Source of the DNA: Xenococcaceae cyanobacterium MO_188.B32
GTDB taxonomy: Bacteria; Cyanobacteriota; Cyanobacteriia; Cyanobacteriales; Xenococcaceae
Length of the DNA stretch: 40,477 nucleotides
Assembly: GCA_030065635.1 (NCBI GenBank)
Contig: JASJDJ010000042.1
Coordinates: forward strand, 1-40,477
Direction of reading: 5' to 3'
Part shown: in pieces, positions 1-40,477 of the stretch
How the letters are laid out: every line of letters begins with the position of its first letter
Numbering within the stretch: position 1 is the stretch's first letter
Notes under the pieces: generated by a model
What the model was told of the DNA's origin: nothing
The model's input: the letters and a program-made list of their open reading frames with translations, nothing else
The model's database searches: none
Program-made: the position numbers and the translations under genes

Positions 1-9
1 TCATAGTTC

Positions 10-105
10 TAGATAAGTGGTGAACCAGTGCGGTCTTGGGGGTTTCCCCCATGAGCAACTGGTGAACCCGAAGGGCGCGGTGCAGGAATGCCTACTCGCG
101 AGTGT
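10..105. repeat. Dispersed cyanobacterial mosaic repeat, copy 1
   Basis: Non-coding segment carrying the blocks GTGAACCAGTGCGGTCTTGG, CCCCCATGAG and TGGTGAACCCGAAGGGC. The same blocks, in the same order but on the opposite strand and with extra sequence between them, recur near 27700-27875. The copy holds several short complementary stretches (GGGGG/CCCCC, GGTTC-type ends), so it can fold. I see no ORF in it. It is a non-autonomous repeat of unknown mechanism. Confidence 0.6.
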
Positions 106-111
106 AGGAAG

Positions 112-129
112 CCCTCGATTTATCGAGGG
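112..129. repeat. Perfect 8-bp inverted repeat (hairpin)
   Basis: CCCTCGAT, a TT loop, then ATCGAGGG. No T-run follows on either strand, so it is not a standard intrinsic terminator. It sits between the dispersed repeat and the 3' end of the YHS gene and may belong to the repeat. Confidence 0.5.
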
Positions 130-142
130 AGGATGTCACAAG

Positions 143-178
143 AGGATTGCCTTTAAATCTTATTGATGAGGCAATCCT
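143..178 (-). terminator. Hairpin downstream of the YHS gene
   Basis: AGGATTGCCT at 143-152 is perfectly complementary to AGGCAATCCT at 169-178, with a 16-base loop. It lies about 30 bases beyond the stop codon of the leftward YHS gene. The T-tract after it on the minus strand is poor, so it may protect a 3' end rather than terminate efficiently. Confidence 0.4.
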
Positions 179-205
179 AAAATAAGATCGAATAAAAATC
201 TAACT

Positions 206-907
206 CTATTCAAAAACAGTAGCACCAACCAATACTTCAGGCCATTTAGCATCTGCTTTAGCAATATTACCTGGAACATCTCTGAGCCACTGTCTCTGAA
301 CTTGTGGACTATAGTTAAGATAAAGTTTTCCATCCACGATTTTCCAAGCATTGGGATCGGTGGAAACAACATTCCCTTCACTCAATGCTTTAGCGCAGTA
401 ACCGCCATATTGAGGAGCATAGGCTTCAGGATTACTAGCAAAAAGGTTCTTATTCTCAGCACTAGAAAATCTCCAAGTAGCTCCCTGCCATTCATACTCA
501 AATTCACTACTACCTTTAACAGCTTTTCCTTCGGTAAAGTAGGCAACGGGATCGGTTCCTCTAATCGCTAAACCACTTTTGGATTCGACGTATACTTTAG
601 GTGCAGATTTAGCTTTACCAGCGCAAGGATTAGCACCAGCACAGGGATTAGCACCAGCACAGGGATTAGCACCAGCACAAGGATTAACACCAGCACAGGG
701 ATTAGCACCAGCACAAGGATTAACACCGGCACAAGGATTAACACCAGCACAGGGATTAGCACCAGCACAAGGATTATTACTCGCACAGGGGTTTACTTGA
801 GCAGCACAAGGATTAGCTGTAGCGGTATTCCAATCCCTAGAAACACTAACAAATCCTACAGTGATTATTGACGCGATAGCAGCAGCTACGAGATATTTAA
901 GCTTCAT
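206..907 (-). CDS. Secreted YHS-domain protein with NPCAG(A/V) cysteine repeats
   Basis: About 233 residues from the ATG at 907, chosen because it starts a good signal peptide or anchor (MKLKYLVAAAIASIITVGF); an in-frame start further upstream would bury this. Residues 32-98 contain eleven NPCA units, the last nine as a regular six-residue repeat NPCAG(A/V). This puts one Cys every six residues in an exported segment. From about residue 105 a YHS domain follows (GTDPVAYFTEG, EYEWQGATWRFSS, YAPQYGGYCAKAL). YHS domains are known from metal-related proteins such as copper ATPases, and stand-alone secreted YHS proteins are common in bacteria. A metal-binding or thiol role is my inference. It is divergent from the ABC permease gene, with 188 bp between them. 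Confidence 0.8.
   Translation of the reverse strand: MKLKYLVAAAIASIITVGFVSVSRDWNTATANPCAAQVNPCASNNPCAGANPCAGVNPCAGVNPCAGANPCAGVNPCAGANPCAGANPCAGANPCAGKAKSAPKVYVESKSGLAIRGTDPVAYFTEGKAVKGSSEFEYEWQGATWRFSSAENKNLFASNPEAYAPQYGGYCAKALSEGNVVSTDPNAWKIVDGKLYLNYSPQVQRQWLRDVPGNIAKADAKWPEVLVGATVFE
614..814 (-). repeat. 18-bp coding tandem repeat (NPCAGA/NPCAGV)
   Basis: Nine consecutive 18-bp units encode NPCAG(A/V), preceded by two imperfect units. The units differ mainly at silent or Ala/Val positions, which suggests recent expansion by slippage or recombination. Long open frames on the opposite strand and in a third frame here are by-products of the repeat. Confidence 0.85.
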
Positions 908-1095
908 AATAGTTATTTTTACCCTTAAAAAGCAATAGATTCTAGTAATAGGCTTTGGTTTTGCCTGCAACACTTTTATTAAAAAATCACCAGATGAGCT
1001 ATTACTGAAATAAATCTTGAAAATTGCTGAGAATTTTGAGAATATGTGCGATCGATAGGTCAAAATAAAAGCGATCGCGCTATCAATTGCAGTTC

Positions 1096-1971
1096 ATGAC
1101 TACTACTACCAAAGTTAGATCGTCTAAGCTTTTTCGTCCCAGTCTTTCTCTACAATTGATGATAGTAGGGTTAGTAATCACTATTGGTTTTATTTTAATT
1201 GCCTTACTTGCTCCTTCGATGCAAGCTTGGGGATGGTTACAAGACCCCACCGAATCTTTAAGTAATCCTATTCATGAACCACCAGGACTCGATTATTGGT
1301 TTGGAACTACTAGGCAAGGTTATGATGTTTTTTCTCGTACTCTCTTTGGTACGCAAGCAGCTTTAAAAGTAGTTATTTTGGCAACAACTATTAGCTTAAT
1401 CTTAGGTGTCCCCTTAGGTTTGGTTAGTGGTTATTTAGGGGGAAAGGTAGATAAAGTTTTATTATTCTTGATGGATACTATTTATACTTTGCCTGGGTTA
1501 CTATTATCGGTAACTTTGGCTTTTGTAGTAGGAAAAGGTGTATTTAACGCTGCGATCGCTCTTAGTATTGCTTATATCCCCCAATATTACCGTCTTGTTC
1601 GCAATCATACTACTAGTGTTAAAACAGAATTGTTTATCGAAGCAGCCCAGGCAATGGGAGCATCTACTAGTAGAGTTTTATCTCGTTACCTATTTTTGAA
1701 TGTAATTCAAAGTGTCCCTGTCTTGTTCACCCTGAATGCTGCTGATGCTATTTTAATTTTGGGTGGTTTGGGCTTTTTAGGCTTGGGACTACCGCCAGAA
1801 ATTCCCGAATGGGGTCACGACCTGCGATTAGCTTTAGATGCTTTACCTACCGGGATTTGGTGGTCAGCTTTATTTCCAGGTTTAGCCATGACTTGTATGG
1901 TAACAGGTCTATCTTTAGTAGGAGAAGGTTTAAGTGAAATTTTCAATCCTAAGTTACGTCAGCAAGGTTAG
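1096..1971 (+). CDS. ABC transporter permease, DppC/OppC type
   Basis: Inner-membrane permease of the peptide/nickel ABC uptake family, about 291 residues. The start is taken as the ATG at 1096; a TTG nine bases upstream is possible. One membrane segment lies near residues 15-40, followed by the family's short periplasmic stretch with DYWFGTTRQGYDVFSR. A block of about five further segments follows. The EAA loop that contacts the ATPase is visible as EAAQAMGASTSRVLSRYLFLN. The usual partners (DppB-like permease, ATPases, binding protein) are absent here. Scattered dpp/opp subunits are common in cyanobacteria, so it probably works with subunits encoded elsewhere. The substrate cannot be told from the sequence. 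Confidence 0.85.
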   Translation: MTTTTKVRSSKLFRPSLSLQLMIVGLVITIGFILIALLAPSMQAWGWLQDPTESLSNPIHEPPGLDYWFGTTRQGYDVFSRTLFGTQAALKVVILATTISLILGVPLGLVSGYLGGKVDKVLLFLMDTIYTLPGLLLSVTLAFVVGKGVFNAAIALSIAYIPQYYRLVRNHTTSVKTELFIEAAQAMGASTSRVLSRYLFLNVIQSVPVLFTLNAADAILILGGLGFLGLGLPPEIPEWGHDLRLALDALPTGIWWSALFPGLAMTCMVTGLSLVGEGLSEIFNPKLRQQG

Positions 1972-2099
1972 TTTTTAGTTACGCAAAAAGAAATTAAAAT
2001 GATTACAACCTTTGACAGACAAAAGGAAAGATTTTTTCAGGTAAAAGTATTGCCATAATTATAAATGATTTTGTAAATTACCAAATAAAAATAATACTT

Positions 2100-2177
2100 A
2101 TGGAAACAGGTCAAGAAAAATTAGAACAAAGAGACGATAATCGTCCACAGCCTCCATCTTCGGATGAGTCTCGTTGA
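2100..2177 (+). CDS. Possible 25-residue hydrophilic peptide
   Basis: ATG at 2100 opens a short frame ending in TGA at 2175, encoding METGQEKLEQ...PPSSDESR, acidic and proline/serine-rich. There is no convincing ribosome-binding site. It lies alone between the permease and the TspO-like gene. It could be a real small protein or chance; I do not recognise it. Confidence 0.2.
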   Translation: METGQEKLEQRDDNRPQPPSSDESR

Positions 2178-2234
2178 ATGCTAACTAATAAAAAAATTGT
2201 TCACTTACAAAAACAATTTTTGGCTAAATAGTTT

Positions 2235-3020
2235 ATGGAACTAAACCGCAATTTAATCAGACAAATTGTTAACTTTTTAGCGATCGCGACTGCTTTTGGC
2301 ATTAATATTTTAGCCAATGTCAATCCTCCGCGGGGAATGACTATTGGTGATATATCCGATCGACTTTTTGGTAATGTTTTAATTACTCCAGCTAACTACG
2401 CTTTTGCCATTTGGGGTGTAATTTATCTTGGTTTGTTTGGTTTTGCTATTTATCAAGCTTTACCTAATCAACAAGAAAACTCGATTTTACAAAAGTTAGG
2501 CTATAGTATTGCGATCGCTTCTTTAGCTCAAATTATTTTGATTTTTTGTTTTCTCTATCGTCAGTTTGCTTTATCTTTTGTCTTGATGGTGGCAATTTTA
2601 GTCTCACTTGTCTGGGCATATTTGAGTTTACCTATTCCTCTAAATAAAAAACGGGAAAAATGGTTGATTTATGTACCTTTAAGTACTTATTTAGCTTGGA
2701 TAAGTGTGGCTACTATTGTCAATGGTGCGACTGTACTGGAATATTGGCAATGGGATGGTTGGGCGATTAGTCCCCCAATTTGGACAGTGATAATGTTGCT
2801 AGTAGCTGGTGTAATTGGGGTTATTATGGCGATCGAGAAAAATGTTGCTTTTGTTGGGGTATATATCTGGGCTTTAGTTGCGATCGCTGCCAATAATTAC
2901 AATACTACGATTATTACTATAACTTCTGTCGGGATTGCAATTATACTAGCTCTGACCCTGTTGTTAAATATCATCCTCTTTACTAATTCTCCTGTTTCTA
3001 GGTACGTCAACAGAAACTAA
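2235..3020 (+). CDS. TspO/MBR-related tryptophan-rich membrane protein
   Basis: A 261-residue integral membrane protein with seven or eight hydrophobic segments. It carries the TspO-like signature ITPANYAFAIWGVIYLGL near residues 50-68 and several later Trp residues (YLAWISVATIVNG, YWQWDGW, YIWALVAIAANN). TspO proteins bind tetrapyrroles and related ligands. This longer variety is usually annotated as tryptophan-rich sensory protein, and its ligand is unknown. It starts with ATG at 2235 and is a single gene between two unrelated neighbours. Confidence 0.7.
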   Translation: MELNRNLIRQIVNFLAIATAFGINILANVNPPRGMTIGDISDRLFGNVLITPANYAFAIWGVIYLGLFGFAIYQALPNQQENSILQKLGYSIAIASLAQIILIFCFLYRQFALSFVLMVAILVSLVWAYLSLPIPLNKKREKWLIYVPLSTYLAWISVATIVNGATVLEYWQWDGWAISPPIWTVIMLLVAGVIGVIMAIEKNVAFVGVYIWALVAIAANNYNTTIITITSVGIAIILALTLLLNIILFTNSPVSRYVNRN

Positions 3021-3339
3021 CAGACAACAGACATTATTTATCTACGTAAGTAGCCCAAAGCTTTTAGCTATCAATTATATACCTGCGTAGTAGTTGATAG
3101 CTACATTGGCGTTTATCTGTAAGCTTAGACGCACTTAATTTGTCTACTTTGCAATTGGCTCAAATAATTATAAACTCTTCATCCCTGTGCCTCTGAATCT
3201 CTGCACCCCTGCTACCCTTACCATGCAATTTGACTGAAGATAAGCTTATTTCTCCTCAAACTTTATTTTCGTAAATTCATAAAACTTAATATCATATATA
3301 TAAATTTACGAAAAGCAATAATTGTTTAAGATTTTAACT
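3021..3339. other. Intergenic region with two inverted repeats
   Basis: No gene seen. TAGCTATCAA at 3065-3074 pairs with TTGATAGCTA at 3094-3103, a hairpin 45 bp after the TspO-like gene with no T-run. CGTAAATT at 3270-3277 is the inverse of AATTTACG at 3303-3310, flanking an AT-rich stretch just upstream of the oxygenase gene and so placed in its likely promoter region. Between them is C-rich low-complexity DNA of the kind scattered in cyanobacterial spacers. Confidence 0.5.
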
Positions 3340-4821
3340 ATGACCGGTAGAGTAGCACCATTAGCCAATAACCAATCCTATGATATTGAAGAATGGAAAC
3401 AAGGATATCAATCTTTACCCGATGAATACGAATATGAAATTACAGATATTGAAGGAGCAATTCCTCCAGAATTAACAGGAACATTATTTCGTAATGGTCC
3501 CGGCTTATTAGATATTGGAGGTACGCCAATACATCATCCCTTTGATGGTGATGGTATGATTTCTTCCTTTACTTTCCAAGATGGCAAGGCTTATTTTCGT
3601 AACCGCTATGTGCGTACAGAAGCTTACGTTGCCGAACAAGAAGAAGAAAAAATACTTTATCGTGGAGTATTCGGTACCCAAAAACCTGGTGGTTTGCTTA
3701 ATAATGCCTTTGATTTTAGACTCAAAAATATTGCCAATACTAATATCATTTACTGGGGTGATAAATTACTGGCTCTTTGGGAAGCTGCCGAACCCCATCG
3801 TTTGAACCCTAAAACTCTAGAAACTATTGGTATAGATTATTTAGACGGTATTTTACAGTCTGGAGATTCTTTTGCTGCCCATCCTTGGATAGATCCCAGT
3901 TGTAAATTAGATAATGGTGCGCCTTGTTTGGTAAATTTTTCCATCGAACCAGGACTATCTAGTAAGATTACTCTGTTTGAGTTTAATTCTGATGGCAAAT
4001 TATTACGTCGTCATTCTCATAGTGTTCCTGGGTTTTCCTTTATTCACGATTTTGCCATTACACCTAATTACGCTATTTTTTGTCAAAATCCCGTTAACTT
4101 CAATCCTTTACCTTTTGTGTTTGGTTTTCGTGGTGCAGGAGAATGTGTGGAATTTCAACCCCATAAACCAACTAAAATTATTTTAATTCCGCGCAATCCC
4201 GAAAACAAAGAGGTTAAAATCTTTGAAGTAAGTTCTGGTTTTATTTTCCATCATGCCAATGCCTTTGAAGCTGGAGATAAAATTTATCTAGATTCGATCG
4301 CTTATGCTTCTCTTCCTCAAGTACAACCAGATACTAATTATAAAGAAGTAGATTTTCATAAACTAGACCCAGGACAATTGTGGCGATATACGATCGATCT
4401 TGAAGAAAAAACTGTCGAGAAAGAATTGCTAGAAAATAGATGTTGTGAATTTCCTACTCTTCATCCCGATAAAGTAGGTAGAGATTACCGCTATCTTTTT
4501 ATCGGTGCTGCTCATAACGATACAGGTGCTAATGCTCCTCTGCAAGGAATTCTCAAGTTAGATTTACAGACTAAAAAACGAGAGTTACATTCTTTTGCTT
4601 CTAGCGGTTATGTCAGTGAGCCAGTCTTCGTGCCTAAACCCAATGGTACTAAAGAAGATGAAGGCTGGATACTAACTCTAGTTTACGATGGTAGTAAACA
4701 TCGTTCTGACTTAGTTATTTTAGACGGAAAAAATATTCAGGGAGATGCTTTAGCTATGCTACATCTTCGCCATCACATTCCCTATGGTTTGCACGGAAGT
4801 TGGACAGATAGCGTTTTTTAA
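3340..4821 (+). CDS. Carotenoid cleavage oxygenase (RPE65 family)
   Basis: About 493 residues from the ATG at 3340; a TTG at 3322 is less likely. It belongs to the retinal pigment epithelial membrane protein family, iron(II) enzymes that cleave carotenoids or apocarotenoids oxidatively. The four His ligands of the beta-propeller iron centre are visible at about residues 181 (AAHPWID), 236 (FIHDFAI), 304/305 (IFHHANA) and 485 (GLHGSW). The N-terminal GTLFRNGPG and the HPFDGDGM segment are family hallmarks. The exact substrate (apocarotenal or full-length carotenoid) cannot be set by eye. It probably ends at the palindrome right after its stop codon. Confidence 0.9.
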   Translation: MTGRVAPLANNQSYDIEEWKQGYQSLPDEYEYEITDIEGAIPPELTGTLFRNGPGLLDIGGTPIHHPFDGDGMISSFTFQDGKAYFRNRYVRTEAYVAEQEEEKILYRGVFGTQKPGGLLNNAFDFRLKNIANTNIIYWGDKLLALWEAAEPHRLNPKTLETIGIDYLDGILQSGDSFAAHPWIDPSCKLDNGAPCLVNFSIEPGLSSKITLFEFNSDGKLLRRHSHSVPGFSFIHDFAITPNYAIFCQNPVNFNPLPFVFGFRGAGECVEFQPHKPTKIILIPRNPENKEVKIFEVSSGFIFHHANAFEAGDKIYLDSIAYASLPQVQPDTNYKEVDFHKLDPGQLWRYTIDLEEKTVEKELLENRCCEFPTLHPDKVGRDYRYLFIGAAHNDTGANAPLQGILKLDLQTKKRELHSFASSGYVSEPVFVPKPNGTKEDEGWILTLVYDGSKHRSDLVILDGKNIQGDALAMLHLRHHIPYGLHGSWTDSVF

Positions 4822-4824
4822 TCG

Positions 4825-4852
4825 GTAGGGATGGTTCGCGAACCGTCCCTAC
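4825..4852. repeat. Near-perfect 28-bp palindrome between oxygenase and sbcD
   Basis: GTAGGGATGGTTCG is followed at once by CGAACCGTCCCTAC, with one T/G mismatch that would be a G-U pair in RNA. Palindromes of this sort are frequent between cyanobacterial genes. It begins three bases after the oxygenase stop codon, so it can fold in the read-through mRNA. Confidence 0.7.
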
Positions 4853-4890
4853 TGCTATATTTGGGCAAGAAGTCTATTGTTAGATTAATT

Positions 4891-6117
4891 ATGCTTAAAG
4901 TACTCCATCTATCAGATATTCATATGGGTAGTGGATTTTCTCATGGTCGAGTTAACCCAGAAACAGGGGTTAATACCCGCCTAGAAGATTTTGTCAAGAC
5001 TTTAAGCCTGTGTATCGAGCGAGCGATCGAAGAACCAGTAGACTTAGTATTATTTGGGGGGGATGCTTTTCCCGATGCTACCCCTCCTCCCTACGTTCAC
5101 GAAGCTTTTGCCAGTCAGTTTCGTCGTTTAGCAGATGCCCAGATACCTACTGTTTTATTAGTTGGCAATCACGATCAACATTCTCAGGGTAATGGGGGTG
5201 CCAGTTTATCTATCTATCGTACTTTAGTCGTACCGAGATTTATCGTTGGCGATAATATTACCACCCACCGTATTAGTACTAAAAACGGCGACATTCAAAT
5301 TATTACTTTGCCTTGGCTTAATCGTGCCACTCTGCTAACTCGTCCAGAGACAGAAGGTTTATCTCTAGCAGAAGTCGATCGACTATTAATCGAACGTTTA
5401 CAACCAGTACTAGAAGCAGAAATACGCCGTCTCGATCCTCATCTGCCAACTATTTTACTCGCTCATCTCATGGCAGATAGGGCTAACTTGGGCGCAGAAA
5501 GATTATTAGCGGTAGGTAAAGGTTTTACTATTCCTGTCTCCTTTCTGATCCGCCCAGAACTAGATTATGTAGCTTTGGGTCATGTTCATAAACATCAAAA
5601 TCTGAATAAAGCCAATAATCCACCTATTGTCTATCCTGGTAGTATCGAACGAGTAGATTTTAGTGAAGAGAAAGAGGATAAAGGATATGTTTTCCTAGAA
5701 ATAGATAAAGGTTCTGTCCAATGGGAATTTTGTCCTTTACCCGTTCGTTCTTTTCGTACTATCGAAATAGATGTTTCTACTGAAAAAGACCCCCAAAAAG
5801 CTATTTTAGGCGCGATCGCTTCAGCTAATATTGAGGATGCTGTAGTTAAACTAGTCTATAAAATTCGTTCTGAACAATTAGAATTAGTTAATACATCTTC
5901 CTTGTATCAAGTCCTCAAATCTGCCCATAGCTATACAGTTCGTCCTGAATTAGTGAGCCAACTAGCCCGTCCCCGACTGCCCGAACTAGGAGTAGGGAAT
6001 AATCTTGACCCTTTAGAAGCACTACAAGCCTATTTGGATAATAAAGAAGATTTGCAAGATATTAGTAAAGATATGCTAGAAGCTGCCGAAAGTTTACTGC
6101 ATCAGCAGCAAGTGTAA
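4891..6117 (+). CDS. sbcD: SbcD/Mre11-type DNA repair nuclease
   Basis: About 408 residues from the ATG at 4891. This start gives the expected N-terminus MLKVLHLSDIHMG; the frame upstream runs into the palindrome. Calcineurin-like metallophosphoesterase motifs occur in order: LSDIHMG, FGGDAF, VGNHDQH, LLAHLM and GHVHKHQ. SbcD is the nuclease subunit of SbcCD, which trims hairpins and double-strand ends. No sbcC lies in the window, so the ATPase partner must be elsewhere. It ends 10 bp from the convergent CYTH gene. Confidence 0.88.
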   Translation: MLKVLHLSDIHMGSGFSHGRVNPETGVNTRLEDFVKTLSLCIERAIEEPVDLVLFGGDAFPDATPPPYVHEAFASQFRRLADAQIPTVLLVGNHDQHSQGNGGASLSIYRTLVVPRFIVGDNITTHRISTKNGDIQIITLPWLNRATLLTRPETEGLSLAEVDRLLIERLQPVLEAEIRRLDPHLPTILLAHLMADRANLGAERLLAVGKGFTIPVSFLIRPELDYVALGHVHKHQNLNKANNPPIVYPGSIERVDFSEEKEDKGYVFLEIDKGSVQWEFCPLPVRSFRTIEIDVSTEKDPQKAILGAIASANIEDAVVKLVYKIRSEQLELVNTSSLYQVLKSAHSYTVRPELVSQLARPRLPELGVGNNLDPLEALQAYLDNKEDLQDISKDMLEAAESLLHQQQV

Positions 6118-6126
6118 TAATACCAT

Positions 6127-6594
6127 TTATTTTTCCCACTGACTGTAAGGAACTTTAGCTAAATTAGCATTGTAATATTTAGGATCGCTTACTTCTCGCT
6201 CGATCCAGTCTGGTAAAGTTATTGTTTGATTTTCTGTCTGTAATTCTACTTCAGCAATAATTAACCCTTCGTTTTCTCCCATAAATTCATCTACTTCCCA
6301 AATCAAGTCTCCTTGCCGAATTTTATATCTTGTTTTTTCAATCAAAGGATGACTACAGAGATTATCTAACATTTCTCGTGCATCTTGTAGTGGGATAGGA
6401 TATTCAAATTCCATCCTAGAGTGACCCACTGTTGCCCCCTTAATCGTTAAATATCCAGTATTCCCAACAATACGAACTCTGACTGTTTGTTTGCCTAAAG
6501 TGGGAATATAGCCTTGACGATATAATACTCCAGTACCAAGCGATCGCCATTCATCGCCTTTAACTAGAAATTTACGTTCTATCTCTGTTCCCAT
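6127..6594 (-). CDS. CYTH-domain triphosphate tunnel protein
   Basis: A 155-residue protein starting MGTEIERKFLV, the ExExK motif of the CYTH family. The alternating charged strands of a triphosphate tunnel follow (TVRVRIV, YLTIKG, RMEFEYPIP, WEVDEFMGEN, IIAEVEL). Bacterial members of this size usually hydrolyse inorganic tri- or polyphosphate; adenylate cyclase activity is less likely. Convergent with sbcD. Confidence 0.85.
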   Translation of the reverse strand: MGTEIERKFLVKGDEWRSLGTGVLYRQGYIPTLGKQTVRVRIVGNTGYLTIKGATVGHSRMEFEYPIPLQDAREMLDNLCSHPLIEKTRYKIRQGDLIWEVDEFMGENEGLIIAEVELQTENQTITLPDWIEREVSDPKYYNANLAKVPYSQWEK

Positions 6595-7049
6595 AACTGT
6601 GCATAATTGAGCCTGCTATTAGATTAAATCAAAAATTCTAGACACTTTGATGTAAGAGATGCTTAATTTGAAGAATATTCTTCCCCTAGCGAATGCCTAA
6701 GCCAATACTTAAGCCAATATATCTACCTAACATTTTTCTGGATTGAAGTGTTTTTCTTAAATTTAATTATGCAGAAATAAAAGATTATTTTTGCCATACC
6801 TGTGACGATTTATTGATTTTCACATCAATTACTTCTATTCTCTTTTTCTAATTTTTAATAATTTTTATTAATATTTTGGACTTACAAAAGTGGATTTTAA
6901 ACTGGTAATAACTCACATTAAAGCGATAAGATCTAAGTAGATACCTCATAAAGCTAGCTAAGATAGTTAAACTTTATAATCCAGCTTTTCAGGCAGAACT
7001 TAGTAGATGCTCACTCAGTTAACAGAATGAATGATGGGAGTCTAAAATC
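6595..7049. other. Gene-free spacer, probable promoters for divergent genes
   Basis: A 455-bp AT-rich region between the leftward CYTH gene and the rightward small protein gene. It must hold both promoters. I see no tRNA, riboswitch or strong hairpin. A GGGAG ribosome-binding sequence lies just before the ATG at 7050. Confidence 0.4.
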
Positions 7050-7373
7050 ATGTTGAACAATAAGTCAAAAAAATTACCCGATCGACCCAACTCAAATGAA
7101 ATCCCACAAGACCCCTGGTCGACCCCCAGCACAGTGCCAAAGGCAAATCCTCTTCCTGAAACTTGGCATTTAGCCACAGAACCTTATTCCTCGATCGGTC
7201 CAGCAGGAGATCCAGAAGCCCCCAGGCTAGTTAGTCATAAATCAACAAGCGGAGAAATTTTATTAGAGGATGAACTTAAGCTAAAAATTAGTGCTGGCAG
7301 CCTTCTCAAACAACAGCTTGAAAAAGCTTTAACTTTACTTTTTATGCTCATCAATGTTGATAGAGTTGCATAA
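7050..7373 (+). CDS. Small proline-rich protein of unknown function
   Basis: 107 residues, ATG at 7050 preceded by GGGAG at good spacing. The N-terminal two thirds are polar, Pro/Ser-rich and probably disordered ([20 protein letters not shown]). The last third could form an amphipathic helix ([19 protein letters not shown]). The 3' end overlaps the 3' end of tsaD by 23 bp on the opposite strand. I do not recognise the family. Confidence 0.55.
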
Positions 7374-8397
7374 CTTTAGTGATTGCCATGCGAGACTCTA
7401 CTCCTAAATTTAGAGGAGAAGTATGACCGCGATCGAAATGATCTTCCGCTGCACAAGCAATCATGGCTGCATTATCCGTACATAATTTGAGGGGAGGGAA
7501 ATAAACTTGTAGATCGTGTTTTTCCGCAGCAGCTAAAAGATTTTCCCTCAATCCGCTATTTGCTGCCACACCGCCCCCAACAGTAATAATTTTAATGCCG
7601 TAATCTAGGGCACATTGAATTGTTCTTTTGGTTAATACCTTGGCTACGGTTGCTTGAAAACTAGCAGCTATATCTTCTACTGGTAAAGGTGAAGCTTTTT
7701 CTTGTTCTAACTTTTGTACTAACCTGAGTACGGCTGTTTTTAAACCACTAAAACTAAAATCATAGGGATGATAGCCTCCTTCTGGCAAAGAGATTTTACC
7801 TTCTGGCAGTTTAAAAGCTTGAGGATTGCCTTGCTGTGCCAATTTATCGATAATTGGCCCTCCTGGATAACCTAGCTTTAGTAACCTAGCCACCTTATCA
7901 AAAGCTTCTCCTGCTGCATCATCCCTAGTAGAACCTAGTATCTCGTAATGACCACAATCTTTAACGTAAATGATAATAGTATGACCACCAGAAACTAGCA
8001 AACACAAAAAAGGTGGTTTTAGTTGCTCTTCAGCCAAATAAGACGCATAAATATGTCCTTCCAGGTGATGTACCCCCAAAAAAGGCTTATTGTGGAGCAT
8101 AGCTAGGGTTTTGGCGGTTGTTACCCCTACTAATAATGCACCAACTAAACCAGGAGCGCAGGTAGCAGCAACACCATCAATTTCCTGCCAACTTAACCCT
8201 GCCTCGCTCAAGGCTTCACTAAGACAAGAATTAATCGTTTCTAAGTGCTGACGGGAAGCTAATTCGGGCACAACTCCACCATAAGTGCCGTGCAATTCGC
8301 TCTGCGAAGCAACAACACTACTTAAAACTTGACGTTTCTTTACAATTGCTACCGCAGTTTCGTCACAACTTGTTTCGATTGCTAAAATTGTCGCCAT
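7351..8397 (-). CDS. tsaD: tRNA N6-threonylcarbamoyladenosine transferase TsaD
   Basis: 348 residues, full length for the family. With TsaB and TsaE, TsaD moves the threonylcarbamoyl group onto A37 of ANN-decoding tRNAs in the cytoplasm. Visible features are the ASKHA start [16 protein letters not shown]-like ([13 protein letters not shown]), the metal-binding HHLEGH motif, SGGHT and the C-terminal [11 protein letters not shown]. It starts with ATG at 8397, divergent from psaF. Confidence 0.95.
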
Positions 8398-8546
8398 CCT
8401 TTGATAAGTTTATCTAAAAGAATATCTTTACTTCTTAGAAGCATTACTCTACTATCCTGTCAGAGTAACATTGCTCCTGGGCATAAACGATATTTTTACG
8501 CTTTTGAACAAAAACCTTATTTTCTGTAACGAAAGGAAACATATCC

Positions 8547-9044
8547 ATGCGACGATTGTTTGCTTTAATTCTAGTTTTCACCTTGTGGTTTAACTTTGCC
8601 CCACCAGCTTCGGCAGATGGGGTTGCTGGACTGACTAAATGTGCCGACACTCCTGCTTTTCAGCAAAAATCCCAAAGTTACCGCAACACTACTGACGATC
8701 CGAATTCTGGGCAAATTCGAGCAGAACGCTATGCTGAAGCACTCTGTGGCCCTGAAGGCTATCCTCATCTCATCGTAGATGGTCGTTGGTCTCATGTAGG
8801 AGATTTCACGATTCCTAGTATCCTCTTCCTCTATATTGCTGGTTGGATAGGTTGGGTTGGCCGTGCTTACATAATCGCCATCCGTGGCGAAAAAAATGCA
8901 GAGATGAAAGAAATTATCATCGATGTACCTTTAGCACTTAGCAAAATGCTGACAGGTTTTGCTTGGCCTTTAGCAGCATTTGGCGAATATACCAGTGGCA
9001 AGCTCATTGTCAAAGACTCGGAAATTCCTGTTTCCCCTCGCTAA
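8547..9044 (+). CDS. psaF: Photosystem I subunit III (PsaF)
   Basis: 165 residues. PsaF is a membrane subunit of photosystem I with a lumenal N-terminal domain. A signal peptide ([15 protein letters not shown] ... PASA) precedes the mature lumenal part, beginning near DGVAGLTKC. The two lumenal Cys ([15 protein letters not shown]) and the hydrophobic segment [18 protein letters not shown] are as expected. AAAGGAAA upstream acts as ribosome-binding sequence. psaJ follows 34 bp later, the usual psaF-psaJ operon. Confidence 0.97.
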
Positions 9045-9078
9045 CTTTGTTTGCTTAAATATTTTTGGAGAATAATTT

Positions 9079-9201
9079 ATGGAAGGTTTGCAGAAATTTC
9101 TTTCCACTGCCCCAGTTTTAATTATGGCTCTGCTAACTTTTACAGCAGGCATTTTGATTGAGTTCAATCGTTTTTACCCCGATCTACTTTTCCATCCTTA
9201 A
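9079..9201 (+). CDS. psaJ: Photosystem I subunit IX (PsaJ)
   Basis: 40 residues, [15 protein letters not shown]...[12 protein letters not shown], with one transmembrane helix. PsaJ is a small core subunit beside PsaF. Length, the single helix and the FNRFYPDLL tail match the family. GGAG lies at good distance before the ATG at 9079. It is co-transcribed with psaF and followed by a terminator at 9309-9367. Confidence 0.95.
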
Positions 9202-9308
9202 ATTCCCAACATCCCGGTTTGTTGAGGATGATTCAGACTATCTATAAGTACAAAATAATTTGTCTAGTAGTTTGAATTTATAGGTAGAAAATTATTTCTT
9301 TTAGACAT

Positions 9309-9367
9309 TTGCGATCGCCTTACTTGCCACTTTCCTTGGTAAGTATCTGGCGATCGCAAGTTTTTTT
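9309..9367 (+). terminator. psaFJ intrinsic terminator built from two HIP1 sites
   Basis: TTGCGATCGCC at 9309-9319 pairs perfectly with GGCGATCGCAA at 9349-9359, followed by G and seven T. Both arms carry the HIP1 octamer GCGATCGC. The inner part (CTTAC / GGTAAG) can extend the stem. The T-run is on the plus strand only, so it serves psaFJ, not the opposing gene. Confidence 0.8.
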
Positions 9368-9380
9368 GCCTAATTTCTCT

Positions 9381-10151
9381 TTAATTAACTGTATAAGTAA
9401 TTTCTTCTACTTGTCCTGGCTTGCCTAGTAACTTTTCTTGTCCATCATTAAATGTAATAAAAACTCCTCCTGCATTACCTGCCCGAATGGTTACTTGTTC
9501 ATTGCCTGTCCAGGTGCGATTAGTGCCTTTAGGTAAAGTTCCTTCAAATTCAACTTTGCCGTCTACTATCACTTTTAACCAACATCTGTCTCTTAGGGTA
9601 ATATTGACTACTGCTGACTGGGGAGTAGGAGGCTGAGATACTAAAGTTGTAGTTTGTTGTGGGGAAGGACTATTAATTGTTACAGGAGATTCGAGGGGAA
9701 TTTGCTTGGCGACTTGAATTCTATTGATAATTATAGGGCGTTCTACTAAAGTTGTTATACCTTTAACTGAGACAATGATTACTAATATATATAGCCAATA
9801 TAAATGAAATTGTTGGATTTGAAAGGAAGGAAAATACCAACGATTATTAGATACTTTTGAATTCAAAGATAAATCTTTTTGATCCTCATCTAAATCTTGT
9901 AAATCTTTTATTTCTTTAGCATCGATCGCCTTGGCAAATTTGCGAATCAATGCTTTTGTATAAAATAATTCGGGTAACTCTTCTATTGTTCCCGATTCAA
10001 TTGCTTGGAGTAAGCGAGGGGAAATCAAGGTTTTTTGGGCTATTGATTCTAAGGAAATATTTTTTTCTATCCGAATTTGATGTAAATAAGAACCTATTTG
10101 GATGAGTTTTTCTTGTTGTATTGGCTTAATTTTCCTGTTCTTATCTTCCAT
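9381..10151 (-). CDS. RodZ-like HTH membrane protein
   Basis: 256 residues. An N-terminal HTH_25-type domain (residues 14-85: IGSYLHQIRIEKNISLES, TLISPRLLQAIESG, YTKALIRKFAKAI) is followed by one membrane helix near 115-135 (LYWLYILVIIVSV). A periplasmic linker and a C-terminal beta domain of DUF4115 type come next (ITLRDRCWLKVIVDG, GNAGGVFITFNDGQ). This order is that of RodZ, which links MreB to the envelope. Synteny with mreB is absent here, so the role is inferred. It is 11 bp downstream of rluB on the same strand, probably one operon. Confidence 0.8.
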   Translation of the reverse strand: MEDKNRKIKPIQQEKLIQIGSYLHQIRIEKNISLESIAQKTLISPRLLQAIESGTIEELPELFYTKALIRKFAKAIDAKEIKDLQDLDEDQKDLSLNSKVSNNRWYFPSFQIQQFHLYWLYILVIIVSVKGITTLVERPIIINRIQVAKQIPLESPVTINSPSPQQTTTLVSQPPTPQSAVVNITLRDRCWLKVIVDGKVEFEGTLPKGTNRTWTGNEQVTIRAGNAGGVFITFNDGQEKLLGKPGQVEEITYTVN

Positions 10152-10162
10152 AAGATAAGCTC

Positions 10163-10939
10163 CTAATTTAGTGCAGCTAATTTAAGTGATTTTGAATTAA
10201 ATTTATTTTTGAGTAAACTAATTTCAGTTGGTTGTAAATATCGATAATGACCACTAGGAAGTAGTGAACCATCAGCAAATTGAAGACTAATCGAGCCAAT
10301 ACTAGTACGGTGAAGTTCTAAAACTTTAAAGCCTAGCTGTTCTGCCACACGACGAATTTGGCGATTTCTACCTTCAGTTAAAATAACCTCAATTAAAGTA
10401 TGTTTTCGATGGTGTTTAATTACTTTTACCTGGGCAGGTAAGGTTTTACGACCAGATATCATTATTCCTTTGCGCCAACGGGTCAAATCATTTTGATTCG
10501 GACAATTATCTAGCCAAACACGGTAAGTTTTTGGTAGATGATAGCGCGGATGAGTGAGGCTGAGAGTTAATTCGCCGTCATTAGTGAGAAGTAATGCACC
10601 AGTGGATTCAAAATCAAGTCTGCCCACTGGATGGATTCCTTTTCCTTCTTTTAGTTTATCAGGTAGTAAATCAAGAACTGTAGTACGATTTTGTGGATCG
10701 TAACAAGTAGAAACAACATTACCAGGTTTATTAAGTAATAGGTAAACTAGCTGAGGTCGATTTTGAGTTTTAATCTCTTTACCATCTACTTCTAGTTTAT
10801 CTATCGCCAAGTCTGCTTTGTCTCCTAATTGTACTATCTGACCATTTAATTTTACTCTACCAGCTAGAATTATTTTTTCTGCTTGACGACGGGAGGCGAT
10901 TCCCCACTGAGACAAGATTTTTTGTACTCGTTCTGTCAT
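10163..10939 (-). CDS. rluB: rRNA pseudouridine synthase, RsuA/RluB family
   Basis: 258 residues. An N-terminal S4 RNA-binding domain ([21 protein letters not shown]) is followed by the synthase domain with the catalytic Asp motif [17 protein letters not shown] and the C-terminal GRNRQIRR. It makes pseudouridine in 23S or 16S rRNA. RluB is favoured over RsuA by general form, but this is not certain. It is the first gene of the pair with the RodZ-like gene and divergent from the DUF2993 gene. Confidence 0.85.
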
Positions 10940-10992
10940 TGAGTTTTACTTATATGATAAAGACTTATATATATTTGAACATTTTAAATTTG

Positions 10993-11688
10993 ATGATTAG
11001 TAAGATACTTTCTACAGCTGTTAAATTATGGCTAAGATCGCAAGTTGAGACCGCAGAAGAGTTAGAAATAGAAATTGCTAGTGACAATAGCCAAATTCTT
11101 AGGGGTTATCTTCCTTATGTTTCTCTTGCTAGTAATTATGCTGTTTATCAGGGACTCCATCTTAATCGAGTTAGGCTAAAAGGCTCTAATATTCGCATTA
11201 ATCTTTCCCAGGTATTAAAAGGTAAGGCTCTCAAATTATTAGAACCAGTTCCAATTAAGGGAAATTTGATGATAAAAGAGGCAGATTTAAAAGCATCTTT
11301 ATCATCTCCCTTGCTATGGAGTGGTTTAACAGATTTATTGTGTCAGATACTAGTAGCCAATGAGATTGATAATCCCAGACAGAAGCTATCTTATTCTTCC
11401 CTTAACTGGGAAGAAATATCTCTGAAGGAAGAAAAAATTATTATTGCAGGAACTATTCAGGATAACCGTAGTCAAAAAATGGAAAAAATAAACATATACA
11501 GTGGATTAACTTTGGCTAACTCTCATACGTTAGAATTTTTTCCTCTACAGATAGAAGGATTACCAGATTTATCTACTCTTAAGATCGATCGCTTGTCAAT
11601 GGATTTAGGTTCAGAAGTAGTCATAGAACAACTTAATCTAGAACAAGGAAAACTCATTTGTGTTGGCGGGTTAACTATAATGCCTTAA
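10993..11688 (+). CDS. DUF2993 (LmeA-like) protein
   Basis: About 231 residues from ATG 10993, chosen because MISKILSTAVKLWLRSQVE matches the usual start of cyanobacterial DUF2993 proteins; an upstream ATG at 10954 would add 13 residues. Typical strings are LRGYLPYVSLASNYAVYQGLHL and NIRINLSQVLKGKALKLLEPV. The family is thought to be lipid-binding and envelope-associated (mycobacterial LmeA acts in lipomannan synthesis). The cyanobacterial role is unknown. It converges with the next gene, overlapping by 4 bp. Confidence 0.75.
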   Translation: MISKILSTAVKLWLRSQVETAEELEIEIASDNSQILRGYLPYVSLASNYAVYQGLHLNRVRLKGSNIRINLSQVLKGKALKLLEPVPIKGNLMIKEADLKASLSSPLLWSGLTDLLCQILVANEIDNPRQKLSYSSLNWEEISLKEEKIIIAGTIQDNRSQKMEKINIYSGLTLANSHTLEFFPLQIEGLPDLSTLKIDRLSMDLGSEVVIEQLNLEQGKLICVGGLTIMP

Positions 11689-12617
11689 TACTTATTTCTC
11701 ACTATAAACCAAGCACCCATAGCTGCGATCGCCTCTGCTAAAATACTCACTACCCGAAAGCAAGCTACCGTAGTCAGAATAATTGCTGGAGAAAATTGCG
11801 AATTATCAAGTAAAGCTATGGTTGTTGCTTCAAAAATTCCCATCCCTCCTGGGGCACCAGGAACTACTAATCCTAGTAGCCAGGCAAAACTAAAAGCACT
11901 AATTAGTTGAGGAATTTGTTGAGGGAGAATGGGGGCAATTGCCATTAAAGTTAGCAAAAACCCCGTTCCTCTCAAAATCAAAAAGCCTATTTCTCCTAGC
12001 AAGGGAAATAGCGGATAGTAGTTAAGATTCGCTTTTTTAACTGCTTGGTTATCATTTTTACTACGACTCAACCAATGCATTAAAGGATTGAGAAAACGGG
12101 GATGAATCCCTACTAACACAGAAATTAAACAAGCTATCTGTAGACTCCCAATTCCTAGATTAAAATCTGTTTTTAGCCAACCCATTCCCGTACTTACCAA
12201 AGCAATTAAAAGGGCTGCTGCTGCCATTAATAAAGGCTCTAAAAGTACACTTAGGGTAGCTGCACCGAGAGAACCACCCGATTTAGATACAGCAGCAATA
12301 CGTCCATAAAAATGCCAAACATTACCAGGTAGGTATTTAGCAATATTGGTAGTTAAATAAACACAAATTCCCTTTAATTTACCCAAAGATTGTTGAAAAG
12401 CTCTTAAAATCCACGTCCATACCCATCCAGACCAAATATGAGCCAGTAAAGTCACTCCCAAGGCAGTAGCTAGCATGAGCCATCCTGGGAAATTAACTTG
12501 TAATGCGGTTACTTCCTGCCAATGATTTTTGAGGGTTGTGAAGAGAAAAAACAGAGTACCACCCAAAATAAACCAGCGTAAATAAGGTTTGATAGTAGAC
12601 AGGATTTTTGCGAACAT
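11685..12617 (-). CDS. Flippase-like integral membrane protein (LPG synthase TM / UPF0104 type)
   Basis: About 310 residues from ATG 12617 (MFAKILSTIKPYLRW). The frame stays open upstream to 12734, but that part is a tandem repeat (12675-12715), so I exclude it. Eight or so membrane segments occur, with the family strings NIAKYLPGNVWHFYGR, EPLLMAAAAL and WLLGLVVPGAPGGMGIFEA. The family resembles the flippase half of MprF and includes AglD-type proteins. Lipid or polyprenol transport is inferred. Confidence 0.75.
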   Translation of the reverse strand: MFAKILSTIKPYLRWFILGGTLFFLFTTLKNHWQEVTALQVNFPGWLMLATALGVTLLAHIWSGWVWTWILRAFQQSLGKLKGICVYLTTNIAKYLPGNVWHFYGRIAAVSKSGGSLGAATLSVLLEPLLMAAAALLIALVSTGMGWLKTDFNLGIGSLQIACLISVLVGIHPRFLNPLMHWLSRSKNDNQAVKKANLNYYPLFPLLGEIGFLILRGTGFLLTLMAIAPILPQQIPQLISAFSFAWLLGLVVPGAPGGMGIFEATTIALLDNSQFSPAIILTTVACFRVVSILAEAIAAMGAWFIVRNKY

Positions 12618-12674
12618 TAGACCTCTAGCAACAATAGACCTATGCGCAAAAGTCTTAATTAAACGGTTAGGAAA

Positions 12675-12715
12675 GACCAGGAGGAATTGGAAGACAAGGA
12701 GGAATTGGAAGAAAT
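12675..12715. repeat. Tandem duplicate of a purine-rich unit
   Basis: AGGAGGAATTGGAAGA occurs twice, as GACCAGGAGGAATTGG and then GACAAGGAGGAATTGG, just upstream of the flippase-like gene. This is short-repeat slippage DNA common in cyanobacterial spacers. Confidence 0.55.
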
Positions 12716-12861
12716 TCTCTCCCAACTCTTCCAAGGGGTCTCCCCACTCTCCCTTGTCTTACCCTTCCCTTGAATTTATTTATGCAAGAGGTCTAATATT
12801 TCTATAATCTTAACTTCCTCAATCTTAATTGAGTTAGTAGCATTCATGAAATCAAGTGACT

Positions 12862-14400
12862 ATGTTTAAACCTATTTCCCCCCCTAAAAAATCCCTAAAG
12901 CAAGATGAGCGATCGCATTTTTTAGCAAAATTTGTTTCTTACCTCAAACCTTTACACGAGCTTCGTAAATTCTTTTCTCCTTATTGGCTAGCTTGTATTC
13001 CTTTAGCTGCAATTATTGTGGTTGTTGGTAGTAATGCTGCCATGGCGCAAAATGGTGAAGCACTTACCTTAGAAGAGATACAGGGAAATCTTAATGCTAT
13101 TTGGGTTTTAATTGCAGCTATCCTCGTAATTTTTATGAATGCGGGCTTTGCCATGCTAGAAACGGGATTCTGTCGTCACAAGAATGCAGTTAATATCCTC
13201 TCCAAGAACCTGATTGTTTTTGCTCTAACAACTCTAACTTTTTGGTCCATTGGATTTGCCATTATGTTTAGTGGTACGGATCACCCCTTATGGGGACTAG
13301 AAGGTTTCTTTTTAAGTGGTGAACCAAAAACTTACGGTTTAGAACCATTTCCTGCTGGCTTACCTATCCCTGTCTTCTTTTTGTTTGAAGTGGCCTTTGC
13401 GGGAACGGCAGCGACGATTGTTTCTGGTGCAGTAGCCGAACGGATTAAATTTTTTGATTTTTTGATCTTTAGTATTTTACTAACTGCTATTGCCTATCCT
13501 ATTACCGGACACTGGGTTTGGAGTGAAAATGGTTGGCTAAAAAGTTTGGGATTTCATGATTTTGCCGGTTCGACCGTAGTTCACTCTGTTGGTGGTTGGT
13601 CGGCATTAGTTGGTGCTGCTTTACTCGGTGCTAGAGAAGGTAAGTACAAAAATGGTCGTATCGGTGCTTTTCCCGGTCATAATATGAGTATCGCTACCTT
13701 GGGTTGTTTAATTCTTTGGATTGGCTGGTTTGGTTTTAACCCAGGTTCGGAATTAGCTGTCAATCAAGCAGTACCATTTATTGCTCTCAATACTAACCTT
13801 GCTGCTGCTGCTGGCGGTGTAGCTGCTACTTTTACCTCTTGGTTAAGAGATGGCAAACCGGACTTATCTATGATAATCAACGGTATTCTAGCTGGTTTAG
13901 TAAGTATTACCGCAGGTTGCTATGTAGTCGATCACTCTAGCGCAGTAGTTATTGGCTTAATTGCTGGTATTGTTGTGGTTTTTGCGGTGGCTTTTTTCGA
14001 TCTAATTGCCATTGACGATCCTGTGGGAGCTATTTCTGTACATCTAATTGGTGGTATATGGGGAACTTTGGCAGTAGGCATTTTTGCCAATCCTAATAAT
14101 CCAACTCAGGGTGGTGCAGCAGATGCTATTGTGGGATTTTTGTATGGTAATCCCGGTCAAGTAATTACTCAAGTTAAAGGTATAACCGTTGTGGGTACTT
14201 TTACTGTAGTTTTTAGCTTAATTGCTTGGGGCACGATCAAAGCTATTTTAGGTCTGCGAGTATCTAGAGAAGAAGAAATTCACGGCTTGGATATGGGTCA
14301 ACACAGTATGGAAGCTTATAGTGGCTTTGTCAAAGAATCAGATGTTTTGATTGGTCGCCCTAGTGGTATGAGTGGAATCAGAGAAAATACTAAACTTTAG
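12862..14400 (+). CDS. amt: Ammonium transporter (Amt family)
   Basis: About 512 residues from ATG 12862 (GTG at 12856 is an alternative). A hydrophobic N-terminal segment ending AMAQNGEA resembles a signal peptide. Eleven further helices then form the Amt fold. The pore twin His residues are seen in [11 protein letters not shown] and [31 protein letters not shown] is a classic Amt signature. It imports ammonium across the plasma membrane. In cyanobacteria such genes are often NtcA-controlled, but I found no GTA-N8-TAC site upstream. A TATAAT at 12803 is a candidate -10. Confidence 0.95.
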
Positions 14401-14522
14401 CTTTTAATTAAATCGATCAAACGCATATTAACCTGCCTTTCAGCTTAAAATTATTTAAGAATAAAGGTGGGTTTTCTGTTAGTAATTTTTCTTCTTAAGA
14501 TATTATTTTGAAAAAATTGGCT

Positions 14523-15746
14523 ATGAATAACAACAAACTAGACACAAAAGCTTTTAAACGTTCTTTACAGCAATCTGAGAATTATCATCGTCGAGGATTT
14601 GGTCGCGAAGCAGAAGTAACTGAATTACTCAATACAGAATATCAAAGCAATTTAATTCAAGCTATTCGTAACAACAACTATCGATTAACTCAAGGAGAAG
14701 TAACTATCTATTTAGCAGAAGCTTTTGGTTTTTGTTGGGGAGTAGAAAGAGCAGTAGCTATGGCATACGAAACTCGTCAACATTTCCCTACCGAAAAAAT
14801 TTGGATTACTAATGAAATTATTCATAATCCTTCGGTTAATCAGCGTTTACGAGAAATGGAAGTAGGTTTTATTGAGGTAATTGACGGACAAAAAGATTTT
14901 TCTGTAGTCGAGGAAGGAGATGTGGTCATCTTACCTGCTTTTGGCGCGAGTGTGGCAGAAATGCAATTACTCAATGAGAAAGGCTGTAAGATCGTAGATA
15001 CGACTTGTCCTTGGGTATCCAAAGTTTGGAACTCGGTAGAAAAGCACAAAAAACGCGACTATACTTCAATTATTCATGGGAAATACAATCATGAAGAGAC
15101 GATCGCCACTAGTTCTTTTGCTGATAAATATTTGGTAGTGCTAAATCTAGAACAAGCAGAATATGTAGCTAACTATATTCTCAACGGTGGAGATAAAGCT
15201 GAATTTCTGGCTAAGTTCGAGCGCGCTTACTCTACTGGCTTCGATCCAGACCGAGATTTAACCCAAATTGGGATTGCCAATCAAACCACTATGCTCAAAA
15301 GCGAAACCGAACAGATCGGTAAACTTCTCGAGCAAACTATGTTACAGAAATACGGACCGACTCAATTAAATGAGCATTTCATGAGTTTTAATACAATTTG
15401 TGATGCTACTCAAGAACGACAAGATGCTATGCTAGAGCTAGTTAAAAAAGACTTGTCATTAATGCTTGTAATTGGAGGATTTAACTCTTCTAATACCACT
15501 CATTTGCAGGAAATTGCGATCGAATACGGCATTCCTTCTTATCATATAGACAGTGCTGACAGGATTGTCTCTAGAAGCAAAATCGAACATAAGCCATTAG
15601 GGAAAGAAATAGAAGTAACAGAAAATTGGCTTCCTGAGGGTAAGATTACGATTGGTGTAACATCTGGTGCTTCTACTCCCGATACAGTAGTTGCTGACGC
15701 AATTAAAAAAATTTTTGAACTCAAAGCAGCTAGTGCGATCGCCTAG
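14523..15746 (+). CDS. ispH: 4-hydroxy-3-methylbut-2-enyl diphosphate reductase IspH
   Basis: About 407 residues from ATG 14523 ([24 protein letters not shown]), the long form typical of cyanobacteria. This iron-sulfur enzyme makes IPP and DMAPP in the last step of the MEP pathway, feeding carotenoids and chlorophyll. The three cluster Cys sit in [22 protein letters not shown] and [11 protein letters not shown]. Also visible are IHGKYNHEE and the C-terminal TSGASTPD. The stop codon overlaps a HIP1 site. Confidence 0.95.
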
Positions 15747-15782
15747 TCCATCAAAATAGTTTATTACCTCGGTTTAATAACA

Positions 15783-18122
15783 ATGGAAAGCGCACTTAAT
15801 CCAGGCGATATTTTAAATGCTCGCTATTGCATTTTAACCCAGCTAGGACAAGGTGGTTTTGGTCGTACCTATTTAGCAGAAGATATCAGTCGTTTTAATG
15901 AGAAATGTGTACTCAAAGAATTTGCGCCTAGATGTCAGAGTCCCCATGTTTTGGCGAAAGCACAGGAACTATTTGAGCGAGAAGCAGAAGTTCTCTACCG
16001 CCTGAAAAATGTTCATATTCCTAAATTTCGGGCATTGTTTCGTGCCGATCATCAAGATACAAGCCGATTATTCCTGATTCAAGATTATGTTGAGGGTAAA
16101 ACTTACCACTCTATTTTTCAGGACCGCTATCAAAAAGGAATCGGGTTTAGTCAAGAGGAAATCCAACAGCTACTCTTCCAACTGCTACCAGTTTTAGAAT
16201 ATATTCATTCTTTGGGCGTAATTCATCGAGATATTTCTCCGGAAAATATCATGTTGCGCAACTCGGATAGAATGGCAATGCTAATTGACTTTGGTAGCAT
16301 TAAGGATGCAGCCAATAAAGCACAATATTTAATTGAAGGAGCACCCAAACAAAGCTTATCTTTTCGGGGTACGATACTGGGAAAAAGTGGCTATGCTCCC
16401 CCCGAGCAGATTGTTTCTGGAGTAATTTATTACCACAGCGATTTATATGCTTTAGCTGCCACATCTATCGTGCTATTAGCTGGAAAAGATCCGCGAGAAT
16501 TAATTGATGCTCATAGCTTTCAATGGCATTTACAGGGAGAAGTTAATCTCGATCGGCAGTTGGGCTGGGCACTGAATAAAATGCTCTCTCCTAATCCTAA
16601 TGACCGCTTCCCAACTGCCAGACAAGCTATGCAAGCTTTACAGATTACATCCAAAGTACCAGTCGATATTCCTCTGAGGGAAGAACTATCTTCTATTGAC
16701 CAAATTAGAAGTTTTCGTCATTCATCAACCAAAATCTGGTTATATTTATCTTTAATCACCATTGCTTGGGTAGTGGCACTTCCCCTCTGGTTAGAAAATA
16801 CCCATAAACCTGTCGTCCCCATGGCTACGGTTGACTCTCCAGATACCGAGAAAATTGACTCTCAATTGCCTCAGCGATTTAGTCAAGGAGAAAGAATTTT
16901 AATTTCACAAGTAATGACACCAGAGAAACAGTTAGCAGTAGCTGAATTTGCTGCTGCTAACTACAGTAAAGCAAAATCTTTATTAGAGAAATCTCTACTC
17001 AATTATGCTAACGATCCAGAATCTTTAATTTATTTAAACAATGCTGATATTGGCGATCGAGAAGCTCATACTATAGCTGTTTCAATTCCCCTTGGCTCGA
17101 ATTTAAATGCCACTCAAGAAATTCTGCGGGGAGTCGCTCAAGCTCAAAATCAAATTAATCAGGAGGGAAGAATTAACGGTATTCCCCTTAAAGTCCTTAT
17201 TGTTAATGATGATGATAACCCCGATATAGCTAAACAAGTAGCCACTAAACTCAGTGAAAATCCCCAGATTTTGGGGTTAGTCGGTCATTATGCCAGTGAC
17301 GTTACCTTAGCCACCGCTAAAATTTATGAATCGGGTCAATTAACCGTAATTTCTCCTATTAGCACTTCAGTTAAATTGTCTAATTTCAGCCCCTATGTCT
17401 TTCGGACTGTCCCTAGTGATTATATTGCTGCTAGAGCTTTAGCTGAATATATGCTCGAAGAACTAGATAAGAAAAATGTCGCTATTTTTTATAGTTCTCA
17501 AAGCAACTACAGTCAGTCTCTTAAGTCAGAATTTGCTACTGCTGTCTCTTTAGGAGGAGGGCGAATAGTTCATGAATTTGACTTGTCTAGTCCTAATTTT
17601 AGTGCTGCTCAAAGCCTCAAACAAGCTATAGATGGAGAAACGGAAGTCTTAATGTTAGCTGCTAATACTGCCACTCTCGATAAAGCTTTACAGGTTGTTC
17701 AGGTTAATCGTAAAAAATTAGATCTTTTAGCAGGAGATGGTGTTTACGCGCCTAAAACCTTAGAAGTCGTTGGCGAGTTGGCAGAAAATATGGTGATAGC
17801 AATTCCCTGGCATATTAAGAAAAATCTAGATGTAGAGTTTGTTAAAACTGCTAATCAGCTTTGGCGAGGAGAGGTTAACTGGCGAACAGCAATGGCTTAC
17901 GATGCTACTCAAGCTTTAATTGCTGCTATAGAACAGAATCCGACTCGCGTGGGTGTACAAAAAGTACTCTCCAATGCCAACTTTTCTGCTGTGGGTGCAT
18001 CTAGCACAATTCACTTTTCTCCTTCAGGCGATCGCTTGGAAGGTATTCAGCTAGTGGAAGTTTGTAAAAGCGATCGTCTTTCTTTTGGTTATGAATTTGT
18101 GCCAATTTCTGATAGTCCTTAA
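15783..18122 (+). CDS. Receptor-like Ser/Thr kinase fused to periplasmic-binding domain
   Basis: 779 residues in three parts. Residues ~12-290 form a Pkinase domain: glycine loop LGQGGFGRTY, likely ATP Lys45 (VLKEF), catalytic HRDISPENIM at 148, DFGSIKD. One transmembrane helix lies at ~317-336. The outer part has a short helical, TPR-like stretch (~375-420), then from ~430 to the end a type I periplasmic-binding fold like ABC amino acid-binding proteins (IAVSIPLGSNLNATQEILRGVAQA, VGHYASDVT, TVISPISTS). In the catalytic loop Ser replaces the usual Lys of HRDLKPEN; the HRD Asp and DFG Asp remain. The likely role is a sensor that binds a small ligand outside and phosphorylates proteins inside. 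Ligand and targets are unknown. Confidence 0.85.
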   Translation: MESALNPGDILNARYCILTQLGQGGFGRTYLAEDISRFNEKCVLKEFAPRCQSPHVLAKAQELFEREAEVLYRLKNVHIPKFRALFRADHQDTSRLFLIQDYVEGKTYHSIFQDRYQKGIGFSQEEIQQLLFQLLPVLEYIHSLGVIHRDISPENIMLRNSDRMAMLIDFGSIKDAANKAQYLIEGAPKQSLSFRGTILGKSGYAPPEQIVSGVIYYHSDLYALAATSIVLLAGKDPRELIDAHSFQWHLQGEVNLDRQLGWALNKMLSPNPNDRFPTARQAMQALQITSKVPVDIPLREELSSIDQIRSFRHSSTKIWLYLSLITIAWVVALPLWLENTHKPVVPMATVDSPDTEKIDSQLPQRFSQGERILISQVMTPEKQLAVAEFAAANYSKAKSLLEKSLLNYANDPESLIYLNNADIGDREAHTIAVSIPLGSNLNATQEILRGVAQAQNQINQEGRINGIPLKVLIVNDDDNPDIAKQVATKLSENPQILGLVGHYASDVTLATAKIYESGQLTVISPISTSVKLSNFSPYVFRTVPSDYIAARALAEYMLEELDKKNVAIFYSSQSNYSQSLKSEFATAVSLGGGRIVHEFDLSSPNFSAAQSLKQAIDGETEVLMLAANTATLDKALQVVQVNRKKLDLLAGDGVYAPKTLEVVGELAENMVIAIPWHIKKNLDVEFVKTANQLWRGEVNWRTAMAYDATQALIAAIEQNPTRVGVQKVLSNANFSAVGASSTIHFSPSGDRLEGIQLVEVCKSDRLSFGYEFVPISDSP

Positions 18123-18153
18123 CAGTTACCAGTCATCAGCTATGTTTTAATCG

Positions 18154-18741
18154 TTACCTCATCACAGGAGCTTGAGAAACAGTTGCAGTCTGTTCTGCTG
18201 CCAACTGTTTTTTAGTTCGCTGACAATTAATCAAACCAAAGATTAACCAAAAAGCTAGTAAACCAGAAGTTAATAATAAAACAGATACCGAACCAAACTG
18301 AGCAATTAGAGCTGGTGCAGCAGCGGTAAATAAACCTCCACCGACTATAGGTTCAAAGAAAAGCTGTTTGTAGGCAAAGCTTTCAAACGCTCCCGTTCTG
18401 TTTTCAGCATCTACCATCCTGATTAACAAAATACCTGTGGCTGTTACTCCCATAGACTGCCCCATATCGCTGATGCCTCGTTCAAACCAATAAACAGGTA
18501 AAATGCGAGGAGCAAGATAAATAAAAGCGAGAACGTTCCAAATAATTCCCACAATAGAAAGGGTGAGAAAAACGCCTAGATTTGCTCCGAGTACAGCCAA
18601 ATTAATAGTGGCTAGAGCGGTAACAACTAAAACATCAAGAGCTACTCCCGCAATTCTTTCTTGTAGTCTTCTAATAATCAGACAATCGAGATCGAGGCGT
18701 TTCATTACTACCTGAATGATAATACCGCCAATTAATGCCAT
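18154..18741 (-). pseudogene. C-terminal remnant of a GltS-type sodium/glutamate symporter
   Basis: 195 residues, hydrophobic, with GISDMGQSMGVTATGILLIRM and FEPIVGGGLFTAAAP. These fit the C-terminal half of sodium/glutamate symporters. Full-length proteins have about 400 or more residues; the N-terminal half is missing. The same frame stays open for 16 codons before the ATG and reads TKNPLFP straight into MALIGG, which suggests the original protein continued there; it then meets TAA at 18790-18792. tilS begins only 145 bp upstream on the other strand, so no room remains. A functional half-transporter cannot be excluded, but loss of the 5' half is simpler. Confidence 0.6.
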
Positions 18742-18886
18742 CGGGAAAAGAGGATTTTTTGTTACAAGAATTACTAGAAATAAGATTATTTAATCTCGAT
18801 CTGTCACAATATCGAGATATTTTTAGGTAAAAGTTTTAATTTATACAAAAAAGTTAATATTCGATAGTGATATTAAAATAGTCTTT

Positions 18887-19897
18887 ATGGGCGATCGATC
18901 TGACTGGACTTTACTTCATGCTAGGGTGCATCGAACTTTACGACAGCGAAATTTGTTACCGAAACAAGCAACTGTTTTAATTGCCATATCTGGAGGACAA
19001 GATTCTCTATGTTTGGGTAAACTTTTATTAGATTTACAGCCAAAATGGTCTTGGCAAATTGCGATCGCTCATTGCGATCATCATTGGAAATCGGATGCAG
19101 GAATAGCAGAACACGTACGGCAAATTGCGAAAAGTTGGCAAATACCCATTTATTTAAAAGAAGCTAAAGCTTTAAAAGAAACCGAAGCAGCAGCTAGGAA
19201 GTGGCGTTATCAAGCTTTAGTAGAAATTGCTCGAGAACGAGACTTTAAGTATATCGTGACAGGACATACGAAAAGCGATCGAGCAGAAACTTTTTTATAT
19301 AATTTAATTCGTGGTGCCGGTGCAGATGGACTGAGTTCATTGAGTTGGCAGCGTTTTCTTACCGAGCAAATTCAGTTAGTACGTCCACTACTGAATGTGT
19401 TGCGACAAGAAACTCTAGAATTTTGTCAACAGTTTCAATTACCTATTTGGTTTGATGCTGTTAATAATAATCAAAAATATGCTCGCAACCGCATTCGTAG
19501 AGATCTAATTCCTTATCTTCAAAATAATTTTAATCCTCAAGTAGAAAACTCTTTAGCACAAACCTCGGAGTTGTTAAGGGCTGACGTAGAATATTTAGAA
19601 GATGAGGCTCAAAAGTTACTAGCACGAGTAGTGAGTTCAGACGATCGGCAACTAAATCGAGTATTACTTCAGAATGTGCCTCTAGCTCTTCAACGTCGAG
19701 TTATTAGGCAATTTTTACCCAAAATTATTGGCAAAAATCCTAATTACGAACAAATAGAAGCAGTAGTTAATCTGATTATTGCTCCCAATAAAAGCCGTAC
19801 CTCTAGCTTACCTGGGAGCGCGATCGCCGAAGTTCGAGGAGATTGGATTGTATGTCAACAAAAATGCCAATCATCCATTTCTGAGAACGGCAATTAA
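18887..19897 (+). CDS. tilS: tRNA(Ile)-lysidine synthase
   Basis: 336 residues. TilS adds lysine to C34 of tRNA-Ile(CAU), letting it read AUA. The N-type ATP pyrophosphatase P-loop SGGQDS is at residues 35-40. IAHCDHHWKSDA, VTGHTKSDRAETFLYNLIRGAG and RNRIRRDLIPYLQ are further family motifs. The length fits the short cyanobacterial form with a reduced C-terminus. Confidence 0.93.
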   Translation: MGDRSDWTLLHARVHRTLRQRNLLPKQATVLIAISGGQDSLCLGKLLLDLQPKWSWQIAIAHCDHHWKSDAGIAEHVRQIAKSWQIPIYLKEAKALKETEAAARKWRYQALVEIARERDFKYIVTGHTKSDRAETFLYNLIRGAGADGLSSLSWQRFLTEQIQLVRPLLNVLRQETLEFCQQFQLPIWFDAVNNNQKYARNRIRRDLIPYLQNNFNPQVENSLAQTSELLRADVEYLEDEAQKLLARVVSSDDRQLNRVLLQNVPLALQRRVIRQFLPKIIGKNPNYEQIEAVVNLIIAPNKSRTSSLPGSAIAEVRGDWIVCQQKCQSSISENGN

Positions 19898-20206
19898 TTA
19901 AATTGTCTAAATTATGTATTTTTATTATTGAGTTAATCTTACGAGACTTTGGGGAACTATATCAATAGCCATAATTACGAATAATTACAGTATATTAGAG
20001 TTGTCTAGAAACAAGAACCAAAATTGACTGAAACTTATATATATAAAGTATTCAGGCTTTTTATTGTTACAAAAGCAGGCGAAGATTGTAGTTAACAGGC
20101 TTCAGCGATTTTTAAAGGTGATTTCCCGACAGGTCTATTAATCTTTCTATTTAATTAATTAGGTGTCAATTGAAAGTTTAGAGTTTAAAGTTTAGAGTTT
20201 AATGTT
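19898..20206. other. Gene-free spacer before the hybrid regulator
   Basis: About 310 bp of AT-rich DNA with no ORF of note and no strong hairpin. The last 40 bp contain two near copies of AAAGTTTAGAGTTT (20173-20202), a short tandem repeat running up to the start codon. The promoter for the downstream regulator must lie here. Confidence 0.4.
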
Positions 20207-21313
20207 ATGTCCAAAACTATTTTAGTTATCGAAGATGAACAATATATTCGGGAAAATATTGTCGAAATGCTCGAGGTGGAAAACTATAATGTGTATGCAG
20301 CAGAGAATGGTAAGGTCGGAGTAGATTTAGCCCAAAAAACTATTCCCGATCTAATTCTGTGTGATGTAATGATGCCAGAATTAGACGGTTATTATGTTCT
20401 CAGCGAATTACGTTCCAATTCTGCTACTCAAACAATTCCTTTAATTTTTCTAACAGCTAAAACCACCAGAGAAGATATGAGGCTGGGGATGGATTTGGGA
20501 GCAGATGATTACCTGACTAAGCCTTTTACCAGAGATGAATTATTGGGAACGGTTACAACACGGATAATAAAGCAGGTAGCAGTTGAAAGGAAAACTCAGG
20601 AAAAACTAGATAAGCTACGTAATTCTATTTCTCAGTCTCTTCCTCAAGAATTTCGGATTCCTCTCAATGGTATTATCAGTTTGTCTCAATTTTTGAGAGA
20701 AGAATTTGACACTATAGATAAAGAAGAAGCATTAGAATTACTAGAAGAAATATATTTTTCTGGACAACGTTTGCATAGACTAACTCAAAACTTTTTACTC
20801 TATGCCAAATTAGTGCAAATACAGAGTCATCCAAGAAGATTTAAAATGTTGCAAGAGCTTAAAGAAGAAGCTCAAACCGAAGAAATAATTGCAGCAATTG
20901 CCCGAGAAAAAGCCAAAGAACTCAAGCGAAAAGATGATTTACGTCTAGATTTGTGTTCTGCATCAGTATCTATTTCTTTGTCCAAAATCAAGAAAATTAC
21001 TGAAGAGATAATTGATAATGCTTTCAAGTTTTCTCAAGCTGGCACTCTTGTTAAAGTTGAAACTAGACATGATAATAATACTTTTCATTTAGTAATTACC
21101 GATCGCGGACGAGGAATGACAACAGCCCAAATCAATCAGTTGGGTGCTTATCTCCAGTTTGAACGTCATATTTACGAACAACAAGGTTCTGGATTGGGAT
21201 TAACTATTGCCAAGCTGATGATAGAACTTCATGGTGGGACTATGTCGATCGAAAGCACTCCAGGTAAATATACTTCCATACATATTACGCTTCCTAGTAA
21301 ACCAACAAATTAA
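20207..21313 (+). CDS. Receiver plus histidine-kinase-like hybrid lacking the H-box His
   Basis: 368 residues. The receiver domain spans residues 4-120, with acidic pocket E9/D10, phospho-acceptor D53 (LILCDVMMPELDG) and Lys in LTKPF. A linker and a HisKA-like helix pair follow, where the H-box reads SLPQEFRIPLNGI: Gln147 (codon CAA) stands where His is expected. The HATPase domain looks intact: N box EEIIDNAFKFS, G1 DRGRGM, G2 GSGLGLTIAK. It has no membrane segment. It may be a pseudokinase or may phosphorylate another protein in trans. The receiver-first order is common in cyanobacterial signalling. Confidence 0.85.
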   Translation: MSKTILVIEDEQYIRENIVEMLEVENYNVYAAENGKVGVDLAQKTIPDLILCDVMMPELDGYYVLSELRSNSATQTIPLIFLTAKTTREDMRLGMDLGADDYLTKPFTRDELLGTVTTRIIKQVAVERKTQEKLDKLRNSISQSLPQEFRIPLNGIISLSQFLREEFDTIDKEEALELLEEIYFSGQRLHRLTQNFLLYAKLVQIQSHPRRFKMLQELKEEAQTEEIIAAIAREKAKELKRKDDLRLDLCSASVSISLSKIKKITEEIIDNAFKFSQAGTLVKVETRHDNNTFHLVITDRGRGMTTAQINQLGAYLQFERHIYEQQGSGLGLTIAKLMIELHGGTMSIESTPGKYTSIHITLPSKPTN

Positions 21314-21317
21314 AAAA

Positions 21318-22187
21318 TTAAAGTTTTAAATATGCCCGCAGAGATTCCCGCATCTTATCGATAGGTACTGGTTGTTGTAACCAAATTTGTAAAGCGGATG
21401 CACCCTGTTGTACTAACATTTCTAATCCATCGATCGCCATAGCACCTTGTGCCTTTGCCAATTTAAGAAACTGAGTTGGATTAGGAGTATAAATTAGATC
21501 GTAAGCGATCGCCTCTGAGGGTAATTGTTGCATTAAGCTAGCATCTACAGGAGAATTTTCAATCTGAGGAGACATACCCACAGGAGTAGTATTAACTAAC
21601 AATTGAGTACTAGGAATTAAATGTATTAATTCTGACCAGAGATGAGTCTGGAGAATCGAGCTTATGTTCGGACTATTTTGCCAACTTTGACTAAATTCGT
21701 TTAATTTATGCCGATCGCGCCCCACAACATAAATTTGAGGACAGCCCAATTCAACTAAGCCAGTAACCACTGCTCTTGCTGCACCCCCATTGCCCAAAAT
21801 TACTGGAGTTATCTTACTCCAATCGCGAGATAGAGTTTGGAGTGGGGCAATAAATCCTTCTACATCAGTATTAGTTCCTTTCCAACCTGTATTTGTACGC
21901 CATACGGTATTAACTGCACCCACCATTTGCGCTGTAGGAGTTATTTCCGCAAGATAGGGAATAATTGCTTGTTTGTGAGGAATAGTAATATTAAAACCCA
22001 CTAAAGAAATTGCCTCAAATCCCGCCATTGCTTTGGCTAAATTTTCTTGAGTAACGGGTAGAGGGATATAAACATAATCCAATCCTAACTCTTCAATAGC
22101 ACGATTGTGCATGAGGGGCGAAAGAGAATGCTTAACGGGATCGCCTATTACGCCTAGTAGTTTGGTAGTACCTGTAATTAATGACAT
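21318..22187 (-). CDS. aroE: Shikimate dehydrogenase
   Basis: 289 residues. NADP-dependent reduction of 3-dehydroshikimate to shikimate, for aromatic amino acids and quinones. The substrate-binding start GDPVKHSLSPLMHN, catalytic Lys region FNITIPHKQAI, NADP loop GNGGAARAV and VNTTPVGMSP are all present. The C-terminal GLEMLVQQGASALQIW completes the family pattern. It converges with the hybrid regulator gene. Confidence 0.95.
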   Translation of the reverse strand: MSLITGTTKLLGVIGDPVKHSLSPLMHNRAIEELGLDYVYIPLPVTQENLAKAMAGFEAISLVGFNITIPHKQAIIPYLAEITPTAQMVGAVNTVWRTNTGWKGTNTDVEGFIAPLQTLSRDWSKITPVILGNGGAARAVVTGLVELGCPQIYVVGRDRHKLNEFSQSWQNSPNISSILQTHLWSELIHLIPSTQLLVNTTPVGMSPQIENSPVDASLMQQLPSEAIAYDLIYTPNPTQFLKLAKAQGAMAIDGLEMLVQQGASALQIWLQQPVPIDKMRESLRAYLKL

Positions 22188-22194
22188 CAGACTT

Positions 22195-22290
22195 CAGCAA
22201 ACAGTTATCAGTCAACAGTAAACAGTTATCACCTTATCAGTCAACAGTTATCAGTGCTTGCTACTAACTACTAACTACTCCCCACTCCCT
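22195..22290. repeat. Short tandem repeats between ftsI and aroE
   Basis: CAGTTATCAGTCAACAGT-type units occur two to three times at about 22200-22255, followed by ACTAACTACTAACTACT. This is low-complexity spacer DNA of a kind seen in many cyanobacterial genomes. The second half overlaps the last codons of ftsI. Confidence 0.55.
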
Positions 22291-24176
22291 TTCTCAAAAG
22301 GAGGAATCCCTTCGATCGCGATTAAAGATTCAATTACCGAACCTACGATAGGTGCAGCCACAGTCGAGCCATAGGTATGTTCTCCTTTAGGTTCATCTAC
22401 CACTGCTAAGACGGCATAACGGGGAGATTCTACGGGAAAAATACCCACAAAACTAGTAATCTTAGCTGTTGCATCATAACCGCTACTACCCCCACTAACT
22501 TTCTGTGCTGTTCCTGTTTTGCCTGCAATGCGATAGCCAGGGACTTTAGAAGCTTGACCGCTACCCTCTTCTACTACTGTTTCCATCATTTCCAGAACAG
22601 AGTGGGTGGTTTGGGGGGAAAAAACTTGCTTGCTTTCAAAAGAAGGCTGCCAGTGAAGATAACCGTTAAAATCTACTAATCCTTTGACTACATGAGGTGT
22701 AACTAATTTTCCTCCATTGGCGATCGCGCTATGCAACTGAATTAATTTTAGGGGAGTGAGGGAAAAACCTTGACCAAAAGAAGTAGTAGCAGCTTCGATT
22801 GATTTGACAGTGAATTCGATTTCGTTTTTTAGATGTCCTGGGGCATAGCCGGGGAGATCGAATTCTAGCTTTTCTTCTAATCCTAATTTTTGCAAGCGAT
22901 GATAATAATCACGGCGATCCATGCGGTTGATGATTTTAATCATGCCTACATTGCTAGAGCGTTGGAGAATTTCTGCTAGAGTTAGAGTACCGTGGGCTCC
23001 TTTGGTGGCGTAGTCATGGTTGCGAATTTCCCACCCGTCAATCTTAATTTTACCTGTATCTTCAAATACATCGCTTGGTTTAATTACCCCCGCATCTAGA
23101 GCGATCGCTACATTAATGGGTTTGAAGGTAGAACCTGGTTCGTAAAGATCGGTAATTGCCCAATTTTTAAATAGTTCGACACTATATTTCTCGTAAAAAT
23201 TAGGATTGTAAGTAGGCTCATTAACTAAAGCAGCGATCGAACCATCCCTTACATCCATTACTATGACTGCGCCTCTTTTAGCTTTATACTGTTCCATTTT
23301 CTCTTTTAGGGCAGCACGCGCAGCTTGTTGCAAGCGCAAATCGATAGTTAACTGTAAACTTAAGTCGTCAAATTTAAGCATTTTTTTGACGTTTTTTAAT
23401 TCTCCTGGATAAAAAATCGATTGATTTTTCTTTTGGAAAATCATAAAACTGCGCTTCAATAACCAACTTAATTCAGGTCGTTCTAGTAATTTTTGCTGAG
23501 TGTATTCAACTCCTGCTTGGGGACGACGTTGGCGATCGCGATTGACGTAACCAACCACTTCCGCACTTACTTCTTCGTAGGGGTAAAAGCGAGAATAATT
23601 TTGCGTTAAGTCTAAACCATCTATTCTCAACTTCTCAATTTTTTCTTTGACGGACTCTGGTAAATTTTTAGCTATGGGAATCCCTCGATCTCGCTGACTG
23701 AAATGCTTGAGTAATTCTTCTGAAGTTTTATTCTCCAAAATTTCTGCTAGTTTCTCGGCAACCTGTTCGGGAGGAACTTTATCTAAATTTCTTTTGAATA
23801 AATAAGGGTGAGCATATAATTCATAGGTGATGCGATCTACAGCTAAAACATTTCTTTGGCGATCGACAATCTGACGGCGAGGCATATAAAAACGCAACTT
23901 AGTCGATTGTTGATCGCGGGCAATTTGTTTGAGAGTTTTGCCTTCCGGTGCTTGTTTATAGGTAATTGTGGGATTGACAATCTGTAAATAATACAACCTA
24001 CCTGCCAATCCTAAAGCCGACAGAACCAGCATTCCCCATACTAATAAAAGTCTACTCAAAAATGTTTTTTTAGCTGGTATTTGTTTGGGAGCAGAATTTT
24101 TTCTCTGGGAGCGATCGTTTACGGAAGAATGATATTTGCTTTTACGTAACGACTTTCTTAGTTGGGGTTTTGTCAT
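22275..24176 (-). CDS. ftsI: Septal peptidoglycan transpeptidase, FtsI/PBP class B
   Basis: 633 residues. A basic cytoplasmic tail (residues 1-37), a membrane anchor near 38-62 (LLLVWGMLVLSALGLAGRLYYLQI), a PBP dimer domain and the transpeptidase follow in order. Active-site motifs are GSTFKP (near residue 348), SSN in QRSSNVGM, and KTGTAQK (near 552). It cross-links peptidoglycan at division. The FtsL-like gene lies 60 bp upstream on the same strand, which supports FtsI rather than an elongation PBP2. Confidence 0.9.
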   Translation of the reverse strand: MTKPQLRKSLRKSKYHSSVNDRSQRKNSAPKQIPAKKTFLSRLLLVWGMLVLSALGLAGRLYYLQIVNPTITYKQAPEGKTLKQIARDQQSTKLRFYMPRRQIVDRQRNVLAVDRITYELYAHPYLFKRNLDKVPPEQVAEKLAEILENKTSEELLKHFSQRDRGIPIAKNLPESVKEKIEKLRIDGLDLTQNYSRFYPYEEVSAEVVGYVNRDRQRRPQAGVEYTQQKLLERPELSWLLKRSFMIFQKKNQSIFYPGELKNVKKMLKFDDLSLQLTIDLRLQQAARAALKEKMEQYKAKRGAVIVMDVRDGSIAALVNEPTYNPNFYEKYSVELFKNWAITDLYEPGSTFKPINVAIALDAGVIKPSDVFEDTGKIKIDGWEIRNHDYATKGAHGTLTLAEILQRSSNVGMIKIINRMDRRDYYHRLQKLGLEEKLEFDLPGYAPGHLKNEIEFTVKSIEAATTSFGQGFSLTPLKLIQLHSAIANGGKLVTPHVVKGLVDFNGYLHWQPSFESKQVFSPQTTHSVLEMMETVVEEGSGQASKVPGYRIAGKTGTAQKVSGGSSGYDATAKITSFVGIFPVESPRYAVLAVVDEPKGEHTYGSTVAAPIVGSVIESLIAIEGIPPFEKGSGE

Positions 24177-24236
24177 GTCAGTAACTTGCTACTCGCTACT
24201 TAATTTAGCCGATATTAATCGTACTCATGCAAGATA

Positions 24237-24800
24237 CTAATATCCCATTGGCATATTTTTCAGGGAAGTTTCCCTCAGATCTTCCTCAAGATTGGTTTGC
24301 TTAGGCTGGGATGGAGGAGCTTGAGGAATAAAAATAGTATTATTTGAGGTAATTAAAGCAAGATTACTATCTTTTTCTTGAGCTTGTTGAGCTAGTTTAT
24401 GTTTTAGTGATTCATTAGCAGCTACTAGTTGACGTTCTTGGCGTTGAAGCGTCTCTAAATCTTGGTATTTTTTACTCCAAAGTTCGGGAATACGAACTGT
24501 AGAGACATAAACTGCAATACTGCTAGCTATAAGAATCAAAGCTAAACCCAAAGAACTTTTTTGCACTAGTAGAAGAACTTTTAATTTAGCTGGCAGAGGT
24601 TGAACTTGAGGAAATTGAAATGTTTGGGGGCTCGATCGCTGGAGAGCGCGATCGCTAGACTGAGGAAAAGACCCGTCCTTGGACTGAGATTGTCGGGCTT
24701 TACTGCTTAAACTATTTTTTCTGTATCTGGTTCGTCTGGAAGAATAATGCTTAGAGGGAATGGAGTAATCATCGATAGATGGCTTGGGTAAAGCAGACAT
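24237..24800 (-). CDS. FtsL-like bitopic division protein candidate
   Basis: 187 residues. The N-terminal ~85 residues are polar and Ser/Gln/Lys-rich, probably disordered and cytoplasmic. One membrane helix follows near 88-112 (VQKSSLGLALILIASSIAVYV), then a coiled coil (YQDLETLQRQERQLVAANESLKHKL) and a Pro-rich tail. This topology and the position directly upstream of ftsI match FtsL/DivIC. FtsL is too divergent to confirm by sequence alone. The N-terminal extension is longer than in E. coli FtsL. Confidence 0.6.
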   Translation of the reverse strand: MSALPKPSIDDYSIPSKHYSSRRTRYRKNSLSSKARQSQSKDGSFPQSSDRALQRSSPQTFQFPQVQPLPAKLKVLLLVQKSSLGLALILIASSIAVYVSTVRIPELWSKKYQDLETLQRQERQLVAANESLKHKLAQQAQEKDSNLALITSNNTIFIPQAPPSQPKQTNLEEDLRETSLKNMPMGY

Positions 24801-25274
24801 AATATCCGATCGTCTTTCCTATGGCAGTTATCGGGCGAATTATAACTTTACTCTATAGGGTATTGCCACTTATTATTCTTATTTATTAATATTTAGTTTA
24901 TTTTTAAGTACACGAAAAGTTATACTTTTTATTTATAATTCATACTTAATTCAGGTATAGATCACTATTTTTTTAAATAGTATATATACATAGAAATAAG
25001 CAGCAATACTCGATCTTTACTGCTTTACCATGGCTCAAAATCCGTATAATAAGCTAGTAATTCTCCAAGCTTAAGTTAAAAAATAGACATTTATACTAAT
25101 TTCTATTTAATAAGATCGAGGTTAACTTAATGAAGAATATATGTTATTTACCCCATCCAAAGTTATCTGAATCTTAAACAAGAAATTTTTGATTTAAGAT
25201 TCGAGCTTCTATATCCCCTTTATCAAAAAATTCCTATATCAAAACGATGTAGGAATCTTTCATGTTTAACCAGA
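24801..25274. other. Gene-free spacer with inverted repeats
   Basis: 474 bp, very AT-rich. It must contain the promoter of the FtsL-like/ftsI pair. GAATCTTAAA at 25169-25178 pairs with TTTAAGATTC at 25193-25202, a perfect 10-bp hairpin. The terminator of the MotAB-like operon follows at 25224-25257. A 15-codon frame at 25131 is too short to support as a gene. Confidence 0.5.
25224..25257 (-). terminator. Intrinsic terminator of the MotAB-like operon
   Basis: On the minus strand ATTCCTA (25256-25250) pairs with TAGGAAT (25236-25230), followed directly by a T-run (complement of A at 25225-25230). It lies about 20 bp beyond the stop codon of the MotB-like gene. Confidence 0.7.
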
Positions 25275-26183
25275 TTATCTAATAGTTTCTGCTTCTCCTA
25301 AGGGAGAAAAACGAATTTCAATTCTTCTTCTACTAGCATCAGGTTTACGACTAACAGTAGAAAATTCACCAGAAGGTAAAAGTAATTGAGCAGCAGAATA
25401 AGCTCTAAACTGAACTCCTTGTAACCGTCCCTGTTGTTGTATTGATTGTAATTGTTTTAATACTTCTAAGGCTCGCATCAGTCCTAGATCGGCATTAGAA
25501 CCGGCACGAAGACTATTGATGGGACGATCGCCATTAGCGACAGGCTCTAATTGTCTATCTAAATTACTAGTACTATTAGCATTAACTTGACCATCTGTAT
25601 GACCGATAATTTCTACTACGTAAAGGTTTCTAGTTTGACTAATTTCTTCAATTCGTTTAACTAAGTCTTCAGTAATATATTCTTCTAAACCTGATGGTAA
25701 CTCTGCACTACCAGAAGCAAATTGATATTCTCCTGAGTCTTGAATTACTACTACAGGAGGAGCAGATTTTAAACGTTTTATATCCGATTCTAAGATATTT
25801 ACTCTACTATTACTCTTCTGTATTTGTGATTCTAAAAATTTCACTCTATTATGACTTCTTTGTAATAATCTTTTATTACGATTCAATAGTAGTTCCAGTC
25901 GAGATGAACCTTGTTTTAATTGTCTAACTATATCGGTACTTTCTCCTAATTCATTTTCCAAGGTTGCTAATTGACTTTGTAGTAATTGTACTTGTTGTTC
26001 GCTTTCACTCAAATTCGATTCACTTTCTTCAAAAGCTGATTTAAGAAATAAAGATTTAAATAATGCTAGTAATAAAAATAGGCTGATAATCATAAACGCA
26101 TTAGCCATTAGATCGGTAAAAGATGGCCATACATTTATTTCTTCTATTAATTCTTGACTGCGTCGCTGTCTCTGTTTACGCAT
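25275..26183 (-). CDS. MotB/OmpA-like stator protein (ZorB-like)
   Basis: 302 residues. A short basic cytoplasmic tail leads to a single helix near residues 20-47, INVWPSFTDLMANAFMII then SLFLLLALF. The Asp in FTDLM sits where the proton-carrying Asp of MotB/ZorB helices lies. A long coiled coil follows at ~50-135 (SESEQQVQLLQSQLATLENEL). The C-terminal OmpA-like peptidoglycan-binding domain spans ~150-295, with IIGHTDGQ and SRRRIEIRF. It is 19 bp downstream of the MotA-like gene and ends at its own terminator, so the two form an operon. An ion-driven channel anchored to the wall is a safe inference; what it drives is unknown. Confidence 0.8.
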   Translation of the reverse strand: MRKQRQRRSQELIEEINVWPSFTDLMANAFMIISLFLLLALFKSLFLKSAFEESESNLSESEQQVQLLQSQLATLENELGESTDIVRQLKQGSSRLELLLNRNKRLLQRSHNRVKFLESQIQKSNSRVNILESDIKRLKSAPPVVVIQDSGEYQFASGSAELPSGLEEYITEDLVKRIEEISQTRNLYVVEIIGHTDGQVNANSTSNLDRQLEPVANGDRPINSLRAGSNADLGLMRALEVLKQLQSIQQQGRLQGVQFRAYSAAQLLLPSGEFSTVSRKPDASRRRIEIRFSPLGEAETIR

Positions 26184-26202
26184 CTTGATATATTCTAATT
26201 AA

Positions 26203-27303
26203 TTAAATTGACTGGATTCTTTCTACAAGCTTAGCTAATTCTTGCTGAATTTCTCTTAAACTAGCTACTTCAACTACATTTTTTTGTTGGTTTGATTCTA
26301 ATAAAGTGTTGTATTGCTCGTGAATACTATTAATTTTTTGATGAACATTTAATAGTTGTCGAGCTATAGTTTGCATCGAATCTAAACTATGTTCAAAAGA
26401 TTGAGTTGATTTCTGTAATACCAAAGAAGATTGAGAAAACTGATTTTGAGCAATAGATAAATCGGTAGTGGCAGAAGACAATTTTTCGGGGAAACGACTA
26501 TGTTCTATTGTATTAGCAGCTTGTTGAAATATATAAGCACTTTTTTCAATTCTGGCAAAAGCATTATTAATAGATTCTTCAACTGTATCGCCTAACCTGT
26601 AGAGCATATTACTAAAGTCTTGGTTCAAGCGATCGAGTGCTTTTTCCATAGGGTGAGGAGATTTTATTTGGGCTAAATAAACATGATCGACATAGTCTTC
26701 TAGTAAACTAAGTAACTCTAATTTAGCTAACTTGGCATTCCAAATAGTATTAATTACTACAAGTAAAGCACTACAAGCGATCGCAATTAAACTAGTAATA
26801 AAAGCGATCCCCATTCCTTGTAATGGTTTGTTTAATTGTTCTACTAAACTACGGACATCATTAATATCAACTTGGGTAATAGTTTGACTGAGATTAGTCA
26901 GATTGATGGTAATCCCTAAAAAAGTACCTAGTAGCCCAAAAGAAAGGAGGAGATTGGGTAAAATACGACAAAAATCAATAATTGATTCACAGTTGAAACT
27001 TTTTCCAGCCAATTTGTATTTTTCTTGACTGTATACTCCGTCAATAATTACTCCTGTATTAATTTGTTCTACGTTAGCATTATTTTCTTGAATTCTTTGA
27101 TTTAATTTGTTGATAATTGCCGGATATTCTTCTTGTTGATGACCTCTCAACAATTTATTAATGACGTAATTGAGTTTATTTAAATGTTGATAAACACTAT
27201 AGCGTAGTAAAATTGTCAATATCGTTGGTATAATAACCAGAATTATGGTTAAGAAAATTAGAAAAGGAGGTAATAAAGCGAGCGTATTAAATATTTGTTG
27301 CAT
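26203..27303 (-). CDS. MotA/ExbB-like channel protein with coiled-coil tail (ZorA-like)
   Basis: 366 residues. One helix near 10-33, a cytoplasmic loop, then paired helices near 113-135 (NLLLSFGLLGTFLGITINL) and 165-190 (GMGIAFITSLIAIACSALLVV). The GLLGTFLGI string and topology are those of the MotA/TolQ/ExbB proton channel family. A cytoplasmic tail of about 170 residues is rich in heptads (LDRLNQDFSNMLYRLGD, LREIQQELAKLVERI). Long tails mark ZorA, though this one is much shorter than in described Zorya systems. Partner of the downstream MotB-like protein. It could also be an ExbB-type energiser, but the OmpA-domain partner argues against TonB use. Confidence 0.78.
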   Translation of the reverse strand: MQQIFNTLALLPPFLIFLTIILVIIPTILTILLRYSVYQHLNKLNYVINKLLRGHQQEEYPAIINKLNQRIQENNANVEQINTGVIIDGVYSQEKYKLAGKSFNCESIIDFCRILPNLLLSFGLLGTFLGITINLTNLSQTITQVDINDVRSLVEQLNKPLQGMGIAFITSLIAIACSALLVVINTIWNAKLAKLELLSLLEDYVDHVYLAQIKSPHPMEKALDRLNQDFSNMLYRLGDTVEESINNAFARIEKSAYIFQQAANTIEHSRFPEKLSSATTDLSIAQNQFSQSSLVLQKSTQSFEHSLDSMQTIARQLLNVHQKINSIHEQYNTLLESNQQKNVVEVASLREIQQELAKLVERIQSI

Positions 27304-27690
27304 ATTTTTAAGTTCCTCTTCAGGATTTTACGATTAGTTGTTAATGTTTTCTCTTTCTAGCTTACCTCTACAAAATGTTAGCTTAGTTACTGCTTGTCAC
27401 TATAAACCCCCTTGCTTGACTGGATTGATTGATTATTTACAGACCTATTTTGCTCGGACAAGTATCTTGAAAAAAAAGTTTCTCAGCTATCGAAGAGAAC
27501 GAGTTCATAGCAGAAGCTTGGGATATGAAGAAATAAGAACGGAGCAAGCCACTATTAGTAAGTGATTTTTTTAAAATCGTCAAGTAATTAGGTATCCAAA
27601 CTTAGAGGGTGTAAGCCAATATTGCCCAAAATCGCGATCGCGCTTTTCCCTTACTATTTGTTTTGACGGTTATATAGCCGTACAAAGTTA
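27304..27690. other. Spacer upstream of the MotA-like gene
   Basis: This stretch precedes the leftward MotAB-like operon and must hold its promoter. A 75-codon plus-strand frame at 27338-27565 has no recognisable composition or ribosome-binding site, and I do not accept it as a gene. HIP1-type sites occur near 27634. Confidence 0.35.
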
Positions 27691-27699
27691 GATTAGGAC

Positions 27700-27875
27700 A
27701 TATAGGTTATTGGCTCGAAAGTAGCCCTTCGGGTTCACCATTTGACGGCACTCATTACTCGGATGCAAGCTCCGAGTCCGTGCCTCCTCATGGGGGAGAC
27801 CACGCCAGTTCCTACAACGGAGGAAACCTCCGCAACGGACTGGCTCCCCAAGACCGCAATGGTTCACAATTAGCA
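27700..27875. repeat. Dispersed mosaic repeat, copy 2 (inverted, with insertions)
   Basis: Read on the minus strand, this carries GTGAACCATTGCGGTCTTGG, later CTCCCCCATGAG and finally TGGTGAACCCGAAGGGC. These are the same blocks as at 10-105 but separated by extra segments with their own inverted repeats, such as GGAGGTTTCCTCC. It is non-coding. The shared ends with variable interior suggest a modular non-autonomous element. Confidence 0.6.
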
Positions 27876-27906
27876 ATTAGCAATTAGCAATTAGCAATTA
27901 GCAATT
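27868..27906. repeat. 7-bp short tandem repeat (CAATTAG)
   Basis: Five and a half head-to-tail copies of the heptamer CAATTAG/AATTAGC. Heptanucleotide STRR arrays are a known feature of cyanobacterial genomes. Directly abuts mosaic repeat copy 2. Confidence 0.85.
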
Positions 27907-28010
27907 TTAGAAATGTCCTAACGTTAATAAGTATTGCTATAGTCTTCATTTAGGCTCCATATTTAATAGTTAGTTTTTACTCTCAATTTTTTCATAATTA
28001 CAATTTAGCA

Positions 28011-28183
28011 ATATAATCCACAAAATCCTCACATTCTCCCTCTATATTAATAACTAAGATTGCTTCCTAGAGACAACACTCTGCTTTACATATCGCCATT
28101 CAAGTTCTTAAACCTTGCTCAGGTCATCATCAAGAACAGGCAGATAGAAACCTTCCTCCAGATATTTCAGCTGGGGGTTTTTT
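28011..28183 (+). ncRNA. Probable small RNA gene, tandem copy 1
   Basis: A 173-bp unit repeated 234 bp downstream with six substitutions and no gaps by my count. It ends in an intrinsic terminator: CCTCCAG (28155-28161), a short loop, CTGGGGG (28171-28177) and six T. A -10-like TACATA at 28087-28092 would start an RNA near 28098, giving about 86 nt. That RNA has a 5' hairpin (GTTCTT 28104-28109 with AAGAAC 28132-28137, inner ACCT/AGGT) and a single-stranded CU-rich stretch ACCTTCC before or within the terminator stem. No ORF is present. I cannot assign it to a named family. Confidence 0.65.
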
Positions 28184-28244
28184 GTATTCATAGACGATTT
28201 TTAGGATAATACGACTAAAGAGCGGGATAAAACCAATTTTAGTC

Positions 28245-28419
28245 ATATAATCCACAAAATCCTCACATTCTCCCTCTAGATTAATAACCAAGATTGCTTC
28301 CTAGAGACAACACTCTGCTTTATATATCGCCATTCAAGTTCTTAAACCTTGCTCAGGTCATCATCAAGAACAGGCAGATAGAAACCTTCCTCCAGATCTT
28401 TCGCCTGGGGGTTTTTTTT
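28245..28419 (+). ncRNA. Probable small RNA gene, tandem copy 2
   Basis: Second copy of the unit, with its own terminator (CTGGGGG at 28405-28411, then eight T). The -10-like element here is TATATA (28321-28326), closer to consensus than in copy 1. The 5' hairpin is identical in both copies. Three of the six differences fall in the terminator loop or its edge, one in the -10 region and two further upstream. The 61-bp spacer between copies is unrelated. Duplicated promoter and terminator mean each copy can be transcribed by itself. Confidence 0.65.
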
Positions 28420-28644
28420 ATGAGTTCAAATTAATTTAAGTTAGGAAATATTTCCTAGATGAGCGAAAAAGACTGTGGGAACTATTAGTTCGTGCCCTCG
28501 ATGGTTGCTAATTAAATGAAAAAATTTGTGTAAGAACCAAAAATTAAATTACCTATCTATTCAACATAGATTGTTAAATCACTATTTTTTTAGCTCCCTC
28601 TTTGCGTTTTTTCGTTCACCTGAATTCTCTCAACAAAGAATATT

Positions 28645-29787
28645 TTAACGTTCTTCAATAGGAAGATAAGGGGCATCGTGTACTCCCGTATAAACCTGAG
28701 TAGGACGGAAAATGCGATTGACAGCCAATTGTTCTTTCCAATGTGCTAACCAACCAGCAACCCTAGCGATCGCAAAAATAGGCGTAAATAGATCGTTAGG
28801 AATACCTAATTTACGATAAACCAAGCCAGAATAAAAATCGACGTTAGGATAAATACCTTTATGACCTAATTTTTCTTCGATTACTTTTTCTACTTCTAAA
28901 GCAAGATCGTAATAGCGATCGTGACCGGTTTCATCAAATAGCTTTTCGGCTAAACTTTGTAAAATAGTAGCCCTCGGGTCTTTGACTTTATAAACTCGAT
29001 GTCCAAAGCCCATAATCTTTTTCTTATTAGCGATGCAATTTTCTACATAAGGACGAACATTGGCGATCGAGCCAATTTCTTCTAACATTGATAATACTTC
29101 TTCGTTAGCCCCTCCATGTAAAGGCCCTGCCAAAGTACCTACGGCAGAAGCAACAACTGCATAGGGATCGGTTAAAGTAGAAGCTGTCACCATAGCAGAG
29201 AAGGTAGAAGCATTAATCGTATGTTCTGCATGAAGAGTAAGACAAACATCGAAAATTCTGGCTGCTAAAGGATGTGGTTTCCTTTCTGTCAGCATATAGA
29301 GGAAATTTGCAGCATAATCGAGTTCATCATTGGGTTTAACAGCGTCGTTTCCTCTCCGCATTTGGTGAAAAGCTGCTACCATCGTCGGGATTTTAGCAAG
29401 TAATCTTACTACTGCTTTTCTAATATATTTTGGGTCATCTAATGCTCGGCGAGAATAAAACAAACCCAAGGCAGCAGCAGAAGTTTGTAATGCGTCCATG
29501 GGATGACCGGTTTCGGGGAAGCATTTCATCATATCCCGAATACGATATTTTATGCGTCGATGGTAGATAATATCTGTTTGAAATCGCTCTAACTCTTTTT
29601 TGGTGGGTAGTTTATCCCAAATAAGCAAATAAGCTGTTTCTAAAAAACTACCTTGAAATGCTAATTCTTTTATATTAATACCACGATATTCTAATATTCC
29701 TTTTTGACCATCAACATGGCTAATACTCGATTTGGCTGCTGGAATATTTTCTAAACCAGGCTTATATTCACAAAGTGTAGCTGTCAT
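28645..29787 (-). CDS. gltA: Citrate synthase
   Basis: 380 residues. It condenses oxaloacetate and acetyl-CoA to citrate, the entry to the TCA branch that supplies 2-oxoglutarate for nitrogen assimilation. Family motifs include YRGINIKELA near the start, LHAEHTINASTF, the catalytic-region GPLHGGANEEVL and MGFGHRVYKVKDPR, and VDFYSGLVYRKLGI near the end. The length is that of the short bacterial type II-like form. Single gene; no obvious terminator after it. Confidence 0.95.
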   Translation of the reverse strand: MTATLCEYKPGLENIPAAKSSISHVDGQKGILEYRGINIKELAFQGSFLETAYLLIWDKLPTKKELERFQTDIIYHRRIKYRIRDMMKCFPETGHPMDALQTSAAALGLFYSRRALDDPKYIRKAVVRLLAKIPTMVAAFHQMRRGNDAVKPNDELDYAANFLYMLTERKPHPLAARIFDVCLTLHAEHTINASTFSAMVTASTLTDPYAVVASAVGTLAGPLHGGANEEVLSMLEEIGSIANVRPYVENCIANKKKIMGFGHRVYKVKDPRATILQSLAEKLFDETGHDRYYDLALEVEKVIEEKLGHKGIYPNVDFYSGLVYRKLGIPNDLFTPIFAIARVAGWLAHWKEQLAVNRIFRPTQVYTGVHDAPYLPIEER

Positions 29788-29969
29788 TTTTTTATAGATA
29801 TAACGAAAAATAATACATATAAACTTATAGTACCTGAGAAAACTTTTTAGTTTCAGGTTTTACTAAAAATTTGCTGCTATTAGTGAAAATTTAAGCAGTA
29901 TTAATTTAGTTTAAGTATGTTTATGTCCATGGGAGATAAAATTTTACCTTAATTCCGATATCCAGCCAA

Positions 29970-30464
29970 CTAAATCAGCCATTTAGGAGAGGTCAATAAA
30001 AATAGCTTACTCGTGCCTAGAGGACGATCGATATTTAAAATTTCTAAACCAATTACACCAGCTTTTTTTACTATTATTTGCTCTTTTATCGTGCCCCACA
30101 CCAGCATTTCTGCCCAGTTACCTAAATCTGGTTGATGACCGACCATAGCTAATTTACTATCTGGATTAATAGAAAATTTACCTCCTAGCCACTCTAGCCA
30201 CTCTTGAATATTACCATCAGGTGCTAGGGGTTTAAAAGTTTCAATTTTTTGACTTAGACTTATTTGTTGCAAAATTTCTGCTGTTTGATAAGCTCTTACC
30301 AAGGGACTAGTAAGAATTAAGTCAAATTTTAATCCTACTGCTGCTAGCTTTTTTGCCACACGAGTTGTTTTGCTCAAACCTTTATCAGTTAAAGGACGGT
30401 CTTCATCTTGTTGATAAATGCCCCTTTCGACTGCAATACCATGGCGAATAAGATAAATTTCCAT
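29970..30464 (-). CDS. sixA: Phosphohistidine phosphatase SixA
   Basis: 164 residues. Histidine phosphatase superfamily with the catalytic RHG motif at the N-terminus (MEIYLIRHGIAVERG), LTSPLVRAYQTAEIL and the second catalytic His in AMVGHQPDLG. SixA removes phosphate from phosphohistidine in phosphorelay or PTS proteins. Its start codon lies inside the 3' part of an upstream coiled-coil frame (overlap 62 bp in another frame). Confidence 0.88.
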   Translation of the reverse strand: MEIYLIRHGIAVERGIYQQDEDRPLTDKGLSKTTRVAKKLAAVGLKFDLILTSPLVRAYQTAEILQQISLSQKIETFKPLAPDGNIQEWLEWLGGKFSINPDSKLAMVGHQPDLGNWAEMLVWGTIKEQIIVKKAGVIGLEILNIDRPLGTSKLFLLTSPKWLI

Positions 30465-30636
30465 TGTTACTCAGCCTTTTATCGATGCCAGTAATCTTTT
30501 CATCGAGTTTGATTATCGATTTCTCTACTTCGGTTATGCGATTATTGACTTCCTTGAACTCGGCTTTCATCTCTTTGCCGAGCGTATCGATCTTACCGAT
30601 TAGATCTGTTAGAAGCTTGTCTGTGTTACTCTCCAT
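30403..30636 (-). pseudogene. Truncated coiled-coil ORF running into sixA
   Basis: The first ~55 residues form a regular charged coiled coil (LLTDLIGKIDTLGKEMKAEF, VEKSIIKLDEKITGIDKRL), a pattern common in small cyanobacterial proteins that usually continue into a C-terminal membrane helix. Here, after KRLSNNG, the frame runs out of phase into sixA and yields a non-coil tail to its stop. I read this as a gene whose 3' end was replaced when it came to abut sixA. It may still be translated. Confidence 0.45.
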
Positions 30637-30652
30637 TGGTTATTTTTTTTCC

Positions 30653-30883
30653 TCAAAATACCTCAACAGACCAGGGCATCTCCGAAATTGGCGTTGCACT
30701 CCCCCAATCAATCCAAAAAATTGGCAGATAGTTGTGAACTGCTTTTTCGACAATTATGCCAACTTGATTGCTGCTGCTTCGAGCGTGAAACACCACATCG
30801 CCGACGGAAAACAGATCCCAGTTAGCTCGCCCAATCGCTTTCCTTTCATCCAATCTAGTGTGAAACAAGTCCAAATTTGCCAA
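30653..30883 (-). CDS. Small beta-rich protein or fragment, unknown function
   Basis: 76 residues from a TTG at 30883. The frame remains open upstream to about 30940 and reads FKELLQAYYRWLANLDLFHT without an ATG or GTG. The body has protein-like character: RLDERKAIGRANWDLF, then FSVGDVVFHARSSS and VGIIVEKAVHN, resembling a small SH3-like barrel. Lack of a good start suggests a 5'-truncated or frameshifted gene. The family is not recognised. Confidence 0.4.
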   Translation of the reverse strand: MANLDLFHTRLDERKAIGRANWDLFSVGDVVFHARSSSNQVGIIVEKAVHNYLPIFWIDWGSATPISEMPWSVEVF

Positions 30884-31236
30884 CCAGCGGTAATATGCTT
30901 GGAGCAGTTCCTTGAAAGAAACGAAAAGAAACGAAAGTAGATCTTAAGGTTTTGCCAACGCAGTAGTAGATCCAGCATACGCGCGATCGCCCCGCATGGC
31001 GGAGAAACCTGATTACGGTTATATTTTTACCCTGGAAGAGAAACCCGAACACTTGTTCTAGTTGTTGAGATTGTAGAAAATTGTTTACCATTGTGTTGTT
31101 TATCATTTATAGATGAACTGGGCGATCGTGTAGTTTGCTAGACTTGGGCGATCGCTCTTTTAATAATTGTAATACGCGCCCGTTTTATAATCAAGCGAAC
31201 TCGGATTAAAATGAAAAAAGACTTCAAGAAAAGAGT
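30884..31236. other. Spacer in the accessory patch
   Basis: About 350 bp. Short frames on the minus strand here (for example MINNTMVNNF..., 30855-31106) do not look like genes, though they may include decayed 5' sequence of the 30653-30883 gene. HIP1-type sites occur near 30983 and 31149. A promoter for the plus-strand cluster starting at 31237 must lie near the right end. Confidence 0.35.
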
Positions 31237-31467
31237 ATGCCAGGGACAAAAAGTAGCGGAAGACCAGGGGGAAACCCAGAGATTTGGAAAGAAGCCAAAA
31301 AGAGGCAAAAAGGGCAAAATCCTCTTCGGATTTCAAGAGGATTGAGATTTTCCGAGCAGATGATAAAAGCGATCGATTCGGGAATTTTGGATGAAGAATG
31401 GACGGATATTGCTAGACGTGCGATCGCGGAAGCCTTGAGGGAGAAAGGAGTGAATCTCGATGCCTAA
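31237..31467 (+). CDS. Small basic protein with GRPGGNPE start and RHH-like tail
   Basis: 76 residues. The start MPGTKSSGRPGGNPE is a motif I associate with small proteins of cyanobacterial plasmids and phages. The C-terminal part, LRFSEQMIKAIDSG followed by WTDIARRAIAEALREKG, has the strand-helix-helix rhythm of ribbon-helix-helix DNA-binding proteins. A regulatory or antitoxin-like role is inference. Its stop overlaps the next start by 8 bp (ATGCCTAA), so translation is coupled. Confidence 0.6.
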   Translation: MPGTKSSGRPGGNPEIWKEAKKRQKGQNPLRISRGLRFSEQMIKAIDSGILDEEWTDIARRAIAEALREKGVNLDA

Positions 31468-31798
31468 CAGCACTTTGAAAAAACACAAAGTTTATTTCAA
31501 AAAAAGCAATTTAACAATTCAAATTGAAGAATTTTCTTCAATTTGAAACAAGTACTTTCATGCCTACGAGATAGATTTGGAAAAATGCGTCCATTCTTCC
31601 GAACTACTGGATTACTTGTTTCAAATCGCCCGTAAAGATTGGTGTACTGGCGAACTGCTGCTAGACTTGTTTGAAGAAATAGAAGCAGCCTGTAAACTAG
31701 TCTTCAAAGATAACGCTCAAGGCGTTTTTTGTCCTTTTGGAACGCCAACAAAAGTCGATTGGGTCAAGAAAAAAATTCTCTTTCTCTCAAAACAATGA
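31460..31798 (+). pseudogene. Small gene interrupted by an in-frame TGA
   Basis: The ATG at 31460 opens a frame of 28 codons to TGA at 31544-31546. The same frame continues without another stop to 31798. Beyond the TGA it reads YFHAYEIDLEKCVHSSELLD, LFQIARKDWCTGELL and VFCPFGTPTKVDW, which resembles a recurring cyanobacterial protein of about 100 residues with an EIDLxxC...LLDxxFQIAxKxW pattern. The TGA falls upstream of that conserved part. A nonsense mutation is the simple reading; re-initiation downstream is possible (TTG at 31577). Confidence 0.6.
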
Positions 31799-31989
31799 GA
31801 CTAGCTCGATCGATGTATTTGGGAGGAACGATCGTTTCGGCGACAGAATGCGATTTCGAGGACTACAAGAGACTCGGTCTTACCTGTCCAATCTGCCGTC
31901 AAGCAGTGTATTTGCGCTCTGGCTCGATTCGACAGCAAACTTTGAGGAACAAAAAGACGATCGAGCAAAAAATAGAACCTTATCCTTGA
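31795..31989 (+). CDS. Small protein with CPIC motif, probably truncated
   Basis: 64 residues, starting in an ATGA overlap with the previous gene. It reads MRLARSMYLGGTIVSATECD, YKRLGLTCPICRQAVYLRSG, then a charged tail. A single CPIC pair followed by QAVYLR resembles the N-terminus of larger proteins with a zinc-ribbon and a nuclease-like part. Here the protein stops soon after, so it is probably truncated by frameshift or deletion. Third member of the coupled cluster. Confidence 0.5.
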   Translation: MRLARSMYLGGTIVSATECDFEDYKRLGLTCPICRQAVYLRSGSIRQQTLRNKKTIEQKIEPYP

Positions 31990-32109
31990 GATCATGGGTC
32001 TAAAACCCCATGCTAAGCCACGTAACAAGTTTACATTTTAGAGACAGAATCTTCATATAGCAAAGGCTTGAACTGTTGTACTATAAAATTCACAGCCTTT
32101 ACGCTAATA

Positions 32110-33405
32110 CTAGTCAGTTTGGATGACACTATCGTCAGGATTAACTAAACGAAGAAGCTTTTGTTTGATTTGAGTATCGAATACTTCCCATTTGATTTTG
32201 GCATAGTCAGAATTATCATTAAAACTGCCTAAGAAACCTACAGGAATTTCAAAACCTCCTGCCATATAACGTCCTCCCCCAAAAAATCGTCCTTCGGTAT
32301 CTTTGCCAAAAGCTTCTTTGATGAATTCGTCAGGATCTAGAGTTAATTTACTAGTTCTGAGAGAACCTATTACTAATTCTATATCGTCGTCTTGGTCGTG
32401 AACAATTCCATAGACAACAGCAGTGTGAATATCTTCTTCTGTAACTAAAAAGTCTGCTGCTTGGGGTATGGCATCGCGGTCATCATAGCGTAAGTAGCCT
32501 ACCCCTGCTAAGGAAAAATTATTTTTGATAATACGATTTCTCAACGCTCGCTCGATCACGTCCATCACACGGCGCGATCGCGCTGATTGTAGCACGGCAT
32601 TGAGTAATTGAGAATCATAAAACCGACTCAAGTAAGCAGCAGCTAAAAAGTCTTCTTCTTGTGCCTGCATTAAACGATTGGTATCGGAACGCAATCCGTG
32701 CATTAAGGCAGTAGCACAGTTGACATGTTTTATATTCGCTGTATTAAAATCTAGTAAACCTTGCTGAATGTATTGGGTTAGGATAGTTGCTGTTGCTCTA
32801 GTTTGGGGTCGTAAATCGGTAAATTCGGCATTCAGTTCTCCTTGTTTACTGTGATGATCGATCACTGTCACTAGGGGAATTTGCGATTTTATTAGAGGGA
32901 ATAATTGAGTATTAGTTCCTTGACAGTCAATTAGCACACAACCTTGATAATTAGAAAAATCTAAATTTTGAAAACTTTGAAGGGTTACTTTTTTGGCGGG
33001 AAGATTGGTAAGCTTAACTAGAGCAATATTCTCTTGATGAGATAGAGTACCTGCATAGACAATTTCGCATTGAATCTGGTAGGTTGCTGCAATCATTTGA
33101 TACGCCCAAGCACTAGAAAGGGCGTCAGGATCGGGAAAATCCTGAATAATAATTAGTAAACGCTCTCCTTGATGTTTTTTCAGAACTGTCTTTAAACTTG
33201 CGATCGCTTGTTTTAGATCGCTATCTTTAGCTTCTTCTAAATCGCAAGATAATGCTGTACTGGTAGGAGATGTTTTTCCGTTTTCCTGAGAAGTCTCAAT
33301 CTTGGCTTTTTCTTTGGCTGGTTTGGGTGATTCTATGGTTAAATCAGAATGAGTTGGATTTTTGAGCGAGTTTTTTCCAGGATAACCGGTTAGTTTTGAT
33401 GACAT
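32110..33405 (-). CDS. DHH-family phosphoesterase (NrnA-like)
   Basis: 431 residues. The N-terminal ~80 residues are polar and likely disordered. The DHH domain then shows FPDPDALSSAWA, IDCQGTN and VIDHHSK. The C-terminal DHHA1 domain ends with RFFGGGRYMAGGFEIP. The family includes NrnA (nanoRNase and pAp phosphatase) and exopolyphosphatase-like enzymes. Two usual His residues look replaced: motif I lacks the leading His and GGGH reads GGGR. The substrate is therefore uncertain. Confidence 0.75.
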   Translation of the reverse strand: MSSKLTGYPGKNSLKNPTHSDLTIESPKPAKEKAKIETSQENGKTSPTSTALSCDLEEAKDSDLKQAIASLKTVLKKHQGERLLIIIQDFPDPDALSSAWAYQMIAATYQIQCEIVYAGTLSHQENIALVKLTNLPAKKVTLQSFQNLDFSNYQGCVLIDCQGTNTQLFPLIKSQIPLVTVIDHHSKQGELNAEFTDLRPQTRATATILTQYIQQGLLDFNTANIKHVNCATALMHGLRSDTNRLMQAQEEDFLAAAYLSRFYDSQLLNAVLQSARSRRVMDVIERALRNRIIKNNFSLAGVGYLRYDDRDAIPQAADFLVTEEDIHTAVVYGIVHDQDDDIELVIGSLRTSKLTLDPDEFIKEAFGKDTEGRFFGGGRYMAGGFEIPVGFLGSFNDNSDYAKIKWEVFDTQIKQKLLRLVNPDDSVIQTD

Positions 33406-33522
33406 ATTAAGCTGATTTGGTAATCACAAAATTACCCACTAACACTATTATAAGTTATGTAAATTTATATATCTGACTTAAGAGTTTACCATCATCTAAA
33501 TTATTTTTTATGAGTTCGACTA

Positions 33523-34020
33523 TCAGATTCCGATGACATACTTTTTCCACTCTTGATTTAGATTACCCTGAGTATGCTTGATAATTTCAAAATGAAGACT
33601 ACTATGAGGTTGTCTCGGCTTAGTTAACAGAATCATATTGGCTTCTTTCGGAGTCCGATTGCCTTTTCTGACGTTACAGCGAACACAGGCTGCTACTAAG
33701 TTTTCCCAGGTATCTCCTCCACCACGAGAACGAGGTATAACATGATCTAATGTTAACTGATCTCCTTTATGATGGCAGTATTGACAAGTGTGACGATCGC
33801 GTTCGAGGATATTACGACGGGTGAGGGGAATTTCTTTGTAGGGTACCCTAATATAGTGGCGCAACCGAATAACCGTCGGTAGAGGAAAGTCAGCATAAAT
33901 AAATCTGCCATTGTGCTCGAGTTGCTCTGCTTTATTTTTTAGTAGTAATACTACCGCTCTTCTCCAACTAGTGATGTTGAGCGGTTCGTACGAGGCATTT
34001 AATACCAGAACCTTGCCCAT
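33523..34020 (-). CDS. HNH endonuclease
   Basis: About 165 residues from ATG 34020 ([20 protein letters not shown]); a longer start at 34035 is less likely. The HNH fold lies near residues 75-125: [39 protein letters not shown] and [10 protein letters not shown], with two CxxC zinc pairs. This single-domain protein is widely conserved in cyanobacteria, usually as a chromosomal gene and not next to a methylase. Its biological target is not known to me. Confidence 0.85.
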
Positions 34021-34150
34021 TTTTTCCCAATACAATAGTGATGTAGCTTATCACAGATAGTAACATAGACAACTTGTTTGGGTTGTCGATTGCTATAGTT
34101 TGAGAGCAAAATTAGGATAATTTACTTGGGTGTATAGGAGCGGTCGCACA

Positions 34151-35341
34151 ATGGAAATCAAACAACTAACTACCAGAAACATTCTCCAGCCAGGCAACCA
34201 GGAAAATTATTTATCTATAGCCAATCGAAAAAGAGCATGGGTAGAAATAGATTTAACTGCTTTAGGAGAAAATGTTAAACAGCTTAAAAAAATTCTGGCA
34301 CCTCAGACAGAGTTAATGGCGGTAGTGAAAGCCGATGCTTATGGTCATGGTGCAGTCACTGTTGCTCGAACAGCTTTAGATTGTGGTGCGGGCTCTCTAG
34401 CTGTCGCTACTCTATCAGAAGGTATCCAACTGCGTAAAGAGGGAATAAACGCGGATATTCTTATTTTAGGCGCAATTAACACCCCTACAGAAATTCGGGC
34501 CCTCGCTTTCTGGAATTTACAGCCTACCCTCTGCAATTGCGCTCAAGCTTTACTGTTTTCGGAAATTATGGCGCAAATGGGTAAAACTTTGCCCGTACAC
34601 CTCAAACTAGATACAGGTATGTCTCGATTAGGCACCAACTGGCAACAGGCAACAGAATTTGTGAGGTTGACTCAGCAATTGCCTTTCCTAAAACCTGCCA
34701 GTGTTTATTCTCATTTGGCAACGGCAGACGATCCCGATCCTACTGTAATGAAATTGCAACAAGCAAGATTTACTGAAGCGATCGCCAAACTAAAATTTCA
34801 AGGGATTTTACCACCTAAACTTCATTTAGCTAATTCTGCTGCTACCTTAAGCAGTCGCGTTTTTCACTACGATCTCGTCCGTGTCGGCTTGGCTCTTTAT
34901 GGTCTCTATCCCGCGCCTCACCTGCGTTCTAGTGTCAAACTCCAACCAATTTTACAGGTTAAAGCTAGAATTACTCAAGTAAAAAAGATTACCGCAGGTA
35001 CGGGGGTTAGCTACGGTCATAAATTTATTGCTCCCCAAGACATGGCGATCGCTGTTGTGGGTATTGGTTATGCTGATGGTGTACCCCGCAACCTTTCTCA
35101 TCGCTTAAAAGTTTTGGTTCGCGGTCAGCTAGTCCCCCAAATAGGCACGATTACTATGGATCAGTTAATGCTCGATGTGAGTAATATTCCTAATTTACAA
35201 CCAGGAGAAATTGTTACTCTTATCGGACGAGACGGGGAGCATACTATCACTGCCGAGGATTGGGCTGATGCTCTAGACACGATTTCTTGGGAAATTCTAT
35301 GTGGTTTTAAGCATAGACTACCGAGAGTTAATCGAGTATAA
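34151..35341 (+). CDS. alr: Alanine racemase
   Basis: About 396 residues from ATG 34151, with TAGGAG upstream. PLP enzyme converting L- to D-alanine for peptidoglycan. The PLP Lys is in MAVVKADAYGHG, HLKLDTGMSRLG and HLANSAAT are conserved, and the second catalytic Tyr is in GVSYGHKF. DQLMLDVS and the C-terminal GFKHRLPRV complete the pattern. Confidence 0.95.
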   Translation: MEIKQLTTRNILQPGNQENYLSIANRKRAWVEIDLTALGENVKQLKKILAPQTELMAVVKADAYGHGAVTVARTALDCGAGSLAVATLSEGIQLRKEGINADILILGAINTPTEIRALAFWNLQPTLCNCAQALLFSEIMAQMGKTLPVHLKLDTGMSRLGTNWQQATEFVRLTQQLPFLKPASVYSHLATADDPDPTVMKLQQARFTEAIAKLKFQGILPPKLHLANSAATLSSRVFHYDLVRVGLALYGLYPAPHLRSSVKLQPILQVKARITQVKKITAGTGVSYGHKFIAPQDMAIAVVGIGYADGVPRNLSHRLKVLVRGQLVPQIGTITMDQLMLDVSNIPNLQPGEIVTLIGRDGEHTITAEDWADALDTISWEILCGFKHRLPRVNRV

Positions 35342-35343
35342 GT

Positions 35344-35371
35344 TCGGAGTTCGGAATTCGGAATTCGGAGG
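35344..35371. repeat. Short direct repeats of TTCGGAATTCGGA
   Basis: Three head-to-tail copies of a TTCGGA-type unit (TTCGGAG, TTCGGAA, TTCGGAA, TTCGGAG) directly after the alr stop codon. Low-complexity spacer DNA. Confidence 0.5.
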
Positions 35372-35377
35372 TATCGG

Positions 35378-35542
35378 CTAATAGTCACTGTCGGCGACAC
35401 ACATCCCTTTACATTTAATCCCGTTGGTAGCCGTGCGCTGACAATGAGGACATAAAATTTTTTCGTTTTCTGCTGCTCGATCGAGCTTTTCGTTGCTGCT
35501 TGTTTGAGGCTGACTTTTGTCGGTCTGGAGTTCCAATGTCAT
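35378..35542 (-). CDS. Small zinc-ribbon protein, 54 residues
   Basis: ATG at 35542 to TAG at 35378-35380. The N-terminal half is polar (MTLELQTDKSQPQTSSNEKL). The C-terminal half reads ILCPHCQRTATNGIKCKGMC then VADSDY, with four Cys as CxxC...CxxxC, a plausible single zinc site. I believe very similar CPxCQRTAxNGIKC...CVADSDY proteins occur in many cyanobacteria without assigned function. It lies between alr and the LCCL gene on the minus strand. Confidence 0.75.
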   Translation of the reverse strand: MTLELQTDKSQPQTSSNEKLDRAAENEKILCPHCQRTATNGIKCKGMCVADSDY

Positions 35543-35621
35543 CAAGGTGAAGATTTTTTTGGCAGTTTACTCTTTATAGTTTACAAAAATTAAAGTAAAA
35601 GAATTGGAACTAATAACTTAT

Positions 35622-36203
35622 TTAGCGAAAAATATCTCTAATCGAATCAGAAATTGTTCTTTCTATGCCTCTTCTCACTCCATTACCCACTGTTCTTTCA
35701 ATAGCGGAAGGACGACGACGAGATGGGGGTTTTTCTGCATCATTATTAGTCTCATCAGCAGACTCGATCGCTATTGGATTACCAATAAATCTAAAACTGT
35801 AAACTTCTCGAGCGTGACTTTTACTCTTAACGCCAAAGCGATCGCTACCTTTATACCTAGATTCTCCAGCAGTCAGTTCGACATTAATTAAGCCACCCTC
35901 TCTGGTAATCATGCCCGCATGAACGGCAGCCTGGCAAAGTCCAGAATTAAGAGTATAAATATCAGTTCCCCAAACAGGAGCATAGACTTGACTTTCTGGT
36001 GTAGTAGGGCATTTAAAAGTAAATACCTGACCAAAATTTTGGCGGTCTAATTCAAAACTATTTAACCGAATACTCCAGCCTATTTCTGGCACTGACTGTA
36101 ATTTTGTTTGAGCGTTAACTGTTTTTGCTGCAAACAAGTCTAGAGCGATCGCAGTACCAATCAAACTCAGGATTATTGTTGGAGGAGATTTATCTAGTTT
36201 CAT
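35622..36203 (-). CDS. Secreted LCCL-domain protein
   Basis: 193 residues. A hydrophobic N-terminal signal (TIILSLIGTAIALDLFAA ... NAQ) is followed by an exported domain. VYAPVWGTDIYTLNSGLCQA, AAVHAGMITREGGLINVEL and YKGSDRFGVKSKSH form the LCCL pattern. The Cys pair is FKCP and GLCQ. The last 45 residues are charged and Arg-rich (PPSRRRPSAIER). LCCL domains are thought to bind lipids or carbohydrates; the role here is unknown. It lies downstream of psaK on the same strand, 92 bp away. Confidence 0.75.
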   Translation of the reverse strand: MKLDKSPPTIILSLIGTAIALDLFAAKTVNAQTKLQSVPEIGWSIRLNSFELDRQNFGQVFTFKCPTTPESQVYAPVWGTDIYTLNSGLCQAAVHAGMITREGGLINVELTAGESRYKGSDRFGVKSKSHAREVYSFRFIGNPIAIESADETNNDAEKPPSRRRPSAIERTVGNGVRRGIERTISDSIRDIFR

Positions 36204-36216
36204 TTCCTTAACTCCA

Positions 36217-36239
36217 AGGGCGAATTTTTAACTCGCCCT
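36217..36239. terminator. Hairpin between psaK and the LCCL gene
   Basis: AGGGCGA at 36217-36223 pairs with TCGCCCT at 36233-36239. It lies 57 bp after the psaK stop, just upstream of the LCCL start codon. No clean T-run follows on the minus strand, so it may attenuate or process rather than end transcription. Confidence 0.4.
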
Positions 36240-36295
36240 CAATTTATGAAACAGTATAAAGTTACTATTATTGGTAACTGTTCACTGTTTACTGA

Positions 36296-36565
36296 TTAGA
36301 GTGCGCCTACACTAGCTAATCCTAAGATAACACCTGCTCCTAACACGTGACCTAAGCTAGTAGTGCCTAGCAACGCAGGTAAACCCATACCGCCAAAGAA
36401 CTCTGGTGAGGGTAAACTGGGGCCAGCAGACTGATTTTGAATTGTATATTTACCAAACGCAATAGCAGCAATATTACAAAGAATCATCAGAATTGCTACC
36501 TTAGGACTCCAAGATACTGTATTAGGTACGGAAGCAGCTACAGCGAGTAAAGTCGAATAAGTCAA
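36296..36565 (-). CDS. psaK: Photosystem I subunit PsaK
   Basis: 89 residues with two transmembrane helices (SPKVAILMILCNIAAIAFGKY and TTSLGHVLGAGVILGL). The FGKYTIQN and the loop GPSLPSPEFFGGMGLPALL match PsaK. It is a peripheral membrane subunit of photosystem I at the trimer rim. GAGGAGA upstream is a good ribosome-binding sequence. Confidence 0.95.
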   Translation of the reverse strand: MTYSTLLAVAASVPNTVSWSPKVAILMILCNIAAIAFGKYTIQNQSAGPSLPSPEFFGGMGLPALLGTTSLGHVLGAGVILGLASVGAL

Positions 36566-36749
36566 ATTGATTTCTCCTCTTTAATCTTTTTTAATCTAAT
36601 TAAATCGAGAATAATTGTAGTCCTTCAGTTAACACAAATATTAATCTGTGTTGCAATAATTAGTAATTAAGTAAAGTTTTTTATACAAAATCATCAACTG
36701 CCACCAAACCAGTGAGGTAATAATTTACCTTGTATTTTATGCTACTCTT

Positions 36750-37082
36750 GGGGCTGTGGCTCAGTTGGATAGAGCAAGCGCCTCCTGAATAATCGGGCAC
36801 TACAGAGGAAACTTTGTAAGTGAATGTGGTCAAATTCAAGGAAGCCTAAGTCTGTCATATAGATAAGGTAATCTTGAGCCAAGCTTTACTAACCTGGGTA
36901 AAGAAGGTGCAGAGACTGGTTATAGGCGATCGACAGGTAAATAAACTAAGTAATTCAGAACCTGTAACATAACGGCCACCACCTAAAGACCACACGTCCA
37001 GGGTGAAGGAATAGTCCAGAGAGTGAGGAAACTCACACCAATCTGAAGCGCTAGGTCGCCGGTTCAAGTCCGGCCAGTCCCG
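36750..37082 (+). tRNA. tRNA-Arg(CCU), split by a group I intron
   Basis: Exons 36750-36786 and 37046-37082 join to a 74-nt cloverleaf. Acceptor arms GGGGCTG/CAGTCCC pair (one G-U), D stem GCTC/GAGC, anticodon stem AGCGC/GCGCT with loop CTCCTAA (anticodon CCU), T arm GCCGG-TTCAAGT-CCGGC. CCA is not encoded. The intron sits between positions 36 and 37, right after the anticodon. The spliced anticodon stem is perfect only with these junctions. Confidence 0.93.
36787..37045 (+). ncRNA. Group I intron in tRNA-Arg(CCU)
   Basis: 259 bp, no internal ORF. The 5' exon ends in U and the intron ends in G, as group I introns require. Core strings are recognisable: CAAATTCAAGGAA near 36830, TGAGCCAAG at 36875-36883 and GGTGCAGAGACT at 36906-36917, all close to the tRNA-Leu intron of cyanobacteria and plastids. 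GTGAG-GAAA-CTCAC at 37023-37036 is a hairpin with a GNRA tetraloop in P9 position. Likely subgroup IC3 and self-splicing. Confidence 0.88.
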
Positions 37083-37953
37083 TACAATTTTGTCTATTCA
37101 AATTTGTCTATTCAAAGCAATTTCGTATATTTGCCGAGGTCATTATTAGGCTCAAACCGTTATTCTAAAAAAAAAGAGACACTAAACCTAAATTAGTATC
37201 TCTCTTGACAGAACTGTGAACAATTAATGCTCGGCTAACATGAGTGTTTTAAAAACATTCTCACTAACCATATAGTAATTTAAAAGTGGCATATTAATAC
37301 CGCTTTTTTTATTATTTCTCTTTATTTTAGGTGTTTTTACTAGTTACAATAATTTTTTTTATTTTTAATTAAGTGTAAATACAGAGAAGAGTTTTTGATA
37401 ATATTAAATTGCTCGATTCTATAGGTCAGAAAGTATTAGAAAGTATTAGTTTGACTAGTAAATGCTTGCGGTTTTCAAAAAAAGTAGGCAACAACAATTG
37501 ACTAAGCTCAGTGATAGTAAAGACTGACGAATTAAGTTAATCGCATTTAAGTCACACCTGATTAAACTGCCCGTGTTGATGTTACGAAGGAATTGTTATA
37601 CTAAATCCGATTCTGAAAACCTTCTTTTAAATTAGAAGTCTTAAACGAGTTTAAACCCTTCTGCTTATCACGCCTCCTGCCCCCTGCCTTCTCACAAGTT
37701 TTAAATGGTGTATCTCAACAGGATTTAGTATTATTCCCTGCGCTCTCTGCACTCCTGCTGAGACTCCTGAAATGGTAAGCGATCGACTAGGGGATTTGTC
37801 AGCGGATAACGTTAGTTAAGAACAGATTATTTAACAAATAGATAAAATAATTAATCAAATGTTGAAAAATATCTTAAGATTGACAAGTAAGAAATTAAAT
37901 TTTCTGAAAGACTAACTACCTAAGAGAAAAGAATATAGATTAGGAGGACATTT
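37083..37953. other. Long gene-free region before fba
   Basis: 871 bp without a supported gene. Its left part holds a candidate leftward small RNA (37166-37275). Around 37665-37760 it has C-rich low-complexity DNA (CCTCCTGCCCCCTGCC). The right end holds the fba promoter and a strong AGGAGG-type ribosome-binding sequence at about 37942-37948. Short frames such as MLAVFKKSRQQQ (37461) are too weak to call. Confidence 0.45.
37166..37275 (-). ncRNA. Candidate small RNA with orphan terminator
   Basis: AGAGACACTAA (37175-37185) pairs with TTAGTATCTCT (37193-37203), with one mismatch, and on the minus strand it is followed by a run of eight or nine T. No leftward gene lies to the right, so this terminator has no protein-coding client. 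About 30-70 bp upstream on the same strand is a second hairpin, GAGaaTGTTTT/AAAACACTC (37241-37261). Together they outline an RNA of roughly 100 nt. The promoter is not clear. Confidence 0.4.
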
Positions 37954-39033
37954 ATGGCACTCGTACCCATGAGGCTGTTGCTAGATCACGCTGCTGAGAA
38001 TGATTACGGCATTCCTGCATATAATGTTAATAACATGGAGCAAATTATTGCGATCATGCAGGCTGCTGAAGAAGCTAATAGCCCTGTTATATTGCAGGCT
38101 TCTCGCGGTGCTCGTAAATATGCAGGAGAAAACTTCCTCCGTCATCTAGTTATGGCAGCAGTGGAAAGTCATCCCCACATTCCTATTGCTATGCACCAAG
38201 ACCATGGTAATAGCCCTGCTACTTGCTACTCAGCTATGCGTAATGGTTTTACTAGCGTCATGATGGATGGTTCTCTCGAAGCAGATGCTAAAACTCCCGC
38301 TAGTTTTGACTATAACGTTAGTGTAACTGCCGAAGTTGTTAAAGTAGCTCATTCCATCGGTGTTAGTGTAGAAGGCGAACTCGGTTGTTTGGGTTCTTTG
38401 GAAACTGGCCAAGGTGAAGCTGAAGACGGTCACGGTTTTGAAGGTACTCTCAGTAAAGAGCAACTTTTAACCGATCCCGACGAAGCAGTTGAATTTGTAG
38501 AACGTACTCAAGTAGATGCTTTGGCTGTAGCTATTGGTACTAGCCATGGTGCCTACAAATTTACTCGTAAGCCTACCGGTGAAATTCTGGCTATTAGTAG
38601 AATTGAAGAAATTCATAGTCGCCTACCCAATACTCACCTAGTAATGCACGGTTCTTCCTCCGTACCTCAAGAGTGGCTTGACATGATCAACGAATACGGT
38701 GGTAAGATTCCTGAAACTTACGGTGTACCTGTTGAAGAAATTCAAAAAGGTATTAAGAGTGGTGTTCGCAAAGTTAATATTGATACTGACAACCGTTTGG
38801 CAATTACTGCTGCTTTCCGTGAAGCTGCTGCTAAAGACCCATCTAACTTCGATCCTCGCCACTTCCTCAAACCTTCTATCAAGTATATGAAGCAAGTGTG
38901 CTTAGATCGTTATCAAGCTTTCGGTACTGCCGGTAATGCTAGCAAGATCAAGCAAATGACTTTAGATGATTTTGCTGCTAGATATGCTAGTGGAGAATTA
39001 TCTGCAACTTCTAAGAAAACAGTTGCTGTTTAA
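37954..39033 (+). CDS. fba: Class II fructose-bisphosphate aldolase
   Basis: 359 residues, Calvin-cycle subtype. Zinc enzyme that forms fructose 1,6-bisphosphate and sedoheptulose 1,7-bisphosphate in carbon fixation. Visible are the zinc His of [46 protein letters not shown] and [14 protein letters not shown] strong GGAGGA ribosome-binding site lies seven bases before the ATG, fitting high expression. A terminator follows. Confidence 0.96.
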
Positions 39034-39068
39034 GCTTTAAGCAAAAGCAAAATTCAATCAGTAATATT

Positions 39069-39098
39069 TTGGGTGGTTGTTTACTACCCAATTTTTTT
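39069..39098 (+). terminator. fba intrinsic terminator
   Basis: TTGGGTGG (39069-39076) pairs with CTACCCAA (39084-39091) with one G-U pair, followed by seven T. It lies about 35 bp after the fba stop codon. Confidence 0.8.
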
Positions 39099-39147
39099 GG
39101 TGATTTAGGATAATTTTAATCGATTCCCAATTCCTAATCCCTGTCTT

Positions 39148-39192
39148 GGTGCGCGTTCCTTGGCTGAGGAAACCTCGTGCCGAGGTCGCACC
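39148..39192. repeat. Palindromic dispersed repeat before mtnA
   Basis: GGTGCG at 39148-39153 and CGCACC at 39187-39192 close a 45-bp segment with internal complementary pieces (TTCCTTGGCTGAGGAA; CCTCGTGCCGAGG). It is flanked by CCCAATTCCTAATCCC-type short repeats. The inner GAGGAAACCTC resembles a block in mosaic repeat copy 2. Non-coding. Confidence 0.6.
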
Positions 39193-39237
39193 GCAATCCC
39201 TAATTTTCCCTCATAAGTTGGTAGCCTAAATATTGAT

Positions 39238-40299
39238 ATGACTTCTTCCCCTAGTAATATCTATCCTGTAATTTGGCAAGACGATAAAGTATTTCTAATC
39301 GATCAAACTCGTTTGCCAGAGGAATATAATATCGTCGAAATCGCTCTTGTAGAAGATATGGCGCAGGCAATTAAAACCATGATTGTCAGAGGTGCCCCAG
39401 CTATTGGTGTAGCAGCAGCCTATGGAATGTATCTTGGTGCTAGAGAAATAGAAACTAATGACTTAGAAAAATTTTTGGCTCAACTAGAACAAGTTGCTCA
39501 ATTACTGCGTCAAACTCGTCCCACGGCTGTCAACTTATTTTGGGCAATTTCTCGGATGTTAAAAACAGCCTATGAGTCTGTGGGTACAGTGGCAGAAATT
39601 AAGTCAACTTTACTGCGTACTGCTCGGACAATTCAATTAGAAGATTTACAAACTTGTCAGGCTATAGGCGCTCGCGGTTTGTCTATCTTACCAACAGAAC
39701 CCCAAAAATTATCTATTCTTACTCACTGCAATGCTGGAGCTCTGGCTACTGCTGGCTATGGTACTGCTTTGGGTGTAATTCGTTCTGCTTGGCGAGAACA
39801 ACGTTTGGCTAGGATTTATGCCGATGAAACTCGTCCTCGCTTACAAGGAGCAAAATTGACGGCTTGGGAATGCGTACGAGAAGGTATTCCCGTTACAGTC
39901 ATTACCGATAGTATGGCTGCTCATTGTATGCAAAAAGGTAAGATCGATGCGGTAATTGTCGGGGCAGATCGGATTGCTGCTAATGGAGATACTGCTAATA
40001 AAATCGGTACTTATTCTTTGGCTATAGTTGCCCGAGCTCATAATATTCCCTTCTTTGTTGCTGCTCCTTTTTCTACCATCGATTTTGAGCTAGTCGATGG
40101 CAGTGGAATTGCGATCGAAGAAAGAGATGCCCGAGAAATCGATCGAATTGCTAAAACTAAAATTTGTCCGCCAGGAGTAGATTTTTATAATCCTGCTTTT
40201 GATGTTACTCCTGCTCATTTAATTGAGGCAATTATTACGGAAAAAGGGGCAATTAAACCTGATGAATTAATTAATTATCGTAGTGTTGTTAGTTATTAG
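39238..40299 (+). CDS. mtnA: Methylthioribose-1-phosphate isomerase
   Basis: 353 residues. Converts 5-methylthioribose 1-phosphate to the ribulose form in methionine salvage. [17 protein letters not shown], the catalytic Cys in [20 protein letters not shown] and catalytic Asp in [20 protein letters not shown] are present, with [12 protein letters not shown] near the C-terminus. It could be confused with eIF2B-like proteins, but these motifs favour MtnA. No other salvage gene lies in the window. Confidence 0.93.
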
Positions 40300-40381
40300 T
40301 TATTATTAAGCTAATCCACATCTAACTTGCATCTTTACTAACGGGACTTTGACAAAAAACTAGGTTCAAAAAGGGGTGAAA

Positions 40382-40469
40382 GCCTGATATATCAATGGTT
40401 TAACCTCAAAATAGCTAAATCCTTAATATATCTGGGTTTCAGGCGAATTTACCTCTTCGAGGTAAATTC
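40382..40469. repeat. Structured palindromic region at the right edge
   Basis: GAATTTACCTC (40445-40455), loop TTC, GAGGTAAATTC (40459-40469) is a perfect 11-bp hairpin. Just before it, GCCTGA (40382-40387) pairs with TCAGGC (40439-40444) around an AT-rich stretch that contains GATATATC. Two adjacent hairpins like this occur at ends of IS200/IS605-type elements, but the window ends eight bases later, so this cannot be decided. Confidence 0.5.
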
Positions 40470-40477
40470 GGCGTCTG

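What the first reader, a model, noticed from the sequence alone, without database searches (positions are those of the whole stretch)
28011..28419. Tandem pair of near-identical small RNA genes, each with its own terminator
Two 173-bp units 234 bp apart differ at only six positions by my count, with no gaps, while the 61-bp spacer is unrelated. Each ends in a strong intrinsic terminator and shares a perfect 5' hairpin. Both -10-like elements are duplicated, so each copy should be transcribed. Substitutions avoid the 5' hairpin and cluster in the terminator loop, as expected if RNA structure is selected. The CU-rich ACCTTCCTCC segment could pair with ribosome-binding sites. I cannot match it to Yfr1, Yfr2 or other named cyanobacterial RNAs.
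Basis: partly seen in the sequence, partly recalled or inferred. Interest (0 to 1): 0.62.

Follow-up and report, generated by a model that had tools for sequence, protein, structure and literature searches.

The report
Tandem pair of small-RNA genes
The window holds two nearly identical small-RNA genes side by side, each with its own promoter and terminator, and that promoter carries a DNA box that in related cyanobacteria is often found beside the genes of one particular signalling system.

Summary
The repeat is real: 173 bp with exactly six differences, two copies in this genome. It is conserved in 6 of 27 genomes of the same family (Pleurocapsales type), single or in arrays. No Rfam match; not PsrR1. 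The first ~38 nt of each unit are promoter, not transcript: a box YCACARAATNYTCACAWT, then exactly 7 nt, then TANNNT. This 31-bp element has 61 places in 45 of 365 genomes of the order and none read backwards. So the RNA should start near 28056 / 28290 and be ~130 nt, not ~85. Its first 32 nt are nearly invariant and mostly unpaired (a likely seed); it ends in a conserved terminator. Elsewhere the box lies within 10 kb of the gene of an RcaC-like response regulator in 15 of 28 genomes that have both at the cut used. The six small-RNA genomes carry this regulator in one supported subclade. I infer a trans-acting sRNA, doubled in dose and switched on by this signalling relay. Transcription, regulator binding and targets are untested; a target search found nothing above control.

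The parts
28018..28035 (+). box of unit 1 (CCACAAAATCCTCACATT; YCACA repeated directly at 11 bp)
28043..28048 (+). -10 element TATATT of unit 1, exactly 7 nt after the box
   Evidence: T25, A26, T30 invariant in alignment A3
28056..28184 (+). predicted small RNA 1, ~130 nt (start inferred from the -10 element, a few nt uncertain)
   Evidence: inference
28056..28087 (+). near-invariant 5' block AAGATTGCTTCCTAGAGACAACACTCTGCTTT, likely seed
28104..28137 (+). central hairpin GTTCTT/AAGAAC; near the GTCAGTC/GACTGGC stem of other genera
28155..28183 (+). intrinsic terminator of unit 1 (stem 28155-28161/28171-28177, T run 28178-28183)
28252..28269 (+). box of unit 2
28277..28282 (+). -10 element TAGATT of unit 2
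28290..28419 (+). predicted small RNA 2, ~130 nt
   Evidence: inference
28389..28419 (+). intrinsic terminator of unit 2 (stem 28389-28395/28405-28411, T run 28412-28419)

Best explanation
Two tandem copies of one small-RNA gene. Each is transcribed from its own activator-type promoter (box, 7 nt, TANNNT) into a ~130-nt RNA with a mostly unpaired, near-invariant 5' end, a small AGAG/CUCU hairpin, a central hairpin and an intrinsic terminator. The box is most likely the binding site of an OmpR-family response regulator of the RcaC build (receiver, winged helix, HPt, two receivers, here also GGDEF), encoded elsewhere in the genome (G000:C103) together with a GAF/PAS histidine kinase and a CheY protein. 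When the relay is active both copies are induced, and the RNA pairs in trans, through its 5' end, with unknown mRNAs; duplication raises its dose. Shown by computation: conservation, promoter architecture, terminator, co-occurrence and linkage of box and regulator. Inferred: transcription, start site, regulator binding, sign of regulation, trans pairing.
For: Conserved in 6 of 27 family genomes with different neighbours. Box+N7+TANNNT: 61 places in 45 of 365 genomes, reversed-pattern control 0. TANNNT at offset 7 in 28 of 32 distinct exact boxes at hand, next best offset 6 of 32. In the own genome the box at up to one mismatch has two places, both in these units (control 1). Of 28 box-positive genomes with the regulator at E<=5e-94, 15 have a box within 10 kb of it on the same contig (coordinates). 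Regulator at that cut in 28 of 45 box-positive and 2 of 35 box-negative genomes (Fisher 7.7e-8). Trees of regulator DNA-binding halves: the 15 box-linked ones lie in one clade of 32 rows (support 99/93, 93/91); the six small-RNA genomes form a subclade (100/99 in both); of 18 other family genomes placed only G012 is in the wider clade. Domains.
Against: No transcript data. No fold signal beyond shuffles. In none of the six small-RNA genomes was a box found near that regulator (for five; G011 by coordinates). Kinase and CheY follow the regulator in G000, G007 and G010 but not in G008 and G001 (G011 not fetched). G001 and G008 miss the 5e-94 cut (1.5e-89, 3.5e-90), as do 15 other box-positive genomes; G005 has a box but its best regulator lies outside the clade. 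G012 has a regulator of the wider clade but no box. The cut was chosen after seeing the table; at the listing cut of 1e-85 the counts are 39 of 45 and 13 of 35. The 35 negatives were hand-picked from the same families; tree rows were largely best hits to the query, which favours a clade; related genomes are not independent. Many box sites drive protein genes. Target tests were negative.
Confidence: 0.64

Rival explanations
1. Small-RNA genes as above, but the box is read by another regulator, and the RcaC-like system merely shares the neighbourhood or regulon.
For: These genomes hold several paralogous regulators with similar DNA-binding halves; in the six small-RNA genomes the box is not linked to that regulator gene; 17 of 45 box-positive genomes miss the regulator at the 5e-94 cut.
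Against: Linkage in 15 of 28, one clade, 28 of 45 against 2 of 35.
Confidence: 0.21
2. Cis-acting leader or attenuator: the unit ends in a terminator ahead of a downstream gene, as upstream of ycf66.
For: In four loci (G007:C172, G008, G010, G011) a single unit lies upstream of a ycf66 gene on the same strand (Pfam checked for G007 and G010, the other two by eye); in G180 and G357 a box RNA precedes the regulator gene.
Against: In the window the next gene downstream, citrate synthase, is convergent. Of the two ycf66-domain genes of G000 neither has a unit upstream (the genome-wide search found only the two units). Tandem copies each have their own promoter.
Confidence: 0.07
3. Small-protein gene: a TTG frame beginning LLPRDNTLL.
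For: The first nine residues are the same in eight of nine sequences.
Against: After that the frames diverge and end at different lengths, 16 residues to open at the end of the RNA; the TTG would lie only a few nt from the predicted start, with no ribosome site (by eye).
Confidence: 0.03
4. Mobile or simply duplicated repeat without function.
For: Several copies in G007, at two contig ends and one other place.
Against: Two copies in the own genome, no inverted repeats flanking the unit, one copy in each of G001, G008, G010, G011, near-invariant blocks across four genera.
Confidence: 0.04

Closest known systems
RcaE-RcaF-RcaC relay and its L-box (chromatic acclimation)
   Same: Kinase, small receiver protein and a DNA-binding regulator that acts at a box in target promoters (passages of PMC8256508). 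Recalled: RcaC is receiver-OmpR-HPt-receiver, and the L-box is TTGCACA-N4-TTGCACA, also a direct repeat at 11 bp.
   Different: Other letters (no L-box at up to 3 mismatches near the units); an extra receiver, and a GGDEF domain in G000 and G010; outputs here are small RNAs and other genes.
PsrR1 (SyR1)
   Same: Cyanobacterial sRNA of about 130 nt (passages of PMC2662882, PMC6202907).
   Different: No meaningful similarity; PsrR1 is in the RpaB regulon (passages of PMC13421787).
NsiR1
   Same: Cyanobacterial sRNA; its tandem copies are recalled.
   Different: 14.8 bits against a gathering score of 39, E 3.1, mainly over the terminator.
PhoB/OmpR-type activated promoters
   Same: Direct repeats about 11 bp apart just upstream of a -10 element (recalled for PhoB; PhoP: abstract in search listing, PMC4832192).
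   Different: Own letters and a fixed 7-nt spacing to the -10 element.

Membership tests
Bacterial trans-acting sRNA gene | Own promoter | tested here: met
   (sequence evidence only)
Bacterial trans-acting sRNA gene | Intrinsic terminator | tested here: met
   one search's scan missed it (loop 9)
Bacterial trans-acting sRNA gene | Not coding | tested here: met
Bacterial trans-acting sRNA gene | Transcript exists | not testable with these tools
   no RNA data
Bacterial trans-acting sRNA gene | Pairs with target mRNAs | tested here: inconclusive
   no target found
Any Rfam 15 family | Score at or above the gathering score | tested here: not met
   which named cyanobacterial RNAs are in Rfam was not checked beyond NsiR1
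PsrR1 | Sequence homology to the fabF-hoxH RNA | tested here: not met
RpaB-controlled promoter | HLR1 KTTACAWW-N2-KTTACAWW | tested here: not met
   motif; no match at up to 3 mismatches within 28000-28420
Rre1-controlled promoter | GTNCGGK | tested here: not met
   motif; no match between 24489 and 31043
RcaC-like regulator (G000:C103) | Receiver, OmpR winged helix, HPt, further receiver | tested here: met
RcaC-like regulator (G000:C103) | Binds the box | not testable with these tools
   only co-occurrence and linkage

The most novel reading that the evidence does not exclude
In this lineage an RcaC-type phosphorelay has been rewired so that its main or only direct output is a multi-copy small RNA: the two box sites found in the genome at up to one mismatch are the promoters of the two RNA copies, while in other families the same box drives small proteins and signalling genes beside the relay genes.
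Probability: 0.3. Interest if true: 0.65.

Novelty: new member of a known kind. Interest (0 to 1): 0.5.

Why it matters
It adds a small-RNA family to a little-studied cyanobacterial group and, more usefully, ties it to a sharply defined promoter box and a candidate regulator. The box gives a way to read off the regulon of an uncharacterised RcaC-like system in many genomes, and it predicts start sites that one RNA-seq run can check.

Tried and rejected
Rfam at the gathering and at a permissive cut: nothing. PsrR1: its place found in three genomes with primers printed in PMC2662882, then compared; no meaningful similarity. Rre1 and RpaB motifs and the recalled L-box: not near the units. NrrA/Rre37 as regulator: the listings gave no motif, so neither supported nor excluded. 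Viral contigs: no exact core. Plasmids: one 43-bp match outside the unit. The seven covariance-model hits outside the family match, by eye, mainly through the promoter.

Targets: the complement of 15 nt of the seed at up to 2 mismatches gave 114 places in six genomes, 11 of them the units themselves, so 103 against 108 for the reversed control; I looked at the 30 places held as loci and saw no convincing start-codon site. Duplex energies for 16 gene starts against simple shuffles: fractions at least as good were 0.085, 0.02, 0.33 for ycf66 and 0.24, 0.09, 0.01 for the kinase in three genomes, uncorrected for the number of tests. Coding frame rejected.

Papers: passages of PMC13421787, PMC13232611, PMC2662882, PMC5386190, PMC6202907, PMC8256508, PMC8739951; the rest only as search listings. 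That I found neither this RNA nor the box in print rests (the 16-mer itself: 0 occurrences in the listed papers), 48, 54, 62, 84, 86, 97 in an open-licence library.

Full report
Observation. The own genome (6.39 Mb, 281 contigs) holds these two at E<=0.001. Neighbours are an unassigned gene at 26203-27303 (no Pfam match) and citrate synthase at 28645-29787, both on the minus strand.

Conservation. A DNA search of 27 family genomes gave 12 with a match at E<=0.1: six with long matches (G000, G007, G010, G011, G008, G001) and six with only 18-30 base pieces. A covariance model of nine units found the same six among 388 genomes of the order, plus seven genomes with weaker hits (13 of 388 in all); these match, by eye, mainly through the promoter. 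Records with the exact 26-base core in genome contigs are Xenococcaceae MAG MO_188.B29, Pleurocapsales LEGE 06147 and Hyella patelloides LEGE 07179 (5 stretches); contig lengths equate them with G007, G008 and G001. G010 and G011 may be Stanieria (recalled from chromosome length). In G007 units lie at the ends of two contigs that overlap exactly by 109 nt, so an array of at least three is likely, besides a single copy upstream of ycf66. In G007:C172, G008, G010 and G011 one unit stands upstream of ycf66; in the last three it follows surE (Pfam for G010's surE and G010's and G007's ycf66; the others by eye). Neither ycf66-domain gene of G000 has one.

Promoter and RNA. In the alignment the first block, CACAAAATCCTCACA, is followed by invariant T, A and T at -10 spacing. 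The same block stands before unrelated sequences across the order. The exact 18-mer has 35 places in 28 of 376 genomes, reversed control 1. Of 32 distinct sites at hand, 28 have TANNNT at offset 7; the next best offset has 6. The 31-bp pattern has 61 places in 45 of 365 genomes, reversed control 0. With 1 mismatch in the 27 family genomes the box alone is less clean: 26 places, with 9 for the reversed pattern. In the window the 31-bp pattern matches twice without mismatch, and none of 100 shuffles had two matches at up to three mismatches. So I read box plus -10 as promoter, and the RNA as starting about 28056 and 28290 and ending in the T runs at 28183 and 28419, near 130 nt.

The RNA. Its first 32 nt are nearly letter-perfect in nine units from four genera (one C/T change in G008, one change at the first base of a G007 copy, several changes in another), mostly unpaired but for a 5-bp hairpin. 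The terminator stem is kept in 97.5% of cells, with two pairs that vary on one side and one on both. The central stem is GTCAGTC/GACTGGC in G008, G010 and G011, similar in G001, and GTTCTT/AAGAAC in the window; neither version is kept by all (66.7 to 80% of cells), and the counts do not clearly exceed shuffles (covariation 147 and 44 of 500 shuffles as high). With a regular expression written after seeing them, a YCAGTC/GACTGR-like hairpin was found behind 8 of 59 distinct box promoters: four of this family (G001, G008, G010, G011) and G053, G142, G180, G357; the other 51, which include the window's own units, had none. Common descent of the outside RNAs with this one is possible, not shown.

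Regulator. In G357 and G180, of two other families, box and small RNA stand right before a regulator gene (three receivers, OmpR winged helix, HPt; 56% identical to each other), followed by kinase and CheY genes. Searching 45 box-positive and 35 hand-picked box-negative genomes with the DNA-binding half of this regulator gave a match at E<=5e-94 in 28 and 2 (Fisher 7.7e-8; cut chosen afterwards; at 1e-85 the counts are 39 and 13). G001 and G008 miss the stricter cut. In 15 of the 28 a box lies within 10 kb of the regulator gene on the same contig. I looked at nine of these 15: six read regulator, kinase (partial or broken in two), CheY, box; G052 and G242 have the box behind the regulator without a whole kinase between; G180 has it only in front. 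In trees of 55 and 64 regulator sequences, mostly best hits, the 15 linked regulators fall in one clade of 32 and the six small-RNA genomes form a supported subclade. Of the 21 other family genomes 18 are placed (G006, G020, G022 are not), and only G012 is in the wider clade. In the window's genome the regulator (796 aa, with a GGDEF domain), a kinase (1019 aa) and a CheY protein (124 aa) lie at G000:C103; the same three-gene order is in G007 and G010, but not in G008 and G001. At one mismatch the box sites found in G000 are the two promoters of this finding. The build resembles RcaC with RcaE and RcaF (relay: PMC8256508 passages; RcaC domain order recalled), and the box, like the recalled L-box, is a direct repeat at 11 bp, with other letters.

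Mechanism. The best reading is a trans-acting sRNA, doubled in dose, induced by this phosphorelay. Targets are unknown: 103 complement hits of the seed against 108 in the control, and local tests were inconclusive. Signal and sign of regulation are unknown. Genes behind other box sites include response regulators, kinase-like proteins, DUF305, an slr1658-family protein and a PstS-like protein, small four-cysteine proteins, and at one mismatch hsp20-like and Lon-like genes (both by eye). They suggest signalling or stress but name no stimulus.

Verdict. Real, conserved small-RNA genes of a family new to Rfam; ordinary in kind, with a useful extra: a sharply defined promoter box and a good candidate regulator.

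Noticed in passing
36750-37082: Group I intron (Rfam RF00028, 36774-37038, 80 bits) that by eye interrupts a tRNA gene (tRNA-Arg CCU by my reading); ARAGORN lists no tRNA in the window.
   Followed up: partly
27867-27906: Short tandem array of CAATTAG (period 7 by eye) beside an imperfect inverted repeat 27673-27701/27913-27941.
   Followed up: no
L145 and L043 (G110, G094): Another box-driven short RNA-like element (GCGAAAAAATCCCCTGGATAGAAACGG, then a CCTCCTC terminator); in L043 a second, diverged copy follows directly (by eye).
   Followed up: no
L147, L148 (G110, G094): A further box-driven RNA-like element upstream of a gene that in L147 is of the slr1658 family.
   Followed up: no
among L084-L093, L129, L131, L138, L142: Several box promoters precede small proteins with a CPCC...LLRHIR...YWYC..C.QEMP-like pattern (by eye); the one tested, L131, has no NCBIfam match.
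   Followed up: partly
L022/L023 (G011, G010): A second multi-domain regulator gene lies about 3 kb from the small RNA in these two genomes; the trees put it in another clade.
   Followed up: partly
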